Notes under the pieces: generated by a model
The model's input: only the letters and a program-made list of their open reading frames with translations
Databases searched by the model: none
What the model was told of the DNA's origin: nothing
Virus record (IMG/VR): IMGVR_UViG_3300031240_000002
Location: 1-64,000 of that record
Origin: a virus
Strand: one strand, 5' to 3'
Length of the DNA: 64,000 bases
Shown: positions 1 through 64,000 of the stretch, piece by piece
How positions within the stretch are numbered: the stretch's first letter is position 1
Layout of the letters: every line of letters starts with the position of its first letter
Position numbers and translations under genes: made by a program

Positions 1-27
1 TCGTCCGTCAAGCGAGCGGGGGTCCCG
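1..27. other. left edge, intergenic
   Basis: There is no gene in these bases. On the minus strand they carry a CTTGACGG string (about positions 5-13), the same core seen upstream of the capsid and sheath genes. It would serve a gene to the left of the window. One copy of a short string is weak evidence. Confidence 0.25.
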
Positions 28-435
28 CTACAGAGCGGCGGTACCCAGCCCGTCGCGCCGGCGCCGGCTCTCGGTCACATTCCCCTTCACCTCGGCCTCG
101 ACCATGATCGGGGCGACCGACATGATCACGTAGCCCCGGGGGATGTTCCAGTCGGGGCCGCGGGAGAGCTGGAGGATCTCGAGGAGTAGCTCGTCCCCGG
201 TGTACTTCCGATCCTCTGGGTTCCACTCGCGCAGGCGGAGCCGGTGACCCTCGCGGAACCCGCGGTCGTCGAGCCGGAACTCGAAGCGCTTCCTGCCCCG
301 CTTCACCGCGCGGAACGGACCCGGGTAGGCCTTGAGGATGTGGGTCTTGATTTCGGGGGCGGCCGCTACGACCGGACCGCTCGCTTCTCGGCCAAGCGCT
401 GGTGCGGCGGGCAGATCATCTGCTTGCCACCGCAC
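28..435 (-). CDS. DUF3850-like ASCH-fold protein
   Basis: The C-terminal part (from about position 354 down) reads like the DUF3850 family, small ASCH/PUA-like proteins thought to bind RNA or modified nucleotides. The supports are a His-x-Leu-Lys start, an FRAVKRGRKRFEFRLDDRGF segment, a LRLREW strand, a YTGDELLLEI strand and a terminal GYVIMSV. The true start is unclear. The domain begins near 354, but no ATG, GTG or TTG lies in frame there. The first usable codon upstream is a GTG at 435, which would overlap the preceding gene by about 70 nt. A rare start codon just after that gene's TAG at 366 is the alternative. Confidence 0.6.
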   Translation of the reverse strand: MRWQADDLPAAPALGREASGPVVAAAPEIKTHILKAYPGPFRAVKRGRKRFEFRLDDRGFREGHRLRLREWNPEDRKYTGDELLLEILQLSRGPDWNIPRGYVIMSVAPIMVEAEVKGNVTESRRRRDGLGTAAL

Positions 436-596
436 TTCTTGCAGAGCTGGCGGTCGCAGGTCTGCCCCTCTTTCCGCCCCCTGAGGGGTACGCTGCACTT
501 CCCGCTGGCTCGCGTTCGGCATCCGCTTTCGCTGCATTCTGCCGAAGGCTGGCCTCGGCCGCAAATATGAATCGTCAACTCGGTACTCTCGGCCAT
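366..596 (-). CDS. small Cys-rich zinc-binding protein
   Basis: This 76-residue protein has about eight cysteines in CxxxxC and CxxC spacings. They include CDRQLCKKCGGKQMICPPHQ near the C-terminus, which looks like a phage zinc ribbon. The ATG overlaps the stop of the upstream KGG-repeat gene as TGATG, so translation is probably coupled. The function is unknown. Similar short Cys-rich proteins are common in GC-rich phages and may bind nucleic acid or host protein. Confidence 0.65.
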   Translation of the reverse strand: MAESTELTIHICGRGQPSAECSESGCRTRASGKCSVPLRGRKEGQTCDRQLCKKCGGKQMICPPHQRLAEKRAVRS

Positions 597-868
597 CAGC
601 GCCCCCTATCTATCAGTTCGGACCCGAGGCTCGGCCGATCACCGATGTGGCCCGTGGTCTGAATGGCGATCTTTCCCGCCGAGCGCCGCCGAGCACCGGA
701 GACGGCGCCGACCTTCCGCCCCGCATGCTGGGCGTCCGACGAATCCCACTCGTGCGCCGTCCCCTTCTCGTGCGCGGCCTTCCCGCCAGCGGAGGAGATC
801 TGCCGTCGTTTCTCGGGGTCCATCCCGGCGAAGCCGCGCCCCTTTCCCTTCGTGGTCATGTCGGTCAT
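596..868 (-). CDS. KGG-repeat stress-type protein
   Basis: This 90-residue protein has GFAGMDPEKRRQISSAGGKA followed by a second GRKVGAVSG-type unit. That matches the KGG (stress-induced) repeat family found in bacteria and phages. The open frame continues upstream to 1051. The ATG at 868 is chosen because an exact CGCGTAGTATC box (875-885) ends 6 nt before it, and because the homology starts there. It is basic and probably small, soluble and partly disordered. The role in the phage is unknown. Confidence 0.75.
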   Translation of the reverse strand: MTDMTTKGKGRGFAGMDPEKRRQISSAGGKAAHEKGTAHEWDSSDAQHAGRKVGAVSGARRRSAGKIAIQTTGHIGDRPSLGSELIDRGR

Positions 869-874
869 GCCTGA

Positions 875-885
875 GATACTACGCG
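875..885 (-). promoter_or_regulatory. CGCGTAGTATC leaderless promoter-like box
   Basis: Exact 11-mer. TAGTAT ends 7 nt before the ATG at 868, so a transcript starting 7-8 nt past this -10-like hexamer would begin at the start codon. Confidence 0.7.
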
Positions 886-893
886 GGTGGGTG

Positions 894-1331
894 CTATTTC
901 CGGCGCTTGATGAACTGCCGGATCGCCGCGCCAGCCTCGCCGTGCCCTGCCGACGCGCGCACCACCGCCTCCTCGACCGTCTTCGCCACCGGCCTCCCCG
1001 TCCCCTTTCTAACTCCCTCGACGTTTGGATCGGGCTGGACCGCGAACACAATCCTGGTGCGTTCGTCGAAGTAGAGGATCCGGGTGTCGAGCCTGAACCG
1101 AAGGTCCAGCGCCAGCCCGGCCGCCGTAGCTCGAGCCTCCGGGGACATCCGGTCCCAGGTCAGGATCCAAGGGGAGATGCGACCGTCTGGCCCGAAGAGC
1201 TCGTAGCCGTGGGGGGACTGGCGGGACGCCACCTTGGTCGCCTCGCGGGCCACCTGCTGCTTGGCGTTTTCGTCCTCGGGCTCGACGGGGACCGGGACCC
1301 GGAATGATCGCTGGAGGCTGAGATCAGCCAC
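894..1331 (-). CDS. hypothetical protein
   Basis: This 145-residue protein matches no family I recognise. It has an acidic linker (PVEPEDENAKQQV), then a YELFGPDGRI strand, a LILYFDERTRIVFAV-like strand pair and a basic C-terminus (QFIKRRK). A GTG start is used directly after the TAG of the preceding gene (GCTAGGTGGC), so the two are probably translationally coupled. It belongs to the accessory gene set between the methyltransferase and the KGG gene. Confidence 0.6.
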   Translation of the reverse strand: MADLSLQRSFRVPVPVEPEDENAKQQVAREATKVASRQSPHGYELFGPDGRISPWILTWDRMSPEARATAAGLALDLRFRLDTRILYFDERTRIVFAVQPDPNVEGVRKGTGRPVAKTVEEAVVRASAGHGEAGAAIRQFIKRRK

Positions 1332-1514
1332 CTAGCGCTCCCCTCCTGGTGTAGGAGCGCCCGCGGGGCGAGCACACCAAACGAAATGAGAGCCAAGGGG
1401 CGACGCGCAGCCACAGTATGGGCAGCTCATCACTTCATCCCCCCTGGCGCCCCCGTGGTGCTCATGAAACGAATAGGCCCAGTAGATTGCCGCCGCTGCG
1501 ATCAACTCAGTCAC
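1332..1514 (-). CDS. zinc-ribbon mini-protein
   Basis: Sixty residues: an Ala-rich hydrophobic N-terminus (IAAAAIYWAYSF) followed by a single ribbon CPYCGCASPLGSHFVWC. The GTG start overlaps the methyltransferase stop as GTGA. A shorter start at the internal ATG directly before CPYCG is possible. This is a likely metal-binding accessory protein of unknown role. Confidence 0.6.
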   Translation of the reverse strand: MTELIAAAAIYWAYSFHEHHGGARGDEVMSCPYCGCASPLGSHFVWCARPAGAPTPGGER

Positions 1515-2248
1515 GTCGTCGGCTCCTTCCCGGGGGTGGGCTCTGGGGTGGGGCGGGCGAACCGGGGGGACGAATCCCAGCCGCGCCAATCTCGACCTTC
1601 GGCTGCAGCGGCGTCTCCGCAGCTTCCGCTCCCGGCGAATGGGTCGACAACGAGGTCCCCGGGCGCCGAGAAGGTTCGAATCAGCCAGCGCAGCAATGGG
1701 ACCGGCTTCTGCTGTGGATGTTTTCGCGACTTGCTGCTGGTGCCGACGCTCGCAAAGTTGAGCACCGAGGTCGGGAATCTGTCCGTCGCGCCAGCGCGGC
1801 TGTCCGTCGCGCGCGTGAACTTGCCGTAATTCTCCCCGTGGCTCACTCGCCGCGCCCGGTGGATCGGCCCGTGCCCAGCGGACATCTGCGGGTTGTATAC
1901 GCCTCGTGTGCGGAAGAAAACCAGGATGAATTCGTGGGCGCGAAGCGGCCGGTGGCTGGCGTTGAGGTGCCCCGTTGCCAGCGTCTTGGCCCAAACCATG
2001 TCGTAGCGAAACGCGTCCGACGACGACCGAAGCGTTGCGGCAAACTTGAGCGACGATGCGAACAGGACCGCCGCTCCCCTCGGCCGAAGGCATGCCCATG
2101 CAGCGCGCCAGAAGTCGAAGAGGTCCACCTGTTTGTCGAAGTCGGCCTGCGTTTCCCCTGACGGCAGGTCGGACAGAATGAGGCCAGCCGAGCCCTCTGG
2201 CAGAGACAGCATCCCGGCGTTACCACACCCAAGCTCCACGCTCCTCAC
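1511..2248 (-). CDS. DNA N4/N6 methyltransferase (beta-type order)
   Basis: This 245-residue amino-methyltransferase carries the catalytic-motif region first (LILSDLPSG, a DLPSG form in place of DPPY). It has a conserved ATGHLNASHRPLRAHEFILV block in the middle and the AdoMet-binding DPFAGSGSC motif near residue 215, so the order is that of beta-class enzymes. It probably methylates phage DNA at adenine or N4-cytosine, giving protection from host restriction. The GTG start overlaps the upstream gene as GTGA. The DLPSG variant is seen in other phage methylases as far as I recall. Specificity cannot be read from the sequence. Confidence 0.85.
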   Translation of the reverse strand: MRSVELGCGNAGMLSLPEGSAGLILSDLPSGETQADFDKQVDLFDFWRAAWACLRPRGAAVLFASSLKFAATLRSSSDAFRYDMVWAKTLATGHLNASHRPLRAHEFILVFFRTRGVYNPQMSAGHGPIHRARRVSHGENYGKFTRATDSRAGATDRFPTSVLNFASVGTSSKSRKHPQQKPVPLLRWLIRTFSAPGDLVVDPFAGSGSCGDAAAAEGRDWRGWDSSPRFARPTPEPTPGKEPTT

Positions 2249-2688
2249 TTTTCCCCGCCCTCCCCGCTCTCTGGGGGTGCCGTGCGGCGAGCGGATTTGA
2301 ACTCAACGCCGACGGGGAACAACAGCCCGAGGTTTGTTCGCGCCCAGTTCACGTCAAGGCCGATGTCCCTCGCCCTCTGTGCGTCCGTGGGCCAGTTGCA
2401 CCCGTCGGGAAACGTCTTGATGAACAGCTTCAGTTGATCGGCGCAGGCGCTCTTTGCGTGGAGGTCGTTCTTCGTTACGAGCGATGCGACCGGAGTGCAA
2501 CGAACTAGATCGTCCCCGTACCCGGACCCGTACCCGTCCCCGTACCCGTCCCCGTACCCGTACCCGTACCCGTACCCGGACCCGGACCCGTACCCGTACC
2601 CGTACCCGTCCCCGTACCCGTCCCCGTACCCGTACCCGGACCCGTACCCGGACAGATCGAAAACGGTGCCGCGCAGAACTATCTCCAC
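2245..2688 (-). CDS. Gly-Tyr/Ser/Asp repeat protein
   Basis: About 147 residues. After a short strand (EIVLRGTVFDLSG), residues ~14-62 are a pure alternation of Gly with Tyr, Ser or Asp, encoded by GGG-NNN hexamers. A C-terminal domain of about 85 residues follows, with KNDLHAKSACADQLKLF and PTDAQRARDIGLDVNWA segments. The GTG at 2688 overlaps the end of the DUF6948-like gene by 10 nt. Gly/Tyr arrays occur in some phage proteins. Their role (low-complexity linker, binding or condensate-like behaviour) is unknown. Confidence 0.65.
   Translation of the reverse strand: MEIVLRGTVFDLSGYGSGYGYGDGYGDGYGYGYGSGSGYGYGYGYGDGYGDGYGSGYGDDLVRCTPVASLVTKNDLHAKSACADQLKLFIKTFPDGCNWPTDAQRARDIGLDVNWARTNLGLLFPVGVEFKSARRTAPPESGEGGEK
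2512..2656 (-). repeat. hexanucleotide GGG-NNN microsatellite
   Basis: About 24 tandem hexamers, mostly GGGTAC with GGGTCC and GGGGAC variants, read in frame as Gly-Tyr, Gly-Ser and Gly-Asp. The unit is a multiple of three, so slippage would change repeat number without breaking the frame. Confidence 0.85.
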
Positions 2689-2981
2689 GGCGCCGCCTCC
2701 CACGCCTTCACGGCCTCCGGCGTTACCGATAGAACCGCCGTGATTTTGCGCAGCACGATGTCGGCGGCCGGGCCGATCTTGCAGCTCGCCGTCGGGCCGC
2801 CAGACGCTAGGCCCATGAAGCCCTTCACGTCCGCGCTCCAATAGATGCAGAGCCGCGAGCGCTTCAGTTCGATGGTCTCGCCGCCGATGTCGGTCGCGTA
2901 CCCGAAGAACACCCCGCGATGTTCTGTCGTAACAATGACGGCGCGCTCCGCTGACGGTTTCGTTGCTCTCTTCGTGGTCAT
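2679..2981 (-). CDS. DUF6948-like protein
   Basis: This 100-residue protein has the pattern I associate with the phage DUF6948 family: VIVTTEHRGVFFGYATDIGG at the start, RLCIYWSADVKGFMGLA in the middle, a GPTASCKIGPAADI strand and a terminal VKAWEAAPWR. The function of the family is not known to me. AAAGGACCGAC precedes the ATG and is a fair Shine-Dalgarno site. The Gly-Tyr repeat gene starts inside its last codons, so the two are likely co-translated. Confidence 0.75.
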   Translation of the reverse strand: MTTKRATKPSAERAVIVTTEHRGVFFGYATDIGGETIELKRSRLCIYWSADVKGFMGLASGGPTASCKIGPAADIVLRKITAVLSVTPEAVKAWEAAPWR

Positions 2982-3005
2982 GTCGGTCCTTTCCTTGGGT
3001 TTTAT

Positions 3006-3593
3006 CTATTTCGTCGTCGTTGGTGCCGCTCCCCCGCTGGGGACGCGCCGTCGACCGTCCCACTTGCAGGGGCACATGCGGCCCATCATTGAGACAACGG
3101 AGCAACCGGGGCGTCCGTGCTGCTCGGGGGCGTGAGTACAAACGCAGTCGTCCCACGTCGGCTCGGGCTCCTGGGGCGTCGTCGTTGCCGCTCCCCCGCT
3201 GGGGAGCAGTCGGCCGGTTCCCCCGCAGAACCCGCAGCGTGTAACCGCGCCACGTACGCCGTAGCCGCCCCGGCCGCTACACGGCATGCACACGTCGCCA
3301 TTCGGCGGCTCGGTCGGTGCCGCTCCCTCAGGAGGGGGCGGGTAGCCAGGCGGGAACGGCGGGACCGCGCCCCTCATTACCCATCGGCCGAGGCGAACCG
3401 TCTCCTCGTGCCACTGCTCCATGGTCAGCGGCGGCGGCTCTCCCCCTAGAGGAGGAGCTGAGGGGGTGGCGGCGAGGTGGCGCTCTACGGCGTCGAGAAT
3501 GACTGCGGCGGTGTCCTCGGCCGTCTCCTCAGCCCCGTACTCGACGATAGCTTGAACCTCGTCCCTTAGTGCCAGTTGGTCCCGCAGCTTCAT
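3006..3593 (-). CDS. protein with DnaJ-type zinc motif
   Basis: 195 residues. An acidic helical N-terminus (residues 1-50) is followed by a Pro-rich linker. A CMPCSGRG...CGFCGGTG pair then matches the CxxCxGxG zinc repeats of DnaJ. A second metal cluster follows (CVCTHAPEQHGRPGC...CPC). Near-identical PSGGAA-TTT spacers flank the last module, mirrored in DNA by a repeated CTCCCCCGCTGGGGA string. There is no J domain, so this is not a co-chaperone. It is more likely a small binding protein. The ATG overlaps the upstream stop as ATGA. Confidence 0.6.
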   Translation of the reverse strand: MKLRDQLALRDEVQAIVEYGAEETAEDTAAVILDAVERHLAATPSAPPLGGEPPPLTMEQWHEETVRLGRWVMRGAVPPFPPGYPPPPEGAAPTEPPNGDVCMPCSGRGGYGVRGAVTRCGFCGGTGRLLPSGGAATTTPQEPEPTWDDCVCTHAPEQHGRPGCSVVSMMGRMCPCKWDGRRRVPSGGAAPTTTK

Positions 3594-3865
3594 GGCGTCT
3601 CCTTCGGCTCGGTCTTCTCTGCGGGGTCTGCAAGCGAGCCGGTGAGCGACTTAACCGCCGCGTCCCCCGTGTGATAGCCCTCGAACGACTTCAGCACCTC
3701 GCGGACGTGTTCAGCACGAGCACGTAGGCGGGCGGCAAATGCGCGATACGTTAGGTCGCGCGAATCTTCCGCCCATTCGGCGGCGCTGATGCGCTCCTCT
3801 TCGGCTGCCTCGTCAACGAAGGTTGCCGCCTGCTCCAGCTCCTCAATCAGCGTCGTCGTTCCCAT
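3590..3865 (-). CDS. hypothetical helical protein
   Basis: 91 residues, rich in Glu and Ala, predicted to be mostly helical (LIEELEQAATFVDEAAEEER, then AFAARLRARAEHVREVL). GAGAGG lies 8-9 nt upstream of the ATG and can act as a ribosome site. No family is recognised. Its start-stop overlap with the DnaJ-zinc gene suggests one operon. Confidence 0.6.
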   Translation of the reverse strand: MGTTTLIEELEQAATFVDEAAEEERISAAEWAEDSRDLTYRAFAARLRARAEHVREVLKSFEGYHTGDAAVKSLTGSLADPAEKTEPKETP

Positions 3866-3898
3866 TGGTCTACCTCTCCCTGGGGTGTGCGGTGGCGG

Positions 3899-4054
3899 TC
3901 ACTCGTGGCCTCCGCCAGTTACGGGCCACTCGTCGTCATCTGGCAGCGCTCCGACCAGCGCCACCCGGTCGCGCTCCCATCCGCGGGCGAGCAACCACCT
4001 ATCCAACTCCATAAACGAGGCGTCCCGGGCTGGCGTCTGAGGCCACGCGCTCAT
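3899..4054 (-). CDS. small hypothetical protein
   Basis: 51 residues, mixed charge, with a short amphipathic helix (FMELDRWLLARGWERDR) and an acidic tail (LPDDDEWPV). The ATG overlaps the stop of the upstream gene as ATGA, the main reason for accepting so short an ORF. No family is recognised. Confidence 0.5.
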   Translation of the reverse strand: MSAWPQTPARDASFMELDRWLLARGWERDRVALVGALPDDDEWPVTGGGHE

Positions 4055-4449
4055 GGCTGTCTCTCTCCCTCTTGGGTGGCGGTCACGGGGTCGCTTTCCG
4101 CCGGCCAGAAGGCGGCGCCGGTCTCGGTCACGATGATCTCGGGATGCCGCCGATAGAAGCGGGTCGTCGCGCAAACACACGGAGCGGCCCCGACCACCTC
4201 CCCGGCGTCGTTCTTGACCGTGTCGGCGATCCCCTTCTTGCACTTCCCGCACTTCGGTCGCGCGTAGGGGGTGATGTCGTTGACGACCACGGGGCGGCCC
4301 GGCTCGACATGGAGGTTGCGGCGGGGGTCAGGGGCGTTGGCGGCGGCGCGCGCGGCGGCCAGGCGCTCGCGGCGGGCGGTGACCTTGGCGCGGGCCTCGG
4401 CCTGGCGGGCGACCTTCTTCTCTCTCTTCCTGGCGCTGGGGCGGCTCAT
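4051..4449 (-). CDS. basic protein with Cys cluster
   Basis: 132 residues. The first 45 are very basic and helical (RPSARKREKKVARQAEARAK), compatible with nucleic-acid binding. The second half holds CGKCKKG...CVC, a probable zinc site. The ATG at 4449 has an exact CGCGTAGTATC box just upstream. No family is recognised. Confidence 0.6.
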   Translation of the reverse strand: MSRPSARKREKKVARQAEARAKVTARRERLAAARAAANAPDPRRNLHVEPGRPVVVNDITPYARPKCGKCKKGIADTVKNDAGEVVGAAPCVCATTRFYRRHPEIIVTETGAAFWPAESDPVTATQEGERQP

Positions 4450-4591
4450 CGACCACCGATACTACGCGCCCGCCTTTGGCCAATGGCGATCGCAGCGGAA
4501 CCACTTTCCCCGTCCACCGGGCGGGCTGGTCGCACTTGCCGCGCTTGCCGGACCAGACGACGGGGAAGGTGCAGGTGTAGCCGGTGGCCAT
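4328..4591 (-). CDS. overlapping small ORF, zinc-ribbon-like start
   Basis: 87 residues. The first half (YTCTFPVVWSGKRGKCDQPA, then TGKVVPLRSP) resembles a compact beta protein with two cysteines. The last 40 residues are low-complexity Arg/Pro and overlap the next gene by 122 nt. It is kept because an exact CGCGTAGTATC box precedes its ATG at 4591. A shorter product or a lost stop codon is possible. Confidence 0.45.
   Translation of the reverse strand: MATGYTCTFPVVWSGKRGKCDQPARWTGKVVPLRSPLAKGGRVVSVVDEPPQRQEEREEGRPPGRGPRQGHRPPRAPGRRARRRQRP
4458..4468 (-). promoter_or_regulatory. CGCGTAGTATC leaderless promoter-like box
   Basis: Exact 11-mer. TAGTAT ends 9 nt before the ATG at 4449. The box lies inside the overlapping ORF 4328-4591. 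Confidence 0.7.
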
Positions 4592-4599
4592 CGGGGCGG

Positions 4600-4610
4600 G
4601 ATACTACGCG
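4600..4610 (-). promoter_or_regulatory. CGCGTAGTATC leaderless promoter-like box
   Basis: Exact 11-mer. TAGTAT ends 9 nt before the ATG at 4591. It is the second copy within 150 nt. Confidence 0.65.
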
Positions 4611-4617
4611 CGCGGCT

Positions 4618-4920
4618 CTACAGCGTGGTGAGCTTCGAGCGAACGCGCGCCACGACGGCGGCGGCGAACTCGTCCACGCCGCCCGGCGACGCCTCGAACA
4701 CGGCCAGGAGGGCCTCTATCGCGTTCTCCTGTCCCTCCGGGTATCCGGCTCGGAAACCCGCCTCCCTCCCCGCCTCGAAGGCTTGGTCGACGGCGAGGGT
4801 TCGGTGGGGGGCGGTTGGGGTCTCGTCCGCGGGCAGGGACGTGGGTGGGTCGACCGTGGTCTTCGGGACCGCGTCCTGCGGCCAGTCGCGGGCCGGGTCG
4901 TCGTCGTCCTCCGTCGCCAT
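4618..4920 (-). CDS. acidic hypothetical protein
   Basis: 100 residues. It has an acidic N-terminus (ATEDDDDPARDW), a Pro/Thr linker, then a helical region (AFEAGREAGFRAGYPEGQEN and a following LLAVFEASPGGVDEF). No family is recognised. A TACCTT hexamer ends 6 nt before the ATG, and no Shine-Dalgarno is seen. Confidence 0.55.
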   Translation of the reverse strand: MATEDDDDPARDWPQDAVPKTTVDPPTSLPADETPTAPHRTLAVDQAFEAGREAGFRAGYPEGQENAIEALLAVFEASPGGVDEFAAAVVARVRSKLTTL

Positions 4921-4926
4921 GCGGCG

Positions 4927-4932
4927 AAGGTA
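4927..4932 (-). promoter_or_regulatory. TANNNT start-proximal box (TACCTT)
   Basis: TACCTT ends 6 nt before the ATG at 4920, the same geometry as the CGCGTAGTATC sites but without the flanking bases. Confidence 0.35.
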
Positions 4933-4952
4933 GGCGCGGGGGAGGCGGGCGT

Positions 4953-5495
4953 CTACGTTGCGACGGTCAGGGCTTCCGCTCGAATCATGAGCTTCGGGTA
5001 GAGCGCGTCTTTAAAAACGCCGTCGAGAATCCGCTGGACCATCACCGGTGTCACGAATCGCTTCCACCTCCGCCGGGCGGCCTTCCGCTTCGTTCGATTG
5101 CTCTTTCGGTGCCAGCGCCGATCGTTGTGCTTCTGGGTGGCGCGCAGTCGCCGGTAGCGTTCCCGCTTGGTCGCGCCCTTCGTCCAGTAGGGCAGGTCCC
5201 CGTCCACGGAGAGGATCGCGGCCCGATGCGCCTCCTGCATGACGAAGCTGCGCGGGCCATGGGCATGTGGGCGCCCGTCGACCATGAGCGTGTAGAGATC
5301 GATCACGCGGGCTCGGCCACGGTCGCGAGGGCCGATGCTATTGCGCTTCGCCCAGGGGAACCATGCCGACTGCTTCTCTAGGACAACCTCCAACTCTGGC
5401 AAGCGCCGCTCTCCGTCGACCCAGCCCCCGAGGTCGTCTTCGTAGCCGTCCGCCGAGATGACGCGCGCCGGGCGATGGAAGATTCGGATCGTCAT
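4953..5495 (-). CDS. hypothetical protein with basic region
   Basis: 180 residues. The N-terminal half is beta-rich (MTIRIFHRPARVISADGYED, LYTLMVDGRPHAHGP). Residues ~105-145 are dominated by Arg and Lys (KRERYRRLRATQKHNDRRWH). The C-terminus is ordinary. The basic block suggests DNA or RNA contact. The ATG follows the upstream TGA by one base (TGAGATG), so it is coupled to the HTH-like gene. No family is recognised. Confidence 0.6.
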   Translation of the reverse strand: MTIRIFHRPARVISADGYEDDLGGWVDGERRLPELEVVLEKQSAWFPWAKRNSIGPRDRGRARVIDLYTLMVDGRPHAHGPRSFVMQEAHRAAILSVDGDLPYWTKGATKRERYRRLRATQKHNDRRWHRKSNRTKRKAARRRWKRFVTPVMVQRILDGVFKDALYPKLMIRAEALTVAT

Positions 5496-5496
5496 C

Positions 5497-6087
5497 TCAG
5501 CCCACCCGGTCCAGGTCCTCTGCCCGCCGACCGTCCGGCAGCCGCCCCGTCTTCCTGATCGATTCGAGCTCGGCCGGAGTGAGGTCCTCCCAGCCCTGGC
5601 GGGTGACGACCTCGATCTTCTCAGGGGCGAAGGTCCCCTCCAGCTTCGCCAGGATGACCTCGTCGGTGGCGATCGCCCGGTCGATGAGGGAGCGCTCCTT
5701 GGCGTCCTTCGCCTTGTCGCGCTCCATTTCTAGGCTCCTTCGATGCTTGTAGTTCCGGCGGCGCGCGTGGGCTCGGCGGAGGTTGCGCTGCTCGGCGTTC
5801 TCCTGCTCGAGCCGCTTGTGCGCCCTGATCCGGTACTCCTCGAGCGTCCGGCGGGGGATGTGGGGCAGGCCGCGCTGCAGGTCGGCGAGACTCGCGCCGA
5901 AGTCCATCAGGTCCATGACCTGCTCGACCTCGGCGAGGATCTTCTCCACCTCGACCTTCCCGCGCCGCTTCCCGCCGGGGCCGCCTTTTCCTTGGGGGGT
6001 TCTTGCCAAGACGCTCCCGATGGTGCCGAAGGGCGGGGGGTTGGGGCAAGGAAGATCATGCGGGGGCGAGGGGGCGGTTCGCGTCAC
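5497..6087 (-). CDS. HTH-containing protein, possibly small-terminase-like
   Basis: 196 residues. Residues ~45-95 read as a helix-turn-helix (LADLQRGLPHIPRRTLEEYR). A long basic helix follows (NLRRAHARRRNYKHRRSLE), then a conserved-looking EVILAKLEGTFAPEKIEVV. DNA-binding and oligomerising segments in this order remind me of small terminase subunits. It is far from the portal gene, so a regulator is equally possible. The start at 6087 overlaps the preceding gene by 32 nt, and a later start is possible. Confidence 0.5.
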   Translation of the reverse strand: MTRTAPSPPHDLPCPNPPPFGTIGSVLARTPQGKGGPGGKRRGKVEVEKILAEVEQVMDLMDFGASLADLQRGLPHIPRRTLEEYRIRAHKRLEQENAEQRNLRRAHARRRNYKHRRSLEMERDKAKDAKERSLIDRAIATDEVILAKLEGTFAPEKIEVVTRQGWEDLTPAELESIRKTGRLPDGRRAEDLDRVG

Positions 6088-6301
6088 AGTCGATACAGGG
6101 CCAGACGATCCGGTCGTGGAAGTCGACCGGACAGGCGCCGTCGATCACCCGGATGTTGTTCGGCGGCATGAGCTTCGGGCGCCCCACCCGCCACTTCAGC
6201 GCTCCGATCAGCGCGGCGCGCGCGGCGGCGCAGTTGTCGCAGAGCCAGACGACCGTCGACCACTCCCGCTGGACCTCGTAGATCCGGACCAGGACGCTCA
6301 C
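6056..6301 (-). CDS. zinc-ribbon small protein
   Basis: 81 residues with two Cys pairs, WLCDNCAAA and WPCIDCDANRP, separated by a helix and a strand, as in a one-zinc ribbon. The GTG start overlaps the upstream stop as GTGA. It is part of a run of three short, overlapping genes downstream of the HerA-like ATPase. The function is unknown. Confidence 0.6.
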   Translation of the reverse strand: MSVLVRIYEVQREWSTVVWLCDNCAAARAALIGALKWRVGRPKLMPPNNIRVIDGACPVDFHDRIVWPCIDCDANRPLAPA

Positions 6302-6525
6302 CGGGGAATGACTCCCATCACCCGGGCTCGGTCGATTCGCGCCAGCGCTTGGTCGAGATCGTCCTTCGCCTCTTCGGCGCAGACGAACGACGCCACGGCG
6401 ATAGGGCGCGCGTCGGCCTCGGCTTCGGCCGCTGGATCGGCGGGGTCCATGACGCGACCAAGGGTGCCGCGCGCGTCCCGTATCAGGGCCTCGATCTCCT
6501 CGATCAGGTCACGAAGATCGCTCAT
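6298..6525 (-). CDS. small acidic helical protein
   Basis: 75 residues, with a clear amphipathic helix at the start (MSDLRDLIEEIEALIRDARG) and another at the end (AKDDLDQALARIDRAR). It is probably a coiled-coil or helical hairpin. It is ATGA-overlapped with its upstream neighbour and GTGA-overlapped with its downstream one. No family is recognised. Confidence 0.6.
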   Translation of the reverse strand: MSDLRDLIEEIEALIRDARGTLGRVMDPADPAAEAEADARPIAVASFVCAEEAKDDLDQALARIDRARVMGVIPR

Positions 6526-6797
6526 GCCGATGGCCCGCAGGCGATACAGGGGGCGGTTCCAGCGGCTCTGATGCTGGTGGCGGCGCGGTCCGCCTTCGCG
6601 CGGGCGTTCCGGCCGGCGCTCCCACTGGGTCCGGTCATCTCTTGCCAGAAGGTGCGGTATCGGAAGTCCTGGATGGCCTCGTGTCCACAGGAGAGCCTGA
6701 CGGTCAGGCGCCAGGATTCTCCGGGCCCCTTCGCCACGTCAGCCGCCACGACCTCGACGCGGCGGCAGGACCAGAGGTGTGCTTCGGCGGGGCTCAT
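6522..6797 (-). CDS. small Cys-containing protein
   Basis: 91 residues. The middle strand RLTVRLSCGHEAIQDFRYRT contains a Cys-Gly-His unit and the C-terminus has CIAC, a plausible split zinc site. The ATG overlaps the HerA-like stop as ATGA. The function is unknown. Confidence 0.55.
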   Translation of the reverse strand: MSPAEAHLWSCRRVEVVAADVAKGPGESWRLTVRLSCGHEAIQDFRYRTFWQEMTGPSGSAGRNARAKADRAATSIRAAGTAPCIACGPSA

Positions 6798-8413
6798 TTC
6801 CGCTTAATGTTGACCTTCATGTCCTTGACGGCCAGGAAGCCGTCGGGCTCCTTGGTCAGGAAGCCGAGCGCAGCGAGCGCGTCGAGCTCCCGGTAGACGT
6901 TCGGCTTGGCGGTCGCGAATCCCTTCCGCTGCAGCTCGTTGTAGGCGGCGTTCCCGACCTTCGGCTCATCGAACCAGTGCTGGGAGATCATCTCCGCCAG
7001 CTTCCCCTTTAGCGTCTTTCCGTCGAGTTCGAGCACATAGGTCTCCACGGAGACTTCGATCGACGGCTTGATGACGAGAACCTTGAGCAGCGTGGGGGCC
7101 TCCTTCTTCAGGCGGGCGACGAAGCGCTGATACATCGCCTCCTCGTCCGTACCAGGGGATGGCGCCGCCACCGGATCGCCGCCGAGGTAGCGCTTGGAAA
7201 TGCGATCTGGGTCGGCGTCGTCGAACTTCTGGTGGATCGAGATCGTCTTGCCGCCCGCTTCCGTCAGCGCGGTCACCGCGTCGATCAGGCTGTCGAGCTT
7301 CTTCTCTTGGTCGGGCGTCATGTCGTCCTCCTGGGTGTCTTCGTTGATCGGTTGGTCGTCGGTCAGCACGGTCGCGCCGTGTTCCTCCGTGGTCTCGCGT
7401 AGGGCCGGTCGAGGCCAGAATGCGGGGGCGCGCTCGAGGTGCGCCTGTCCGAGGTTCCCCAGAGAGATCTGCTGCGCCATCGTCTCCGTCAGCCACGCCG
7501 GCTGCACGTACGTTCGGATCGCGTGGGTCCCCCAGCAGGCGAAGAACTGCCCCCGCTCCAGCGTGGCGATGTCGGCCGCCTTCGGCTTCTTGATGCCGGC
7601 CGGGATGTGCGCCAGCGTCCGCTTGATTTCGTTCGCCTCGCGCTGGACGCCGAGTAGGTACACCGACGCCTGCCGGACGACCTCCTTCTCGGCGCCGGCG
7701 AGATCTTGGCTGTCGAGCCAGATCAGGTTGCCGAGCGCGCCGCCCTCGCGCGCCAGCGAGATCGCCGCCATCCGGACCGGGCTGTTCTTCCCCTGCGGGA
7801 TGAACTTCCACGCTTCGGGCAGCACGATCACCACGCCATCCTCGTGCTCGTGCACCCACGACAGCATCGACGAGATCACGAGCCCCTGGACGTTCAGGCT
7901 CAGAGCCCCTAGGTCGACCACGTTCGCTCCCGGATTCAGGTCGACCCGCGAGGCAAAAGTGACCCGTCGCAACTCGGGGACGACGTCGTCCAGGTACTCA
8001 CCGAGCATCATGAACATGTCGGCGCTCATGCCGCCCTTGGACTTTTCGCCAAGGGTTCGGACGTTGCGCCGGACGTCGTCGAGCGTTCGCGCGCCCTTGG
8101 TCGCGCGCATGATCCAGGACCGCTCGAACTTCATCCGCTCGCCGAGCGACGCCTCCAGGATCGCCGACACAAACCGCCAGTCGGCGCGCTCTCGGAAGTA
8201 GGGCTTCACTTGGTGGACGAGCGATCCGAAGGCGGACTCCCCTCGCTTCGTCCGGAACGCCAGCGCCCGGATCCCCGAGCGATGCACCAGCGCCTCCATC
8301 GTCGTGGTCTTTCCCGCAGCTTGGGTCTGCCCGGTCACGACCATATGGGCGATCGGGATCTCGACGGCGATCCCGGTTCCGACCTCGAAGCCGAGGTGGA
8401 CGGACTTATTCAT
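6794..8413 (-). CDS. HerA/FtsK-like P-loop ATPase
   Basis: 539 residues. Walker A is HMVVTGQTQAAGKTTTMEAL (residues ~25-45), a HerA/FtsK-type loop. A Walker-B-like hydrophobic strand ends in an acidic residue (DGVVIVLPEAW), and LIWLDSQDLAGAEKEVVRQA follows. After residue ~340 an acidic linker and a C-terminal region resembling a winged helix appear (YNELQRKGFATAKPNVYREL). Such ATPases translocate DNA or assemble on it. The ATG at 8413 (ATGA overlap) is preferred over the GTG at 8419. It may act with the helicase or in packaging. A short segment is shared with the tape measure protein (see findings). Confidence 0.7.
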   Translation of the reverse strand: MNKSVHLGFEVGTGIAVEIPIAHMVVTGQTQAAGKTTTMEALVHRSGIRALAFRTKRGESAFGSLVHQVKPYFRERADWRFVSAILEASLGERMKFERSWIMRATKGARTLDDVRRNVRTLGEKSKGGMSADMFMMLGEYLDDVVPELRRVTFASRVDLNPGANVVDLGALSLNVQGLVISSMLSWVHEHEDGVVIVLPEAWKFIPQGKNSPVRMAAISLAREGGALGNLIWLDSQDLAGAEKEVVRQASVYLLGVQREANEIKRTLAHIPAGIKKPKAADIATLERGQFFACWGTHAIRTYVQPAWLTETMAQQISLGNLGQAHLERAPAFWPRPALRETTEEHGATVLTDDQPINEDTQEDDMTPDQEKKLDSLIDAVTALTEAGGKTISIHQKFDDADPDRISKRYLGGDPVAAPSPGTDEEAMYQRFVARLKKEAPTLLKVLVIKPSIEVSVETYVLELDGKTLKGKLAEMISQHWFDEPKVGNAAYNELQRKGFATAKPNVYRELDALAALGFLTKEPDGFLAVKDMKVNIKRK

Positions 8414-8649
8414 GTGCACTCGACCAGGAACCGCAGCGCCAGCGCCGCCACGTCCAACGCCTCCTCGCGCGCGTTGCCGTCGAGCCCGCGCAGCGTCTCC
8501 CCGAGCTCGTCGACCGCGTGCTTCATCCGCGCCCAGCCGTCGTGCGGCGTGCGGCGCTCTGGCGAGTCGGTGCGCTCCTTGTTGAGAGCGCCCAGCACCT
8601 TCTCGATCGCCTGCGTGTCGGTCAGCGGTCTCGGTTTTCGGTTCGCCAT
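8410..8649 (-). CDS. small helical hypothetical protein
   Basis: 79 residues. Basic start (ANRKPRPLTDTQAIEKVLGA), then helices such as RMKHAVDELGETLRGLDGNA. It sits between the DnaB helicase and the HerA-like ATPase. The ATG at 8649 has an exact CGCGTAGTATC box upstream. No family is recognised. Confidence 0.6.
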   Translation of the reverse strand: MANRKPRPLTDTQAIEKVLGALNKERTDSPERRTPHDGWARMKHAVDELGETLRGLDGNAREEALDVAALALRFLVECT

Positions 8650-8656
8650 GCGCGGG

Positions 8657-8667
8657 GATACTACGCG
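8657..8667 (-). promoter_or_regulatory. CGCGTAGTATC leaderless promoter-like box
   Basis: Exact 11-mer. TAGTAT ends 8 nt before the ATG at 8649. Confidence 0.7.
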
Positions 8668-8669
8668 CC

Positions 8670-10073
8670 TCACCAGCGATCGCGGGGCTGTTCCCCGAAC
8701 GACAGGTCGCCCTGGACCTCGTCGTCCGGGTCGGCCGGCTCGGTGAAGAGCGTGTACTCCGGCCACCAGTCCATCTTCGCCTCGCCCTTCGCGCTGTTCC
8801 GGAACTTTCCGATGATGAGCCGCGCCGGGCAGCTCCCGGTTGCCGGCGCCTCTCCTTCCCACCAAGGGAAGAGCACGGCGTCCGCGTCCTGCTCGACGGC
8901 GCCTGATTCGCGCAGGTCCGACAAGATCGGCGGGCGCGCCTTGCCGTCCTTCCCCTTCATGTTGTCGCGATTGAGCTGGGAGATCATGACCACGGGGCAG
9001 TCGGCCTCGGTCCGGTGGGAGAGCGCCTTGAACATCCCCGACATCTTCGCGACCTCGCGCTCCCGGTTCCGCTCCTCCCGATCGGGGCGGACCAGCCCCA
9101 GGTAGTCGATCACGATCAGCGCGCGGGGACCCGGGTGCCGCGCGCGCCAGCGCCGCGCCTCCGCGCAGATGCGGGACGCGGTCAGCTTTCGGTCGTCCAC
9201 GTAGAGCGGGATCTCGCGCTCGTCGTTGTCTAGGCTGAGCCGTGAGGCGGCTCGGGCGACCCTGCTCCACTGCTCAACCGACATCCGACCGAGGGAGACG
9301 TGGCGCCCATTCACCCTCGCCTCGCCCGCGAGCGCCCGCTCGACCATCTGGTCGAGGCTCATCTCGAGCGAGAATACGAGGGTGGGGATCTTCTGGACGA
9401 TGGCCGCGCGGACGGCCATACAGAACGCCCACGCCGTCTTGGCCCGGCCAGGGTTGCCGGCCACCACGATCAGCTCGTTCGATCGGAATCCCGCGAGCTT
9501 CTCGTCGACCGACTTGATCCCGGTTGGGACCAGGCTGCCTTCGGGATTGTCCCCCCGCTCCTCCATCCGCTTCATGACGCCATCGACCGCGTCGCCGACA
9601 CGTACGGGGCCACCCGGGGCGAGGACCTCGATCTCGCCCGCGTGGTGCCGCAGGTCCGCCAGGAGATCCGTCGCCGTGACCGTTCCCCCCAGCGCGGCCG
9701 ACCGGATCTCCGCGCAGGTCGCCACCAGCCGCCGCAGCTGAGACTTCTCCGCCACGACTGCGGCGTAGTGCGGCGCGTGCTCCGCCGATCCACAGGTGTT
9801 CACGCATCCGAGCAGGTATGCCCCGCCCCCCTCGAGCCGCCTCCAGGTGTCCTGCCGGCGCATCTCGTCCTCGATCATGATGAGCTCGATCGGCTTTTTC
9901 GCGGCCTCCAACGCGCGCATCGCCTCGAACACCGACCGATGGATCGGCAGGAAGAAATCGTCGACCTGGAGCGCCGCGAGGTCGTCCATTGCCGACTGCT
10001 TCAGGAACACGGAGCCAAGCGCCGCCTTTTCGGCATCCAGATCGTGCGGGGGGGGTCTAATATCGTCGGCCAC
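8670..10073 (-). CDS. dnaB: replicative DNA helicase, DnaB family
   Basis: 467 residues with the full DnaB layout. The N-terminal domain (DLDAEKAALGSVFLKQSAMD, residues 10-30) is followed by a RecA-like ATPase domain. That domain has Walker A VVAGNPGRAKTAWAFCMAV (the usual GKT/S Lys is read here in RAKTA), VFSLEMSLDQMVERALAGEA (H1a/H2 region), Walker B ALIVIDYLGLV, and H3/H4 VVMISQLNRDNMKGKDGK with DLRESGAVEQDADAV. It unwinds the phage fork as a hexamer. The start is GTG. It lies just downstream of the initiator-like gene, a standard phage replication pair. Confidence 0.95.
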   Translation of the reverse strand: MADDIRPPPHDLDAEKAALGSVFLKQSAMDDLAALQVDDFFLPIHRSVFEAMRALEAAKKPIELIMIEDEMRRQDTWRRLEGGGAYLLGCVNTCGSAEHAPHYAAVVAEKSQLRRLVATCAEIRSAALGGTVTATDLLADLRHHAGEIEVLAPGGPVRVGDAVDGVMKRMEERGDNPEGSLVPTGIKSVDEKLAGFRSNELIVVAGNPGRAKTAWAFCMAVRAAIVQKIPTLVFSLEMSLDQMVERALAGEARVNGRHVSLGRMSVEQWSRVARAASRLSLDNDEREIPLYVDDRKLTASRICAEARRWRARHPGPRALIVIDYLGLVRPDREERNREREVAKMSGMFKALSHRTEADCPVVMISQLNRDNMKGKDGKARPPILSDLRESGAVEQDADAVLFPWWEGEAPATGSCPARLIIGKFRNSAKGEAKMDWWPEYTLFTEPADPDDEVQGDLSFGEQPRDRW

Positions 10074-10115
10074 CTTGGGTCACCTATCTGGCCTGGGGCG
10101 TTTTGCCCCGACCGC

Positions 10116-10886
10116 CTAGCTTGCGTTTGTAGCGCTTCCGGGAGCCCGGACGTCCGCAGGCTGCGGCCCCCCCTGCGAAGTCGCGCCAGTGGGCACGGCA
10201 CGCGGTCGGATGGGCGGTTCCTTCGGCCTCGGCTCCCCCTTGGGGAGGTTCGGGAGCAAGCGGCCATGCGAGGCGGCAGCGGTCGGCGGCCGGGTAGCCG
10301 GGGGCCGCTCGTCCTGCCAACGCATCTGGTTGAGCCACGTCGCCGGGTGCGGTCGGTGCTCCGGCTCGCGGGCCATGAAGATCTCCCGCTGCCAGGCGAG
10401 CGCCTCCAGGATCACTTGGATCAGATCATCCTTGGGGTTGATCTTGATCCAAGATCGCATCGCGGCTGCCCTGGCGACCTTCCTGGGGTATGCGTCCCAG
10501 AAGGCTAAGAACCCCGGGGGCTCAACGCGCACGCGCGTCTGAATTACCGCTAAGCCCGGATGATGATTCAGATCCGGAGAAGACGCAGAGCCGGATCCTG
10601 AAGAAGAGATCAGACCCCCCAAACCCCCCAACGCTAGGGGTAGCGACCCGTGATCACCCGTGGTCACCCCTGTCCGCCGGTGCTCACCGGTGCGCATGGG
10701 TGGTGGCTCTATGTGCACATATGCGGATCTGATCTGCTTCTCGGTGGCGCCCGGAAGCCGTCCGGCGATCCTTTCCACGGTCTCGAACCTGGACCCACAG
10801 GCGCACTCGATGACCCTGACGGTCATCTGCAGGACGCGACTGGTCCTGGTGACGCGCGTGGGAGATCCGCAGTCAGCGCAGTCCAT
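10116..10886 (-). CDS. replication initiator / helicase-loader-like protein
   Basis: 256 residues. The N-terminus has a CADCGSPT...CACGSRF zinc-type site and a possible HTH (RLPGATEKQIRSAYVHIEPP). The middle is a low-complexity Gly/Ser/Pro region. Residues ~128-195 hold FWDAYPRKVARAAAMRSW and HPATWLNQMRWQDE. That C-terminal signature is common in phage replication proteins next to DnaB. GAGGAG 7 nt before the ATG is a good ribosome site. The gene contains a 10-bp tandem repeat (10641-10700) that may be the origin, as in lambda O. Confidence 0.65.
   Translation of the reverse strand: MDCADCGSPTRVTRTSRVLQMTVRVIECACGSRFETVERIAGRLPGATEKQIRSAYVHIEPPPMRTGEHRRTGVTTGDHGSLPLALGGLGGLISSSGSGSASSPDLNHHPGLAVIQTRVRVEPPGFLAFWDAYPRKVARAAAMRSWIKINPKDDLIQVILEALAWQREIFMAREPEHRPHPATWLNQMRWQDERPPATRPPTAAASHGRLLPNLPKGEPRPKEPPIRPRAVPTGATSQGGPQPADVRAPGSATNAS
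10641..10700. repeat. 10-bp iteron-like tandem repeats (origin candidate)
   Basis: Six consecutive decamers on the plus strand fit TGNTCACCCG with 1-4 changes: tagcgacccg, tgatcacccg, tggtcacccc, tgtccgccgg, tgctcaccgg, tgcgcatggg. The period is not a multiple of three, so protein repeats do not explain it. An AT-richer stretch follows (10705-10745). The location inside a replication gene resembles the lambda O iterons. Confidence 0.5.
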
Positions 10887-11105
10887 CGAACGCTCCTCGC
10901 CTCGCGCCCTCTACCCCCCACCGCCGCGAGCTGCTCGCGAGATTGTTCAGGCCCCGTTGCGGGCTCTGCTGCGATGGAGGATGGAAGGCGCGAGGCTGCT
11001 TCATCTGGGGACCTGAACGGGTCGAACGTAAGGGATCGCCGCGAATGAGATCCACTTCTTTTTCATCCGCAGTTCACCCACAGGGTTGCCCACAGGCGGA
11101 ATCCC
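10887..11105. other. intergenic region upstream of initiator gene
   Basis: 219 nt without a convincing gene. It holds two direct CCCACAGG copies (11078-11085 and 11090-11097), within strings that resemble DnaA boxes with two mismatches. It also has a GCGAGC-GCTCGC type palindrome near 10930 and the ribosome site of the initiator gene. Two very short ATG frames (21 and 43 codons) are present but unsupported. Confidence 0.4.
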
Positions 11106-12572
11106 CTACGGCTCGATCGCCTCGACGACGAGCTCACCGTCGGCCACCCGCGTGGCGAACAGCTGCCAGTTGTCGGCCGTCGCCTCCTTCACGAACTCGA
11201 CCCCCCGAACCGCGTCGAGCCGCTCCAGGCCGTCCACGATAAGGATCTTGGACTTCGCGTTGGTCCTCTTCGCCAGCCGGACCGCGAACCGCATCTGCTC
11301 GGCCCCTGAGAGGCTGGTGAGGTCGGTCCCGTCCAGGGTCATGCGGTCCCCCTCAAGCGCCACCCCTTCAATCCCGCCGCTGGCGGCGAGTTGGCGGGGG
11401 GCTTCGTCGGTGAGCCGCTTGACGATCTTGTCCAGGTCCTCGGCCGCCTTCTCTGCCGCGCGGGCCTCGCTGGCGGCGATCTGGGCGCGGGCGTAGATCT
11501 CCCGGCCTCCGGCAGCGGCGATCGCGCGCTCCGCCCTGGCGCGGGCCGACGTCAGGCGCCCCTCGGCCTGCTGGCGATCTTCGGCGGTCACCGCGCTGAC
11601 CTCGGTCGCGGCGATCGTTCGCTCGAGGTCGTCGGCCGCCTCTCGCCGGCTGAAGACCGTCGCCTTCTTTTCGCTGACCTCGCGCGCCTCGTCCTTGACG
11701 ATCTGGAGGCCGCGGCGAAGGTCGACAAGCTGCTGCTCAACCTTCCCGATCAGCGCCTGGATTTCGGCGACCTCACCATCGTAGTCGCGCCTCGTTTTGG
11801 GAAGGCTAGCCTCAGCGGCGTCGGCGGTCGCTCGCAGTTCCGCAATCCGAGTCCTGGCCGCCTCGTTGCCCTCCCGGATCTGGGTGACCGCTGCCTCGCG
11901 CGCGGAGATCGCCTTCATCGCCTCGCCGGCCGCTTCGAGCTCGGCCACCGCCCCCGCGTCGTTTTCAGGGAGAACCGCCGGTGCCGCCTCGGCCGCAGCG
12001 TCCCAGGCGCGCTGCTTCTCCTTGTGGACCCGGTTCGCCTCCGTGCGCCGCTCGTAGAAGTGCTTGCGGTAGCGGTCGATCACCTCCAGCGCCGGGCCGC
12101 TCGACCCCATCTGGTCGACCAGCTTGGCGTCCCCCGTCCACTCGACCACCTGGTCGCGGGTGACGGTGAGGGCCATCGCGTCGAGCACCATCGCCCTCCG
12201 CTTCTTCGGGTCCGCCAGGAAGAACGACAGGGCGTCGATCCCGCTGGTGCCAAGGATCTCGTCGAGGCGGCTCTGCGGCTTCGACCAGCGGTCGCCGTCC
12301 TTGTTCGTGACCGCCAGGCTTGGGCCGTTCTCTGAGATGCGCCGGCGGACACGGAGGCCGTCCATGCTGATGAGGATCTCCGAGGAGTCGGCGCCGTGGC
12401 GGATGTCGCTCGGGTCGATCCCGCGCGCCGCCAGCGCCGCCGAGATCGCGTTGAGGATCGACGTCTTCCCCTTGGCGTTCGGCCCCTTCACCGTGAGCCC
12501 GGCAGGCCCCACGTCGGTCGCGAACTCTTTGACCCCTCGGTAGTCCTTGATCTCAATCCTGGTGATCTTCAT
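11106..12572 (-). CDS. SbcC/RecF/SMC-like ATPase
   Basis: 488 residues. ITRIEIKDYRGVKEF and Walker A VKGPNAKGKTSILNAISAAL lie at the N-terminus. Long Ala/Glu/Arg-rich helices (residues ~165-380) look like a coiled coil. The C-terminus has the ABC-type signature TSLSGAEQMRFAVRLA and Walker B SKILIVDGLERLD. This is the RecN/SbcC/SMC architecture in short form, used in recombination or end processing. The ATG overlaps the Sak4-like gene as ATGA. Together with that gene and the PD-(D/E)XK nuclease it forms a recombination operon. Confidence 0.85.
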   Translation of the reverse strand: MKITRIEIKDYRGVKEFATDVGPAGLTVKGPNAKGKTSILNAISAALAARGIDPSDIRHGADSSEILISMDGLRVRRRISENGPSLAVTNKDGDRWSKPQSRLDEILGTSGIDALSFFLADPKKRRAMVLDAMALTVTRDQVVEWTGDAKLVDQMGSSGPALEVIDRYRKHFYERRTEANRVHKEKQRAWDAAAEAAPAVLPENDAGAVAELEAAGEAMKAISAREAAVTQIREGNEAARTRIAELRATADAAEASLPKTRRDYDGEVAEIQALIGKVEQQLVDLRRGLQIVKDEAREVSEKKATVFSRREAADDLERTIAATEVSAVTAEDRQQAEGRLTSARARAERAIAAAGGREIYARAQIAASEARAAEKAAEDLDKIVKRLTDEAPRQLAASGGIEGVALEGDRMTLDGTDLTSLSGAEQMRFAVRLAKRTNAKSKILIVDGLERLDAVRGVEFVKEATADNWQLFATRVADGELVVEAIEP

Positions 12573-13735
12573 GGCTGTCCCTCTCCGGTAGCGGTGGTGG
12601 TGGCGAACGCGCGACCGAGCTCGACGAAGCTGGCCAACTCGGCGAGGTACGCCTCGTCGCCGCCGTCGACCTTCAGCCCCATCAGCGCCCGAGTGTCGTC
12701 GAGCTGCTGGACCGTCAGCTTGTTCGAGTCGCCTTCGTGGAAGACCTCCTCGCGCCACTTCCGGGACTTCTCCAGGTCCCAGCCGAGCTTCTCGCGAAGC
12801 GTGACCAGGTCTTTAACGATCGCCGCGCGCTCGGTCGCCGTCCCGGCCTTGGCAGCGGCGCTGGTCTCTGGCACCGCCGAGCCGAGCGCCCAGGTCGCCA
12901 TGGCCGCGCCCATCTCCTCGTCGACCTGACGGGCCCGCTCGAACAGCTTCTTAAACGGGCCCTTCTTCACGGACGCTCGCTCGCCCTTCTTCTCGGGCTT
13001 CCAGTCGGGGATCCCTTCGGAGAGCGCCGGGAGCATCATCGACACGGTCATCTCGAAGAGGAGATCGTCGCCGCTGATCGGCATGAACCCCTTGTCGCGG
13101 TCCTTCCCTTTGGCCTCCATGTCCTGCTTGGGCTTCGCGCGGAAGCCCCAGAACAGGATCACCCCGAGCTGCATGAGCTCGTTGATCATCCGGCGCCGGT
13201 CCATCTTCGGCTGCTTCCAGGCCGCCATCGAGAGTGCCTCCCGGTCGGACGCCTTGCCCCACCGGCGCACCTGCTCCTCCTGCATCCGGTCGATCTCGGC
13301 CTCGTGCTCCTCGAGGAGGCCGCCGATCCCGTCGTGCTCGTGCGAGCCCGAGTCGATGACGATCACCGTCGCGCCTGCCTTGGCCGCCTGTAAGATCGCC
13401 GCGAGGTAGTGGAGCGACCCGAACGGCGGGTCGAAGTGGATGTGGTCGAACCGGTAGCCGTAGGTCTGCTCGTACCAGTCGGCGTAGTGAAGGGCGCGGT
13501 CGTTCTCCGTGTCGACCACCGCGACCTTTCCGCCGACGATCTTCTGCGCGCCGGCCGCCATCCGCAGCATGGACTTCGTCTTGCCGCAGCCGCTCGGGCC
13601 GTTGGCGCTGATCCAGAGCGGCACCCGCTTGCGGACGGCGGGCTCGATCTTGAACGTGCGATGGGCCGCGCGGCTCACCGTCGATGGGTCCTGCGGCGGT
13701 GCTGCCGCTACCTGCGGCTTCGATGCATGTGCCAT
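12569..13735 (-). CDS. RecA/Sak4-like P-loop ATPase
   Basis: 388 residues. Walker A ANGPSGCGKTKSMLRMAAGA lies at ~45-60. KVAVVDTENDRALHYADWYE follows, and Walker B TVIVIDSGSHEHDGIGGLL lies at ~125-145. This matches phage AAA/RecA-like proteins of the Sak4 or AAA_24 type, which pair with phage exonucleases in single-strand annealing or strand exchange. The C-terminal ~100 residues are helical and may bind partners. GAGGAGACCGACC precedes the ATG, a clear Shine-Dalgarno site. Confidence 0.8.
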   Translation of the reverse strand: MAHASKPQVAAAPPQDPSTVSRAAHRTFKIEPAVRKRVPLWISANGPSGCGKTKSMLRMAAGAQKIVGGKVAVVDTENDRALHYADWYEQTYGYRFDHIHFDPPFGSLHYLAAILQAAKAGATVIVIDSGSHEHDGIGGLLEEHEAEIDRMQEEQVRRWGKASDREALSMAAWKQPKMDRRRMINELMQLGVILFWGFRAKPKQDMEAKGKDRDKGFMPISGDDLLFEMTVSMMLPALSEGIPDWKPEKKGERASVKKGPFKKLFERARQVDEEMGAAMATWALGSAVPETSAAAKAGTATERAAIVKDLVTLREKLGWDLEKSRKWREEVFHEGDSNKLTVQQLDDTRALMGLKVDGGDEAYLAELASFVELGRAFATTTATGEGQP

Positions 13736-13746
13736 GGTCGGTCTCC

Positions 13747-14706
13747 TCAGAATGCGGGCGGGGGGTTGTTGAACGCCGCGAAGGCGGCGTCACTGTCTTC
13801 GGCGACGGCCCACGGCATCGCCTCAAGTCTCACGATCTGGCGGGGGCGCGGCGGCCAGTATTGGCGCGCGGTCCCGAGCCGGATGGATCCGGCCCAGCCG
13901 TCGAACCCGCGGCGCCGCTTCTGCTCCCCAACCTGGCGCATCGTCCCGGCGAATTCGGTCACCAGGACTTCAAACGCCGGCGCGCCCTCGAGAAAGATGA
14001 ACCGCATGTTCCAGCGGCCATCGCTGTCGGCCACTAGGTGCTCGGCGCCCTTGATGTAGTGGGCGGCGGCCAGGTCGTAGCCGAACGAATGGCAGGCCAT
14101 CCGGCAGGCCCGGGGATTCGCCCGCGGGATCGTCTTGAGGTCGTCGATGATCAGCGTGGCGGGGTCAGGCCGCCAGCCGTCGTAGCGCGCGCGGCATAGG
14201 ACGCCATCCTCCTCCCAGACCGCCGTCACCTCGGTCTGCACGCCATCGAAGGTGACCCCCCAGTCGTCGCGGAGCTTGCGCGTGTAGGTCTCCGCCTCGG
14301 CCGTGTAGTCGTCCATGTCGGCGGCGAGGACGGGAATCAGCCCCACCGACCGGATCTCGTTGCGCCGCCGCTTCGCCCAGTCCTTCCGCCAGTCGTCGGC
14401 GGGCACCGTCGCGAAGTCCTGCCCGCGCCCGAGCACCAGCTTGTGGATGATCGAGCCGCGGTCCATCGACTTCGTGCCTCCCCCGCCCACGTCGCCGCCG
14501 AGCCTGGGGTGCGCGTACCAGCCGTAGAGCGGAGCGTCGGCCGCGATCTCCTTCGCGACGCTCGCGTTCAGCGAGGGGCGCGCGCAAGGATCGGATAGGT
14601 ATCTGTCGTGCGGCACGTCGAGGTGGAGTCCCACGCCGATCGGCGGCAGCTGGCCGGGCGGCGCGGGGGGGAAGAACTCCTCGACGATGTCCTCCGGTCC
14701 GCTCAC
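13747..14706 (-). CDS. PD-(D/E)XK exonuclease, RecB/RecE-like
   Basis: 319 residues. The core GVLCRARYDGWRPDPATLII followed by DDLKTI gives the D...DxK arrangement of PD-(D/E)XK nucleases. An upstream MDRGSIIHKLVLGRGQDF helix matches the motif that precedes the core in phage RecB-type exonucleases (DUF3799-like). A QTEVTAVW strand supplies the middle. It probably resects DNA ends for the adjacent Sak4-like protein. The start is a GTG at 14706 that overlaps the HTH gene's stop as GTGA. The open frame continues far upstream but only as a shadow. Confidence 0.8.
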   Translation of the reverse strand: MSGPEDIVEEFFPPAPPGQLPPIGVGLHLDVPHDRYLSDPCARPSLNASVAKEIAADAPLYGWYAHPRLGGDVGGGGTKSMDRGSIIHKLVLGRGQDFATVPADDWRKDWAKRRRNEIRSVGLIPVLAADMDDYTAEAETYTRKLRDDWGVTFDGVQTEVTAVWEEDGVLCRARYDGWRPDPATLIIDDLKTIPRANPRACRMACHSFGYDLAAAHYIKGAEHLVADSDGRWNMRFIFLEGAPAFEVLVTEFAGTMRQVGEQKRRRGFDGWAGSIRLGTARQYWPPRPRQIVRLEAMPWAVAEDSDAAFAAFNNPPPAF

Positions 14707-14939
14707 GACGCGCCCCGCGCCGCGCGCGCAGGGTCTGGGTACGCCTTCAGGAGCGAGTCCCGATGGATCCAGAGCGTGATCGAGCTCTTCACGAATGGCG
14801 CCCGCTCCGGGTGGACCTGTGGCAGGCGGCGCGATCGGTTGTAGATGCTCGACACCGCCCGGTCCACCAGCTTCGCGGCCTCGTCCACCGTCAGGTAGCC
14901 GAGGTCGCGCATTGTCGTTTCCTCGTCGGTCTGTGCCAT
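14703..14939 (-). CDS. small HTH (excisionase/MerR-like) DNA-binding protein
   Basis: 78 residues. YLTVDEAAKLVDRAVSSIYN followed by SSITLWIHRDSLLKAY is the pattern of winged-helix excisionase/AlpA-like proteins. It lies between the sigma-like gene and the exonuclease gene, so it may regulate this operon. The ATG at 14939 has an exact CGCGTAGTATC box whose TAG is the stop codon of the sigma-like gene. There is no integrase in the window, so true excisionase function is unlikely. Confidence 0.7.
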   Translation of the reverse strand: MAQTDEETTMRDLGYLTVDEAAKLVDRAVSSIYNRSRRLPQVHPERAPFVKSSITLWIHRDSLLKAYPDPARAARGAS

Positions 14940-14947
14940 CGCGGCGG

Positions 14948-14958
14948 GATACTACGCG
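14948..14958 (-). promoter_or_regulatory. CGCGTAGTATC leaderless promoter-like box
   Basis: Exact 11-mer. TAGTAT ends 9 nt before the ATG at 14939. Its TAG (14954-14952) is the stop codon of the sigma-like gene. Confidence 0.75.
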
Positions 14959-15806
14959 GAGGCGGAGCGCGGCAGGCCGAGGCCCCAGAACTCGTACCCG
15001 TTCTGCGCCTTCGTGCAGAGCCCGACGTCGGCCGCCGCGCGCACAGCCGCAGCGGAGATCGACCGGAAGGTCTGGCCGCGATAGGTGAATGTCTCCATTC
15101 CGACCAGAAGGCTCTGGTCTCCGCGGCGGACCACCGTATTCGGCGGCGGCAGCCGTGGATCTCGCGCCGCGCGCCGCACCGCCGCGATCGAGACGTCGGG
15201 GCCCACCGCCGCAGCGAAGCGTCCGAGCACCCGCCGTGCGCGCCGACGCCCGATCTTGGACCGCGAGCGTCCGCTGGTGACGACGTCTCGCACGAGGCGG
15301 CGCTCCTCCGGGGCGAGCGACCGGAGCACCTGCGCAGCTCGCTGGCCGCGATCGGCCTCGCCGGGCAACAGCGTCTCGCGGGCAGACTCCCCAACCTGGA
15401 CGGCCTTCACGCATCCGTCGTCCTCGATCCCATCGCTGTAACCGCACCCAGCGAGCGGGACGGCGTGCGCCGGCGCCACCTCATGCGCCAGGCGCCGCTG
15501 CGTGACGTGCTCGCTCACGCTCACCTGGTGCTCGGCCTTCCGCACCGCGTGGATGACGCGCCGGAAGGCGACCCTGCTCATCGGGGTGAACGGGTTGTCG
15601 CCCTCGAACTTCCCGCCGTAGCGCGCGGCCCATTCGAGCGCCCAGAGCACGGCCTCCTGGTAGACGTCGTCGACGTCCTGGCTCGGGACGGCGCGCGCCA
15701 TCCGCGCCCGGACGTTGGCGGCGACCTCCAGCGCCTTCTGCTCGACGACGTGACGGGGGAGGGTCGGGCTCTTTACGGCGATTCCCTGATCGGTGACTCT
15801 CGGCAT
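14952..15806 (-). CDS. sigma-70-like protein (candidate phage sigma factor)
   Basis: 284 residues. Residues ~25-105 resemble sigma-70 region 2: DVDDVYQEAVLWALEWAARY, then FTPMSRVAFRRVIHAVRKAE, followed by HQVSVSEHVTQRR, which is like the start of region 3. Residues ~160-200 (AQVLRSLAPEERRLVRDVV, SGRSRSKIGRRRARRVLGRF) look like a region-4 HTH. An extra domain of about 80 residues ends the protein. It probably binds host RNA polymerase and could read the unusual phage promoters. Its own gene has a strong Shine-Dalgarno site (AAGAGGAG, 5 nt spacing). Other HTH regulators remain possible. Confidence 0.6.
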   Translation of the reverse strand: MPRVTDQGIAVKSPTLPRHVVEQKALEVAANVRARMARAVPSQDVDDVYQEAVLWALEWAARYGGKFEGDNPFTPMSRVAFRRVIHAVRKAEHQVSVSEHVTQRRLAHEVAPAHAVPLAGCGYSDGIEDDGCVKAVQVGESARETLLPGEADRGQRAAQVLRSLAPEERRLVRDVVTSGRSRSKIGRRRARRVLGRFAAAVGPDVSIAAVRRAARDPRLPPPNTVVRRGDQSLLVGMETFTYRGQTFRSISAAAVRAAADVGLCTKAQNGYEFWGLGLPRSASA

Positions 15807-15972
15807 AGGTACTCCTCTTGGTCGGGGGGTCCTGGGGTTCAGGGCGACGGTCCGGGTAGTCCGGGCCGCCGCCCTTTCTTTTTGCCGAGCCCCTACTGGC
15901 GCCCGACAACCTCGACCATACGCCGGGTCGGTGACGCCGGTAAACTAAGAAATCGCGGTGGCCGGTCGATTT
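15807..15972. other. intergenic region upstream of sigma-like gene
   Basis: 166 nt between the RuvC-like gene and the sigma-like gene. It contains the strong hairpin at 15842-15874, the sigma-like gene's Shine-Dalgarno site, and on the plus strand a T-rich tail after the hairpin. No other gene is seen. Confidence 0.5.
15842..15884 (+). terminator. hairpin with T-tract, plus-strand orientation
   Basis: A 14-bp arm (15842-15855) pairs with 15861-15874 with two G-T type mismatches around a 5-nt loop, followed by TTTCTTTTT on the plus strand. It would stop plus-strand transcription even though all genes are on the minus strand. On the minus strand it would be a leader hairpin upstream of the sigma-like gene. 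Confidence 0.55.
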
Positions 15973-16554
15973 CTACGAAATGGGGATCGGGGTCTCGCCC
16001 ATGACCTTCCCGTAGTGGGCGATCAGCAGGGCATCGACGCGGCCGATCATCAGCCCCCCGCGGGGGCCGCGCAGGAGATGGTTTGCGGCGGGATATAGCT
16101 GGCCGGCGACCTGCGCCACGGCGCCGTCGTCCTTGTTCGTCCCCCGAAGCACCGCCGCCTTCCAGGTCGCAGGGTGGACCCGTTCGTGCGAGAGCTTCAG
16201 CGCGGTCAGCGCCATGCACCAAAGGCCGTAGCCGAAGCCGAAATTAAACATCGACGTCGCGCCCATCGTCCGGCGGCCACCGTCGATCGACGGCATCGCG
16301 TTGACCTTCTCCAGGGTGACGTGGACGCTGGTGGCGGCGTATTGGGTGGAGGCCAAGAGCCCCTCCAGGATCGTCACCATCTGGTGCTCGTCTGGGATGT
16401 TCTTCGCGCCCATCTTCGTGCCGCCGGTCTTCGCCCGCTTCTTGATCTGCATCTCGATCACCGGCATGTCCCAGACGCGGACGGTCCCGTCTGGCGAGAT
16501 GATGGCGACGGCTCCCGAGAGGCCCGGATCGATCCCGGCGTAGGCGACGCTCAC
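15973..16554 (-). CDS. RuvC-like Holliday junction resolvase
   Basis: 193 residues with the RuvC/RNase H-like acidic residues in order: YAGIDPGLSGAVAII (first Asp, residue ~8), VHVTLEKVNAMP (Glu, ~85) and GRVDALLIAHYG (Asp, ~180). A TMGATSMFNFGFGYGLWCMA helix and RVHPATWKAAVLRGTNKDDG lie between them, as in phage RuvC proteins. It probably resolves branched replication or recombination intermediates before packaging. The GTG start overlaps the preceding gene as GTGA. Confidence 0.9.
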   Translation of the reverse strand: MSVAYAGIDPGLSGAVAIISPDGTVRVWDMPVIEMQIKKRAKTGGTKMGAKNIPDEHQMVTILEGLLASTQYAATSVHVTLEKVNAMPSIDGGRRTMGATSMFNFGFGYGLWCMALTALKLSHERVHPATWKAAVLRGTNKDDGAVAQVAGQLYPAANHLLRGPRGGLMIGRVDALLIAHYGKVMGETPIPIS

Positions 16555-16883
16555 AGCGTCCGCATCCCGGGCGGCGTGCCTCGTCTCGGACCGGTGAGGA
16601 ACGAGTCGCCGATCGTCCCGTCGAGGAACGAGGCCCCGACGTTCATGGCGATGACGTCGGCGGCGGTGATCGGTTGGCCCTCGTCCGCGCGCTGCCGGTC
16701 CAGCAGGTCGAGCGATCGGGCGACCTCATTGCGGCGGACCGCCATCACGTAGGTGTTCCAGGCGTAGCAGTCCTGCCACCACTGGTAGAGCGCGTCCGTT
16801 TCGGTTGGATGCAGCTCGTCCGCTGGCCGCACCGGCGCCTCCCCCGGGTGCGGGAACCTCTCTGCCCACGTCTTCGTCGCCAT
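16551..16883 (-). CDS. hypothetical protein
   Basis: 110 residues. A Trp/Tyr-rich helix (ALYQWWQDCYAWNTYVMAVR) is followed by an Arg/Asp-rich helix (SLDLLDRQRADEGQP). No family is recognised. The ATG at 16883 has an exact CGCGTAGTATC box upstream. It lies directly before the RuvC-like gene and is probably co-transcribed with it. Confidence 0.6.
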   Translation of the reverse strand: MATKTWAERFPHPGEAPVRPADELHPTETDALYQWWQDCYAWNTYVMAVRRNEVARSLDLLDRQRADEGQPITAADVIAMNVGASFLDGTIGDSFLTGPRRGTPPGMRTL

Positions 16884-16890
16884 GGGCGCG

Positions 16891-16901
16891 GATACTACGC
16901 G
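16891..16901 (-). promoter_or_regulatory. CGCGTAGTATC leaderless promoter-like box
   Basis: Exact 11-mer. TAGTAT ends 8 nt before the ATG at 16883. Confidence 0.7.
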
Positions 16902-16903
16902 GA

Positions 16904-17086
16904 CTAGGGGACGCCCGAGAGCACCCGGTTGAGCACGTCGCGGGCGACGCGGAGGCGCTCCCGGCAAAGCTCGCGCTCGAGCGGGTCGGGTTCGGTGGGC
17001 AGGAGAAAGCCGTCGGGCTCGGCCCAGTCGTGCAGGGCCCGCACGACATCGTCGCGGAGCGCCATCACTTCGGCCGCGCTCATCAC
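16904..17086 (-). CDS. small helical hypothetical protein
   Basis: 60 residues, nearly all helix (AAEVMALRDDVVRALHDWAE, then ELCRERLRVARDVLNRVL). The start is a GTG at 17086, 7 nt after a TAGCGT box. An ATG lies one codon later. The TAG of the box is the stop codon of the upstream gene. No family is recognised. Confidence 0.55.
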   Translation of the reverse strand: MMSAAEVMALRDDVVRALHDWAEPDGFLLPTEPDPLERELCRERLRVARDVLNRVLSGVP

Positions 17087-17093
17087 GGCGGGG

Positions 17094-17099
17094 ACGCTA
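17094..17099 (-). promoter_or_regulatory. TANNNT start-proximal box (TAGCGT)
   Basis: TAGCGT ends 7 nt before the GTG at 17086. Its TAG is the stop codon of the gene 17097-17417. Confidence 0.4.
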
Positions 17100-17417
17100 C
17101 CCTGCCGCCTCGATGTCGTCGAGGAAGGCGACTAGAGCTCGCGCAGTGAGGCGGCCATCGGCGCAGATTCGGCGGACAAATAGAGCGCGTTCGTCTGGCG
17201 CAAGCCGGTCAATGCCTCCTGCAGCAGCACCAAACTGGGTAGCGATCGCGTTGAAAAGCGTCGTCGCACGAGCCAGTCGGAGGGCTCCGTCTGAGGCGGG
17301 TCTACGGGGGGGGCGCTCCGTCGGCGTTCTGTCGTCGTCTCCGAACGCATCTCGAACGCCATCCGCTTCATGGTCTCGTCCCCCATCGTCGTCGCCCCCC
17401 GGTGGCATTGTGCTCAT
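17097..17417 (-). CDS. hypothetical protein, helical C-terminus
   Basis: 106 residues. The first 45 are acidic and disordered (PPGGDDDGGRDHEADGVRD). The rest is helical, with APDERALFVRRICADGRLTA and RALVAFLDDIEAAG. A second frame (17132-17386) is also open. This one is preferred because its ATG comes 3 nt after the upstream TAA and its C-terminal half has normal protein character. It lies near the holin candidates but has no membrane segment. Confidence 0.5.
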   Translation of the reverse strand: MSTMPPGGDDDGGRDHEADGVRDAFGDDDRTPTERPPRRPASDGALRLARATTLFNAIATQFGAAAGGIDRLAPDERALFVRRICADGRLTARALVAFLDDIEAAG

Positions 17418-17420
17418 TGT

Positions 17421-17774
17421 TTAGGTCCCCGGAGGTTTCGGTTTCTTCACGAAGTCGGTTCCGATTGTCGGCGTATCGGTTCCGCGCGGTAGCTCGGCCG
17501 GTCCAATCTGGGATCGCATCGTGTGCACGAGCTTGATCAGGCCGGCAATTCCTCCGAGCACCAGGGCCAGGCGCTTCAGGAACGTCCCCAAGCGGTCGAG
17601 GCGCTCCGACCAGGCGTCGATCCATTTCGACAGCCTGCGCCTCCAGGCCCCTGCCAGGAGCTCTCCCGCGTGCGCCTCGGGGTCGACGGCGATCCCCGGG
17701 GGGGAAACGATCCCGCGCTCGACGTCCTGGCGCTGCCCCTCGATGATCTTGTGCAGATCCTTCGAGGGCGACAT
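17421..17774 (-). CDS. membrane-anchored protein, holin/spanin-region candidate
   Basis: 117 residues. The cytoplasmic-type N-terminus (SPSKDLHKIIEGQRQDVERG) is followed by an amphipathic helix, then one hydrophobic segment (ALVLGGIAGLIKLVHTM, ~84-100) and a Pro/Lys tail. The shape resembles XhlA-type phage membrane proteins that assist holins. With the multi-span protein upstream it could form the lysis cassette. No endolysin is visible nearby, so this remains a guess from topology. Confidence 0.5.
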   Translation of the reverse strand: MSPSKDLHKIIEGQRQDVERGIVSPPGIAVDPEAHAGELLAGAWRRRLSKWIDAWSERLDRLGTFLKRLALVLGGIAGLIKLVHTMRSQIGPAELPRGTDTPTIGTDFVKKPKPPGT

Positions 17775-17805
17775 GGCCCATATTCATACAGGCCCCCACA
17801 GTTGG

Positions 17806-18207
17806 CTAGGGCTTGGGTGGGTGGTCGAGCGCAGCGGCTCCGCCTGGCGGCGTGCCACGCCTCACGAATGCAGCGTCGACCTGCTTCTTTGCCCCGCTGT
17901 AGGGAATCGGCAGGGCCTCGAGGACGGCGTGGATGCCCTGCGCCCCGATGGTGGCCAGGACCGCGCCGACGAGCATCTGTTCGACGAAGGCGCCCAGCGG
18001 CTTCCCGATAGCCGGCCCGGCGCTGATGAGCGCCCCGAGGACGGTGAGCCAGATCTGCGATAGCGCCGGGTTCTTTGCGGTGGCCGCCGCCCACACCGAA
18101 GGCAGGAAGCGACGCCAGAGGTAGGTCACCAGCCAGAGGACGGCGCCAACGGTGATGTACCAGAGCTTCGGGTCAATCGAGAGGAGCCAGATCATGAGCG
18201 CTTGCAT
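17806..18207 (-). CDS. putative holin-like membrane protein
   Basis: 133 residues with two or three membrane spans: LWYITVGAVLWLVTYLW (~15-32), QIWLTVLGALISAGPAIG (~50-68) and EQMLVGAVLATIGAQGIHAV (~75-95). A charged, Pro-rich tail follows. Size, spans and position after the tail genes fit a phage holin. The ATG at 18207 has no clear ribosome site. Confidence 0.55.
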   Translation of the reverse strand: MQALMIWLLSIDPKLWYITVGAVLWLVTYLWRRFLPSVWAAATAKNPALSQIWLTVLGALISAGPAIGKPLGAFVEQMLVGAVLATIGAQGIHAVLEALPIPYSGAKKQVDAAFVRRGTPPGGAAALDHPPKP

Positions 18208-18252
18208 GAGGCTCAGGGTCGCACGCGCCGCGCGCCGCGCGCAAGGAGGGGG

Positions 18253-18651
18253 TCAGGGGGCGAGATTGCCGGCAATAAGATATTCGATCGTCGCGGTCCC
18301 CACGATCTTGATCGCGGTGTACTGGTCCCCCAGGTTCTTCGCCTGGATCACGAGGAGGTCCGAGACCGGGATCTGCTGGTCGGTCCCCTTGGCCGAGGTC
18401 AACTTCACGACGACGGTGGCGCCGGTGAGCGATCGGATCGCGATCGCCCGGACCGCCGTTACCGCCCCGAGAGACGGGGTGAACGGAGATCCGTCCGAGC
18501 TGGCGATCGGGACAGCGTCCGCGAAGACGGCGTCGAAGGTCGCCTGGAAGGCCAGGCTGATCGCCCCCATGAGGGGCGTCTGGTCGACGTCGCCAACGGC
18601 CTTTGCCGCGCAGGATCCGACCGAGCCGGACATCGCCACCAGGTAGGACAT
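18253..18651 (-). CDS. structural-type beta protein, paralogue of 53593-53997
   Basis: 132 residues. It shares a clear pattern with the protein at 53593-53997: GSPF...AVRAIAIRSLTGATVVVKLT, then IPVSDLLVIQAKNLGDQYTA and a terminal EYLIAGNLAP. It is beta-rich with few charges, as in virion decoration or fibre-attachment proteins. A TACGAT box ends 6 nt before the ATG. It sits between the spike and the holin candidate. The exact role is unknown. Confidence 0.6.
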   Translation of the reverse strand: MSYLVAMSGSVGSCAAKAVGDVDQTPLMGAISLAFQATFDAVFADAVPIASSDGSPFTPSLGAVTAVRAIAIRSLTGATVVVKLTSAKGTDQQIPVSDLLVIQAKNLGDQYTAIKIVGTATIEYLIAGNLAP

Positions 18652-18657
18652 GGCGCC

Positions 18658-18663
18658 ATCGTA
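18658..18663 (-). promoter_or_regulatory. TANNNT start-proximal box (TACGAT)
   Basis: TACGAT ends 6 nt before the ATG at 18651. The same hexamer and spacing are used at 21375. Confidence 0.4.
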
Positions 18664-18692
18664 GGCGGCGCCGGGCCGCGCCGTCTACCCGC

Positions 18693-20915
18693 CTAGGGGT
18701 TCTTCCGCTCGTGCGCGCCCATGTCCCAGGACCCGTTCTGCGGCCGGACGACGCGGTAGAAGTCCTCATAGACGTGGGTGTTCGTCCCGACGTCCTGCGC
18801 CGCCGATCCTGACTGGATCTCGAACCCCGCCGGCGTATAGGAAAGCGTGCTGTCGGCTGGCGGCGAGACGAACAGCGGGTTCCCTACGACCCCGTGTGTC
18901 CCGACGCCAGGCGAGGCCAGCGTCGCGTTCGGCGTGTAGATGTCGTTGTAGTCGATGGTCTCGGTGCCGGCGCCGTCGACCTGGACCATTTTGCTCGTGG
19001 TCGAGGTCGCGTTCGTCTGGAAGACGTTGTTCTCGAACAAAGCGAAGCCGGTCGTGATGACGTGCGAGCCGAAAAAGATGTCCCCCGAGTTGGTGACGCC
19101 GCTCGGCACCTTCTGGAATGCGGTGTTGTTCTCCACGAAGACCTGATCGGGCCAGTTGGCCGGCATCAGCGGGTAGTTGTTGCCAACCACGATCGCGACG
19201 TCGGCGTTCAGGAGGACGTTGTTCCTGATCTCCATATTGCTCGCGTCAGCGGCGAGCCCCTGGTAGCTGACGGCGGTCGCGACCTTCTGAGAAGCGTTGT
19301 CCTCCCAGAGCACGGCGTTCGGCTTCTCGTTGCTGGCGGCGTTCGTCGGCCCGATACCGTAGTCGTGGTCAACGGTATTGCCGACGACCACGACATGCTG
19401 GACGTCGCCGTGGATGGTGAACGAGGTAAAGCTGTTCGAGCTCGGCCCGGCGTCCAACGTGTTCTCCGCGATGTAGTAGTTCGAGTTGGCGGTGCCGGTC
19501 CCGTCCGTGGTCGCGCTGAACCGCATTCCGTGAAGCGAGGTCGCGCCCCCGTCGAAGTTGAGAAGCGTGTTGCCGAGAGCCGTGGCCCCGCTCGCCCCGC
19601 CAAAATAGATGCCGTAGGCGTGGAAGTCGTGCAGGTAGTTGTCGACGGCAAACGAAGCCGCGCCACCCGTCACCTGGAAGCTGATGTCGCCGGTGTCGCC
19701 AGTCGCCCCGATGCCCTCGATCTCGCAATACTCGACGAGGTCGTTGGTGGTCGAGTTGAAGGAGATGAATTGGCTCAAGTGGTTGGTGGCCTTGAGGTGG
19801 ACGTGCTGGATCGTCAGGCCGTTGGCGTAGAAGTTGAACAGGCCGTGCCCGCTCCCGAGCGAGTCGGTGATGATGGGGTCGAGCGCCGAGACGTGGCCGG
19901 GGTCGGTGTAGGCGCCGATCAGGAACGGCCCGGCCGTCGTGTAGTTGTCGTCGTCTACGCCGGTACTGACGAAGGTGTCACCGCGCCTCAAGAGGACGGT
20001 GTTGTTCGTCGCGTAGCCGGAGGTGATGGCGTGCGCGAACGTAGCCCAAGCTGAACCCATGCTGGTACCCGGGTTGCCGTCGCTCCCGCTGCTCGAGACG
20101 TAGTAGGTAGTCCCGCTCATCGCCGAGACGGTGATCGTCTTGGTGGCGCTCCCAGCCGCGCCGGCCAGGTCGTGGACGCGCGCGACGACGACGTAGGTCC
20201 CTGGGTTGTCGAAGACGTGGCCCACGACGTGGCCGATCGTCCCCTTGTGGGTGCTCGCTGTGTCGTTGAAATCCCACGCCCAATTCGCGCGCCAGTAGTT
20301 CGAGCCCGAGAGCCCGGAGGTCGATGTCACGTCGAAATTGACAGCGCACGGTGCCGTGCAGCTCGTTCGCGAGGCTGTGATCGTCGGCGTGATGGTTCCT
20401 CCCGTACAGGAGCTGACGTTGAACTGGCACGTCGAGGAGCAAGCCAGCGAGCCACCGGAGTAGCCGAGGAGCGCGCAGGTCGCGTTGTCCAGGGCGGAGC
20501 CGTCGCAGAGCTCGCCCGGCTGGATGACGCCGTCACCGCAGCCCACCACGCCGCCAGTGCCGCCCGTTGCGGATCCCCCCGTGCCCGTCCCGCCCGTCCC
20601 GGTGCCACCCGTCCCTGAGCCGCCGGTAGCCGCCCCCCCAGTGCCACTGCCTCCAGTCCCCGATCCACCTGTCCCGGAACCGGCGGCCCCGCCGGCGCCG
20701 GCCGCTCCTCCGGTCCCGGTGCAGGGCGGCCCGACACGAGGCGAGCTCACATGGATCGGGCCGGCACCGGCCGCGCCCGTCACGCAGCGAATCGGGGAGA
20801 CGCGCGGCGAGCTGACGTGGATCACAATCGCGCTCGTGCCCGCGCTCCACCCGATCAGGGCCAGGATCAGGGCCGCCAGGGCGACCCACACCCGCTTTCT
20901 TCGGGGTGTCTCCAC
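18693..20915 (-). CDS. tail-spike-like beta-helix protein with bacterial surface domains
   Basis: 740 residues. Residues ~8-32 form a membrane or signal segment (VWVALAALILALIGWSAG). Then come a Gly-Thr-Gly-Gly-rich linker (~65-120), a Cys repeat (CGDGVIQPGELCDG...CSSTCQFNVSSC, ~125-170), a PKD-like domain (~175-265; WAWDFNDTASTHKG, HVFDNPGTYVVVARV) and a right-handed beta-helix (~270-740) with a YYVSSSGSDGNPGT start and many NN-turn rungs. Repeats of the CGDG...GExCD kind plus GTGG linkers are typical of myxobacterial surface proteins. It may bind or digest the host envelope. The start is GTG, and the signal segment is unusual for a virion spike. Confidence 0.75.
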   Translation of the reverse strand: METPRRKRVWVALAALILALIGWSAGTSAIVIHVSSPRVSPIRCVTGAAGAGPIHVSSPRVGPPCTGTGGAAGAGGAAGSGTGGSGTGGSGTGGAATGGSGTGGTGTGGTGTGGSATGGTGGVVGCGDGVIQPGELCDGSALDNATCALLGYSGGSLACSSTCQFNVSSCTGGTITPTITASRTSCTAPCAVNFDVTSTSGLSGSNYWRANWAWDFNDTASTHKGTIGHVVGHVFDNPGTYVVVARVHDLAGAAGSATKTITVSAMSGTTYYVSSSGSDGNPGTSMGSAWATFAHAITSGYATNNTVLLRRGDTFVSTGVDDDNYTTAGPFLIGAYTDPGHVSALDPIITDSLGSGHGLFNFYANGLTIQHVHLKATNHLSQFISFNSTTNDLVEYCEIEGIGATGDTGDISFQVTGGAASFAVDNYLHDFHAYGIYFGGASGATALGNTLLNFDGGATSLHGMRFSATTDGTGTANSNYYIAENTLDAGPSSNSFTSFTIHGDVQHVVVVGNTVDHDYGIGPTNAASNEKPNAVLWEDNASQKVATAVSYQGLAADASNMEIRNNVLLNADVAIVVGNNYPLMPANWPDQVFVENNTAFQKVPSGVTNSGDIFFGSHVITTGFALFENNVFQTNATSTTSKMVQVDGAGTETIDYNDIYTPNATLASPGVGTHGVVGNPLFVSPPADSTLSYTPAGFEIQSGSAAQDVGTNTHVYEDFYRVVRPQNGSWDMGAHERKNP

Positions 20916-20922
20916 GGCGCCC

Positions 20923-21375
20923 TTACTGCGCCAGGGGTCGGTCGTACACCGGCCCCACGTTCAGTTCGGGCGTGCTCGGTCCGGTTCCCCCATTCACCAC
21001 CTCAAGCCGGCTGTTTGGCCCCTGGACGAGGTAGTCGTAGAAGGCGTCGGTGTTGGCAGGGACCGCATCTCCGGCGCCCGTTCCGTTCATCGTTCGCCAG
21101 GTAACAGAGCCGAGCCGCTGGATCTGATAGAGCAGCGTCACCGCTTGGTCGAACCGGCAGCTGACCGCCAGCCGCTCCGGCGGCGGAACCACGGGCGTCA
21201 CCGTCGTGTCGAAGACGATCGTCGTGGCGCTGGCCGTCGAAGGGATGGCGTTGAGCGGCACCCGCCAGACCGGGCCGCCGAACGACGATCCGACCTTGTG
21301 AGCGGGCGGGGGCGCGGCCGTGGGGTCGCACCCCAGGACCCCGAGGATCAGCGCGAAGAGGATGGCCGGCTTCAT
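20923..21375 (-). CDS. small lipoprotein
   Basis: 150 residues. The N-terminus KPAILFALILGVLGC is a classic lipoprotein signal with the acylated Cys at ~16. The mature part is beta-rich (VWRVPLNAIPSTASATTIVF; LLYQIQRLGSVTWRTM). It could be a host-surface protein that changes superinfection, or a spanin-like product. A TACGAT box ends 6 nt before the ATG. It lies 7 nt upstream of the spike gene. Confidence 0.65.
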   Translation of the reverse strand: MKPAILFALILGVLGCDPTAAPPPAHKVGSSFGGPVWRVPLNAIPSTASATTIVFDTTVTPVVPPPERLAVSCRFDQAVTLLYQIQRLGSVTWRTMNGTGAGDAVPANTDAFYDYLVQGPNSRLEVVNGGTGPSTPELNVGPVYDRPLAQ

Positions 21376-21381
21376 TCCGCC

Positions 21382-21387
21382 ATCGTA
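21382..21387 (-). promoter_or_regulatory. TANNNT start-proximal box (TACGAT)
   Basis: TACGAT ends 6 nt before the ATG of the lipoprotein gene at 21375. Confidence 0.4.
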
Positions 21388-21408
21388 GGAGGAAGCCGGT
21401 GGATCCGT

Positions 21409-21906
21409 CTACCCGGCGGCCGGATCGGCGATGACCGGCACGGGCGGAACGGCGGCGGCGATCTCTTCCGGCGTCCACAGCGCGCGCGGTAACCTGTAGC
21501 CGGTCCCACCAGAGGTGCAGATGGTGTCGGTATTGGTGTCGCGCAGAGCGATGAGGCGGTCGGCAAGTTCGCCGAGCACGTCACCGGCGGGGCCCTGGAG
21601 CTCGCCGTCGAGCTTCTTGATCACGTAGGTGATGGTCCCGCCGTGGAGCTCGACGCGGACGTTCTGCTCGTCGCTCGCCCAGTCGGAGATCTTGATCTTC
21701 GCCTGGGGGTTGGGATCATCCTCGGTCGGCATCGCGTCGAGTTGCCGCTTGAGCGGCCGCAGGCCGAATTCGTCCCAGACGTCCCGGCGGCTGTGCCGCT
21801 CCTCCTGGTTCGCGTGCTTGAGGGGGTTCAGGTACGTGGTGAGGACCAGCTGCTCGTGCTTGCTGATCGCGAAGGGCTTCATCGGGGACTTGGCCATGAC
21901 CGGCAT
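21409..21906 (-). CDS. hypothetical protein
   Basis: 165 residues from the ATG at 21906 (an ATG at 21897 is equally possible). It has a helical N-terminal half (SKHEQLVLTTYLNPLKHANQ), then strands (NVRVELHGGTITYVIKKLDG) and a helix ending in ADRLIALRDTNTD. No family is recognised. It sits between the long fibre and the lipoprotein and may be a fibre chaperone or an accessory product. Confidence 0.55.
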   Translation of the reverse strand: MPVMAKSPMKPFAISKHEQLVLTTYLNPLKHANQEERHSRRDVWDEFGLRPLKRQLDAMPTEDDPNPQAKIKISDWASDEQNVRVELHGGTITYVIKKLDGELQGPAGDVLGELADRLIALRDTNTDTICTSGGTGYRLPRALWTPEEIAAAVPPVPVIADPAAG

Positions 21907-21940
21907 CTTGCCACCGCCACCCCATCTCCGGTCAACCAAA

Positions 21941-24900
21941 TCAGGCCAGTAGCCCAAAGGCGCGCAACGCTGCATAGGCGCGATTGAGCATGCCCTGCTC
22001 CGTAGCCGTGTAGACCACGCCAGCAGACGCGGATCCGCCTGCCTGCTGACCGACCGGGCTCGCGCCGAAGAACCCGACCTGGAACAGGTTGCCATCCGCG
22101 AACAGGGGCGTCCCGCCGCTCCCCTGCGCGATCAGAAGCGCCCCACGGACATCGCCTCCCACCTCAAGATCGCCACCGAAGTGAACCTGCCCCCCGGCCG
22201 CATAGACTGCGTACTCGCCACCACCCATGACGGCCGTGGCGGGCGCACCGTCGATATAGAGACTGGTGACAACGCTCGCGCTGTCCCCAAGGGACCCGCC
22301 CGTGTACGTCAACGAACGGATGCGCGCCGTCGAATAGATCGCCGGCGTTCTGGGCAGCTTGCCGTTGATGCTGGTGTCCGCCGGGATGATGTCAAACAGT
22401 GTGCTATCGCCGGTTCCGGTCGGCCCGAGAGTTCCGCCGCCGAGGTTGAACTGCACGCGATCCCTATCCGGAGCGGTGGTGATCCCGACGACAAGGCTCG
22501 TGTTGGTGAAGACCGTCGCGCCGTTGATGCCGATGGCGTTGCCGCCGGCCATGACGTGAGCCACCTGGTTGAAGGTGAACGTAGAATCACCCGTCGGGTT
22601 GGCGGATGTCCCCGCGCTCGTGAGGACCTGCCCGGAGAGGGGCCAGGTGATGACGCCCTGATAGGTCGCCGCGTTCACCGAGACCACGCGGCCCTGGGCG
22701 TCGAGGACGATCCCAGAAATGCCGGCGCCGCCCTGCAGGCCCGCGCCGGGGCCGACGTTCGGAAGACCGACGTTCGTGCGGGCGTGGGCGACGTCGTCGG
22801 CCGCTACGACCGTCCCGTCGAAGTTGAGGATCGCCCGCTGGGTCAGCGCCGAGCCGGCCTCTTCGACGGTCTGGTAGAACGCGCTAGTCAGATAGGCGAC
22901 GTTGCTGCCGCCGGTGACGAGCCCATCGCCGGTGATCGTCACGTTGTTGAAGGTGCCCGGCGAGGCCCCCGTTCCGATCAGATAGGTCGCGGTGCCGACT
23001 GCTGTCACACGCCCCTTCGCGTCGAGGGTGACTCCGCTGACACCCGCGCCGCCGTGCAGCCCAGCGCCAGCACCGGCGTTGGCCAGCGTGATGTCGGTCC
23101 GGGTGGCGCCTCCATTGTCGACGACGCCGAAGTCGACCGAGAAGCTGGCAATCGCGCGCGCCGTAACCGGGGTGCCATTCGCCTCGAGCGTCGTGTAGCC
23201 ACCGGCGCCGAAGCTGCCGGTCGTAGCGCCGGTGACGCGGCCCTGCGCGTCGAGAGTGATGCTCGCGATCCCCGCCCCGCCGATCGTCCCCGCCCCGGGC
23301 CCGGTCGCGGGCAGGCCCACATTGGTCCGCGCCGGCGATGCGCTGTCGGTCGCGACGACGGTCCCGTCGAAGTTCAAGATGGATCGCTGGGCGAGCGGCG
23401 TGCCAGCCTCCTCGACGGTCTGATAGAAAGCCCCGGTCAGAGCAGCATCGAAATTGGTCCACGCCCCACCGTTCTGGCTGTACTGAAGGTGTCCGCCCGC
23501 CGACCGGATGCCTGCCGTTCCAGATGCCGAAACTGCCGCGGTCGAGTTTCCCCAAAGCGTTGAGCCATCCCCGGGGAGGTACATCGCCCTAAACTGCGCG
23601 CCCCCGTTCCAGCCGACGAAGATGATCGGTCGCCCCGTTGGGCTACTCCCGTAGTTCTGGAAGTTGTCGAGCACGAGTGCATTCGTGCTGCCCAGCGCAC
23701 CGCTGTAAGCCTCAGACGTGTAGTAGATTCCGGCTGCGGTACCGGTGAATACGTTCGACGCGGGGGAGAAAAAAGCCATTCCTGTGTCGGTCGTGTTCCT
23801 CCCGCTGTCGACGTTCACGAACGACAGGGTGCCAGGCCAGGTCGAGCTGCCGCCGATCTGTGTGTTGTAGGTCCCTGCCGTGATGCCACCGGCGGTTCCC
23901 GTGAACGGACCCGCGTAGAAGGTCTGCACGCTGCCGGCAGAGACGGTCGAGAGCTTGCTGTTATTGGCAACGACCCCGCCGGACATGCCGACGACGTTCA
24001 TCGACTGGACGGCGGCTGGAGTCTTCGGGAAGGAGATCCTACCGTTGCTGAACGCATACATAGAGACTTCGTTGTTCGCCACCGGGTCAGAACTGAGGCC
24101 AGTCGGATTGGCGGCGATGTACCAGGCGCTCCCGGCGTGTCCCGTGCTGGGTGTGTTATCGACGTAAAACCCGGTGGCGGCCGTGTTCAGGTAGCTGGTC
24201 CCGTCGAAGGCGAGCGCGTCATCACGAAGGAGATAATCCGACAATGCGACGCTCGTCGGACTCGCAAAGGTTCCTCTAGCCTTGATGCTGACGCGCCTCG
24301 CTGGCGTGCTCGACGTCGAGTAGGACGCGACGGCCAGCCCGCGGTCAGAGGCGCCAGCCTCGTCGACGAGGTGGACCTGATAGAGCGGGAGGCCGGAGGA
24401 GACCCGCGACCCGAAGCGAACGTTGGTCGGGTCATAGCCCAGCGCATTCACCGCCTCCGCCAGGACACCACTACCGTTGAGGAACGGCACCGTGTTGGCG
24501 ATCCCCGTTACCGACGATCCCGGGATCGCGAGTACGCCGAGAGCTCCCCCGGAGACGTGTAACGTGCCGTCGAACGACAGCCCCAGGTCGGTGCGCGCCG
24601 CCCCGCTGTTGTCCACTGCCGTCAGCGGTGCCACAGCGTTCAGCGTTGGCCTCTGAGTCAATGGCACGCCCGCAGCGTCGACCGTTTGATAGAAGACCGT
24701 GGTCGTCGCTGTGGCGGAATGCACAGTCCCGTCATCATCGATCGCCGTCAGGAACTGTCCGCCAACGGCCGCGAACGTTTTCACCCCGTGCGTGATCGCC
24801 CCGGCGTTGTTCTTGAAGGCGATGTTCTTCGAGGCGGCATCCGCATAGAGGGCACCGAACCCGAGCGCGGGCAACGCGGGAGCGACGCTGTCGGCGAACA

Positions 24901-26593
24901 GGACGGAGCCCGCCGCCGTCGTCTGATCCGGAATGTTGGTCAGGATGAAGGTCGCCGCGCCGGGTCCAGTCGCCGTCCCGTCCCCGACCAGCGAGGTGAT
25001 ACCGCCGCTGGTGAACGTCCCGGTCGAGGCGCCCGTAACTCGACCTTGCGCATCTAAGGTGATGCTGGTGATTCCGAAACCGCCGATCGTCCCCGCTCCG
25101 GGACCGACAGCCGGAAGACCGACGTTGGTGCGGGCGGGGCTGGCGCTGTCACTGGCTACGACCGTCCCGTCGAAGTTGAGGATCGTGCGCTGGGTCAGCG
25201 CCGAGCCGGCCTCTTCGACGGTCTGATAAAAGATCGTCGGCGCTCCGGTCAGCGAGGAGTATGGGACCGCGCTCCACGCCAGCGCACCGCCGGTGCGCCC
25301 GAGGAACTGCCCGTCCGCGCCCGCGACGATGTCCTGAGCGTTCGCCGTGCTGCCAGTCGGATTACCGACGACAGAGAGCGCCACGCTCTGCCGGAAGAGA
25401 GCAGTGGTGATCCCGTTCGCGGCGATCGAGACGTCGGTCCGGGTCGCCCCGGAATTGTCGACGGGCGTCAGCGGTCCCACGAAGTTGAGGATCGTGCGCT
25501 GGGTGAGCGGGGTGCCGGCGGCGTCGATCGTGGCATAGGCCGATGCCGCGGAGGTTCCGAACGGTTGGTAGGCGCCCCCGTTCTCGGAGAACTCGGCGTG
25601 CCCTGTGCTCTCGTTGTAGCGGAATCGCGCAGTGCCGGAAGCGCTGATCGGCGAGGTGCTCGCCGCGCCGAGGGCCAGCACCGGGTGCGTCGCCGGCGGC
25701 GTCCCGATCCCCACCCCTAGGTCTGCCTGTAGCCCACCCGTCGACTTGAAGATCCCGAGGATCGTCGCCCCGTTCAGGAGCTGGAGATCGTCCGCCACGT
25801 TCATGGCGTCGAGCGTGGCGCCACCAGTTCGGTCGAGGCGAAGCGCTGGCGCGGCGCCCTTCGCGTGGAGGCTCTGCAGGGGGGCGGCGATCCCGATTCC
25901 GACGCGGCCGGTGGCGCGGTCGACCACCACCGGGCCGCCCGCCGCCGTATTGATCCGGAGCGCGCTTGCGCCGGTGAAGTTGCTCTGGCTGCCGTCGACG
26001 ATGATCCCGCCGCCGAGCGAGTCGTGGAGGACCATCGTCTGGTCACTGCTGTCCGCCCCGTGGCTGTAGGCTCCCGCCAGGGTCGTGAAGCCTCCCGCGC
26101 CGCCGGTGACGGTCTCCCGCAGGAGTTCAAGCCAGCGGTTCAGTTCGGTGGCCCAGCCTTGCAGGATCGTCGGGACGCTGGTGTCCTCCAGCGTCTCGAA
26201 CCCGCCGAGCTTTCGCAGGGTGCGGACGGTGGAGCCGGGGCCGGGGATGGTCAGGCCGCTCAAGCGGCAGAGGATCGCGGTGATGCGGATCTGGCCCGGG
26301 GTCCCAGGGTTGAGCGTCGCCTGGACGTCGTAGGTCCCGTCGAGCCGGAAGTCCCCCGAGTCGCTGTCGACGTTGAAGGCCGTCGAGTTGGCGGTCGCCA
26401 GCAGGATCGGCTCGGGCCCGGCGCCGCCCGCCGCGCTACCCTCAGGACGCCCGATCAGCTCCCACTTGACCGAGGTGATCCCGACGTAGTTCGAGAGCGA
26501 CAGCCCGACGAGATCGCCCGCGACCAGGTCGTCTCGGTATCCGCTTACCGACCCGCTTCCATTGCGGGTCGACAGAATCGTCGGCTGGGGCAC
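21941..26593 (-). CDS. long tail fibre protein with repeats
   Basis: 1550 residues. An N-terminal region (~1-180) probably attaches to the baseplate. Next come VGIGIAAPLQSLHAKG-type segments often seen in phage fibres. Then at least six imperfect units follow, built on FYQTVEEAG-LTQR-ILNFDG, a TNVGLP turn and ITLDAQGRVTGA. The C-terminus (STLSPVGQQAGGSASAGVV-like, ending in a helix) is probably the distal part. The GTG start at 26593 has a TATCAT box 6 nt upstream. It is the largest gene in the window. Confidence 0.85.
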   Translation of the reverse strand: MPQPTILSTRNGSGSVSGYRDDLVAGDLVGLSLSNYVGITSVKWELIGRPEGSAAGGAGPEPILLATANSTAFNVDSDSGDFRLDGTYDVQATLNPGTPGQIRITAILCRLSGLTIPGPGSTVRTLRKLGGFETLEDTSVPTILQGWATELNRWLELLRETVTGGAGGFTTLAGAYSHGADSSDQTMVLHDSLGGGIIVDGSQSNFTGASALRINTAAGGPVVVDRATGRVGIGIAAPLQSLHAKGAAPALRLDRTGGATLDAMNVADDLQLLNGATILGIFKSTGGLQADLGVGIGTPPATHPVLALGAASTSPISASGTARFRYNESTGHAEFSENGGAYQPFGTSAASAYATIDAAGTPLTQRTILNFVGPLTPVDNSGATRTDVSIAANGITTALFRQSVALSVVGNPTGSTANAQDIVAGADGQFLGRTGGALAWSAVPYSSLTGAPTIFYQTVEEAGSALTQRTILNFDGTVVASDSASPARTNVGLPAVGPGAGTIGGFGITSITLDAQGRVTGASTGTFTSGGITSLVGDGTATGPGAATFILTNIPDQTTAAGSVLFADSVAPALPALGFGALYADAASKNIAFKNNAGAITHGVKTFAAVGGQFLTAIDDDGTVHSATATTTVFYQTVDAAGVPLTQRPTLNAVAPLTAVDNSGAARTDLGLSFDGTLHVSGGALGVLAIPGSSVTGIANTVPFLNGSGVLAEAVNALGYDPTNVRFGSRVSSGLPLYQVHLVDEAGASDRGLAVASYSTSSTPARRVSIKARGTFASPTSVALSDYLLRDDALAFDGTSYLNTAATGFYVDNTPSTGHAGSAWYIAANPTGLSSDPVANNEVSMYAFSNGRISFPKTPAAVQSMNVVGMSGGVVANNSKLSTVSAGSVQTFYAGPFTGTAGGITAGTYNTQIGGSSTWPGTLSFVNVDSGRNTTDTGMAFFSPASNVFTGTAAGIYYTSEAYSGALGSTNALVLDNFQNYGSSPTGRPIIFVGWNGGAQFRAMYLPGDGSTLWGNSTAAVSASGTAGIRSAGGHLQYSQNGGAWTNFDAALTGAFYQTVEEAGTPLAQRSILNFDGTVVATDSASPARTNVGLPATGPGAGTIGGAGIASITLDAQGRVTGATTGSFGAGGYTTLEANGTPVTARAIASFSVDFGVVDNGGATRTDITLANAGAGAGLHGGAGVSGVTLDAKGRVTAVGTATYLIGTGASPGTFNNVTITGDGLVTGGSNVAYLTSAFYQTVEEAGSALTQRAILNFDGTVVAADDVAHARTNVGLPNVGPGAGLQGGAGISGIVLDAQGRVVSVNAATYQGVITWPLSGQVLTSAGTSANPTGDSTFTFNQVAHVMAGGNAIGINGATVFTNTSLVVGITTAPDRDRVQFNLGGGTLGPTGTGDSTLFDIIPADTSINGKLPRTPAIYSTARIRSLTYTGGSLGDSASVVTSLYIDGAPATAVMGGGEYAVYAAGGQVHFGGDLEVGGDVRGALLIAQGSGGTPLFADGNLFQVGFFGASPVGQQAGGSASAGVVYTATEQGMLNRAYAALRAFGLLA

Positions 26594-26599
26594 GCGCCC

Positions 26600-26605
26600 A
26601 TGATA
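26600..26605 (-). promoter_or_regulatory. TANNNT start-proximal box (TATCAT)
   Basis: TATCAT, close to the sigma-70 -10 consensus, ends 6 nt before the GTG at 26593. Confidence 0.45.
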
Positions 26606-26639
26606 GAGGGGCGGACCGTGGGTGGACTAGAGGGCGGGC

Positions 26640-28097
26640 CTACCGGAGGCGCTTCACGCCGTGGTCGAAGCCGAGGAACGCCAGGACAAGAGTTCCCGCC
26701 CCCGCAGCCGCAGCCCAGAATGTCGGCAGCAGCGCATTGAACGGCAGCACGCCTCGCCCGGGTACCTGGCCTGCGGTGGCAGTCAGGAGAGGAGGGAATC
26801 CCGTAGCACTGAACCCAGGAGAAGCCGCGGTCCCATCGCCCTGGTCTGGATAGGCATCACTCGTTCCGGTGCCGGTGCCAGCGAGAAACGAGCACGCCGC
26901 TCGGCTTGAGATCGCCGGCACCACGGGGGGCGAATTCACTTCGAGCTTAGCGGTCGCTGCACCACCGTAGACGTGCTGAACATTGTTCAGGTTGGCGAGG
27001 AAGCTCACGCCATCGTGGTACGTGTACGAATCGTCCATGAAGCAGGCCGCCCGCCGTGTGGTGTTCGCGATGACGCTGCCGAGTCCGATGTAGACGCAGG
27101 CGGCAGTTGGGGCGCTGCCGCGCGGCGTGGTGATCGCCGCGGTCGGTCTCCCCGTCGACAGGGTCGGCGGCGTCGTGCTCTCGACGATGACCACGGGCGC
27201 GTGGAGCGTCGTGCCCATCTGCGGCGCGTGGCGGCCGCCGACCGCGTAGAGGTAGTAGGGCTTGTTCCATGTCGCGCTCGCGGGCGAGCCGAACGGATTG
27301 GCCGCGCCGTCCTGGAAGATCTCCAGCGAGACCCCGAGTGTCTCGATCAGTTCGCCGTCGATGATCACCCGGCAGTCGTCCAGGGCGCCGAACGAGATCG
27401 TCGATGCCGTGGTCGTCGGGTCGGCGGTCAGGTCCCACTGCGGTTTGAACCCGGAGACGATCCCGCTGAAGTTCGACCAGGGAAACGGCGCGCGCCGGAA
27501 CATCCGCGGCACCGCGGAGAATCCCGTCGCATCGCTGGCGCCGGTCGGGACAAAGACCTCGAACAGCGCGAATGCCCCAGATGGAACCGCAGGCGGGACA
27601 GGCGAGGAGCCAGGCGTCCCTGCGACGACGGCGAGCGTCGCCTGTGGGTTTGTCGTCTTGAAGACGTTCTGCGGCGTCGTCGTGCGCGCGACCGGGTCCA
27701 CCAGGATCGTCCGGCTCTGGCTGTCCGCGTCGACCGCCGCCGGCGTCGCCACCACCAGGTCGATCCGCGGATTCCCCGACGGAGCGCCGAAGGTCAGCAC
27801 CGTCTGCGCCCAGCGCGCGATCTCGTAGGCGCTGTCGTCCGCGGTGAGGCTGCTGTCGCCGGGGTTCCAGCAGAGCGCCTGCGCGGCCGCCAGGGTCATG
27901 TTGAAGGTGGCCACGACGCCCACCAGCGAGCACGGTCCGCTCAGACCCGTGATCGGTATGCCACCCACGTCTGAGCTGGCGTCGGCCAGGAGGTTCTGCA
28001 GATCGCGGCTCGCGAGCGACTGCAACCGATTGACGTCCGACGTGATGAATTCTTCGCGCGCGTTGAATTTCTCTCGGGACGTTCCGATGCCGCTCAT
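26640..28097 (-). CDS. tail fibre or baseplate-associated structural protein
   Basis: 485 residues. An N-terminal helix (KFNAREEFITSDVNRLQSLA) is like those of phage fibre-base proteins. A long beta-rich body follows (VDPVARTTTPQNVFKTTNP; DDCRVIIDGELIETLGVSLE), and the C-terminus is hydrophobic (FWAAAAGAGTLVLAFLGF). Position between the long fibre and the J-type baseplate proteins supports a fibre-attachment role. A TAGCAT box ends 6 nt before the ATG. Confidence 0.65.
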   Translation of the reverse strand: MSGIGTSREKFNAREEFITSDVNRLQSLASRDLQNLLADASSDVGGIPITGLSGPCSLVGVVATFNMTLAAAQALCWNPGDSSLTADDSAYEIARWAQTVLTFGAPSGNPRIDLVVATPAAVDADSQSRTILVDPVARTTTPQNVFKTTNPQATLAVVAGTPGSSPVPPAVPSGAFALFEVFVPTGASDATGFSAVPRMFRRAPFPWSNFSGIVSGFKPQWDLTADPTTTASTISFGALDDCRVIIDGELIETLGVSLEIFQDGAANPFGSPASATWNKPYYLYAVGGRHAPQMGTTLHAPVVIVESTTPPTLSTGRPTAAITTPRGSAPTAACVYIGLGSVIANTTRRAACFMDDSYTYHDGVSFLANLNNVQHVYGGAATAKLEVNSPPVVPAISSRAACSFLAGTGTGTSDAYPDQGDGTAASPGFSATGFPPLLTATAGQVPGRGVLPFNALLPTFWAAAAGAGTLVLAFLGFDHGVKRLR

Positions 28098-28103
28098 GCG
28101 GCG

Positions 28104-28109
28104 ATGCTA
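28104..28109 (-). promoter_or_regulatory. TANNNT start-proximal box (TAGCAT)
   Basis: TAGCAT ends 6 nt before the ATG at 28097. The wider string GATGCTACACG differs at two bases from the plus-strand form GATACTACGCG. Confidence 0.5.
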
Positions 28110-28130
28110 CACGGGGACCAGAGCGAGCGT

Positions 28131-28646
28131 CTATCCGCCGTCTGCCGGGATGCAGATTTCGAACACCGCGACGTAGGTCTTTCCGATTGGGCATGTACCG
28201 CCATCGCCGGCCAGAACGGTGCCCCCTGGACAACTCGCCAGCGGCACGCTGGCCGGACATGGCTGGGCATTGGGATCGCAATAGCGGACGCCTGGTACCG
28301 AGACACAGGCGTCGGTGCCAGCGTCGAGACGACCGTCCGCGCCCGCTGCCTGGCCTCCGCCGTCCTGGCCGCCCGTAGCGCCCCCTGTGGCTTCCAGCCC
28401 GCCTGCCTGCCCGCCGGGGGCACCAGCGAGCCCGCCAGCGCCACCGAGACTCGCCTGCAGCTGGGCGGCATCAGGAGTGACCGACCCACACCCAGACACC
28501 GCGACGCCCACGCCGAGCGCCAGCCCGAACATGATCGCCACGACGATCCACAGGCTGACCTGAGGATTCGCATGGGCCGCCCGCGACAACGGGACGGGCA
28601 GGCGCCGGCAGAGGAAGCAGTCCGGGTCCGAGCAGGTCATCATCAT
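28131..28646 (-). CDS. lipoprotein with Gly/Ala-rich spacer
   Basis: 171 residues. A basic N-terminus containing a CSDPDCFLC cluster is followed by a long hydrophobic segment (VSLWIVVAIMFGLALGVGVAV) and SGCGS as a possible lipobox. Next come a GGAGG/GGATGG spacer (~70-105) and a Cys-containing C-terminal domain (CVSVPGVRYCDPNAQPCPAS). Gly-rich spacers after a lipobox are a habit of Myxococcota lipoproteins. The ATG has an exact CGCGTAGTATC box upstream. It probably decorates the host surface during infection. Confidence 0.65.
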   Translation of the reverse strand: MMMTCSDPDCFLCRRLPVPLSRAAHANPQVSLWIVVAIMFGLALGVGVAVSGCGSVTPDAAQLQASLGGAGGLAGAPGGQAGGLEATGGATGGQDGGGQAAGADGRLDAGTDACVSVPGVRYCDPNAQPCPASVPLASCPGGTVLAGDGGTCPIGKTYVAVFEICIPADGG

Positions 28647-28652
28647 GGTCGA

Positions 28653-28663
28653 GATACTACGCG
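28653..28663 (-). promoter_or_regulatory. CGCGTAGTATC leaderless promoter-like box
   Basis: Exact 11-mer. TAGTAT ends 7 nt before the first ATG at 28646 (ATG codons also at 28643 and 28640). Confidence 0.7.
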
Positions 28664-28665
28664 AC

Positions 28666-30417
28666 TCAGGTCGCCAAGACGGACCGCACCCAAAACCAGG
28701 CGACCAGGTTGCCGACCGCGAAACCGTCCGACTGCACCCACCCGTGGATCCCGGTGACGCGCTGGGTGGGGATCGTGGCCCGCTGGGTATCCTGGCGGCG
28801 ATAAACGGGCGTCGTCAGGTGGGTCCCGTCCTCGAGGTCGTAGACCAGGAAGTGGGAGACGTGGGGGGATAGGGTCAGGGACGAGCAGTCGTGACCGGCG
28901 AACGCCTCGGAGACCCACCAGATCTGGCCGGAGGCGGGCGCGAGGTCGAAGACCTTGGTCGGGGAAGCTCCGCTCGACTGGCCCTCCCCGAGCTCCAACG
29001 TGAGGCCGTAGAGGGCGATGTCGAACTGGACCCCGCCCGCCTTCTTGTTGGAGACGTCCTGGTAGAGCGCGAGCAGCGCGGACGTGACCCCGGGCGGGAG
29101 GCTCGGCGCGCCCTCCGGGAACCCGAGCACCGGGTCGTCACCGAAGCCACCGTCGTCGAAGAAGAACTCGTAGCCCTGCGGGTCCCTGACCAGGTCCTGA
29201 AGTTGGACCTCGAAGTAGGCCGTGGCCATCCGGCGGTCGACCCCGAAGAGGCCGCTCTCCGGATCGTCGAAGAAGCCGAGGAGCTGGTCGTCCCCGAACA
29301 TCGCCCCGAAGCTCCCAAGGCCATAGCTGGCCTTGAGCGCGGGGGTGGCGCCGTCGTCGAACGGCTCGAGGACCAGCACGGGCGGCAGGCCGAGCTGCTG
29401 GGCCATCTGCTGGGCGCTCTGCGCCACGGCGATGGGGGAGACCGCGTCCGGCATGTTCCGGATCCGCTGGCGGTAGGATCCCTCCGTCTCCCCCGCCTGG
29501 CGGAGCTGGCCGCGCTCGGAGCCCCAGACCGATAGATAGTCGGCCGCCGCCCCCTGGATTGGGTCGGACGGGCCAATCGTCGTGAAGACCGTGGCGAAAA
29601 GCCCCACATGCGCGAAGGCGAGCGGCGTGGTCCCGAGGACGTACGGGGCGGTGGTGGTGAGCTGCCAGAGCTGGCCTCCGTGGGTCGTCCCCTGCGCGAC
29701 CGGGACGAGCATCCCGGCCAGGACAGCCGAGGACACCAGGAAGTCCTCCGGGCGCGCCCAGGCGCCGCTGGCGGCGACCCAGAGGCCGTTCTGCGCCTGG
29801 GCGGTCTGACCGGTCAGGAGCACCCGGTCGTTGGCGCCCAGCGCCACCCCGTCGATCGTGGGCAGGCCCGTGAGCGCCTGGTTGGTGGTCGCCAGGACGC
29901 GCGCTGCGGCGAAGATGAGGGCCGCAGGCGCGAACAGGACGCCACCCGCCCCGTCGTTCACCACCAGCGATGCCGGGTCGACCATGAATCCGGGGTCGTC
30001 CTCGCTGTTGACCAGCTCCGTCTTGCGCAGCGTGGCGACCGGGACCGACAGACTGGTGACGCCGGACCCCACCGCCACCGCGACCGTGGCGATCGCCTGG
30101 ACGCCGCGCGCGTCGATGAAGCCGTACCCGAGCGGTAGGATCCCGCTGGTACCGCCAGCGGCGCGGGAGACGGTGACGGTCGAGCTCCCCACCTGGCCCC
30201 CCGAGGCCGTCGAGATCATCCCCTGGGCGCCGTTGTGGTCGACCCCCACGCCGAGGCGCGCGAAGACCTGGATCATCGCCCCCAGGACGGTGGCGCTGTC
30301 CATGTCGTCGAGGATCGGCTGCAGCCACCCGAACTCGTCGGTGGTCCGCCGCAGCATCGCGAGGAGGCTGTCGAAGGTCTCCACGGGGTCAGCCCCTTGG
30401 TCGGTGCGGGCGGGCAC
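28666..30417 (-). CDS. baseplate/tail protein with fibre-like insert
   Basis: 583 residues. The N-terminal ~160 residues (LLAMLRRTTDEFGWLQPIL; VTVSRAAGGTSGILPLGYGF) look like a baseplate J-type assembly domain. Residues ~190-250 hold GLPTIDGVALGANDRVLLTG and QNGLWVAASGAWARPEDF, a module also seen in tail fibres. A YRQRIRNMPDAVSP segment of the J family and a beta-rich C-terminus follow. It probably links baseplate and fibres. The start is GTG at 30417 or GTG at 30384. The latter falls 4 nt after the upstream stop. Confidence 0.7.
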   Translation of the reverse strand: MPARTDQGADPVETFDSLLAMLRRTTDEFGWLQPILDDMDSATVLGAMIQVFARLGVGVDHNGAQGMISTASGGQVGSSTVTVSRAAGGTSGILPLGYGFIDARGVQAIATVAVAVGSGVTSLSVPVATLRKTELVNSEDDPGFMVDPASLVVNDGAGGVLFAPAALIFAAARVLATTNQALTGLPTIDGVALGANDRVLLTGQTAQAQNGLWVAASGAWARPEDFLVSSAVLAGMLVPVAQGTTHGGQLWQLTTTAPYVLGTTPLAFAHVGLFATVFTTIGPSDPIQGAAADYLSVWGSERGQLRQAGETEGSYRQRIRNMPDAVSPIAVAQSAQQMAQQLGLPPVLVLEPFDDGATPALKASYGLGSFGAMFGDDQLLGFFDDPESGLFGVDRRMATAYFEVQLQDLVRDPQGYEFFFDDGGFGDDPVLGFPEGAPSLPPGVTSALLALYQDVSNKKAGGVQFDIALYGLTLELGEGQSSGASPTKVFDLAPASGQIWWVSEAFAGHDCSSLTLSPHVSHFLVYDLEDGTHLTTPVYRRQDTQRATIPTQRVTGIHGWVQSDGFAVGNLVAWFWVRSVLAT

Positions 30418-30601
30418 CGCGGAATGCGGCCGGACGACCGCGCAACCAGAAGACCGGCCGGGCTCCGGTGCGATCGTTCAGCATGATCCCGTAGGCAGTC
30501 GGCCTGCCTTCCCGGCTCTCAAGCCAGCCGAGCGCCTCCAAGATCTCGTCCGGGCATTCCACGGAAGAATCGGAGTAGTCGACCGGGCGAGGATCGCTCA
30601 C
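30389..30601 (-). CDS. small hypothetical protein
   Basis: 70 residues. It has an acidic N-terminus with CPDEILEALGWLESREGRPT, a strand TAYGIMLNDRTGARPVFWL and a basic tail. The GTG start overlaps the baseplate J stop as GTGA, and its own stop lies 4 nt before a GTG of the next gene. It is probably an assembly or regulatory factor of the baseplate operon. Confidence 0.55.
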   Translation of the reverse strand: MSDPRPVDYSDSSVECPDEILEALGWLESREGRPTAYGIMLNDRTGARPVFWLRGRPAAFRGARPHRPRG

Positions 30602-31707
30602 GAGATGAAGCTCACGTCCTGCGGGCGCACGCGCAGGATCTGGCTGTTCGAGGTCGTCTCGACGTCGCCCACCGGCGCCACGACCGAGTTCGCGGTGACG
30701 ATCACCCCCGGCACGGCGCGCGCGGCCGCAGCGCAGTCGCTCACCAGCAGGGGCTGGCCCGGCCGGTAGAACTGCGAGATCGCCACCATCGTCGCGCGCA
30801 CGGCCGAGGAAGCCGCCACGGTGTCGATCCCCGCCTGGAACTCCAGGTCGTAGACCACCTGCTCGTACTGGATCTGGCCGCCCGAGACGAAGACCGGGAT
30901 CCCGGCGGCGCGGTAGGTCAGCAGGTTGTCGATCACCCCCTGGATCATCGCCCGCGAGCTGTTGCCGTTCTGGTCGCTGATGACGAGCTCGACGGCGCCG
31001 GCGGGCAGGGCATTGCCTGGGTTCACGATCTCGAAGGCCGTGGCCACCGTCGCGCCGACGCCGGCCGAGATGGCGCCGTACTGGATGGCCGCCAAGATCC
31101 CCCGGCGGGCGGTGATATAGAAGGTCAGCGCGCGCGCGCGGAAGTAGTCGTCGCTCTCGACCTCGTTCCCCCCCGCCGCGCCGGTCGGATTGGTGACGGT
31201 GATGCTGTCGTCGAACGGCGGGGTGACCCAGCTGTCCAGCGCGCCCGCCGCGACGTTCTGCGCCGATCCCGTAACCGCCGCGACGCCCTCGCCTGGCTGG
31301 GTCAGGTCGGTGGCGCCGAACACCACGTCGGTCTGCAGGGTGAAGATCGACCCGTCGGAGGTGGTGAGCTGGCTCCCCGCCGAGATCGTCCCGCCGCCGG
31401 CGCCGTCGGTCGGACGCGCGAGCTCCAGGTCGACGGTCGCTAGCGTCGCCGGCAGGCGCGTGATCCCGAAGCGGTCGGCGACCACCTTGTCGAGCGCCGC
31501 GCCACGCGCGGTGGAGACGAACAGGCCACGAACGCACTTCGCCCAGGCGGCGGTGATCATCTCGCCCATGAGCGAGGCCCCGCCGAACAGCAGGTTGATG
31601 TTGGACCCCGGGACGTCGATGATCGCCGGGTTGATCCGGATCAGCTGCTGCTGCTTCGCGTAGCGGCGGGCCTGCGAAAAGAGGTCCTGCCTGGACGGGA
31701 GATCCAC
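30598..31707 (-). CDS. baseplate assembly protein J (gpJ-like)
   Basis: 369 residues. It has the gpJ-type order: N-terminal helix (FSQARRYAKQQQLIRINPAI), TARGAALDKVVADRFGITRL, then GGGTISAGSQLTTSDGSIF. The DSWVTPPFDDSITVTNPTGA-AGGNEVESDDYFRARAL block is diagnostic, and VELVISDQNGN follows. It is a baseplate wedge component in P2- and Mu-like contractile tails. The start is GTG, 2 nt after the preceding stop. Confidence 0.9.
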   Translation of the reverse strand: MDLPSRQDLFSQARRYAKQQQLIRINPAIIDVPGSNINLLFGGASLMGEMITAAWAKCVRGLFVSTARGAALDKVVADRFGITRLPATLATVDLELARPTDGAGGGTISAGSQLTTSDGSIFTLQTDVVFGATDLTQPGEGVAAVTGSAQNVAAGALDSWVTPPFDDSITVTNPTGAAGGNEVESDDYFRARALTFYITARRGILAAIQYGAISAGVGATVATAFEIVNPGNALPAGAVELVISDQNGNSSRAMIQGVIDNLLTYRAAGIPVFVSGGQIQYEQVVYDLEFQAGIDTVAASSAVRATMVAISQFYRPGQPLLVSDCAAAARAVPGVIVTANSVVAPVGDVETTSNSQILRVRPQDVSFIS

Positions 31708-31711
31708 GGGT

Positions 31712-32572
31712 TCAGCCCCCCGCCGGCGAGACCTGGCCGAGCGCGCTCACGCTGCCGCCAGAGTCGACGAAGGTTCCCCGCCGCGTCTTCACGGTGGGGG
31801 CGAAGGTGGTGAGGCCGTTGCTGGCCTGGGAGACGAAGAGCGCGGCCGCCGCCACGTCGGGCTCCTGCTTGATCTGGCTCAGCATGTCGGTCTTCGTGCT
31901 GGCGAGCATGGCGGGCGAGCCGAGCGACTTGAGGTCGACCGCGGAGCCGTACCCGGGGAGCGTCTTGAAGGCGTTCTTCTTGGTGAACATGCGCCGGTAG
32001 ACACGGACCTTCGTTCCCCCGTCCGGCGTGTCGAGCGCGATGTCCCCGCCCGCGAACGCCATCATGCCGGTGGCGACCGGCTGCAGAATGTCGACGAGGT
32101 CCTGGGGCCGCTGGTAGGTGAGCTTCGTCTGTTGGAGCCGCTGGACACCACCGAAGTCGGCGCTGGCCGGCGTTCCAAGCCCACCACCCGCCAGCGACTG
32201 TAGCCCCTGCTGCACGGTGACCAGGTAGAGCACCCCGAAGACCAGCGCCACGTCGGTGTGGACGTCGAAACCCCGCTCGCTGCTGGCCCCGCCGTTCCCG
32301 ACGCCATACTCGCCGGGGAGGTGCATGAGCGCGTCGACCGCAAGCGTCGCCGGGGCCGCGGCGTTGCCACTCGGCACCGAAAACAGATAGTTGCTCGGGT
32401 TGAGCGCGTCCCCGGCCCCGCCAGGGCTGACGTGCAGGGGCTCCTCGTTGAAGACGACGCGTGCGACGTGGGAGGCGACGGCCAGCGCCCGGACGACGGT
32501 GATCGGGCCGCCCGCCCCCATGCGCCCGATGCCGAATGAGCTCCGGCCGAAGCCGCGCGGTTGGGTCGCCAC
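31712..32572 (-). CDS. baseplate wedge protein, gp25/gpW-like C-terminus
   Basis: 286 residues. The N-terminal ~200 residues are not assigned. The C-terminus (FTKKNAFKTLPGYGSAVDLK, DMLSQIKQEPDVAAAALFVS) follows the pattern of the gp25/gpW baseplate family, with the conserved GYGS and EP-V. Its place directly before gpJ in transcription order, after the V-type spike, is the P2-like order. The GTG start at 32572 has a TAGGAT box 6 nt upstream. Confidence 0.65.
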   Translation of the reverse strand: MATQPRGFGRSSFGIGRMGAGGPITVVRALAVASHVARVVFNEEPLHVSPGGAGDALNPSNYLFSVPSGNAAAPATLAVDALMHLPGEYGVGNGGASSERGFDVHTDVALVFGVLYLVTVQQGLQSLAGGGLGTPASADFGGVQRLQQTKLTYQRPQDLVDILQPVATGMMAFAGGDIALDTPDGGTKVRVYRRMFTKKNAFKTLPGYGSAVDLKSLGSPAMLASTKTDMLSQIKQEPDVAAAALFVSQASNGLTTFAPTVKTRRGTFVDSGGSVSALGQVSPAGG

Positions 32573-32578
32573 GGGACC

Positions 32579-32584
32579 ATCCTA
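32579..32584 (-). promoter_or_regulatory. TANNNT start-proximal box (TAGGAT)
   Basis: TAGGAT ends 6 nt before the GTG at 32572. Confidence 0.4.
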
Positions 32585-32613
32585 CGGGCGGGCCGCCCGC
32601 TGCGGCAAGAAGG

Positions 32614-33333
32614 TCAGCCGGCTTTGACGGTGTCGGACGATCCCGTGATCGCGCCGCCGTCGAACTCAATGGCCGTCCCAGGCCCCGGCGGCCCCCCCGG
32701 CGAGAATCCCCCCGTCGCCAGAAGGGCGGTCGCCAGGTGCTCGACATCGGTCGGGCTCATGTTCAGCTTCGTCGAGTCGCCCTTCCGCGCCACCCCGGCC
32801 GTCCCGCCGTTGAGGATGATCGACCCGTCCGGGTTCACCAGGACGGTGCTCGTGTGCTCGCCGTCGGTCGAGCGGAGATCGATCGGGACGCCGGCGGCGT
32901 AGACCAGGAAGCGGTCGTTCTGGAAGATCGGCTTTCCGTCGGCGCCGACCGGAACGACGTTGGCGTCGCCGTCCGCGATCACCGCCAGGATCCGCGGGAC
33001 CATCGAGACGTCCCCATCCGGGATGCCCACCACCACCTGGTCGCCCACCTTGATAGGGCCGCAGACGAAGACCGTCCCCGCGGCGATCCCATGGGTGCAG
33101 GTGCAGGGGTGGCCGCTCGGCTCGAGCACCACGTCGACGTCGATCCCAGCGGGGCTGATCACGATCGCGTTCGGGTTCGATAGGTCGACCTCCCCGTCGT
33201 CGTCGACCGCCGCGACGGTCGCGTAGCTGACCCAGTGACGGAGATCGGCGCCCTGATGGGCCAGCGCCTTGCCGATCCGCCTGGCATCCCAGCTCTTCCG
33301 GATCGCCGTTCCCGCCCGTGCGCGCCGCGCCAT
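32614..33333 (-). CDS. baseplate spike protein, gpV/gp45-like
   Basis: 239 residues. The OB-fold-like middle has LRHWVSYATVAAVDDDGEVD, VCGPIKVGDQVVVGIPDGD and VPRILAVIADGD. A C-terminal beta-rich part (LVNPDGSIILNGGTAG) suits the spike stem. These are features of phage baseplate V-type spikes that pierce the outer membrane. The ATG overlaps the hub gene's stop as TGATG. Confidence 0.75.
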   Translation of the reverse strand: MARRARAGTAIRKSWDARRIGKALAHQGADLRHWVSYATVAAVDDDGEVDLSNPNAIVISPAGIDVDVVLEPSGHPCTCTHGIAAGTVFVCGPIKVGDQVVVGIPDGDVSMVPRILAVIADGDANVVPVGADGKPIFQNDRFLVYAAGVPIDLRSTDGEHTSTVLVNPDGSIILNGGTAGVARKGDSTKLNMSPTDVEHLATALLATGGFSPGGPPGPGTAIEFDGGAITGSSDTVKAG

Positions 33334-35510
33334 CAGAGTCCCCCCGACTTCGTGTTCAGGATCGCGCTCAGGTTATCGGCGGTCGCGGCGGCCGCGGGGT
33401 CGGGGACGGACGTCGTCTTCGCCGCCTTCAGCTGGTCGTTGAGGTCCCGATCCTGCTTCGACAGATTCTGCGGGAGGTTCCGGGCCTCCTGGAAGGTGGC
33501 GAGCTCGATCGAGGCCGACCAGCCGTCATCCGAGTTCCACCGGTGCTCGACCGCCCGGCAGTAGAACCAGTCGGTCAGCTTCGTGCTCTGGAAGGCGGTC
33601 TCCAGCTTGGCGAGCGCCTGGTCGATCTTCGACTTCGACGATGCGCTGTTTCCGTCCACTCCCGCCGAAGACTGGCGCGAGGTGGCGCCGGCGAAGCGCG
33701 GGCTGTCGGCCGACTCGAGCAGCGCGCGCCGCAGGAACGCCGGGTTGTAGCGGCGCGCCATGAGCTCGGAGAGCCCGTTCACCACCTGGTTGTTGCTGGC
33801 GGGATCGGCGACGCCGACCATCACCCGGCACGGCGTCCCGGGCCGCAGGCGCAGCACGTCGGGGTTTGGCTTCCCGCTATCGGGGTCGTAGTAGCTGGCG
33901 AGGTCGGTGGTCTCGATGGTCACCACCGACTCGTGCCGACCGATCGTGTGGTAGAGCGCGACCGCGATCTGCTGGAGCTGCTCTTGCGAGCGGCACTCCT
34001 TGATGAGCCGGACCACCTCCTCCTCGATCGGGGCGTGGCCCTTGCCCACCTGGCCCGATCCCTTCGCCGAGACGGTCGTCCCGCGCGTGGTGGTCGGGAA
34101 GACAGCGGTCAACGTCCGCTTGCCGGCCGGAGCGTCGGGGTTGTGGCCGATGCAGCGGACCCGCGGCGCCTTCACACGCCCGTACTTCCGGGCGGTCTTC
34201 ATGCTGGTGATGTTCGAGCCCCACACGAAGAACCGGCACTGGCTGAAGACCTGGGTGGTCCCGCCGACGGTGATGGTCCGCGAGAAGCCGTCCGGCGGCC
34301 CGCCTGGGATCGTGATCCCGTCCTGCGGCGTCTCCATCAGGTTCTGGGGCGGCATGAGGAGGATGTTGTTGGCGCCGATCGGCTGGGTGCTGCCGTCGGT
34401 GTCGACCGCCACGATCGACGGGTCATAGACCGGGATCACCCCGGCCAGCCAGGCGGCGCGCGTGATGATGTCCCAGACGCTGACGTCGGCCACCTGGGGC
34501 GCGGGTGAGGAGAAGCCGACGCCGGCGGGCGTGCCGTTGCCGGGGTCCTGCCCCGGCGCTGTCCCTGGCGGCGGGGCGCCTTGCACCATGCCGCCGGCGG
34601 CGGCGCGGCTCTGGGCGCTCTGCAGGCTCTTCTTGAACAGCTTGGCGTCCAGGAATGGGATCTGGCTGGGGTCGACGTTGGGGAACATCCGCACGCCGAT
34701 CGGGTTGCCGTAGGTCCCGTTGAACTCGGGGATCGTCGAGACCAAGCGCTGCACGTAGGAGGTGATCGGCTCGCCGCCCTTTGCGATCCGGCGGGCCTTG
34801 GTGAACGGGTTGATCTTGAGGGCCATGAGGCGCTGCTCGAGCGAGAGCGCGGTGACGTGGACGGCCAGCCGCCCCTCGTCGGTGTCCATCGACTCCTCGT
34901 CGGCGTAGCCCCGGAAGACGGGGGGCGTCTGGAACAGCTTCGGGATCCAGCGGACGGGGTTGGCGAAGTCGTTCACCCCCACTTCGTCGCAGAAGACCTC
35001 GACGAACAGCGAGCGCACGAGGTCGGGCGGCAGCGGGAGGTTGGCGAGCGGGACCTCAAGCTCCAGCTTGTCGGCCTGGTTGAACCCGTTAAGCGAGAGC
35101 GTTAGGTCCGTCGGAACCACGCGCAGCTCGATCGAGTAGTCGTCCGCGCCAGCCCCGAGCGGCGCCGCCGCCTGCACGCCGGACGTCTTCCCCTGCTGCA
35201 TCTTGGCGACCTTCTTGGTCGCCTGCTCGACTTGGGCGTCGAGGTTCACGTCGAGATCGCCGGAGGCACGTCGCACCGCCTGCAGCGCCTGCATCTGCTG
35301 GAGGTTCTGGACGGCCCTGGCGTGTGGGTCCTTGGCCGGTGCGCTCTCGACCTGGGCGAACTGGCCGTCGTCGTTCGTGAAGTCTTCGAGGCGGATCGTC
35401 AGCTTGATCGCGTAGGCCGGGCGGTAGACCTTCTCGGCGCCGCCGCTCGCTGGCACGCCGCTGTCGCCGGGGACGCCCGTGGGGGTCGCCGGGGTGACCG
35501 GTGACGCCAC
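33333..35510 (-). CDS. contractile-tail hub protein (gpD-like)
   Basis: 725 residues. Segments typical of late-control-D hubs appear in order: DLTLSLNGFNQADKLELEVP (~125), VFRGYADEESMDTDEGRLAV (~205), LSLEQRLMALKINP (~230), VWDIITRAAWLAGVIPVYDP (~340) and a C-terminal VALYHTIGRHESVVTIETTD (~530). N-terminal ~100 residues are additional. It forms the central hub between tube and spike. The GTG start falls one base after the upstream TGA. Confidence 0.8.
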   Translation of the reverse strand: MASPVTPATPTGVPGDSGVPASGGAEKVYRPAYAIKLTIRLEDFTNDDGQFAQVESAPAKDPHARAVQNLQQMQALQAVRRASGDLDVNLDAQVEQATKKVAKMQQGKTSGVQAAAPLGAGADDYSIELRVVPTDLTLSLNGFNQADKLELEVPLANLPLPPDLVRSLFVEVFCDEVGVNDFANPVRWIPKLFQTPPVFRGYADEESMDTDEGRLAVHVTALSLEQRLMALKINPFTKARRIAKGGEPITSYVQRLVSTIPEFNGTYGNPIGVRMFPNVDPSQIPFLDAKLFKKSLQSAQSRAAAGGMVQGAPPPGTAPGQDPGNGTPAGVGFSSPAPQVADVSVWDIITRAAWLAGVIPVYDPSIVAVDTDGSTQPIGANNILLMPPQNLMETPQDGITIPGGPPDGFSRTITVGGTTQVFSQCRFFVWGSNITSMKTARKYGRVKAPRVRCIGHNPDAPAGKRTLTAVFPTTTRGTTVSAKGSGQVGKGHAPIEEEVVRLIKECRSQEQLQQIAVALYHTIGRHESVVTIETTDLASYYDPDSGKPNPDVLRLRPGTPCRVMVGVADPASNNQVVNGLSELMARRYNPAFLRRALLESADSPRFAGATSRQSSAGVDGNSASSKSKIDQALAKLETAFQSTKLTDWFYCRAVEHRWNSDDGWSASIELATFQEARNLPQNLSKQDRDLNDQLKAAKTTSVPDPAAAATADNLSAILNTKSGGL

Positions 35511-35511
35511 G

Positions 35512-36723
35512 TCAGCACGCCTCGGTCAGATTGCTCGACGTGCCCGACTGCGGGCGCGGGATGATGAGCGGTCGGTTGGGCCGGTCGCTCGGTCCGGTCG
35601 GCGCCGCGGGCACCGCCGATCCGTCGATATCGTTGGCCTGCTGGATGAGCCACCACAGCTCGGGCGTCCCGTAATGCTGCGCCGAGAGGTCCCGGAGATC
35701 GGTCCCCGGGATCGCCTGGATCTGCGCCATCACGTCGGGCTGGACGTTCACCGAGATCCCGGTCCCCGCGTCGTAGCAGGTCTCCGACGCTTGGTCGCAC
35801 TGAGCGAGCACGTCGAAGAAGGAGTCCTTGATCCGGATGATGTCGAGCGCGCTGTCGACCACCTCAAGCGCCACCAGGTTGATCGAGAGGATCGTCGAGG
35901 TCATGAGGGCGAGCGAGTCCATGGTGCTCTTGCATGCCCCGATCAGCTGCTGGGCGGCCGCCGCCGGGATGACGACGGCGCTGACGATGGCGCCCGAGGT
36001 GGTCTGGATCGTGTCGCTGGCGGTGTCGACCGCCTCGAACGCCCGGCTCATCGCGTCCAGCGCCGACTGCGGCAGCCCGATCTTGCCGACCTGCGGTCCG
36101 TTCTGGACTGCGGTCCACATGGCCGTCGCCTCGTCCGCGTCGTTGAGGACGTCGGCGAAGCCGGCGCGCGGGTTCATTTGGGCGGTGGCGGAGATCGCGC
36201 TGGCCGTCGCCTCCCCGTTCGACCGCCACTCGAACTCCATCTCCCAGGGGATGTCCTGGGGGCGGATGGGGGACGGCTTGAAGCGGACGAGCATCCCCAC
36301 GCGGACGATCGGATCCGTCGTGAGCGTCGGGTTGCTCACCGTGCCGGCGAGGCCGTGGCCCCAGGAGACCTCCACCGAGAGGCCGCGGGCGACGATGCTC
36401 TCGAAGAGGGCCAGCAGCGACATGGAGGCGCCGTCGCCGAGGAAGCGGTCGTTCCACTCGCCGGTGACCGTGGTGTTCGAGTAGGTCGGCCCGATCGCCT
36501 GCTGCGTCCCGACCGGGTTCCCCGGCGGATACTTCAGGCTCGTCCTCTGCTTGACCTCCCAGGAGACGCCAGCCTGTAGCGGCCCGGCGCGACCGCTCAG
36601 CGACACCACGCCCGGCGGCTGGTTCGGCTGCAGCACGGCGACGGAGAGGTCCCCCTCGATCACCTTGATCTGGAAGGGGAGCGCCTGCGAGGCGAAGAGC
36701 GAAGCGACGGCGACGCCCGACAT
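35512..36723 (-). CDS. LysM-containing tail/baseplate protein
   Basis: 403 residues. The start QALPFQIKVIEGDLSVAVLQ and PLQAGVSWEVKQRTSLKYPP fit a tail-adaptor beta-domain. The C-terminus has IPGTDLRDLSAQHYGTPELW followed by WLIQQANDIDG, the LysM-type module common at the baseplate end. It may link the hub to the tube or bind peptidoglycan. The ATG overlaps the tape measure stop (TAATG). Confidence 0.75.
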   Translation of the reverse strand: MSGVAVASLFASQALPFQIKVIEGDLSVAVLQPNQPPGVVSLSGRAGPLQAGVSWEVKQRTSLKYPPGNPVGTQQAIGPTYSNTTVTGEWNDRFLGDGASMSLLALFESIVARGLSVEVSWGHGLAGTVSNPTLTTDPIVRVGMLVRFKPSPIRPQDIPWEMEFEWRSNGEATASAISATAQMNPRAGFADVLNDADEATAMWTAVQNGPQVGKIGLPQSALDAMSRAFEAVDTASDTIQTTSGAIVSAVVIPAAAAQQLIGACKSTMDSLALMTSTILSINLVALEVVDSALDIIRIKDSFFDVLAQCDQASETCYDAGTGISVNVQPDVMAQIQAIPGTDLRDLSAQHYGTPELWWLIQQANDIDGSAVPAAPTGPSDRPNRPLIIPRPQSGTSSNLTEAC

Positions 36724-38432
36724 TAGTGGCTCTCGTGCTCGGCTTCACGCGACTGCATCGGGGTCGATGCTAGACCCTCCAGGTCGCTCTTGAAACGGAG
36801 GAAGACCCGGTCCGGGTCGGCGTCCTCGAACTTCTGCTGGATGTGGATCCCGCCGTTGAAGTTCTGGACCGGGGGACCGCTGACCTTGCGCGCGGTGTCG
36901 TCGATCGTGCTTGAGGTGGCCGCCGCCGTTGCCGCGAGGCTCTGCTGGAGGATCTCGGCCGCCATCGCCCCCAGCTGGCCGCTCGAGGAGAGATCGCCCG
37001 CTCCCGGGATCCGCCCCGCAAAGGACCGCTTCACGTCGTCGGACATCGAGTCCATCACGCCGTTGAACTTCTCCAGCGAGATCGCCCCGTTCTCGAACAG
37101 CCCCTTCTGCTTGAGGATCTCCGCCGCAGCCTGGGCGTGCGCCGCCGCCTCCCGCTTCACCCCCTCGATCTGGTAGGGGCTCAGCTCGGCGTCGTGCTTC
37201 CGGACGTATGCGGTCGTCTTGGCCGCCTTCCCGATCTCGTCGAAGAACCCGCCGAGCTCGCCCGCCGCCTTCTTCCGTCCCTGCCACTCCTCGTAGACGC
37301 CGTGGAGGGCGATCGCCGCCAAGCCAGCCGCCGTGACGATCCCACCGAACGCGGGCGCCACCTTGCCGATCATCCCGAAGATCCCGCCGAGACCCGACAG
37401 CGCCCCGCTGCCCATCGCGCCGCCGGCGGTCCCCAGCGCGCCACCGATCGACGTCGCCATCTGCCCGGCCTTGAGCCCCGCGAAGACCGCGCCGATCGCG
37501 ATCCAGTGATCCTTGATGAACCCGCTGACCGCCTCGACCGCGTGTAGTCCGGTGACCAGCTTCCCCGACACGTCCTCGATGAGCGGCCGCCCGTTGTCCC
37601 GCGCCTCCTTGAGGTGCTTGGCCCAGGCCGAGAGATCGAGCGCGACCTCGTGAAAGAGCGGCGCCGTCGCCCCCCGGAAGACGCTGTCGACCGTCTGCCG
37701 CGCGCGCGCCAGCGACCCGTCGATCCCGTTGTTCATCTCCTCGGCTACCTGCATCGACCCGCGGAGCGCCTTCTCCAGGTGCTGGAGGCGTCCGGCCTGA
37801 GAGAGATGCTGCATGTTGCCGACCGCGTTGTGCAGCGAGATCGCGAACGGGTCGATCCCCTTCACGCGCCCGGTCTGGAGAGCGCGCGCGACGGCGCCCG
37901 CCGCCTCTTCGCCGGTGACCTGGAACCGCTTGGCAGTGGCGGTGGCTTCCTTCGTCAGGTCCATGACCTGCTTCTGGGAGAGGTGCATCGGTCCGGCCGC
38001 CGAGATGACCGTGCGGTAGGCCCCCTGGATGTCGTCGAGCGACGCGCCGTACTTGACGCTCGCCTCTTCGAGCTCCTCGGTGATGTCCTTCGAGAGAACC
38101 AGCGATCGCCGGTAGCGATCAATCTCCGTGGCCCCCTTCTCGAACTTCAGCGCGCCCGCCAGGACGCCGGCGATCCCCTTCTCCGTCCGGCCGAACTCAG
38201 CGTTGACCTCCCGGGCGTGCTCGACCCAGCTCCCGATCCCCACCCCGAGCCCGAGCGCGCCGAGCGTCGAGAGACCGGTCTCCTGCCGGAACTCCCCCAG
38301 CTTGTTCTTCAGCTCGGCGAGATGCTCGGCCCCCTTTCGGTAGGTCTCGAGCATCCGCTCCATCGCCGCGCCGTACCCGGCATCCTTGGCGGTGAACTCG
38401 GTTTCTACTGTCCTGGTTTCGGTCTCTCCCAC
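36723..38432 (-). CDS. tail tape measure protein
   Basis: 569 residues. Long helical segments (AAMERMLETYRKGAEHLAEL; EIDRYRRSLVLSKDITEELE) surround a hydrophobic central block with Gly/Ala-rich membrane-like stretches (~315-380; MATSIGGALGTAGGAMGSG). This is the usual tape measure layout, and its position just after the frameshifted chaperone gene is standard. It is short for the class, suggesting a short tail. The C-terminus carries IHIQQKFEDADPDRVFLRF. The start is GTG, and the stop overlaps the next gene. Confidence 0.85.
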   Translation of the reverse strand: MGETETRTVETEFTAKDAGYGAAMERMLETYRKGAEHLAELKNKLGEFRQETGLSTLGALGLGVGIGSWVEHAREVNAEFGRTEKGIAGVLAGALKFEKGATEIDRYRRSLVLSKDITEELEEASVKYGASLDDIQGAYRTVISAAGPMHLSQKQVMDLTKEATATAKRFQVTGEEAAGAVARALQTGRVKGIDPFAISLHNAVGNMQHLSQAGRLQHLEKALRGSMQVAEEMNNGIDGSLARARQTVDSVFRGATAPLFHEVALDLSAWAKHLKEARDNGRPLIEDVSGKLVTGLHAVEAVSGFIKDHWIAIGAVFAGLKAGQMATSIGGALGTAGGAMGSGALSGLGGIFGMIGKVAPAFGGIVTAAGLAAIALHGVYEEWQGRKKAAGELGGFFDEIGKAAKTTAYVRKHDAELSPYQIEGVKREAAAHAQAAAEILKQKGLFENGAISLEKFNGVMDSMSDDVKRSFAGRIPGAGDLSSSGQLGAMAAEILQQSLAATAAATSSTIDDTARKVSGPPVQNFNGGIHIQQKFEDADPDRVFLRFKSDLEGLASTPMQSREAEHESH

Positions 38433-38436
38433 GGCG

Positions 38437-38972
38437 TCACTTCTTCCCCGAGTCGTTCTCGCGCTGGACGATCCTGCCGACAGCGGCGATCAGCCGGCGG
38501 CGCCCCTCGCCGGTGAGCTGCAGGATCTCCGACATCTGCTGGTGCCCGTAGCGCCCGAGATAGGCGATGTCGTCAAAGATCGCGTCTATCTCGCGCTCGC
38601 GGATTAGGGCATTCGCCGAACCCGCGACTTGAAAAAATCGGCGCGGTTCTCCTTGCTGACGTTGTGCACGTCGCCGTACGCGGCCACCAGGTAGTCGCGG
38701 CACCTCGGCCCCCAGTTGTCGGTGGGCGAGAGCGCGGGGTCCACCGGCTTCCCGTCGATCTGAACGATCGATCGGACGGCGCGGACCCAGAGCCCCTTGA
38801 AGCCGAAGTCTCCGCCGGCCTCGATGGAGGCGTCCGCCTCCTGCAGGGTCGTGAGCGGCTGGATCGTGAAGGAGTGAGGATCCGTCTCGAACTCCCGATC
38901 GGCATCGGGGATCGTGTAGTCGTAGAGCGGCCTGGCGAGCTGCGGGGCGAACTTTTCGGCGACGGTGGTCAT
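38437..38972 (-). CDS. tail assembly chaperone, -1 frameshift product
   Basis: Extended form made when ribosomes slip back one base on T-TTT-TTC (38637-38631). Reading then changes from ADFFKSRV... to ADFF-QVAGSANALIREREI and continues for about 65 residues to a stop at 38437 (FDDIAYLGRYGHQQMSEILQ, ending in NDSGKK). A short product and a longer frameshifted product between the tube and the tape measure are the hallmark of tailed-phage assembly chaperones (gpG/gpGT). The slip-site frame was checked by eye. Confidence 0.8.
38604..38972 (-). CDS. tail assembly chaperone, short form
   Basis: 122 residues in frame 0. N-terminus TTVAEKFAPQLARPLYDYTI, a FTIQPLTTLQEADASIEAGG region and a WVRAVRSIVQIDGKPVD strand. 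It probably coats the tape measure during tail assembly. GGAGGA 8 nt before the ATG is a good ribosome site. The slip site lies 9 codons before its stop. Confidence 0.8.
   Translation of the reverse strand: MTTVAEKFAPQLARPLYDYTIPDADREFETDPHSFTIQPLTTLQEADASIEAGGDFGFKGLWVRAVRSIVQIDGKPVDPALSPTDNWGPRCRDYLVAAYGDVHNVSKENRADFFKSRVRRMP
38631..38637 (-). promoter_or_regulatory. -1 programmed frameshift slip site TTTTTTC
   Basis: Canonical X-XXY-YYZ heptamer in the correct frame (GAT TTT TTC). The -1 reading continues through an open frame with natural protein character. Confidence 0.8.
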
Positions 38973-39008
38973 GGGCGGGTTCCTCCGCCGCCGAAGATAC
39001 CACCGGGG

Positions 39009-39455
39009 CTACACCCCCGAGAGAATGAAGTCCTCGGCCTCGCACTGGAACCGGAACCCCCCGTAGCTCTCTCGGTTCTGGAGCGCGAAGGACGGGTCCT
39101 GGAACTTCAGGTCGGGGATGGTGATCCGGGGCCGCGTCCCGTCGGCCATGTTGCAGGTAAAGCGCAGGTTGACCTGGGCGTTCGCCTGCGCGGTCCGGCG
39201 CGCCATCCGGTCGCGCAGCGTGCGCACCATGATGAACGGCTCCTTCGACGTCACGTCGAAACCGAACTCGACCTTGGTCCCCTTGTAGATGTCGTCCTTC
39301 ATCTCGGTCGTCTGACCGAGGTAGGACTTCCGCAAGATCTCGGCGAGGACCGTCCAGGTGAGGTTCTCGATCATGACGAGGGTGCGCAGGATCGTGCCCC
39401 CCTGCGTGATCCGCAGCTGGACCTCCTGCCCCCGGAGTCTGAGTTCGTCGGCCAT
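39009..39455 (-). CDS. tail tube protein
   Basis: 148 residues, beta-rich: ELRLRGQEVQLRITQGGTIL, then KVEFGFDVTSKEPFIMVRTL and a C-terminal FRFQCEAEDFILSG. Size and position directly after the sheath gene match the tail tube of contractile phages. A TAAGGAG site lies 13-14 nt before the ATG. Tube proteins vary widely, so the call leans on synteny. Confidence 0.75.
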   Translation of the reverse strand: MADELRLRGQEVQLRITQGGTILRTLVMIENLTWTVLAEILRKSYLGQTTEMKDDIYKGTKVEFGFDVTSKEPFIMVRTLRDRMARRTAQANAQVNLRFTCNMADGTRPRITIPDLKFQDPSFALQNRESYGGFRFQCEAEDFILSGV

Positions 39456-39471
39456 GGTGCTCGTCGTCTCC

Positions 39472-41166
39472 TTATGCCGCTGCCGCGACGCTGGTCGGAA
39501 CCGTGACCGTCTCGCCGATCTCCGCGAGGAACATGATGTAGTCCATGCTCGCCAGCGTCTGGACGTAGACCTTCACCACGAAGATCCCGAGCGCCATCTG
39601 CGCGGCGGTGTTGCCCGAGACGTCGTCGACCAGGTAGTCGACGATCCGCTGCTGGGACGGGTCGTTCACCGACTTGAGGCTGTCGAGGAAGGTCTCGATC
39701 TCCTGGACGAACGCCTCTTGCCGGTCGGTGGTCGACGGCTGCTTCAGGTACGGCGCGGCGATGTCGCCGAGCGTGTCCTCGATGAAGTCGGCCATCCGGC
39801 GCCGCTTGATGGGCGTGCGGGTCGGGTAGAGGACGCTGTTGGCGGCCGTCACCCCTTGCATGAACTGCCAGCCGGCCTGGCGGTCGAAGTAGAGCGCGCA
39901 GACGCCGGCGGCGATGAGGTTGGCGTAGTCCTGCTTCGCCAGCGGGTTGAGGACGAACGCCTGCTCCGGAGCCGTGATCGCCTGAATGAACTGGTTCGCC
40001 GCCCCCGGGTTCACCTCCTGCGGGAAGTTGGACAGCGTCACCGCCATCATCCCGTCGAGGTTGATGGTGACCGCGATGTTGCCGAAGTCGGGCACCACGA
40101 TCTGGTGCTGCGGGTAGCAGATGATCACGCGGTCGGCCGGCTGCGGGTAGGCGTCCGCAGAGGCCAAGCCGATCGCGGCGGTGGTGGCGGCCGCCGCCTG
40201 GATAGCCGTGGTCCCCGCCGCGGGGTCGGCCGAGACGCAGCAGACGCGGGCCGGGCCGTTCCCGGAGGCGTTGTTGGCGTTCGCGCCGAGCGACTGGCGG
40301 ATCGCCTGGGTCCGACGGGCCGCCCAGATGACGTTGATCGAGGTGAGCGGATCCGCGTTGGGCAGCGTCGAGCTGATGGCCGCCGGGTACTGGCTGGCGA
40401 TGCGCGCGGCCAGCGTCGTCCCGGTGCCGCTCGGCCAGAGGATCGTGGCGTTGTTGACCGCCGTGATGGTGGTCGCCGGGTCTGCGTTCGGGATGACCGA
40501 GTCGAGCACGTTGACGATGGCCGTCGCGGCGGTGGCGACCACCGGCTCGACGACGAGGATCGGGAAGCAGTTGACCGCCACCGTGACCGCATTGCTGGTG
40601 ACGGTGGTCCCCTGCGGGATGGTGGTATTCCCGCTGGTCGCGAAGATGCGGGTCGACGCGGCGGCGGTGCTGGAACTCCCGAACCGATAGCCGGCGGGAA
40701 TGGTCAGCACCTTGTTGGTGAGGCCCGCGGCCTGGTCCGCCGCCGCCACCGTGACGGTGATGGTCAGCTGCCCCTTGGTGGTCCCGCCATCGGTCGTCAC
40801 GGCCTCGTGATCGACGCGGGCCAGGATGAGGCGCTGGAAGGTTTTGCCGAGCAGCTGGAGGCCGGCGTTCCCCTCGTAGGCGCTCGCGCCGGCGGCTCCG
40901 AAGATGTTGCCCTGGCGGCCGGCAGAGTCCTGCCCGAGGTAGGGGTAGATCGTCCCGTTCGCGGTGTAGATGGCCCGGTACTGGCCGTCCGACGTGACCT
41001 CGCTGGGACCGAACGGGCCGGCGATGAACTCGCCAACCAAGCAGGCCGCGCCAGGCTGCGTGCCGAGGACGATGTTCGGTCCGGTCAGATCGACGACGAC
41101 GATCTGGGGGACCGCCAGGATCTGGTTGAGCGGCGGGACCGAGGTCGTCCTGAGGAAGAAGGCCAT
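39472..41166 (-). CDS. tail sheath protein
   Basis: 564 residues. N-terminal domain VVDLTGPNIVLGTQPGAACLVGEF with FGPSEVTSDGQY. A variable middle is rich in Thr/Ala, and a conserved C-terminal domain (~400-540) has NRRR-like TRTPIKRRRMADFIEDTLGD, DRQEAFVQEIETFLDSL, QMALGIFVVKVYVQ. The contractile sheath wraps the tail tube. Expression is probably high: a GGAG site lies 5 nt before the ATG, and the leader resembles that of the capsid gene. Confidence 0.9.
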   Translation of the reverse strand: MAFFLRTTSVPPLNQILAVPQIVVVDLTGPNIVLGTQPGAACLVGEFIAGPFGPSEVTSDGQYRAIYTANGTIYPYLGQDSAGRQGNIFGAAGASAYEGNAGLQLLGKTFQRLILARVDHEAVTTDGGTTKGQLTITVTVAAADQAAGLTNKVLTIPAGYRFGSSSTAAASTRIFATSGNTTIPQGTTVTSNAVTVAVNCFPILVVEPVVATAATAIVNVLDSVIPNADPATTITAVNNATILWPSGTGTTLAARIASQYPAAISSTLPNADPLTSINVIWAARRTQAIRQSLGANANNASGNGPARVCCVSADPAAGTTAIQAAAATTAAIGLASADAYPQPADRVIICYPQHQIVVPDFGNIAVTINLDGMMAVTLSNFPQEVNPGAANQFIQAITAPEQAFVLNPLAKQDYANLIAAGVCALYFDRQAGWQFMQGVTAANSVLYPTRTPIKRRRMADFIEDTLGDIAAPYLKQPSTTDRQEAFVQEIETFLDSLKSVNDPSQQRIVDYLVDDVSGNTAAQMALGIFVVKVYVQTLASMDYIMFLAEIGETVTVPTSVAAAA

Positions 41167-41207
41167 CTATTCTCCGCGGGGTTGCTAGGGTCTCGTCACC
41201 TCCTCCT

Positions 41208-41270
41208 GGTCGCCGTTGGTCCTGAGTTCCCCCGAATCGTCGGCGGGCATGACCCGCCCGTCAAGTAGGG
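41208..41270 (-). promoter_or_regulatory. late promoter / leader, sheath copy
   Basis: Contains CCCTACTTGACG (41270-41259), GACGATTCG 17 nt downstream, then GAACTCAGGA and GGCGACCAGGAGG. The same order occurs upstream of the major capsid gene. TTGACG would be a -35 element. The distance to a -10 is about 17 nt. Confidence 0.55.
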
Positions 41271-41276
41271 CCAGCC

Positions 41277-41963
41277 TCAGCGGCCGGGGATCGAGTCGAC
41301 GATCGTGCTCGTGATCCGCACGCGCATCGGCTGCATCGGCTGGAGCATGACGAGCGACGCCTCGGCCCGCAGGCGGAACCGCGCCTCGTAGATCTTCTTT
41401 GCGGAGGTGTCCGCGTCGTCCATCTTCCGCGAGGCGAGCAGCGTCAGGCGGCAGGGGAGCCGCCAGTATTCGGGCATCTCCGCCACGATCACCCCGGCGC
41501 GGTCCCCCGGCGCGAGCCGAGCCGAGCCCGCCTGGCCGTGCCCGTCCACGACCAGCAAGCCGCGCGGGTCCTGGAAGGCCGTCTCGATCCCGCCCTTGAG
41601 GGCGTTGCGCTGCTCGACCTCGCTGGCGCGCACCACGATCTCGAACTCGCGGGACGCCTCCTGGATCTCCATCAGACAGAACCCAGCCTCCCCCTTCGGC
41701 TCCCAGGTGTCCTCGAGCGCGTGGGGGGTCATCTGGCTCGGCCCGTACTTCAGCTCCTCGTCCGGGAGGACGGCGGCCGATGGGTTCACGAAGGCGTCGT
41801 TGAGGTCGGCCCAGTCGGTGAAGAACTCCAGGAGGCGGATGGTGCCGGCGCCGCCGGGGCCGGGGAAGTCGCGGTCGAGGACGCGCTCGACGGCCAGGGA
41901 GATCGCCGTCTCGAGATCGGTGCTCGCGCTTCGGGAATAGAGTTCGCGCTGGAAGATCCCCAC
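41277..41963 (-). CDS. tail completion/terminator candidate
   Basis: 228 residues: LYSRSASTDLETAISLAVER at the start, IRLLEFFTDWADLNDAF, then a charged helix region with LMEIQEASREFEIVVRASEV and C-terminal strands (ARFRLRAEASLVMLQ). The position just upstream of the sheath gene is where contractile phages keep their tail terminator. The sequence itself is not diagnostic. The GTG start at 41963 has TAGAAT 6 nt upstream. Confidence 0.55.
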   Translation of the reverse strand: MGIFQRELYSRSASTDLETAISLAVERVLDRDFPGPGGAGTIRLLEFFTDWADLNDAFVNPSAAVLPDEELKYGPSQMTPHALEDTWEPKGEAGFCLMEIQEASREFEIVVRASEVEQRNALKGGIETAFQDPRGLLVVDGHGQAGSARLAPGDRAGVIVAEMPEYWRLPCRLTLLASRKMDDADTSAKKIYEARFRLRAEASLVMLQPMQPMRVRITSTIVDSIPGR

Positions 41964-41969
41964 CCGCCG

Positions 41970-41975
41970 ATTCTA
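41970..41975 (-). promoter_or_regulatory. TANNNT start-proximal box (TAGAAT)
   Basis: TAGAAT, one base from the -10 consensus, ends 6 nt before the GTG at 41963. Confidence 0.45.
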
Positions 41976-42006
41976 AGCGCGGCGCGCGCGGGCGGCGAGA
42001 CGCTGG

Positions 42007-42646
42007 TCAGACGTCCGCCCAGGCCAGTCCGCGACACAGCCGGCTCACATGCGACGAATGAACCCCGAAGGCCGCTCCCAGCGCGACGGTCGTCTCGCCC
42101 ATGCCCCGCCGCCGCCTGATCTCCACGACGGTCTCGGCGGTGAGCTTGTTAGACCGTGTGTTGTGGGCCTGCTCGGCTGCGGTTGCCCATTTGCAGTTGT
42201 CGGGCTCGTAGTTCCCGTTCGTGTTCTCCCGTTCGATGGAATGCCGCGCAGTCGGTTTACGACCCATGTCCTGCAGGAACGCCTCGTAGGATTCGCGCCC
42301 ACCGCGCGCAGACCTGAATCCCCCTGCCTCCGTAGTCCGAGTACCCGGTCGCGCGTGGGTTCGTGCAGCGCTGGATCATCAGATGCCAGCACTCGTATTC
42401 AGCCGACCGAGGCCCTCGGGATTCGCCGTGTGTCCGCAGCAATGCCCGCGCCTTTTCGGCCGAGACGCACCCACATGACTGGGAGGTGCCGAGCCTGAGA
42501 CTGGTCCCTTTTACCTCGATCTCTCGGCCGCAGTCGCAGCGGCAGATCCACCGTCGGCCCTGGGCATCTGTCCGAGGCGGTCCAACGCGAAGGACGACCA
42601 GCCTGCCGTATCGGTTCCCGGTTTCGTCTTTCGTGCCGCGCCTCAT
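42007..42646 (-). pseudogene. homing-type HNH/AP2-like endonuclease, frameshifted
   Basis: The first frame (42646-42257) reads NRYGRLVVLRVGPP, a CRCDCGREIEVKG zinc part and IQRCTNPRATGYSDYGGRGI with VCARW. The second frame (42290-42007) continues with FLQDMGRKPTARHSIERENT, GNYEPDNCKWAT, then an HTH-like end. In intact relatives these are one protein. A GGG at 42300-42298 (minus strand) seems to have one extra base. Removing it restores ARW-RESYEAFLQDMGRK. This is a probably inactive selfish nuclease between neck and tail genes. Confidence 0.7.
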
Positions 42647-43236
42647 CTAGCTCGCTCGGCCGCCGCTTTTCGATCCCACTCGGCGCGGCCCTCCGGGGTG
42701 AGCATCTGCCAATAGTTGTCGGCGAACAGGACCAGCAGCCGGCGCAGCTCGCGCTGGCCTTCTCTTCCCAGGGCGACATACCAAGGCGCCTTTCCTCCGA
42801 CCTTTCCATCGATAGCCCGATGCGCGTCACGGGAGAGCGGAGCGGTCAAACGATCCGGAGCGCGGCGCCAGCCTCCTGATCCCGTGGCGCCGCGGTCCCC
42901 GAGGTGGGCAACCTCAATCGGGCCGCCATAGCTCATGATGATCGCCACATTGGCTGGCGGGATGTTCCCGTTCCTGGCCAGGCGGCGGAGCATGCACCAG
43001 AGCCCCGAGTAGAAGAGCATTCGGCCGAGCTCTCGGGGGCGCCGTCGGTGCTTGGTCCCCTTCGGCGAGACGGGCTTGGGGAACTTCGGCTGGAAACTTT
43101 CAGGCAACTTCAGCGCGCGCTTTCCATCAACGCGGCGCGATGTGCCCCAGCGCTTCCGCTCGATCGGCTTCCCCCGGCGCATCGGCTGGCGGGGCTTCTT
43201 CGGCGCGCGGACCGGCTTGGGCTGCGGGCGGATCAC
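42643..43236 (-). CDS. DUF968/NinB-like nuclease-fold protein
   Basis: 197 residues. The basic N-terminus (KPVRAPKKPRQPMRRGKPIE) is followed by a core with GPIEVAHLGDRGATGSGGWR and APDRLTAPLSRDAHRAIDG. His-Leu, Asp and the Arg-Asp-Ala-His pattern recall HNH-fold proteins such as DUF968. Phage members act in recombination or DNA processing. The GTG start overlaps the decayed methyltransferase stop as GTGA, and its stop overlaps the next ORF as ATGA. Confidence 0.55.
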   Translation of the reverse strand: MIRPQPKPVRAPKKPRQPMRRGKPIERKRWGTSRRVDGKRALKLPESFQPKFPKPVSPKGTKHRRRPRELGRMLFYSGLWCMLRRLARNGNIPPANVAIIMSYGGPIEVAHLGDRGATGSGGWRRAPDRLTAPLSRDAHRAIDGKVGGKAPWYVALGREGQRELRRLLVLFADNYWQMLTPEGRAEWDRKAAAERAR

Positions 43237-43761
43237 GCGAGCACGGCCTTCACGAGGGTTCTCCAGGCGAGCGCCGCTTGCTGGGGGACGACGGCGTTCC
43301 CAAGTAGGCGCAGGCGGTGTGACCGTCCGGGAACCCCATCATCGCCTCGACGAATCGCGGGTTGAGGACCATCCCATCCGGAGATCGCGGCGGGGCCCGG
43401 CGGGAAGCGGTGCGCACGGTGGCGTCGGTCAGCGTCGTCCCTGGGTGTCGGCCGCTCTCGGTCGAGTAGGCCGCCGCTCCGAACGAGGCTGCGTCCTGCG
43501 CCGTCGGGGTCGGCCACAGCACCGCCTCGTTCAGGTTCGTCACGCCCGGGGGACCGCCCCCCTTCCGCTTCGGTGCGCGAGCCTTCATCGCCGCGACCTG
43601 CTCGGGAGTCTTCGGCGACATCGCGTCGTGGGCCTGCGGTGTTGGCCCCGCGCGTGCGGGTCGATCTCCGCCTGCCACACGACGCGCGCCTCGGGGACCG
43701 CCATCTCGACACCCATCCCGAGCCCTTCGATCCCAGAGAAGAGCGACCCGATGGTCGTCAT
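43233..43761 (-). pseudogene. C5-cytosine DNA methyltransferase, decayed
   Basis: The N-terminus TIGSLFSGIEGLGMGVEMAV plus VVWQAEIDP is a clear C5-methyltransferase motif I region. After about residue 36 the frame is lost. A second frame gives LNEAVLWPTPTAQDA and LNPRFVEAMMGFPDG, and a third gives RLLGNAVVPQQAALAWRTLV. These are C-terminal pieces. The catalytic Pro-Cys region is missing, so a large internal deletion plus two frame changes is the likely history. Its ATG overlaps the previous gene as ATGA. Confidence 0.75.
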
Positions 43762-43910
43762 TCACCGGCGTGTTCCGCCTGGCACGCGGCCTCGCGGCGC
43801 TCGCAGTCCCGGCAGACGTCACCATCGTCGTCGACCATGTTCGGGCATCCCTTGAAGCCCGCACATGGGAACTCATCGGCGCGCGTCTCGTCGTCCCATC
43901 CGACCGGCAT
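43758..43910 (-). CDS. small Cys-rich protein
   Basis: 50 residues: FPCAGFKGCPNMVDDDGDVC then RDCERREAACQ, a compact zinc-binding pattern seen in GC-rich phages. The ATG at 43910 has an exact CGCGTAGTATC box whose TAG ends the previous gene. The stop overlaps the methyltransferase start. Confidence 0.6.
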   Translation of the reverse strand: MPVGWDDETRADEFPCAGFKGCPNMVDDDGDVCRDCERREAACQAEHAGE

Positions 43911-43917
43911 GGGCTGG

Positions 43918-43928
43918 GATACTACGCG
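43918..43928 (-). promoter_or_regulatory. CGCGTAGTATC leaderless promoter-like box
   Basis: Exact 11-mer. TAGTAT ends 8 nt before the ATG at 43910. TAG (43924-43922) is the stop codon of the HK97-gp10-like gene. Confidence 0.75.
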
Positions 43929-44482
43929 CCCCGCCCCGCCAGGAAGTCGTCGATCGCCTCCCGCACCGCCCGGTCGATCTCCACGGCGGCCAGTCTCAGG
44001 ATGTGGTGGGCGGGGAGACCCCGGGCCTTTATCTTGCGGGCGATGGCCAGCGCGATGCCCCACTGCTGGCGGGAGACCTCGACCTGCCGGTCGCTACGCC
44101 GCCGCGCGCCTCGCTGTATAGGACCGACCTGCCGTTGAGCCGGGCCGATGAAGTCGCGCCCGATCCCCTTGCGCTTCACCCACTCGAAGATGACGTCGAT
44201 CGGGGGCATTCGCTGGCCGGGCCGCCGCCCATCCTCGATGACCACGGCGTAGGGGGCGAAGTTGTAGGCGGTGGCGCCGAGCGGGATGTCGTCGAAGCGG
44301 AAGGACCGCCGGTAGGTGCCGCGGTCGACCGGGGCTCGCGCGAGGGCCGAGATCTCCTCCTGCACCGCGCGCGGCCCGTGCAGCTTCACCGTCTTCCGGA
44401 TGACCTCGACCGCCCCCGTCACCAGCTTGGCGTCCTTCTTCAGCTGGTCGTGGTAGCCCTCGTAGGTGAACTTCTGGCCCAC
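43922..44482 (-). CDS. HK97-gp10-like neck/tail completion protein
   Basis: 186 residues: a helical start (DQLKKDAKLVTGAVEVIRKT), then APVDRGTYRRSFRFDDIPLG, AYNFAPYAVVIEDGRRPGQR and MPPIDVIFEWVKRKGIG. The PVDTG-type turn followed by strands with Y-A-VIE-G is the HK97 gp10 family pattern. These proteins close the head-tail joint. The GTG start lies 9 nt after the stop of 44492-45121. Confidence 0.7.
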   Translation of the reverse strand: MGQKFTYEGYHDQLKKDAKLVTGAVEVIRKTVKLHGPRAVQEEISALARAPVDRGTYRRSFRFDDIPLGATAYNFAPYAVVIEDGRRPGQRMPPIDVIFEWVKRKGIGRDFIGPAQRQVGPIQRGARRRSDRQVEVSRQQWGIALAIARKIKARGLPAHHILRLAAVEIDRAVREAIDDFLAGRGA

Positions 44483-44491
44483 CGGCTGGCC

Positions 44492-45121
44492 CTACTCGGC
44501 GCGGGCGTCGTCGACATCGCCGGTCCGCCCGGCGTCGTAGCCCTGCTTGGTCAGGACCACCGTCCACTGCAGGCCCCCGCGCGTGAGCATGGGGGTGGCG
44601 GTGGGCGGACTGAAACGCCGCGGCGGGGGGACCGGCGAGCTCGGCCGGTTCTCCTGGACCTCGTACCAGAAGTCGGTCGACGGCCGGTTCCTGCGCGGCG
44701 TGCCGGGGTCCACCAGGTCGGGCGTCTTCCCGGTCAGGTCGTCCTCGGTGTAGCGCGCCGAAATCTGGTCGACGATGATGTCCCCCTCCTCCGTGGCGCC
44801 CATGGGGTTGGCGATGCGCCGCACGGCGTTGAGGTCGCGCACGCGGGGGATCGGGACGATCTCCACCCGCGAGGTGATGACCAGCTTCCCAGCCCCGCGC
44901 CCGCGGCGCCCGCCGGCCCCGGTCCAGTAGCCGTGCACCAGGAACACCCGGTAGATGGACACCCCGAGCATGGCCTTGATGTTCCGGCAGGCGTCCACGA
45001 CGTTGACCAGGCGGCCAGCCAGCGTCCCCGGCTCCTGCTGAGGGAAGGGCGAGCGATAGGCCCCAGCGGCCTCGGGAATGTCGCTGGCGGGGTCTCCTGA
45101 GCGCGTCCGGTCGTTGGCCAT
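44492..45121 (-). CDS. neck / head-closure structural protein candidate
   Basis: 209 residues: LVNVVDACRNIKAMLGVSIY, a beta-rich middle (VITSRVEIVPIPRVRDLNAV; DIIVDQISARYTEDDL) and a C-terminal LQWTVVLTKQGYDAG. It is a probable head-tail connector by location between the gp10-like gene and the small head genes. The ATG has a TAGGCT box 9 nt upstream. There is no clear family match. Confidence 0.5.
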   Translation of the reverse strand: MANDRTRSGDPASDIPEAAGAYRSPFPQQEPGTLAGRLVNVVDACRNIKAMLGVSIYRVFLVHGYWTGAGGRRGRGAGKLVITSRVEIVPIPRVRDLNAVRRIANPMGATEEGDIIVDQISARYTEDDLTGKTPDLVDPGTPRRNRPSTDFWYEVQENRPSSPVPPPRRFSPPTATPMLTRGGLQWTVVLTKQGYDAGRTGDVDDARAE

Positions 45122-45130
45122 CGTCCTGAC

Positions 45131-45136
45131 AGCCTA
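45131..45136 (-). promoter_or_regulatory. TANNNT start-proximal box (TAGGCT)
   Basis: TAGGCT ends 9 nt before the ATG at 45121. Confidence 0.3.
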
Positions 45137-45177
45137 CGCCCGAACGCCCCAAGGGCGCGAGCTACGGCAGCCTGGCG

Positions 45178-45732
45178 CTACGCCGGAACGCCAGGGGACG
45201 CATCGTCACGCACGACCAGCCAGACCGCCAGGTCGACCGTGGTCGGCGTGAAGCCGGCAGCGGAGGCGAGGGTCACGCCGAGCGCGTCCCCCTTCGCGTA
45301 CTTGGTCTCGATCAGGTCGACCGGTCCACCCTGCGGGTTGCCGGAGGCGGCCGACGCCACCACGACGTTGCCGGTCGTGGCGTTCGCCACGTTGGCGAGC
45401 ACGCCGGCGGGGGCGATGGTCGGCTGGATGGTGGCGGCCGAGGCGCCGCCCGCCGTCACCAGCGCGTCAAAGTCGTAGACCAGCGCGAGGATGTGCCCCG
45501 AGCTGTGCATCCGGATCTGGGTGGGAGCGTCCGTGTCCACCGCCCCGCCAGCCGCCATGGCCGTGGCCGCCTGGCTGGCCCCGAGGTTGGCCTTCCGGAA
45601 CGGGCCGATCATCCGCACGCGGGCGTTGGCGGTCTCGTTCGCTGGAGCGTTGAACGGCTTGTCCCGGTGGGCGCCGCTGTCGAGCTCCTCGATCTGCCGG
45701 TTCTTCGTGGTGCGGACGGGGGGAACGCTCAT
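45178..45732 (-). CDS. virion structural protein, decoration-like
   Basis: 184 residues. A basic start (SVPPVRTTKNRQIEELDSGA) is followed by a beta-rich, Ala/Gly/Thr-rich body (QIRMHSSGHILALVYDFDAL; VDLAVWLVVRDDA). Such composition suits a decoration or fibre-like virion protein. The ATG at 45732 is chosen because AGGAGACCAGC precedes it. An upstream start at 45765 is less likely. Confidence 0.55.
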   Translation of the reverse strand: MSVPPVRTTKNRQIEELDSGAHRDKPFNAPANETANARVRMIGPFRKANLGASQAATAMAAGGAVDTDAPTQIRMHSSGHILALVYDFDALVTAGGASAATIQPTIAPAGVLANVANATTGNVVVASAASGNPQGGPVDLIETKYAKGDALGVTLASAAGFTPTTVDLAVWLVVRDDASPGVPA

Positions 45733-45787
45733 GCTGGTCTCCTGTTGGAAATGAGCGTCGCCCACCTCGGGCGCTCTCGCAAGAGCC

Positions 45788-46219
45788 CTACACGCTGCGG
45801 AGCACGCGGCGGAACATCGCCTGCTTCCCCGTGCCGGTGCCCAAGCTGTTCGAGTAGGAGTTCTGGTAGACCCCCAGGCTGTCGGCCAGCTTCTTCGACC
45901 AGAAGTCGTACTCGCCGCGGAGCGCGTCGGTGATGCCGAGGTTCGGCTTGATCTGGTCGACCTGCTCCGCGTAGAGGAAGTCGGTCGCCCCGAAGATCTT
46001 CACGTAGAGCGAGTCGAGCTTCGAGAGGAGGTCCCGCACGATCCCCGCCCGCGACTGGGGGACGTGCTGGAGCGCGTTCACCGCCACGAACATGTTCTCG
46101 GTCAGCGCCAGCGTGCCGAAGGCCAGGAACGATCCGACGTTCACGAGGCTGTAGCCGAGGTGGTGGAGCACCCGCCCCTGCTCCTCCTGGCTGAAGACTG
46201 CGTCGTTCTCCTGGCTCAC
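45788..46219 (-). CDS. hypothetical protein
   Basis: 143 residues, mostly helical: EEQGRVLHHLGYSLVNVGSF, ENMFVAVNALQHVPQSRAGI, VDQIKPNLGITDALRGEYDF. The GTG start has a weak GGAGC site. It belongs to the cluster between capsid and neck genes. It could be a head-tail or scaffold-accessory protein. No family is recognised. Confidence 0.6.
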   Translation of the reverse strand: MSQENDAVFSQEEQGRVLHHLGYSLVNVGSFLAFGTLALTENMFVAVNALQHVPQSRAGIVRDLLSKLDSLYVKIFGATDFLYAEQVDQIKPNLGITDALRGEYDFWSKKLADSLGVYQNSYSNSLGTGTGKQAMFRRVLRSV

Positions 46220-46262
46220 GCTCCGATGGTGCGCGACCGGCGCTCCCCCCGCAATGGGGCGG

Positions 46263-46403
46263 TCAGCGCTGGGCCATCAGAGCCGCCAGCGTCCCGGCGA
46301 AGAACATCGCGAACCCGAGCTGGTCCGCCTTCGGGGGAGCGAAGGCGTAGACCAGCGCGCCGATCACCGCCACCACCACGTCGACGACCATTCGTTCGGG
46401 CAT
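46263..46403 (-). CDS. small two-span membrane protein
   Basis: 46 residues: VVDVVVAVIGALVYAFAPP then ADQLGFAMFFAGTLAALMAQ, two hydrophobic spans joined by a short polar loop. Tiny membrane proteins of this kind can be holins or holin regulators. The ATG has no strong ribosome site. Confidence 0.5.
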   Translation of the reverse strand: MPERMVVDVVVAVIGALVYAFAPPKADQLGFAMFFAGTLAALMAQR

Positions 46404-46464
46404 CCCGGGAACGTGGGGTCGCCCGAGCCCCAACGCAAGAGGTGGCCCAGTCGCTGTCCCGGTA

Positions 46465-46965
46465 CTACCCTTTTGAGGTGTGCACCAACACCCGGCAGAT
46501 CCTCCCGCCGGCGCGCCCGGACCCGCAAAGCTGGTCGCGCCGGTCGGGAGGGGAGCCACCGCCTACTCCGGGACGAGCCGCCGCCGGAACGGGAATGCCG
46601 AGTAGGGAGACCTCCCGGCGTCGCAGGCAGCGTTCATCTCTCGCTTGATTCGTTCCTGCAATTTCGGCGTCGGTCTCTTCACGCATGCCGGGGATGCCGG
46701 GATCGAGCAGCGATCGGGCTCGCCCCTGGCTGGCCGCGATGCGCTCCGGGTAGACGACGGCGTTCGGGTTCTCGATCGTGAACGGACCGATCGTGCCGAG
46801 CGGCGGCCAGACGGTCTCGTCTCCGGCGGTTACGTCCTGCCAGGGCGCGAGCTCGACCGGCGCCTCGCGGCCCACCGACCTCGGGTCGGTCACCATCGGC
46901 AGAGGCTGGATCTCGCAGGTCTCGACGCACCCCTCCTCGGGGTTGCAGCGCGGATCGTGGAGCAT
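46465..46965 (-). CDS. hypothetical Cys-containing protein
   Basis: 166 residues. The first 70 have a Cys cluster (LHDPRCNPEEGCVETCEIQP) and a short fold (VWPPLGTIGPFTIENPNAVV). The rest is Arg/Glu-rich and then low-complexity Gly/Pro, ending near a GGTAG. The ATG at 46965 has an exact CGCGTAGTATC box. The C-terminal 50 residues may be read-through of a lost stop. Confidence 0.5.
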   Translation of the reverse strand: MLHDPRCNPEEGCVETCEIQPLPMVTDPRSVGREAPVELAPWQDVTAGDETVWPPLGTIGPFTIENPNAVVYPERIAASQGRARSLLDPGIPGMREETDAEIAGTNQARDERCLRRREVSLLGIPVPAAARPGVGGGSPPDRRDQLCGSGRAGGRICRVLVHTSKG

Positions 46966-46973
46966 CGCCCCCA

Positions 46974-46984
46974 GATACTACGCG
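46974..46984 (-). promoter_or_regulatory. CGCGTAGTATC leaderless promoter-like box
   Basis: Exact 11-mer. TAGTAT ends 9 nt before the ATG at 46965. Confidence 0.7.
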
Positions 46985-47005
46985 CCCCGGCGGCGGGGCG
47001 GGAGG

Positions 47006-47314
47006 CTACAGCCCCTTCGCCTCCGGCCCGCGTGGCCCCCGCTCGCGCTGCTCCCCCTGCTTGGTGGCGCGCACGGTGAGCCCCTCTTTCACCTCGGTCT
47101 CAACCTCCACGCCGAGCACCCTGACGGCGGCCGGCGTGAGCGGGTGGAGCAGGATCTTCTTGATGACCTCCGTCTCCTCCCCCACCGGCAGAAGATCAGC
47201 CCCGAGCCGCCGGCAGATGACCTCGTCCCGGGAGTGAGGGGCGATCGAGACGATCCCATGCTCGCCGCGCACGGTGGCCACCGGCGCGCCCCCGAACGGC
47301 GACGGGAGCTTCAC
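47006..47314 (-). CDS. hypothetical protein, head-region
   Basis: 102 residues: PFGGAPVATVRGEHGIVSIA, EVICRRLGADLLPVGEETEV, then a charged C-terminus. The GTG start overlaps the upstream gene as GTGA, so the pair is co-translated. No family is recognised. Position after the capsid suggests a head or connector role. Confidence 0.55.
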   Translation of the reverse strand: MKLPSPFGGAPVATVRGEHGIVSIAPHSRDEVICRRLGADLLPVGEETEVIKKILLHPLTPAAVRVLGVEVETEVKEGLTVRATKQGEQRERGPRGPEAKGL

Positions 47315-47748
47315 GACTGAGCGCCCTCGGTCAACTCGGTCTTCTCCGCCTTCTGGCCGGCCTTCTTCGCGATCGGCGGCGGCAGATTCAGCTCCGCCTC
47401 GGGCACGTCGATGCCCATGTCGCGCAGCTCCTCGGCGCGCGCCACCGCCGCCTTCTGCTGGTCCACCCACCACCCCGGCGGGTCGATCGGCTCGAGCTTG
47501 CAGCCCCGGTTCTTCAGCGCCCGGATGTCGTACTCGGCCGCGCTGATCTCGTCCCCGAGGTTCAGGAAGAAGTCCCCCTGGGGTCGGTTGAACGGTCCGA
47601 TCTTGTTCGGCGCCTGGTGGTTCTTGGGGCCGTCGACGACCCGGAAGAACTCGACCGCCGTCTCCTTCCCCCCGGACTTCTTCAGCACCGGCTGCGCGGT
47701 GCGGGCGATGTTCCCTTCGGGCATGAGCGAGGCTGGTCTGGTCTTCAT
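47311..47748 (-). CDS. hypothetical protein, head-region
   Basis: 145 residues. VEFFRVVDGPKNHQAPNKIG, FNRPQGDFFLNLGDEISAAE and IDPPGWWVDQQKAAVARAEE indicate a folded protein with an aromatic strand and a helical tail ending in Lys/Glu. GGAGG sits 9 nt before the ATG at 47748. The open frame starts at 47820, but the ribosome site favours 47748. Confidence 0.6.
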   Translation of the reverse strand: MKTRPASLMPEGNIARTAQPVLKKSGGKETAVEFFRVVDGPKNHQAPNKIGPFNRPQGDFFLNLGDEISAAEYDIRALKNRGCKLEPIDPPGWWVDQQKAAVARAEELRDMGIDVPEAELNLPPPIAKKAGQKAEKTELTEGAQS

Positions 47749-47810
47749 CGGGTCGGTCCTCCAGCCCAAGAGCCTACCCCCGACCGCCGCCGGCGCGGGC
47801 ACAAAAAGAA

Positions 47811-47831
47811 ACGGCCACACGAGGTGGCCGT
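47811..47831 (-). terminator. Rho-independent terminator (minus strand)
   Basis: An 8-bp stem (47831-47824 with 47818-47811), a 5-nt loop and a TTTCTTTTT tail on the minus strand. It ends transcription after the 47865-48077 region and before 47748. Confidence 0.75.
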
Positions 47832-47864
47832 CTCAAACCGTCTGGCGATGCGTGGTTTAAATGG

Positions 47865-48077
47865 TCAGCGAACCAACGAATCAGTTGTGACCCAAGCATT
47901 TGACGCACGAAGCGTCCGCGTGCCCGACGCGATGGACCGCGCTCTTTCCTGACGGCTCGGCTGGCTCAGCGCTTGGCGACAGAAGTCGTGGCGCGTGTTG
48001 CCCACCGATACAGACGCTGCCGAAGCGGCGTCACTATGACCGGACAAGCCGGCCAAGACTTTGATGGTGTAGGCCAT
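47865..48077 (-). CDS. small hypothetical protein (uncertain)
   Basis: 70 residues: AYTIKVLAGLSGHSDAASAA, a polar middle and RTLRASNAWVTTDSLVR at the end. It fills the space before the terminator at 47811-47831. No ribosome site or start-proximal box is visible, so it may be a transcribed leader or small RNA instead. Confidence 0.4.
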   Translation of the reverse strand: MAYTIKVLAGLSGHSDAASAASVSVGNTRHDFCRQALSQPSRQERARSIASGTRTLRASNAWVTTDSLVR

Positions 48078-48123
48078 CTGGGGACGAGGATGGAGGGCGG
48101 CGGCGCGCTGGTCAAGCGTTCGC

Positions 48124-48432
48124 TCAGTGACAGTCGCAGTAGCGCGCGCCGACGCGGGCGAGGTTGCGGCATCCGGGCACGGCGCAGTCCCCGTCGGCCA
48201 GCCACTCGACCTCCAACCCCCGCAGCACGAACCGCCCGCGCTGCCCCCGGTGTCGCTCCCGCCAGAGGCGCAAGCGCGTCCCCTGGTCTCGCGAGCAGCC
48301 GCTGCAGGTCCCCGAGATCTGGTAGCCGCAGCGGGCCCGGTACAACGTGGCGCGGCAGGCGCGCGGCGGAGCGGCCCCCGACGCGAGGACATCGGCCTTC
48401 GTCCGCCCTGGGTGCTGCCCGTACCAGCTCAC
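48124..48432 (-). CDS. zinc-ribbon protein
   Basis: 102 residues with CGYQISGTCSGCSRDQGTRL and CAVPGCRNLARVGARYCDCH, two metal-binding clusters around a basic helix (LRLWRERHRGQRGRF). The GTG at 48432 overlaps the previous stop as GTGA. Unknown function; possibly nucleic-acid binding. Confidence 0.55.
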   Translation of the reverse strand: MSWYGQHPGRTKADVLASGAAPPRACRATLYRARCGYQISGTCSGCSRDQGTRLRLWRERHRGQRGRFVLRGLEVEWLADGDCAVPGCRNLARVGARYCDCH

Positions 48433-48806
48433 CCCGGCACCTTCACTATCCGCTCGGGGTGCCACCGCTTGATCATCGCCGCCCGGAGCCCCGCCTCGTT
48501 GTTCACGATCGCGTTCTCCAGGCGGTCCTGCTCGTCGTCCCGCGCCTCGTCTACCGGCTTCCAAACGTAGCCGTCCGGGACCGACCGGTCAGCGACGATG
48601 AAATTCGTGTCGCGCCGAACGTGTCCCGGCGCTGGTTCCAGCACCCAGCCGTCATTGAAGCGCTCGTTCCGCCGCACCAGCCACCCGCGGTGATACTCCC
48701 CGGGGCAGCCGTCGCAGGCCGAGTAGATCACGTCGTGCGCCTGAAGATCGCCGGGGCGCTCCACCCGCTCGCAAAGCTCGCCGTTGATCGTCCGCCGCTC
48801 GGGCAT
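48429..48806 (-). CDS. hypothetical Cys-containing protein
   Basis: 125 residues: VIYSACDGCPGEYHRGWLVR has a Cys pair and two aromatics. NTNFI-like RRDTNFIVADRSVPDGYVWK and a helical C-terminus (RLENAIVNNEAGLRAAMIKR) follow. The ATG comes 3 nt after the preceding TAG. No family is recognised. Confidence 0.55.
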   Translation of the reverse strand: MPERRTINGELCERVERPGDLQAHDVIYSACDGCPGEYHRGWLVRRNERFNDGWVLEPAPGHVRRDTNFIVADRSVPDGYVWKPVDEARDDEQDRLENAIVNNEAGLRAAMIKRWHPERIVKVPG

Positions 48807-48809
48807 GGC

Positions 48810-49037
48810 CTACCCGCCCTCCGCAGGTGGCTCGTGCGCCTTCCCGAGCGGCGTCGCGTCGACCACCTCCACGAACTCGGCGTGACCGTTCTTGCACAGG
48901 CACTGCCCGCCGGGCCCGCTCGGGTCCGCCTCGCGGCGCTCGATGTCCGCCTTCAGGTCGTTGACCACGTTCGACATACACCAGCTCGATTCGTTCCGAT
49001 GGAAGACGACGTCGTGCTCGGTCCAAAAGTGGGGCAC
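48810..49037 (-). CDS. hypothetical protein, possible frameshifted start
   Basis: 75 residues from a GTG at 49037: PHFWTEHDVVFHRNESSWC, helix MSNVVNDLKADIERREA and QCLCKNGHAEFVEVV. Upstream, in the neighbouring frame, an ATG at 49065 with an exact CGCGTAGTATC box opens TMKLVVTPGA, which lines up with this protein if one base is gained or lost near 49034. The gene may have lost its normal start by a small indel. Confidence 0.5.
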   Translation of the reverse strand: MPHFWTEHDVVFHRNESSWCMSNVVNDLKADIERREADPSGPGGQCLCKNGHAEFVEVVDATPLGKAHEPPAEGG

Positions 49038-49072
49038 CTGGCGTTACCACCAGCTTCATCGTCATGGTCTCG

Positions 49073-49083
49073 GATACTACGCG
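49073..49083 (-). promoter_or_regulatory. CGCGTAGTATC leaderless promoter-like box
   Basis: Exact 11-mer. TAGTAT ends 8 nt before the ATG at 49065. TAG (49079-49077) is the stop codon of the HNH gene. The 33-nt surroundings are nearly identical to those at 56547. Confidence 0.75.
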
Positions 49084-49862
49084 GCCGGCGCGCCAGCGCG
49101 GAACGGCTCCGCAGCGCGGGCACGGATGGCGGCGGGGTCGTAGCCGTACCTCGCGCAGAAGACCTCCAGCGGCCGGTCCCTCTTCCGCGAGTTGCAGCTC
49201 CTGCAGGCGGGCACGATGTTGCCGCGAACGTGCGCCGCGCGCGCCCCGAGCTTCACCACCGGGTCGAGATGATCCATGGTCAGGTCTTTCCTGCGCTCCT
49301 TCCCGCAGTAGGCGCAGCACCAACCGAAAGCGTCGACCACCTTCTTCCAGTCCGCCCACGGGAACAGCGAGACGGGCACACCGAGTCGAAGCGCGACGTT
49401 GATTGGCTGGTGCTTCAGCATCGCCCGTCGCTCGCGTTCTCGCTCGCGGTGGTATTGCCGGCGCTCCGGTTTCTCGCGGTCACGTCTCTGGGCGGCGCGA
49501 CCCTTGGGCGACCGCGACCACTTCGCATAGCTCGCCTTGCGTCGATCGGGATGCCGAGCGTCGTAGCGCTTCGTTCCCTGGGCCGCCGAGAGCTTCGCCC
49601 TTTCGGGATTCGCTGCCGTCCATCGGTCGAGACGCTCTCGCGTCTTCCGCTGCCGCTCCGGATTCGCCCGGTAGTGGCGCGCGTCAGCTGCGGCTTTCTT
49701 CTTCGGGTTGGCCTTCTGCCATTCCACCGCCTTGATCTTCGTGCATCGAATGCAGTAGCCGCACCAGCCGTCATCTTTCTTCGACGGGTAGAAGTTGCCC
49801 TCGGCGACGAGGACGTCGCGACACCGCGAGCACTGCTTATTCCCATCCGGTCGGACGTTCAC
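49077..49862 (-). CDS. HNH endonuclease
   Basis: 261 residues. An N-terminal zinc part (CSRCRDVLVAEGNFYPSKKD, CGYCIRC) and a long basic region rich in Arg/Lys come first. The C-terminal HNH core has CCAYCGKERRKDLTMDHLDP, then NIVPACRSCNSRKRD. This is the plan of phage homing-type HNH nucleases. The GTG start at 49862 is preferred over the upstream ATG at 49901 because an exact CGCGTAGTATC box ends 6 nt before it and the upstream part crosses a terminator. It interrupts the head gene cluster. Confidence 0.85.
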   Translation of the reverse strand: MNVRPDGNKQCSRCRDVLVAEGNFYPSKKDDGWCGYCIRCTKIKAVEWQKANPKKKAAADARHYRANPERQRKTRERLDRWTAANPERAKLSAAQGTKRYDARHPDRRKASYAKWSRSPKGRAAQRRDREKPERRQYHRERERERRAMLKHQPINVALRLGVPVSLFPWADWKKVVDAFGWCCAYCGKERRKDLTMDHLDPVVKLGARAAHVRGNIVPACRSCNSRKRDRPLEVFCARYGYDPAAIRARAAEPFRAGAPAA

Positions 49863-49868
49863 GCGACC

Positions 49869-49879
49869 GATACTACGCG
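49869..49879 (-). promoter_or_regulatory. CGCGTAGTATC leaderless promoter-like box
   Basis: Exact 11-mer. TAGTAT ends 7 nt before a GTG start at 49862. It lies just after the capsid terminator, so a new transcript would be needed. Confidence 0.75.
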
Positions 49880-49890
49880 GGGCACAAAAG

Positions 49891-49918
49891 AAAACGGGCA
49901 CCCATCGGCACCCGTTTT
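49891..49918 (-). terminator. terminator after the major capsid gene
   Basis: AAAACGGG / CCCGTTTT 8-bp stem (49918-49911 with 49898-49891), a 12-nt loop and CTTTTG following on the minus strand. Its place 26 nt after the capsid stop fits an end of the head operon. Confidence 0.75.
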
Positions 49919-49943
49919 CCTCGGCTATTTCAGCGCTTTTCGA

Positions 49944-51320
49944 TCAAGCACTGTGAACTACGCAGACCGCGCGCTTGAACGTGGCGGTCGTCGGCGGCGA
50001 GAGCTCGTCGGTCGGCACCGCCCAGTCGCCGCAAAACTGCCAGGTCGTGCTGGTGTTCTCCTGCAGCTTGTCGATGGGCGCACGCATGATGAGCCGGATC
50101 TCCTCGGTGATGACCTGGACGCCGTTGTTGGTCACGGCGAAGTCCCCGACCTTGCCCATGATGCCGGCCTGGCTGATGAACTGGCTCTGGTCGAGATACT
50201 TCTCCTCGATCCAGCCCTGGCCGGTGCAGATGGGCCGGCGCAGCTGGATGCTGGCGCCGTTGACCGTCTCGAACCCGTGGGTGTTCCCGTCGATCGGGTC
50301 CGGGTCGCAGGTCTGGACGGTGGGCGCCTCGTTGTTCCGGTAGAACACCGACTGCCCGAACACCCCCAAGCAGAAGCGCTTGTAGTGCACGTAGTCGGGG
50401 AGCGACTGGTTCAGACGCTGCCACTCGTTGTCCCCGAAGACCTGCAGCTCCGACTGGCTGTCGAGGTGCCAGTGGTAGAAGCCGTCCTCGTGGGCGGGGA
50501 CGTTGTTGTAGCGGAGGATCCCGATCGCCGTGCGGACGTCGCGCACCGCGAAGGTGTCCGAACTGTCGATGGCGTCGACCGACGTCCCGCCGCCCGAGTA
50601 GACGATCTGGCTCGCCTTCGACGTGATGACCGAGGAGCGGGCCGGGAGCGCGACGGCGAGCGCCGGCGTGATGGTGAGCGTCCCGCCGTGGATCGGGTCG
50701 CCAGCGGTGTCAGGCGCGGCCGCCGTGACCTGGCCGGTGTAGCCGATGCCGGGCAGCGAGATGTTGATCGGGTTCGTGCTCGACACCGGCTGCTGGCTCC
50801 CGCCGAACAGGTTGGTGGTGAACCCGGTCAGGTTGACGACGTGGATGGTCGTCGCGGCGCTGTTGGCCAGCGTGTCGGTCACCGTGTTGCCGGCGACGTA
50901 GGCGTTGTAGCCCTTGTCGCGAACCACGCGGTTCATCGACTGGCCGGCCTGGAGGCCCAGCTGGTGGATGTTCCGCATGAAGGCCGAGGCCAGCTGCAGG
51001 TAGCTGGTCGGCATGTTGGTGTCGATCGAGTCGTTCCACTTCATCGCGGTGGCCGACCACTGCTCGATGCCGTAGGTCTTCCCGACCGGGTCCACGCCAG
51101 CGACGGCGGGGCGGGTGCGGGGCTTGATCAGACCGGGCCGGGTGAACGTCGAGGTGCCGCCCAAGTGGGTCGGCCAGAGCTCGCGCATCGCTTCCATCCG
51201 GAACAACAGGTTCGGGAAGAGCGCGTCCCGAAACACGCGCTGGAGCGTGTTCGACTGGATCGTCGCAGCGATCGACGGGTTGAAGATTACCGGGATGCTG
51301 CCGTCGGGAAAGTTGGCCAT
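49944..51320 (-). CDS. major capsid protein
   Basis: 458 residues. N-terminus MANFPDGSIPVIFNPSIAAT with LQRVFRDALFPNLLF, then a GGTSTFTRPGLIKPRTRPAV loop. Aromatic, beta-rich middle and C-terminal domains (EDGFYHWHLDSQSELQVFGD; KLQENTSTTWQFCGDWAVPT) follow. It sits after scaffold and decoration genes, has a long leader, and is closed by a strong terminator. That is as expected for the most abundant virion protein. A GGAG site lies 13 nt before the ATG. The call rests on synteny and character rather than a named motif. Confidence 0.85.
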   Translation of the reverse strand: MANFPDGSIPVIFNPSIAATIQSNTLQRVFRDALFPNLLFRMEAMRELWPTHLGGTSTFTRPGLIKPRTRPAVAGVDPVGKTYGIEQWSATAMKWNDSIDTNMPTSYLQLASAFMRNIHQLGLQAGQSMNRVVRDKGYNAYVAGNTVTDTLANSAATTIHVVNLTGFTTNLFGGSQQPVSSTNPINISLPGIGYTGQVTAAAPDTAGDPIHGGTLTITPALAVALPARSSVITSKASQIVYSGGGTSVDAIDSSDTFAVRDVRTAIGILRYNNVPAHEDGFYHWHLDSQSELQVFGDNEWQRLNQSLPDYVHYKRFCLGVFGQSVFYRNNEAPTVQTCDPDPIDGNTHGFETVNGASIQLRRPICTGQGWIEEKYLDQSQFISQAGIMGKVGDFAVTNNGVQVITEEIRLIMRAPIDKLQENTSTTWQFCGDWAVPTDELSPPTTATFKRAVCVVHSA

Positions 51321-51361
51321 GGGCGCTGTTTCTCCGTGTGTTTCTTGGGTTGGTGGTTGCC

Positions 51362-51434
51362 CCTCTCTTGGTCGTCGCTAGATCCTGAGTTCGATCGAAA
51401 CTGTCGCCGAGCCCCCGTTGAGCGTCAAGTAGGG
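51362..51434 (-). promoter_or_regulatory. late promoter / leader, capsid copy
   Basis: CCCTACTTGACG (51434-51423), then GACAGTTTCG 17 nt on, GAACTCAGGA and GCGACGACCAAGAG. It lines up with the sheath leader (41208-41270) over about 70 nt with few changes and one length difference. Confidence 0.6.
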
Positions 51435-51459
51435 GGCCCGGCGCGGCGGGCGCGAAGCG

Positions 51460-52278
51460 CTACCCGGTGATGCCCATCGAGCGCTTGTGTTTGCGCCATT
51501 CCGGCTCGCTCAGCTTGCCCGCGTCGAAGACAGACGGCGGCGTTCCCGTCGGCGCGGCGGGCGGCTGCTCGCCCCCCGGCTGGTGGCTCGCGGGCGGCGC
51601 CGTCGACAGCGTCAGGTCCACCGGCGGCGGCGGGGCGGGAGCCGCGACCGTCGGCATGTGCGTCTTGCGGACGTAGGCGAAGACCGCCGCGTCGTCCATC
51701 TCTGGCTCGCGATCGAACGCCTTCTTGACCTCCGCGGGGACCTTCGTCGGGTCAGCCGCGTAGACGCCGAAGAGGTTCTCGTACTCCGAGAGCGCGAAGT
51801 TGACGTACTGCTTCGGGATGCCGGCGCCGACGGCGGCGGTCTCGAGCTGGAGGCGCGTCATCTGCGCCTCGTAGGTGCTCTTCCGGCGGGCCAGCTTCCC
51901 CTTCAGCTTCTTGATCCGCGCCTGGGCTTCGGCGAGCTCGGCGGCGGTCTGCGCGTTGGCGGCGGGCGCAGGCGGCGTCCCGGGTGCGGGCGGAGCGCCC
52001 GGCGGCGGCGCGGTGGCGGCGAGCTTGGCGATCGCCTCCTCGAGCGTGCACCCGAGCTTCCGCTGGATCACGCGGGCGGCCTCCTGGTCGACCCGCTTAC
52101 GGAAGCCGGGCTGCTGGTCGAACGGTGCCGGCTTCCCTGGCTTGTTCGGCCGCTGCGGCGCGCGCGGCGCCGGCGGTGCAGCTGCTGCGGCCGGCAGCGG
52201 CGGTGCAGCGGGGGGCGGCGGCGCTCCCGGTGGCGTTCCTGGCGCTGGCGTACCCGTACCCGGATCCTGATCTCCCAT
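51460..52278 (-). CDS. capsid scaffold protein
   Basis: 272 residues. A Pro/Ala-rich start (~1-45) comes first. Then an acidic-basic helical region (ARVIQRKLGCTLEEAIAKL), a coiled-coil-like segment (TAAELAEAQARIKKLKGKLA), YVNFALSEYENLFGVY and a Pro-rich tail. Low complexity, coiled coil and position directly before the capsid gene are the normal traits of a phage scaffold. GGAG lies 6 nt before the ATG. Confidence 0.7.
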   Translation of the reverse strand: MGDQDPGTGTPAPGTPPGAPPPPAAPPLPAAAAAPPAPRAPQRPNKPGKPAPFDQQPGFRKRVDQEAARVIQRKLGCTLEEAIAKLAATAPPPGAPPAPGTPPAPAANAQTAAELAEAQARIKKLKGKLARRKSTYEAQMTRLQLETAAVGAGIPKQYVNFALSEYENLFGVYAADPTKVPAEVKKAFDREPEMDDAAVFAYVRKTHMPTVAAPAPPPPVDLTLSTAPPASHQPGGEQPPAAPTGTPPSVFDAGKLSEPEWRKHKRSMGITG

Positions 52279-52341
52279 GTGCTTCTCCGTACCCGCCGCG
52301 TCTCAGCCCGGTGGCGCTGCCCCTGCTGCCCGAAGAAGAAC

Positions 52342-52383
52342 GACCGCGCGCGCAGGGCGTAGGGGGAGGAGGCGCGCGCGGTC
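52342..52383 (-). terminator. hairpin between decoration and scaffold genes
   Basis: A perfect 12-bp arm pair (52383-52372 with 52353-52342), an 18-nt loop and a GTTCTTCTTC tail on the minus strand. It is probably a partial terminator that sets the expression ratio of decoration to scaffold and capsid. Confidence 0.55.
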
Positions 52384-52390
52384 GGAGAAC

Positions 52391-52816
52391 TTACGGCGTG
52401 TTGCGGATGCCGGGCGAGCGCTGCATGTAGCCCACCGTGGTGTCGGCGTCCTTCAGGTACAGGAAGCTGACCGCGGTCACCGCATCGGCGGTGTTGAAGA
52501 GGACGTTCTTCCCACCGTCCCAGACGCAGACGTTGGCGGGCGGGATGATCGCGGCGGGGCCGCTGATCGGGCCGACGAGGATCTCCTTCTCGTGCACGGT
52601 CCCGGTCTCGGCGGTCGCCAGCGCGCGCAGCAGCCCCGAGGAGCTCGGCTGGTTGGCGAGGACCGCGATCTGGGTCGTGCTGTTCGGCGTGACGCCGGTC
52701 TCCGTCATGGTCAGCCCCTTGATGAGGGCGTTCAGGAGCGACCCGAAGGGCGTCTCCCGCAGCAGGTCAGCCAGGCTGTTCGGGGGGGAGAGGTCCAGGT
52801 TTGCTCGGATATTCAT
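52391..52816 (-). CDS. head decoration-like structural protein
   Basis: 141 residues, beta-rich and uncharged: GLTMTETGVTPNSTTQIAVL, ATAETGTVHEKEILVGPISG, CVWDGGKNVLFNTADAVTAV, SFLYLKDADTTVGYM. It is a typical small virion protein and lies immediately before the scaffold. AAAGGAG lies 7 nt before the ATG. A TTGACG with TTCAAT 17 nt later (52878-52850) could be its promoter. Confidence 0.6.
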   Translation of the reverse strand: MNIRANLDLSPPNSLADLLRETPFGSLLNALIKGLTMTETGVTPNSTTQIAVLANQPSSSGLLRALATAETGTVHEKEILVGPISGPAAIIPPANVCVWDGGKNVLFNTADAVTAVSFLYLKDADTTVGYMQRSPGIRNTP

Positions 52817-52871
52817 CTCGGTCTCCTTTGGGCGGCGTGAACGGGCTGATTGAAACAGCGCCGGTCCGGAC

Positions 52872-52882
52872 CGTCAAGAAGG
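52872..52882 (-). promoter_or_regulatory. CCTTCTTGACG -35-like element
   Basis: TTGACG followed after 17 nt by TTCAAT, upstream of the decoration gene. The TGA inside it is the stop codon of the HNH gene. A related CCTTCTTGACG occurs at 55248-55238. Confidence 0.4.
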
Positions 52883-53512
52883 CCGGCGCGCGATTGCGTC
52901 CATGATCCACGGAGCCGAGCGCTTGAGGAACTCGCTCGGCGTCTTCCGGTTCTTCCGCCGATTGCATCCCCGGCAGGCGGGCGCGAGGTTGGAGATCTCG
53001 TGCCCGCCGCCGCGCGCGATCGGGATGACGTGGTCGACCTCTCCCCCTCCGACGCCGCAATACAGACAGCGATCTCCCATCTCGGCCATCGCCGCCCTGA
53101 TCTGCGGTCCCGTGACCTTCGCCGCGCTGGTCACCGCCCTGCGGCGCGCCAAGCGGATTCGGTAGGTGACCGCCCGAGACGGACCACCGCGATATTGGCG
53201 ATCAGACGAATGCGCGTACCTGCACTTCCGCGAGCAGTATTTGCTCGTCAGTCGAGCAGGGGCCGACCGGCAGAAGGCGCAGGCCTGGTCGGTCGGTGTC
53301 GAGATGACGCTGAGGTAGAGCGCCTTTCGGCGTCGGCCTACCTCGGCTCGGTAAGCCGGGTCGGTGGCGTACTTCTTCCGTCTCCTGATCCGCTCAGCCT
53401 CCGCGACCTTTCCTCTGTTGCGGCGCTTGTACGAGCGCTTGGCCAGACGGCCGACCTCCGGATCGGGACCGCCTTTGTACCTGGGATTTCCAGGGCCGCC
53501 AATTCGCGGCAT
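52874..53512 (-). CDS. HNH endonuclease
   Basis: 212 residues. A zinc part (CAFCRSAPARLTSKYCSRKC) comes first, then a basic helix. The HNH core is RCLYCGVGGGEVDHVIPIAR, then NLAPACRGCNRRKNRKTPSE. It is a homing-type nuclease between head genes. An extra zinc-finger start in the neighbouring frame (53588-53394) may have belonged to it. Confidence 0.85.
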   Translation of the reverse strand: MPRIGGPGNPRYKGGPDPEVGRLAKRSYKRRNRGKVAEAERIRRRKKYATDPAYRAEVGRRRKALYLSVISTPTDQACAFCRSAPARLTSKYCSRKCRYAHSSDRQYRGGPSRAVTYRIRLARRRAVTSAAKVTGPQIRAAMAEMGDRCLYCGVGGGEVDHVIPIARGGGHEISNLAPACRGCNRRKNRKTPSEFLKRSAPWIMDAIARRPS

Positions 53513-53588
53513 AGCGGCAGCCGCGCGAACAAAACATCTTGCCAGCCGGGACCGGGCGTTCTCGACAGCTCGGGCAAACCTCAGTCAC
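53394..53588 (-). pseudogene. out-of-frame zinc-finger N-terminus of the HNH gene
   Basis: From a GTG at 53588 (TAAGTT box 6 nt upstream) this frame reads TEVCPSCRERPVPAGKMFCS and RGCRYAANW. That is very like the zinc part inside the HNH protein (KYCSRKCRYA). It then runs out of frame across the HNH start. The simplest reading is that the HNH gene once began here and a frame change near 53515 cut it. An independent 64-residue gene is the alternative. Confidence 0.45.
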
Positions 53589-53592
53589 ATGG

Positions 53593-53997
53593 CTAACTTA
53601 CATCACCAGCGAGCAAATATGCGATATCGCAGGACTGGCTGCTGGTGTCGATCGCGATGCTCAGGATCTCGTCCCCCGGGTTCCGCACCCGGTGCACGTA
53701 GAGGTCGGAGACGGGGAAGGTGGCCGGGCCCTTGGCGGTGGTCGTGATCGTCACGTTGATGGTGACGCCGGCCAGCAGCCGGATCGCCACCACCCGCGCC
53801 TTGGTCATCGTCCCGAACGGCAGCGCGAACGGGGAGCCCGAGGACGAGACGATCTCGCTCTCGACGCGGTTGACCAGGCAGGCGTAGCAGTCGCAGAAGT
53901 TCAGCTGCAGCAGGTCGACCAGCGACGCCGAGAAGTACCCGGTGTTTGCCGGCGTCCCCGTGAGGACGCCGGTCAGCTGGATCTGGTTGCTCTGCAC
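53593..53997 (-). CDS. structural-type beta protein, paralogue of 18253-18651
   Basis: 134 residues. It shares GSPFALPFGTMTKARVVAIR, a strand TINVTITTTAKG, FPVSDLYVHRVRNPGDEI and a terminal AYLLAGDVS with the protein at 18253-18651. It carries a CDCYACL cluster absent from the paralogue. The GTG start lies 10 nt after the upstream stop. It is probably a virion surface protein. Confidence 0.6.
   Translation of the reverse strand: MQSNQIQLTGVLTGTPANTGYFSASLVDLLQLNFCDCYACLVNRVESEIVSSSGSPFALPFGTMTKARVVAIRLLAGVTINVTITTTAKGPATFPVSDLYVHRVRNPGDEILSIAIDTSSQSCDIAYLLAGDVS
53595..53600 (-). promoter_or_regulatory. TANNNT start-proximal box (TAAGTT)
   Basis: TAAGTT ends 6 nt before the GTG at 53588. It overlaps the stop of the structural gene. 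Confidence 0.35.
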
Positions 53998-54007
53998 GGG
54001 GGCGCGA

Positions 54008-54193
54008 TCAGCCGGCGCCGCTGCCGCCGTCGGTCATGTTGCCGAACGGGGTCGGCGTCTCGCGGAGCGGGTTCTGGTCCTCGCCCCAGCGCTCGGCGAT
54101 CGGCGCGGACGGGAAGTCCGGCGTGCGCTGGCGCTGCTCGTCGAGCGCTTCGTTCGGGTCGCTTCCGGGGACAGGCGTGGGAAGGGTCGGCAT
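54008..54193 (-). CDS. small acidic/Pro-rich protein
   Basis: 61 residues, disordered by composition (PTPVPGSDPNEALDEQRQR, NPLRETPTPFGNM). AAGGAGACGACC before the ATG is a strong ribosome site, so it is probably translated well. It is one of four short genes in a row upstream of the structural protein. Confidence 0.6.
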   Translation of the reverse strand: MPTLPTPVPGSDPNEALDEQRQRTPDFPSAPIAERWGEDQNPLRETPTPFGNMTDGGSGAG

Positions 54194-54220
54194 GGTCGTC
54201 TCCTTGCTCGTGATCGGTGG

Positions 54221-54376
54221 TTACTTCGCGTCGCCGACCTTGAAGGGCACGGCCTCGGTGAGCTTCTCTTTGACCTGCGCCTCGGAGAGGTTCGCCAGCT
54301 TCGGGTCCTCGCCGCGCGCGCGCTCCATGTCGCGGTCCTCGTTCGGGTCTTCCCCGCCGTTGCTGCTCTCGCCCAT
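54221..54376 (-). CDS. small acidic protein
   Basis: 51 residues: GESSNGGEDPNEDRDMERAR, then helix ANLSEAQVKEKLTEAVPFKV. The stop of the preceding gene and a GGAGACC site lie just before the ATG. It is too short for usual ORF callers but sits in a clear gene row. Confidence 0.55.
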   Translation of the reverse strand: MGESSNGGEDPNEDRDMERARGEDPKLANLSEAQVKEKLTEAVPFKVGDAK

Positions 54377-54379
54377 GGC

Positions 54380-54550
54380 TCAGGTCTCCTTCAGGTTGGT
54401 GACGTCGGCCTTCCCGTCGGGCGGGTTGGCCGGGGTCGCGCCGAAGCTCGGTTGCTGCGGCAGCGCGTTCTGGGGGAGGTCCTCGGTCTGGCTCTCCAGC
54501 TTCCCGCGGTCCACCCCGATCTTCAGTGCCTGTTCTCTCGGGCTAGGCAT
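54380..54550 (-). CDS. small hypothetical protein
   Basis: 56 residues: PSPREQALKIGVDRGKLESQ, Gln/Pro-rich middle, ADVTNLKET end. AGGTGAGACC precedes the ATG. The role is unknown. It is similar in style (short, polar) to its neighbours. Confidence 0.55.
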   Translation of the reverse strand: MPSPREQALKIGVDRGKLESQTEDLPQNALPQQPSFGATPANPPDGKADVTNLKET

Positions 54551-54554
54551 GGTC

Positions 54555-54758
54555 TCACCTGCTCCCGTCGTGGCTGTTGCCGCCCGTGATCCGGTACGGC
54601 ATGTCGTCGCGCACCGGGTTGTCGGCCGGCTCGTCGGGGAGGTTCCCCGGCGCGGTCCGTTGGTTCTCGAGGACCCGGGACTTCCGCCCGATGGCCGGCT
54701 CGTTCTCATCGGCGAGCGGCATCGGGTGCGGGTCTGGCGTGGTGATGACGACGGCCAT
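54555..54758 (-). CDS. small hypothetical protein
   Basis: 67 residues: AVVITTPDPHPMPLADENEP, RKSRVLENQRTAPGNLPDEP, ending NSHDGSR. Polar and probably disordered. The spacing of 4 nt to both neighbours supports an operon. Confidence 0.55.
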   Translation of the reverse strand: MAVVITTPDPHPMPLADENEPAIGRKSRVLENQRTAPGNLPDEPADNPVRDDMPYRITGGNSHDGSR

Positions 54759-54762
54759 GGGG

Positions 54763-55206
54763 CTACTCGTCGTCGTCCTTCTCGTCGTCGTCGTCGTCCC
54801 CGTCCTCGTCGTCCTTCTCGTCCTCTTCCTCTTCGTGATCCTCTTCGTGATCCTCGACGAGGTCCTCGATGTCCTTGGTCATGTCGTCGAGCTCGTCCTG
54901 GAGCTTCTCGAACTTCTTCTTGAAGCTCTTGTCCGAGTCGTCCGGGAGCGTCTCGCCCTTCAGCTTCTCGATCGCGTCTGCGACCCCCTGGAGGGCAGAG
55001 CATGCGCTGCATCCCGCAGCTTTGTCGGCGTCATCGCCTCCGCCCTGATCCCCGCCGCCTTCGTCACCGCCGCCGCCCTGGCCTTCGCCGTCGCCAGGAG
55101 GGCCTCCACCTCCAGGAGCGCCTCCGCCCCCTCCATGGTCACCACCGCCGGGACCGGCGTGCTTGCGAGAGCTGAGGAGGTTTCGGACCTGTTCCTTGGA
55201 CGCCAT
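54763..55206 (-). CDS. Gly- and Asp/Glu-rich protein
   Basis: 147 residues. A Gly-rich segment (~20-58), a Cys pair CSACS, a helical block (ADAIEKLKGETLPDDSDKSF, KLQDELDDMTKDIEDLVEDH) and a final run of about 30 Asp/Glu. The acidic tail may mimic DNA or bind positively charged partners. CCTTCTTGACG lies 37 nt before the start, consistent with a leaderless start. Confidence 0.6.
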   Translation of the reverse strand: MASKEQVRNLLSSRKHAGPGGGDHGGGGGAPGGGGPPGDGEGQGGGGDEGGGDQGGGDDADKAAGCSACSALQGVADAIEKLKGETLPDDSDKSFKKKFEKLQDELDDMTKDIEDLVEDHEEDHEEEEDEKDDEDGDDDDDEKDDDE

Positions 55207-55237
55207 GCCCCGCAGGATGGAGCCGAAGGGGAGTGAG

Positions 55238-55248
55238 CGTCAAGAAGG
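55238..55248 (-). promoter_or_regulatory. CCTTCTTGACG -35-like element
   Basis: TTGACG lies about 31-36 nt upstream of the ATG at 55206. With a 17-nt spacer the -10 position would end about 8 nt before the start. Confidence 0.3.
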
Positions 55249-55256
55249 CGGGGGCC

Positions 55257-55382
55257 TCACGGCTTGGCCGACGGGCAGATGCAGCCGTTCACGATCCGCA
55301 ATTCCTGGGTGGCCCGTATGGCAAAGAAGATGGAGAAGGCGAGGTACGCGAGTAGCGCGACCCGCCAGAGGATCCGCCTCAT
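55257..55382 (-). CDS. small membrane protein
   Basis: 41 residues: one hydrophobic span (ILWRVALLAYLAFSIFFAI) after a basic start, then a short tail with CIC. The ATG overlaps the upstream stop as ATGA. It is possibly a small lysis- or envelope-related protein. Confidence 0.5.
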   Translation of the reverse strand: MRRILWRVALLAYLAFSIFFAIRATQELRIVNGCICPSAKP

Positions 55383-56005
55383 GCGCTCTGCGTCCCCAGC
55401 AGTTCCAAGATCGCCGCCGCGGTGAGGTTCCTGGTCCGGGTGGCCGAGGGGCTGGTGTCGTTGATGTTCGCTGCGCGGGCAAGAGATCCGCAGCGGAGGA
55501 CCACCTCGACCAGGGCCTTCTCGACGTTCTCCCGGGTTGGGCCGGCTGTCGCCACCTGGTTGGCGAGCTGGTGGAGGAGGCGGGCATCTCGGCCGGGGCG
55601 GTCCTGGGGGGGGGAGGCGGGCGCATCGGGGTGCACCCAGTCCCGCACGTTCTCCCGGACTATCCGGCCCCAGCGCTCGCCGATCTGGTCGATCAGCGTG
55701 TCGACATCGGAGGCGCTCGGGCGGTGTCCGCTCACGCGATCCTGGGGACTGTCCGACCACGCCGGACGGACGATGGTGGTCGTCCCGCTGGTCTCGTCGA
55801 AGCTCCACGTCATGTTCTCGGGGAGCTGCGCCCACCCGGCGCTGTAGGACAGGAAGCACGCGAAGGCGCGGCAGGTTGGATCGGCGCGCCAGTCGAAGGG
55901 GGGCGGCTCATCGGGGCGGGGCGGGGCGGCCTCGGCGATCAGCTTGGGTGCGCGGCGCGGTGGCGCGGGCGCGTCGGGCTGGAGCTTGATCTTGGACTTG
56001 CCCAT
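55379..56005 (-). CDS. hypothetical protein
   Basis: 208 residues. The Pro/Lys-rich start (KSKIKLQPDAPAPPRRAPK) is disordered. A body follows (CFLSYSAGWAQLPENMTWSF; DVDTLIDQIGERWGRIVREN) with a helical C-terminal half (LARAANINDTSPSATRTRNL). No family is recognised. It lies in the head region between HNH-flanked genes. Confidence 0.55.
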   Translation of the reverse strand: MGKSKIKLQPDAPAPPRRAPKLIAEAAPPRPDEPPPFDWRADPTCRAFACFLSYSAGWAQLPENMTWSFDETSGTTTIVRPAWSDSPQDRVSGHRPSASDVDTLIDQIGERWGRIVRENVRDWVHPDAPASPPQDRPGRDARLLHQLANQVATAGPTRENVEKALVEVVLRCGSLARAANINDTSPSATRTRNLTAAAILELLGTQSA

Positions 56006-56008
56006 GGG

Positions 56009-56539
56009 TCAGCCCTTGAACCGCCCGAGCGGCAACTCCGGGATGGTGGCGAGCCACTCAGCGTAGGGGTCCGTCGGGTTCCCCTTCCAGTCGACCGACG
56101 GACGCAAGAGCACCGAGCTTCGGTGGCGAACGGGAGGGGCCACGGCGTGCCCAGATGGCAGCACCAGGAACGCGCGCCGCGTGTAGGGGTTTCCCTCAGG
56201 TGCCTGGCCGGTCAGCTTGACGTAGCAGGCGCTGCAGACGTACGCGTGGTCCAGGCCGCGGTTGGCGCCCTCTCCCTGCAGCTCCCAGAAGTCGCGGCGC
56301 GGCTGCCAAGGATCGATGCAGCGATGGGCGCGGCACCTGATCATCTCCGCTTGGTAGGCCGTCAGCGCCGCCGCCTCGTCCGCGATCTGCGCGAGCCTGG
56401 CGCGCTCACGCTCCTCGTCCCGCTCTCTCTTCCGGTCGAGGTCGCGGCTCGCCTCGAGGAGGTAGGCGCCAGCCGCCGCCGCGAACAGGAGAGCCAGCAG
56501 CCCGAGCGGGAGGTAGTCGACCAGGAAGTCTGCGGTCAT
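56009..56539 (-). CDS. membrane-anchored Cys-containing protein
   Basis: 176 residues. An N-terminal span (YLPLGLLALLFAAAAGAYLL) is followed by a charged coiled-coil-like region (DLDRKRERDEERERARLAQI). A Cys-rich domain (CRAHRCIDPWQPRRDFWELQ; YVCSACYVKLTG) comes last. The ATG at 56539 has an exact CGCGTAGTATC box. The role is unknown, perhaps envelope-linked. Confidence 0.6.
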   Translation of the reverse strand: MTADFLVDYLPLGLLALLFAAAAGAYLLEASRDLDRKRERDEERERARLAQIADEAAALTAYQAEMIRCRAHRCIDPWQPRRDFWELQGEGANRGLDHAYVCSACYVKLTGQAPEGNPYTRRAFLVLPSGHAVAPPVRHRSSVLLRPSVDWKGNPTDPYAEWLATIPELPLGRFKG

Positions 56540-56546
56540 GGACCCG

Positions 56547-56557
56547 GATACTACGCG
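56547..56557 (-). promoter_or_regulatory. CGCGTAGTATC leaderless promoter-like box
   Basis: Exact 11-mer. TAGTAT ends 8 nt before the ATG at 56539. TAG (56553-56551) is the stop codon of the HNH pseudogene. Confidence 0.75.
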
Positions 56558-57261
56558 GCCGGCGCGCGCGGCACGGAGGGATCGACGGCCCCGGCGATTG
56601 GACCGACCTTCCCTCGGCCTCCCCTTCGCCAGGAATGAACCCCCGTCCCGAGCAGGTGCGTCGGCGCCTGCCACCCATGGCTCCTCGACCACGTAGCGTG
56701 ACCGTTGCAGTAGCCGCGGTACTTGTGGGGCTTCCCGCACCCGGGGACGGAGCAGACGCCCCGACCATGTTCCGCCCGGACGTGCTCGCCGTTCGATCCG
56801 TGAAGTTCCAAATTTTCGTCCCTGTTGTCGCTCCTGATGTGATTCAGGTGATGGACGACCTCGTCGGCCGTGAGGTATCGGCCGAGGCGCTTCTCCATGA
56901 CCAGCCGATGTTAGAGGACGTAGCCGCCGCACTGAGCGTTCGGGTGATCGGGGGCGTAGATGCGAACGTAACCGAGCTCGTCGAGCCGATCGCGGACGAC
57001 CCGAAACCCGAGCCCGTGCTTCTTGGCGATGGCCATGAGAGGCAACCCGTCCGTCACATACTCGACGACCAGCTGATTTACGTCGACCGCGACGCGCTTT
57101 CGGTTCCTGATCCTCCGCCTGATGGTCACGCCGGCCGCCACGATTCGCTTCCACACCAGGTTGGCCGACACGCCGTGTTTGGCGCCGATCTGTTCGAGGG
57201 TCTTACCCGCCGAGTAGTCTTCGACGAATGCACTGACGTCGATGTCGATTCGCGCTGGCAT
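56551..57261 (-). pseudogene. HNH homing-type endonuclease with in-frame TAA
   Basis: 57261-56911 encodes two HTH-like modules (KTLEQIGAKHGVSANLVWKR; LPLMAIAKKHGLGFRVVRDR) and ends in AQCGGYVL-stop. Four codons later, in the same frame, comes VMEKRLGRYLTADEVVHHLN then HIRSDNRDENLEL, the HNH core. The usual joined text is GGYVLEHRLVME, so a single GAA-to-TAA change explains the stop. The C-terminal part has a CSVPGCGK zinc unit. It is probably inactive unless the stop is read through. Confidence 0.8.
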
Positions 57262-57282
57262 GCCTGTATAGTGCGGAGCGAA

Positions 57283-58215
57283 TCACGAGGACGCCAGTCC
57301 TCTTGTCGTGGGTTTCACGGGGCCCGCCGGTGCCACCGTCTCCGGGTTGCCCCACGCCGATTGCCAGGGAATGCAGAGGCTTCTGTCGTTTGGTCTGTTT
57401 GGTCCTTGCATCATTCGGACGATCTTGCCGGTCGGGCGCCCCTTCGAATCCTTCACGACCCACACGAACGGTTGGTCGACCGGCACCGTCTGGCCGTCCA
57501 GATCCTTGGAGTCGTCCCCCTCCCGATCGTCCCGCGTCTCGACCCAGCGCTTGAGTAGCTTCGGCATGGACATCCGAAAGCCCTCCATCGCTCTCTGCGT
57601 CGTCACCCCGGCTGCGTGCGAGAGCTCGGTCCTGCATACCCTCTCTGCCCGCCAACGCTGCCCATCGAACGTCCCTCCCGCCTTCACCAGTCGGTCGACC
57701 GCCTGGTCCACCGTCTCCCCCTGCACCAGGGACCGGGAGAGCCCGTCACGGATGGACAGGAGCGCCTGGGGCCCGTAGCGCTTGGCGCTGTCGCGGTAGC
57801 GCTGGAGGAGCGTGGGGGCGACGCTGGGGTAGACGCCGCGGACCACCGCAGCCTGCTCGGCAGCGATGACGGGGGTCATGGCGCCGCGGGCCGTCTCGAC
57901 CCTGCCGATCATCTGCGCCACCTGGCGCGGCGCCACTACCCCGGCGAGCTGCCCCGTCTGGTGGAGGTGCTCGCGGAAGGGGGCTTCGAAGTTGCGGAGG
58001 GCCTCGACGACCTGGGCGAGCACCAGCTGCAGGTGGACGGCGGCGAAGGTCTGGCCCTTGCCGTCCCGCTTGAGGGAGGCGAGGCGGTCTTCGAGCTCGG
58101 TCCGGGAGGAGGCGTAGATGCCGCGCAGGCGCCCGACGCCGCGGACCTCGATGATGCCGGCCAGCTGGGCGCGGTGGAGCGCCACGATCTCGCGGATGAG
58201 CGGGCTGACGGCCAC
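57283..58215 (-). CDS. MuF-type minor head protein
   Basis: 310 residues: helical N-terminus (AVSPLIREIVALHRAQLAGI), a long helical region, then the MuF/gp7 block: SRSLVQGETVDQAVDRLVK, RWRAERVCRTELSHAAGVTT and KRWVETRDDREGDDSKDLDG. Phage minor head proteins of this family are packaged inside the head and help portal incorporation. The GTG start at 58215 has TAGACT 6 nt upstream, whose TAG is the preceding gene's stop. Confidence 0.85.
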   Translation of the reverse strand: MAVSPLIREIVALHRAQLAGIIEVRGVGRLRGIYASSRTELEDRLASLKRDGKGQTFAAVHLQLVLAQVVEALRNFEAPFREHLHQTGQLAGVVAPRQVAQMIGRVETARGAMTPVIAAEQAAVVRGVYPSVAPTLLQRYRDSAKRYGPQALLSIRDGLSRSLVQGETVDQAVDRLVKAGGTFDGQRWRAERVCRTELSHAAGVTTQRAMEGFRMSMPKLLKRWVETRDDREGDDSKDLDGQTVPVDQPFVWVVKDSKGRPTGKIVRMMQGPNRPNDRSLCIPWQSAWGNPETVAPAGPVKPTTRGLASS

Positions 58216-58221
58216 GGCGGC

Positions 58222-58227
58222 AGTCTA
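58222..58227 (-). promoter_or_regulatory. TANNNT start-proximal box (TAGACT)
   Basis: TAGACT ends 6 nt before the GTG at 58215. Its TAG is the stop codon of 58225-58461. Confidence 0.4.
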
Positions 58228-58461
58228 CCGCGGTCGCCGGCGGGCGGCTCTCTCCTCGCGGATCGCGGCGCGCAGGTGACCGGCGAGCGCCTTTAGTCGA
58301 TCGAGGGCGAAGGTGCAGCCGAGCCCCATCAGGCACCGTTCGCGGTAGCCGGTCGCCGGGTTCCAGTGCGTTCCGTGTGCCAGTAGGCCGGTGATCGCCC
58401 AGACGTAGAGGACCGTGCAGCCGGTCGCGATGATGAACCCGATCAGCCCGCGGACGGTCAT
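58225..58461 (-). CDS. small membrane protein
   Basis: 78 residues with one clear span (LIGFIIATGCTVLYVWAITG) and a basic C-terminus (AGHLRAAIREERAARRRPR). The ATG overlaps the upstream stop as ATGA. The role is unknown. Confidence 0.55.
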   Translation of the reverse strand: MTVRGLIGFIIATGCTVLYVWAITGLLAHGTHWNPATGYRERCLMGLGCTFALDRLKALAGHLRAAIREERAARRRPR

Positions 58462-58751
58462 GCCGGCAGCGCCTTCGGGTGGTGCGCCTGCTGGTGCTCC
58501 TTCATCGCCTTGGCCACGGCACGCGAGCCCCCGCACTTCCTGCACCGGGTGACGTTGAAGTGCGTCACGATCGGCCCGTGCTCCGCGCAGTCGATCACCT
58601 CGCCGTCCGTGTCGGTGTGCTTCTTCACGCAGAGGGGGCGCGCGCAGCTGAGCTGGAAGATCGGGTTCTTGGGCGTCGCCTTGGTGAAGCAGATCCCGCA
58701 CCGCGAGAGCGACCGGTCCCCGGTGAAGTCTTCGCTGAGCTTGTCGAGCAT
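58458..58751 (-). CDS. zinc-finger-type protein
   Basis: 97 residues with Cys/His pairs: RCGICFTKATPKNPIFQLSC, CVKKHTDTDGEVIDCAEHGP and CRKCGGSRAVAKAMKEHQQA. At least two zinc sites are likely. GGAGGCC precedes the ATG. The role is unknown. Confidence 0.6.
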   Translation of the reverse strand: MLDKLSEDFTGDRSLSRCGICFTKATPKNPIFQLSCARPLCVKKHTDTDGEVIDCAEHGPIVTHFNVTRCRKCGGSRAVAKAMKEHQQAHHPKALPA

Positions 58752-58925
58752 CGTGGCCTCCGGTTTAACTACGTGACCCCTTACGAGGGTCAGGCGACCG
58801 ATCTGCCGAATTTCCCTGCCCGGTGACAGGGGGGCTTCCGATCGCGGGCCGCCGCGAGTGTCAGCTCGCGGACCGCGCCGCTCGAGGGGGTGGCCGGCAG
58901 GTCCCGGTCCCGAGCGGGCCGAGTC
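58752..58925. other. intergenic region
   Basis: 174 nt without a convincing gene. It holds a GACCC...GGGTC inverted repeat near 58780-58795, a CGCGAG...CTCGCG repeat near 58854-58872 and a GGTCCCGGTCCCGAGCGGG region. Small hairpins may separate the transcripts on either side. Confidence 0.35.
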
Positions 58926-59282
58926 TTATTTTCTTGCGACGGCCATCAGTTTGAACTTGATGGTGCTGCGCTTCTTCTCCTCGTCGTACCCGGTCTCCGA
59001 TGTCGCCTCGATCTCGTACTCGCGGGTGTTGATCTGCAGGCTGGTGATCTCGCGCCCGGTGGCATCGAACAAACGAATGGTGGCCGATTGGAGGTGGTCG
59101 GGGTTGGCGCCGACGTAGGTCGAGACCCTCTGGTTGATCAGGGACAGGCATCGCCCGCACGGCTCGCCAGTGAAGTCGCCGGATTCGAGCGCCTTGGTCC
59201 TCACGTACTCGAAGGCCAGCTCGGCCCTCGTCTTGCCGCAGACCGATGTCTCTCCCCCGTCGGTGCTCCCGTGGACGCTCAT
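58926..59282 (-). CDS. hypothetical protein
   Basis: 118 residues. An N-terminal helix with a Cys pair (ELAFEYVRTKALESGDFTGE; CGRC), then strands (SATIRLFDATGREITSLQIN; REYEIEATSE) and a basic end. The ATG at 59282 has an exact CGCGTAGTATC box. No family is recognised. Confidence 0.55.
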   Translation of the reverse strand: MSVHGSTDGGETSVCGKTRAELAFEYVRTKALESGDFTGEPCGRCLSLINQRVSTYVGANPDHLQSATIRLFDATGREITSLQINTREYEIEATSETGYDEEKKRSTIKFKLMAVARK

Positions 59283-59288
59283 GCGGCA

Positions 59289-59299
59289 GATACTACGCG
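59289..59299 (-). promoter_or_regulatory. CGCGTAGTATC leaderless promoter-like box
   Basis: Exact 11-mer. TAGTAT ends 7 nt before the ATG at 59282. TAG (59295-59293) is the stop codon of the gene 59293-59727. Confidence 0.75.
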
Positions 59300-59727
59300 C
59301 CCGCGGGCGGGACCGAGGAAACGTCGTGGCGGGTGCCGTCCCAGTCGTCCAGCGCGACCGAGATCCTCTTGGCGCGCGGCTGCTTCTTGTTCAGCCAGAT
59401 GACCAGCTCCTCGCGGATCACCAGGTCGGTGATGACCATGGCGATCGCCAGCCCCTCGAAGAACGGGAGCTTCCGGATCTGCTTTGGCGTGATGTCGGGC
59501 GTGAACGGAAAATAGTTGCTCTTGGCCGGGGCGAAGGGAGCGAGGCCGAGGAGGACGGCCCACCAGCGCAGTCTGCGGTGGAGTCGAACCCGCCAGGACC
59601 GGCGCTGCCTGAAGTGCTCGGCGGCGGCGCGCGCGGTCGCGTCGATCATCGCCTCGGTCTCGACGATGCAATCCCACAGCGTGGAGATCTTCGGATACCC
59701 AGGCGGGACGATCAGCTCATCGGCCAT
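59293..59727 (-). CDS. hypothetical protein with hydrophobic segment
   Basis: 144 residues. ELIVPPGYPKISTLWDCIVE, a basic stretch (RQRRSWRVRLHRRLRWW), a hydrophobic piece (AVLLGLAPFAP) and a second (FEGLAIAMVITDLVIREELV). It may be membrane-linked. A TAGCGT box ends 8 nt before the ATG. No family is recognised. Confidence 0.5.
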   Translation of the reverse strand: MADELIVPPGYPKISTLWDCIVETEAMIDATARAAAEHFRQRRSWRVRLHRRLRWWAVLLGLAPFAPAKSNYFPFTPDITPKQIRKLPFFEGLAIAMVITDLVIREELVIWLNKKQPRAKRISVALDDWDGTRHDVSSVPPAGA

Positions 59728-59735
59728 GGGCCGGA

Positions 59736-59741
59736 ACGCTA
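59736..59741 (-). promoter_or_regulatory. TANNNT start-proximal box (TAGCGT)
   Basis: TAGCGT ends 8 nt before the ATG at 59727. Its TAG is the stop codon of the HNH gene 59739-60203. Confidence 0.4.
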
Positions 59742-60203
59742 CCTCCGATCGCCGCGCATCGGGGGCGGTTTCTTGCCGGCCTCGATGGCGTTCTCTCGGG
59801 CGTGGACGCTGTTGCTCGCCTCCGTGTGGCAGTCCTCGCAGAGCGTGTGGAGGGCGTCCAGCTTGTTGACGTGGCCCATCTTCACGCCGCGCTTCAGGTC
59901 CTTCCGCTTCCGCGCCTCGCTGTCCTCCCGGATCTCTTTCGGATGGCCGCTGATGTGATCAAGCGTTACCCGCCGCTTGGGCGTGGGGCAGTGCTTGTTC
60001 GTGCAGCGGTACCCGTCCCGGCGGAAAACCGCCCTTGCCAGCCTGGGATCCAATCCGCCCTTCCCCCCGTTCGCCAGCGTGGCGCCGTGCTCGCGGGCCT
60101 CGCGCTGGATCTGCCGCACGACCGCGGCGTCCGCCCGCCGGTTGCGCCCGCCCGCCCGCTTGCGCGCCGCCGACCAGGACGCGACGGCTGCTCGGGTCGC
60201 CAC
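59739..60203 (-). CDS. HNH endonuclease
   Basis: 154 residues: basic N-terminus, then LARAVFRRDGYRCTNKHCPT, RRVTLDHISGHPKEIRED and HTLCEDCHTEASNSVHAREN. The paired cysteines and the TLDHI / LC-DCH pattern are those of HNH nucleases. It is compact and appears intact. The GTG start follows the upstream TAG directly. Confidence 0.8.
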   Translation of the reverse strand: MATRAAVASWSAARKRAGGRNRRADAAVVRQIQREAREHGATLANGGKGGLDPRLARAVFRRDGYRCTNKHCPTPKRRVTLDHISGHPKEIREDSEARKRKDLKRGVKMGHVNKLDALHTLCEDCHTEASNSVHARENAIEAGKKPPPMRGDRR

Positions 60204-60797
60204 CTACTCCCCCGAGGCCACGACGGGGGGGGCGTTCGGGTTGGTGGAGGGACCGGGCGGAACCGGCGCCCCATCTGCCCCGATCCGAAGGTTCGCCTGG
60301 CGCCCGCCGAACGGGTCCCGTTGGCCGTCGTACTCGGGCACCATGGCGCGCGGCGTGGGGTAGAGACGTTCGGCCTCTTCGACGGGGGGCAGCAGGTACA
60401 GGAGCGGCCTGCCGCTGCTGTCCGTTCCAGACGGATCGAGATCCCTCAGTCCAGCGAGGTACTCGTGATACTTGTCCACCGCGTTCCCCTCGCTGTCGAC
60501 ACCCTGGCGGAGGAGCCCGTTGGCCATCGAGCCCGGGGCGCCGCTGGGGGAGCCAAGGGGCTGGCCGCCGGGCCCGACGAGGCGGGACGGCTGCGGCGCG
60601 GCCGCGAGCGGGAGCGCCACCTGGACCAGCAGGAACTGCCGGTGCGTCTCGTTCCAGGCGTAGGCGTAGCCGTCGGGGGGCGGCGGGAGCGTGGCGGGTG
60701 ACGGCGCGGCGGCCGCTGGTGCTGGGGCGGGAGCGCTACCGGGCCGCGACGACGGCCCCCGCCTGAGCATACTGGCGACTTGTTCCCGGGTAGGCAT
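60204..60797 (-). CDS. hypothetical Pro/Ala-rich protein
   Basis: 197 residues. The N-terminal ~45 residues are Pro/Ala low-complexity. GYAYAWNETHRQFLLVQVAL, DLDPSGTDSSGRPLLYLLPP and RAMVPEYDGQRDPFGGRQAN form the rest. It overlaps the HAD-like gene by 62 nt. No family is recognised. Its portal-side location suggests a head role. Confidence 0.5.
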   Translation of the reverse strand: MPTREQVASMLRRGPSSRPGSAPAPAPAAAAPSPATLPPPPDGYAYAWNETHRQFLLVQVALPLAAAPQPSRLVGPGGQPLGSPSGAPGSMANGLLRQGVDSEGNAVDKYHEYLAGLRDLDPSGTDSSGRPLLYLLPPVEEAERLYPTPRAMVPEYDGQRDPFGGRQANLRIGADGAPVPPGPSTNPNAPPVVASGE

Positions 60798-61215
60798 GGC
60801 TCAGGGTAACCCCCAACTCCTGCGCGAGTCGACCCCAGTCTGGGACCTCGCTGCGATCATCCACGAAGGCGTCGACCATGGGTTTACCCGGGGATGTCCA
60901 GGGCTGCATGAGGTGCCAGACGCCCTCCGCAATCAGGAAGGACCGAGCCTCCTCCCAGAGTGCCCAGCTCTTCTCGACGTCTGGGCTCGCGCGGCCGCTG
61001 CGCCAGAAGTCGTCGGCGTCCCACGGCTCGGCGTCGACCAGCACGCAGGCGACCGCGCAGCGGCAGGAGAAGAGCCAGAGCTTCATCCCGGCGGCGGCTG
61101 CGGCCACCACGAACTCGCGTGCCTTCGGGCGCCAGCGCAGCGGGGTGACGTCCTTCTCGACGAGGGAGCCGTCCAGGTCCAGGGCGAGGGAGATGGTGCC
61201 GTCGGGCGCGGGCAT
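60736..61215 (-). CDS. HAD-like phosphatase
   Basis: 159 residues. ISLALDLDGSLVEKDVTPLR supplies the nucleophile region DxDGS. MKLWLFSCRCAVACV is the second motif region. KPMVDAFVDDRSEVPDWG gives the acidic DD motif. The order matches small HAD-superfamily hydrolases, some of which act on nucleic-acid ends in phages. The ATG overlaps the upstream gene as TGATG. Confidence 0.65.
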   Translation of the reverse strand: MPAPDGTISLALDLDGSLVEKDVTPLRWRPKAREFVVAAAAAGMKLWLFSCRCAVACVLVDAEPWDADDFWRSGRASPDVEKSWALWEEARSFLIAEGVWHLMQPWTSPGKPMVDAFVDDRSEVPDWGRLAQELGVTLSHAYPGTSRQYAQAGAVVAAR

Positions 61216-61505
61216 CAGCAGGGGATCCAGCGGCCGTCTTTGACGAAGCCGTGGTGGCCGCAGGCCCGGCAGAGCAACGACGGCGAGACCGTCAGCGGCT
61301 CCAGCTTATCGAGCGTCCATCCGCGCGCTCCGTCGTCGAGCGGGATGAACCCGAGCGCCTCTTTCCCGTCCTTGCACGAGTGCCAATAGTCGAAGCCGGA
61401 CAGCTTCCCCGCCAGCGATGGGTCGATCCCGGGAGCGTCCTTCTCGGTCGGGTAGTAGCAGATCGAGATCGTGACGCCGTGGCCGATGTCGACGCGCTCG
61501 CTCAC
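61215..61505 (-). CDS. zinc-ribbon protein, DUF6527-like
   Basis: 96 residues: GVTISICYYPTEKDAPGIDP, then RGWTLDKLEPLTVSPSLLCR followed by ACGHHGFVKDGRW. The SPS-L-C-CG-HGF ending resembles DUF6527-like phage proteins. The GTG start at 61505 overlaps the portal stop as GTGA. Unknown role. Confidence 0.55.
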   Translation of the reverse strand: MSERVDIGHGVTISICYYPTEKDAPGIDPSLAGKLSGFDYWHSCKDGKEALGFIPLDDGARGWTLDKLEPLTVSPSLLCRACGHHGFVKDGRWIPC

Positions 61506-63280
61506 GGCTGGCCGCCCTGGCCGGCGCCGGGGCTGTTCTGGCCGTCCCCGTCCTGCTCCGACTGCGTCCCCTCGACGACGGTGCGCTCCATTTTTACGCC
61601 GCCCTCGAACCCGGCCAGCGCTCGCTCCGCCTGCTCCTGGCTCTCGGCGTTGGCGCCGGCCACCTCTGCCTCCACGTCGGTCACGCCGAAGAGGGGAGCC
61701 ACGCGGGTGGCGGCCGTCACCTGGGTGATGAGCCGCGAGGCGTTCGCCGCGGTGCTGTTCTGGATCATGTCCTTGATGTCGTTCTCGGTGGGGGGGAAGT
61801 AGGGCCCCCACTTGAGGCTCATGTACCCGCCGGCGCCGAGCTTCTGGGGTACGAGCTCGTCGGTGGCTTGGCCGTCTGCTGCGGGCGCGCGGCGCATCGG
61901 CATGTCCAGCTTGAACTTCCCGATCCGCGTCTGCCCGTCCTCGCCGTCCGGGAGCTGCACCGGGGCCTCGGCCTTCTTCCCGATGAGCACCACGATCTTC
62001 ATCACCTCGACGATCGCGTCCCCATACTGGCCGCGGAGGTCGTCGCAGCGGGAGATCATCGGGGCATAGCGGAGCTCGATCGCCTTGGCGCTCTGGCTGT
62101 TGGCGATGTCCTGGTCGTCGGGGAAGACGGCGCCGGTGATCTCGTCGATCTGGCTCTCCAGCTTGTCGGAGACCTTGAGCGCCATCTCGATGCCAGACCC
62201 GGTCATCTCCATGTACCGGGCCGAGCCCTGGAGGCCGACCTCCATCGCGAAGTCGGATCCCTTCACCATCGCCCCATTGCCGTCGACTACGTGGGGATCC
62301 GTCGAGGTGATGACGGTGGGATCGCAGTTGGCGAGGGTGGCGTAGTTCGCCTGAGAGATCAGGCGGTCGTTCGTGTCGATCGTCTCGAAGGCCCCCTCGC
62401 AGTCGGCGCCGCCGCCGTCCTCGTCCTCCTCATCGGCGATGTTCTGGATCCAGGTGCCGGGGAAGACGCCGAGCCCGTGGTGCAGGGAGAGCTGGGGATC
62501 GATCGTCCATGCGTTCGCCGGGTCCGCCTTGGCGGCGTCGACCGTGATCTCGGTGTACCGGATGTCGTCGTTCTCCGTGATGATCCGACGGACCAGGTAC
62601 TCGACCTGGCGGATGCTCCCGTCGGGCTTGCCGTCGTCGTCAGCGCCGGGCTCCGTGCGGAGCGTCCGATACATGAGCAGCACGCCGCGGAGGCTCCAGT
62701 TGCGCTTGTCCTTCCAGATCTTCACCGCGACGTACTTGGCGTTGTGGACCTCGAAGACCCAGCGGCTCTCGACGACGTGGACGGTCATCATGACCGAGCC
62801 CATGCCGCCGCCCTTGTTGCGGGCGATCCGCATCGATCGCCAGAAGCGGCCCGCCTCCCTGACCGCGTCCAGGTAGTCCTCGGTGTCCGCGTCCTGCTCG
62901 ACCTTCACCTTGGGGATTCGCTGGGAGCTGAAGAGCATGTCAGTGAAGCGCTGGGTGGTGGTCTTCGCCTTCCGGGTGGGGGCGGTCGGGCGCTTCTCGC
63001 GCGCGGTCTTCTTCGGCGACTCGCCGCCGCTCGGCTGGGTGCCGGCGGGGAAGAGAACCTCGGGCGAGATCGTTTCCAGCGCGTCGGCGCGGTCCCCCCA
63101 CCAGTCGGTCTTCTGGTGGTCGTACTCGAGTGCGCGGGCGAAGGCTTCCTTCCGGTCGAGCCTCGCGTAACGCTCGGTGACGTCGAAGACCGCCCGCTGC
63201 TGGAGGAGCTGCACCACCTGCTGGTCGGTGGGGACGAACGCTGTCGGCGCTGGGGCGCCCTTGATCGTCGTTGCGGCCAC
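61502..63280 (-). CDS. portal protein
   Basis: 592 residues. N-terminal VVQLLQQRAVFDVTERYARL and YDHQKTDWWGDRADALETIS. A long beta/alpha body includes YLDAVREAGRFWRSMRIARN, HNAKYVAVKIWKDKRNWSLR and SARYMEMTGSGIEMALKVSD. The middle DEITGAVFPDDQDIANSQSA with KAIELRYAPMISRCDDLRGQ is the stem and crown part typical of portal proteins. The acidic, Gly/Gln-rich C-terminus is flexible. It is the DNA channel and the assembly start point. The large terminase is presumably right of the window. The start is GTG. Confidence 0.8.
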   Translation of the reverse strand: MAATTIKGAPAPTAFVPTDQQVVQLLQQRAVFDVTERYARLDRKEAFARALEYDHQKTDWWGDRADALETISPEVLFPAGTQPSGGESPKKTAREKRPTAPTRKAKTTTQRFTDMLFSSQRIPKVKVEQDADTEDYLDAVREAGRFWRSMRIARNKGGGMGSVMMTVHVVESRWVFEVHNAKYVAVKIWKDKRNWSLRGVLLMYRTLRTEPGADDDGKPDGSIRQVEYLVRRIITENDDIRYTEITVDAAKADPANAWTIDPQLSLHHGLGVFPGTWIQNIADEEDEDGGGADCEGAFETIDTNDRLISQANYATLANCDPTVITSTDPHVVDGNGAMVKGSDFAMEVGLQGSARYMEMTGSGIEMALKVSDKLESQIDEITGAVFPDDQDIANSQSAKAIELRYAPMISRCDDLRGQYGDAIVEVMKIVVLIGKKAEAPVQLPDGEDGQTRIGKFKLDMPMRRAPAADGQATDELVPQKLGAGGYMSLKWGPYFPPTENDIKDMIQNSTAANASRLITQVTAATRVAPLFGVTDVEAEVAGANAESQEQAERALAGFEGGVKMERTVVEGTQSEQDGDGQNSPGAGQGGQP

Positions 63281-63288
63281 GGGTCAGC

Positions 63289-63441
63289 CTACTCCGGGCG
63301 ACCGAGATACATCAACGTGGTCCGCCACCACCAGCGAAGGAAGCGGCGGAGCGGGCCGCGGCGAGGCGGGGCGGGCGGTGGAGGCTGCAGGGCGACGAGC
63401 GACCTGGTCTCGTCCTCGAGCGCGCGCGTGGAGAAGGGCAG
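63289..63441 (-). CDS. small ORF, uncertain
   Basis: About 50 residues from a CTG at 63441: LPFSTRALEDETRSLVALQP, a Pro-rich part and a Trp-rich end (RRFLRWWWRTTLMYLGRPE). No standard start codon fits, so it may be a degraded gene or use a non-standard start. It fills the gap between neighbours. Confidence 0.3.
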   Translation of the reverse strand: MPFSTRALEDETRSLVALQPPPPAPPRRGPLRRFLRWWWRTTLMYLGRPE

Positions 63442-63446
63442 CCAGA

Positions 63447-63869
63447 CTACCTGCGCTGGCGCGCGCGGACGAGGTCCTGCTTGGTGACCTTCCCCTTCGT
63501 GGCCTGCCGCTTCAGCTTCTCCTCCCGGATGTACCGGTCGAACGCCTCCGGCCCCCCCGGCCACCCCGTCGTCAGGTCGCTCGGGGTGTAGGCCAGCTTC
63601 AGCTTGTCGTTCCTCCATTCGCCCTCCGTCTTGAGCGGGCCCGGCAGGAGCGCCAGCCGCTCGACCGGCCACCAGACAAACCCGTGGTAGCTGAGCGCTT
63701 GGCGGAAGCTCTCGTCCGTCTTGCCGTCGCTGTGTTCGGCCAGGAACTCCCGGCGCTGCTGCTCGTCGATCCCGGGCCGCTGGTCCTGAACGCCGTAGTC
63801 GAGCTTGGTGACGACTCGGTCCATGGTCGCCTCGTAGGCGCCGGTCGCGGCCTTCTCGATGAAGCCCAC
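63447..63869 (-). CDS. hypothetical protein
   Basis: 140 residues from a GTG at 63869, which lies 2 nt after a stop: GFIEKAATGAYEATMDRVVT, KLDYGVQDQRPGIDEQQRRE, WWPVERLALLPGPLKTEGEW, then a basic end (KLKRQATKGKVTKQDLVRAR). The open frame continues to an ATG at 63929, but that part overlaps the short ORF upstream. No family is recognised. Confidence 0.5.
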   Translation of the reverse strand: MGFIEKAATGAYEATMDRVVTKLDYGVQDQRPGIDEQQRREFLAEHSDGKTDESFRQALSYHGFVWWPVERLALLPGPLKTEGEWRNDKLKLAYTPSDLTTGWPGGPEAFDRYIREEKLKRQATKGKVTKQDLVRARQRR

Positions 63870-63871
63870 GG

Positions 63872-63949
63872 TCAGCGTCCCTGGCGCGCGCGCATCCGCT
63901 GGCCGTTGCGGAGGCACCCGAGAGCCCATCCAAAGTCGGCGGGGTGCAT
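63872..63949 (-). CDS. mini-ORF resembling the start of DUF2829
   Basis: 25 residues: HPADFGWALGCLRNGQRMRA plus RQGR. The FGWAL-CL-NG-R pattern is like the beginning of the DUF2829 (Tad2-type) domain, but the rest is missing. It lies directly between two coding frames and may be a remnant. Confidence 0.3.
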   Translation of the reverse strand: MHPADFGWALGCLRNGQRMRARQGR

Positions 63950-63952
63950 GGG

Positions 63953-64000
63953 TCAGACCTTCGACCTGTCGCCGCCGCCGTGCCGCTCCTCGTGCTCACG
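63953..64000 (-). CDS. partial gene, right edge
   Basis: The last 15 residues only, REHEERHGGGDRSKV and a TGA. Most of the gene lies outside the window. It cannot be assigned. Confidence 0.4.
   Translation of the reverse strand, partial: REHEERHGGGDRSKV

Follow-up and report, generated by a model that had tools for sequence, protein, structure and literature searches.

A sigma-like protein of an uncultivated, GC-rich phage probably guides the host RNA polymerase to promoters that are specific to the phage and mostly leaderless, a reading to which we assign a probability of roughly three in four and in which the protein would bind an 11-bp box, CGCGTAGTATC. The DNA analysed (the window) comprises the first 64,000 nucleotides of the IMG/VR record IMGVR_UViG_3300031240_000002, the whole record being 87,737 bp. 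What we observed is remote sigma homology of a 284-aa protein, a promoter-like layout of the box, and a change of the box along with the sigma across a group of related phages. The core of the earlier sequence-only reading, that a sigma-like protein possibly reads the box, therefore stands through homology and the sigma/box comparison, and is strengthened by the finding that different sigmas go with different boxes and similar sigmas with the same box; its assignments of a region 3 and of a normal region-4 helix-turn-helix (HTH) were not supported.

The record is that of a myovirus-like phage of 68% G+C with genes for tail sheath, baseplate wedge, tape measure, DnaB helicase, exonuclease VIII, RuvC, major head and portal proteins. 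The large terminase subunit (record 82634-83476, minus strand, the same as L126:8634-9476) was matched only over an ATPase-type stretch of 280 aa; that of the sister contig G003 is similar in length, and a separate gene may encode the nuclease part. A glycine/tyrosine-rich repetitive protein (GYGSGYGYGDGYG...) is encoded at 2245-2703. The sigma-like gene, its neighbours and the parts of its product are as follows.

14952..15806, minus strand: sigma-like gene, ATG start, 284 aa (ORF list)
15812..15816, minus strand: Shine-Dalgarno (SD) site AGGAG of the sigma-like gene, 5-nt spacer to the ATG (sequence)
15973..16554, minus strand: RuvC-like resolvase gene, upstream of the sigma-like gene (phrog_1770, E 4e-29)
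14703..14939, minus strand: small HTH_17-like gene, 78 aa, box-driven, downstream of the sigma-like gene (HTH_17, E 0.013)
residues ~20-93: region-2-like part of the sigma-like protein (relatives' profile, AlphaFold/Foldseek)
residues ~94-150: linker
residues ~160-215: atypical region-4 stretch
residues ~216-284: extra C-terminus, with weak similarity of residues 230-276 to the end of DUF2924 (E 0.011, Pfam hmmscan)

The block DVDDVYQEAVLWALEWAARY, on which region 2 had been proposed, is present in the 284-aa ORF, and the leader reads ...CCAAGAGGAGTACCT-ATG on the minus strand. As had been claimed, the gene has a strong SD site (AGGAG at 15816-15812) and no box in front of it, the closest upstream box ending at 16901, 1,095 nt off. 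A box directly in front of the sigma gene was likewise absent in 9 of 9 phages, most copies having a purine-rich SD-like site. The TAG stop of the sigma-like gene falls within the box at 14948..14958 of the next gene, 8 nt before the ATG of that gene; the downstream gene is box-driven, as had been noted. The proposal that the sigma is made before the box genes kept its premises, the missing box and the SD site, and was weakened because the box promoter at 16901, 1.1 kb upstream, may also serve the sigma-like gene. In G001 and G009, RuvC homologues lie directly behind those phages' own boxes. A G+C-rich hairpin followed by TTTCTTTTT is present at 15841-15895 in the leader of the sigma-like gene, in the plus-strand reading and hence against the gene direction; it is missing from the terminator scan list.

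Direct searches with the 284-aa protein gave weak matches. The TIGR02937 sigma70-ECF family scored 17.9 bits (E 0.0018), below its cut-off of 42.9 bits, and Sigma70_r2 scored 11.4 bits against a cut-off of 24 in a six-frame search; such a cut-off is a mark of confidence and no biological property, and some relatives' proteins, including the G016 and G025 sigmas, do pass that of Sigma70_r2. Pfam hmmscan of the protein returned no sigma match, and sigma-E region 2 chains were reached at an E of about 0.8-1. No similarity to the G001 sigma was found by BLASTP, the homology being visible only via profiles. Nothing was matched by tblastn among annotated phages and plasmids, a genome scan of bacteria and archaea found no relative, and the sole match in a single-sequence search of viral contigs was a near-identical contig of this phage. 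A TrkA_C match at residues 203-235 (E 0.0034, below cut-off) was taken as chance.

The relatives settle the sigma question where direct searches are weak. Test profiles were built from the sigma-like proteins of six, then eight related phages, with the window protein left out. Among 607 ORFs, the six-relative profile ranked the window protein first with E 2.1e-5 (next ORF 0.69) and the eight-relative profile ranked it first with E 4.4e-7 (next ORF 0.25). Against solved sigma factors, the family profile matched FliA with E 5.6e-8 without the window protein and 2.7e-11 with it, and also matched CnrH (1.2e-5) and SigE. AlphaFold placed helices at residues 18-36, 42-63 and 73-93 with pLDDT ~80, and the best Foldseek matches for this part were sigma-E region 2 (2map, TMt 0.58; 4lup, 0.54), yet at an E of about 1; the comparison with sigma factors proposed earlier thus favoured sigma-E region 2 by rank and not by E value. 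Outside region 2 the confidence of the model was poor (mean pLDDT 53). The model of one relative's sigma matched almost solely sigma factors, with a probability of ~1. The region-2-like block is supported because the relatives' and family profiles match it and the predicted helices most resemble sigma-E region 2. The motif VSVSEHVT, formerly read as the start of region 3, falls instead in the linker behind region 2. No clear region-4 HTH was found: the profile match stops at residue 177-189, short of the recognition helix, and an alternative alignment with region 4 requires a 14-residue insertion. By profile comparison, then, the 284-aa protein is a remote homologue of the ECF-like sigma-70 family.

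Within the window the box CGCGTAGTATC is found 13 times without a mismatch, each time on the minus strand; one-mismatch copies are absent, and two-mismatch matches are at chance level. The copies, read as box promoters, are listed below.

875..885, minus strand: box promoter, ATG at 868
4458..4468, minus strand: box promoter, ATG at 4449; box retained in the sister contig L247
4600..4610, minus strand: box promoter, exact copy of CGCGTAGTATC
8657..8667, minus strand: box promoter, ATG at 8649; box retained in the sister contig L247
14948..14958, minus strand: box that includes the sigma-like gene's TAG stop, with the ATG of the next gene after 8 nt
16891..16901, minus strand: box promoter, ATG at 16883, followed by the RuvC-like gene (15973-16554) and then the sigma-like gene
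28653..28663, minus strand: box promoter, ATG at 28646
43918..43928, minus strand: box promoter, ATG at 43910; found at the same position in G002
46974..46984, minus strand: box promoter, ATG at 46965; found at the same position in G002, other gene behind
49073..49083, minus strand: box promoter, exact copy of CGCGTAGTATC
49869..49879, minus strand: box promoter, GTG at 49862 of an HNH endonuclease gene; in G002 same place after the major head gene, other gene
56547..56557, minus strand: box promoter, ATG at 56539
59289..59299, minus strand: box promoter, ATG at 59282

In the whole record there are 17 exact copies (16 on the minus and one on the plus strand) and one one-mismatch copy; reversed-pattern controls gave 0 copies. 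An ATG or GTG follows 6-8 nt after the box in 16 of the 17 copies (binomial p = 2e-18 from the local ATG/GTG density). By our own gene calling, none of 14 box genes has an SD site, as against 35 of 99 genes with neither signal, and neither AGGAG nor GGAGG is contained in the box. Upstream of the box, C stands at -18 relative to it in 23 of 24 boxes of the window phage and its sisters (Bonferroni p 5e-8) and at -17 in 17 of them; both L247 boxes likewise have C at -18 (2/2 more). This C/CC sits at the place of a -35 contact, though it spans no more than one or two bases.

In an initial scan of IMG/VR for the exact box, chance matches predominated. All IMG/VR contigs with several CGCGTAGTATC boxes were the window phage or its sisters. 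The sisters are the contigs G002, G003 and L247 from one metagenome, fragments of phages with about 46-98% protein identity, and they hold nine further exact boxes, mostly at the same places; the sigma locus is absent from the available contigs of sister phages with the same box. Compared with G002/G003, the box is kept and the gene behind it is unrelated at 49869-49879 (after the major head gene), 46974-46984 and record 75834-75844. Since the box stays constant while the gene behind it differs, the boxes mark swappable, moron-like genes, and the finding suggests that box and gene act like a swappable moron cassette.

Comparison with related phages, found via the major head protein, tail sheath and RuvC, provides the strongest evidence. 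A sigma-like gene is present in the replication/recombination region of G001, G009, G018, G021, G025, G027 and G028, most of which have a small HTH gene close downstream of it (at least six relatives by synteny); G016 also carries a sigma-like gene. The box CGCGTAGTATC is found in 0 of 23 related records found via the head protein, and in G001 there is none either. De novo search found in the relatives listed below boxes of their own that are strict, strand-specific and start-associated.

G001: CGGACAATGATC, 7 copies, no one-mismatch copies
G009: GTAAACC...CCCTAAATAC, 7 copies
G010: GGTAATATCC, 8 copies
G018: AAAAC...GATCAACAATA, 7 copies
G021: AAAAC...GAACAACAATA, 4 copies
G025: GGGAAAA-N13-GGGCAA, 10 copies, one strand
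G027 and G028: CGGCCAACA, 10 of 10 on the plus strand in G027 and 11 of 11 on the minus strand in G028

Clear -35 partners at sigma-like spacing accompany the boxes of G009, G018, G021 and G025. The boxes CGGCCAACA, GGGCAA and CGGACAATGATC do not fit TANNNT, yet occupy the same place, and some boxes in G001, G025, G027 and G028 lie well upstream of an SD site and leader. Since boxes of relatives precede SD leaders, the element would act on transcription and not on translation, and together with the boxes lacking TANNNT this indicates that the boxes are promoters. Sigma and box were both found in eight phages, the window phage included. The similar-sigma pairs G018/G021 (62% identity) and G027/G028 (45%) share boxes, and phage pairs at 29% sigma identity or less do not; this association comes from a small sample of eight phages with two similar pairs, and those pairs are also closer kin overall. 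As far as sequence comparison goes, the box changes with the sigma across the group.

No box was found in G016 despite its sigma. Repeats of G016 (TCTTGTAGATGT), G020 (AGTTGAACT) and G004 (GGTTCGATTCC) were rejected as promoters, being apparent coding-sequence repeats, duplications or tRNA-like, and L148 was a spurious match. G018 (64958-65464, plus strand) and G019 (27543-28049, plus strand) encode a second, more canonical ECF-like sigma of 168 aa on the opposite strand, identical in the two and exceeding the TIGR02937 cut-off. ParB-like genes adjoin the sigma gene in G009 and G025. In the record, a 522-aa protein (64731-66299, minus strand) is similar at its N-terminus to a G001 protein over about 180 residues and looks ParB-like.

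A second class of start was seen in the window phage, with TANNNT 5-11 nt before the start codon at 18 other gene starts, some with a TAGACG-like -35 element 17-18 nt upstream of TANNNT. Its layout is a TAGACG- or TAGTCC-like -35, a 17-18 nt spacer, TANNNT, 6 nt and the start codon, mostly before late and structural genes; such signals lie on the minus strand at the upstream ends of 4618-4920, 18253-18651, 20923-21375, 21941-26593 and 26640-28097. TA-like signals mark leaderless genes (PMC3160421), and this class looks like host housekeeping promoters for leaderless genes. The record also encodes a 434-aa protein (79664-80968, minus strand, the same as L126:5664-6968) that has a zinc knuckle and, at its C-terminus, an HTH scoring above the Sigma70_r4 cut-off (PF04545, E 8e-6), but no region 2; it may be a partner of the window sigma or an HTH protein unrelated to it.

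The chief rival to a phage sigma reading the box is that the HTH_17 protein (14703-14939) or another phage DNA-binding protein acts as activator or repressor on the box over a host-type -10, the sigma-like protein having a minor or different role. The small HTH gene behind the sigma in at least six relatives, box-driven in the window phage, and the sigma-region-4-like HTH of the 434-aa protein speak for it. However, the box is not palindromic and sits exactly where sigma region 2 reads the -10, and one small HTH protein would not explain the matching -35 at normal promoter spacing in four relatives; we consider this explanation unlikely. Still less probable is that the host housekeeping sigma uses the box as a strong -10 for leaderless genes, with no need of a phage sigma. 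Its core, TAGTAT, does fit the host rule TANNNT, as do the 18 other starts, some with a TAGACG-like -35, and signals of this type mark leaderless genes (PMC3160421); but the box is conserved exactly over 11 bp with nearly no near-misses, in contrast to the variable TANNNT class, its promoters lack the TAGACG -35 of that class, and the counterparts in relatives without TANNNT stand at the same place.

A role in initiation of translation, as for the Start-Associated Sequences (SAS) of cluster K mycobacteriophages, would explain exact elements a few nt before start codons, in one orientation and with differing genes behind the same site (PMC3203893). It is very improbable, as SAS contains the SD core AGGAG and CGCGTAGTATC has none, while boxes of G001, G025, G027 and G028 can stand far upstream of an SD site and several relatives' boxes have a -35. 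That the resemblance to sigma factors is chance and the 284-aa protein no sigma factor would agree with the failure of every curated family to reach its cut-off with this protein; given the match of the independent relatives' profile (E 4e-7), the syntenic sigma locus and a region 2 that models onto sigma-E, we regard it as scarcely credible.

According to the favoured reading, that of a phage sigma reading the box, the 284-aa protein would join the host core RNA polymerase and read CGCGTAGTATC as the -10 part, with only a slight -35 contact through the C/CC some 17-18 nt upstream of it. Transcripts would begin about 6-9 nt past the TAGTAT core, on the start codon or just ahead of it, and the mRNAs would hence be mostly leaderless. 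Having an SD site and no box, the sigma gene could be made first from host-type transcription, and would then be maintained from the 16901 box promoter. Related phages carry a gene of this kind at the corresponding locus, and their diverged sigmas go with diverged boxes. Some of them have a full -35, but the window phage has almost none, and its region 4 also appears atypical. A variant we hold to be doubtful is a split or re-engineered sigma, in which the 284-aa protein would provide region 2 only and read the -10, the -35 side being served by its unusual C-terminus or by the 434-aa protein (record 79664-80968). If this were true, promoter choice would rest almost wholly on the 11-bp -10 box, and the sigma/box pairs of the group would have split into many private promoter codes that exclude one another.

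Phage-encoded sigma factors with private promoters are already known, and the window sigma is a very divergent form. The closest precedent is phiEco32 gp36 and the sigma factor of phage 7-11, which are of the ECF type and use a long -10 with no recognisable -35; their box, tAATGTATA, lies 6-8 nt before the transcript start, and boxes of related phages are related but different (PMC4331800, PMC4281155, PMC5333181). Common to both systems are a phage-encoded, remote ECF sigma and a conserved, phage-specific, short -10-type box. In phiEco32 and 7-11 the 6-8 nt lead to the transcript start, and here to the start codon; few boxes stand there before middle and late operons with leaders, the host and sequence being known, whereas the window phage, of an uncultivated GC-rich group, has 17 exact copies, mostly leaderless and mostly before single small genes, with a much lower sigma similarity and an extra C-terminus. 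Bacterial ECF sigmas (sigma-E, CnrH, SigH) are similar to the window protein in region 2, and several relatives resemble them in having AAAC- or GAAAA-type -35 elements and a -10 at comparable spacing; unlike them, the window protein falls below curated cut-offs and has an atypical region 4, an additional C-terminal stretch and almost no -35.

The SAS of cluster K, a short exact repeat before start codons that has an SD core and is presumed to work in translation (PMC3203893), resembles the box in being a short exact repeat in one orientation with differing genes behind; the box differs in having no SD and a -10-like core, and in that its homologues can lie ahead of SD leaders. The TANNNT leaderless promoters of Actinobacteria and Deinococcus-Thermus carry their -10 core some 12 bp upstream of the start codon and lack an SD (PMC3160421). 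The box is like them in its -10 core just before the start codon and its lack of an SD, and differs in being an exact 11-mer whose counterparts in relatives need not contain TANNNT. What is unusual here is the sequence distance, the exactness and number of the boxes, the leaderless layout before single swappable genes, and the paired series of sigmas and boxes.

Several of these sigmas, including that of the window, were missed since they are too divergent for ordinary annotation, and phage sigma systems may therefore be under-counted; the approach of combining a strict start-associated box with a syntenic gene is usable on other uncultivated phages. Within one lineage, the phages form a series in which specificity factor and promoter appear to have changed together. 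The series allows testing which sigma residues set the choice of -10 and -35, how a sigma loses its dependence on the -35, and by what means private promoters are maintained in phages for accessory genes that can be swapped. Our findings suggest that viruses of this group run private, fast-changing transcription codes.
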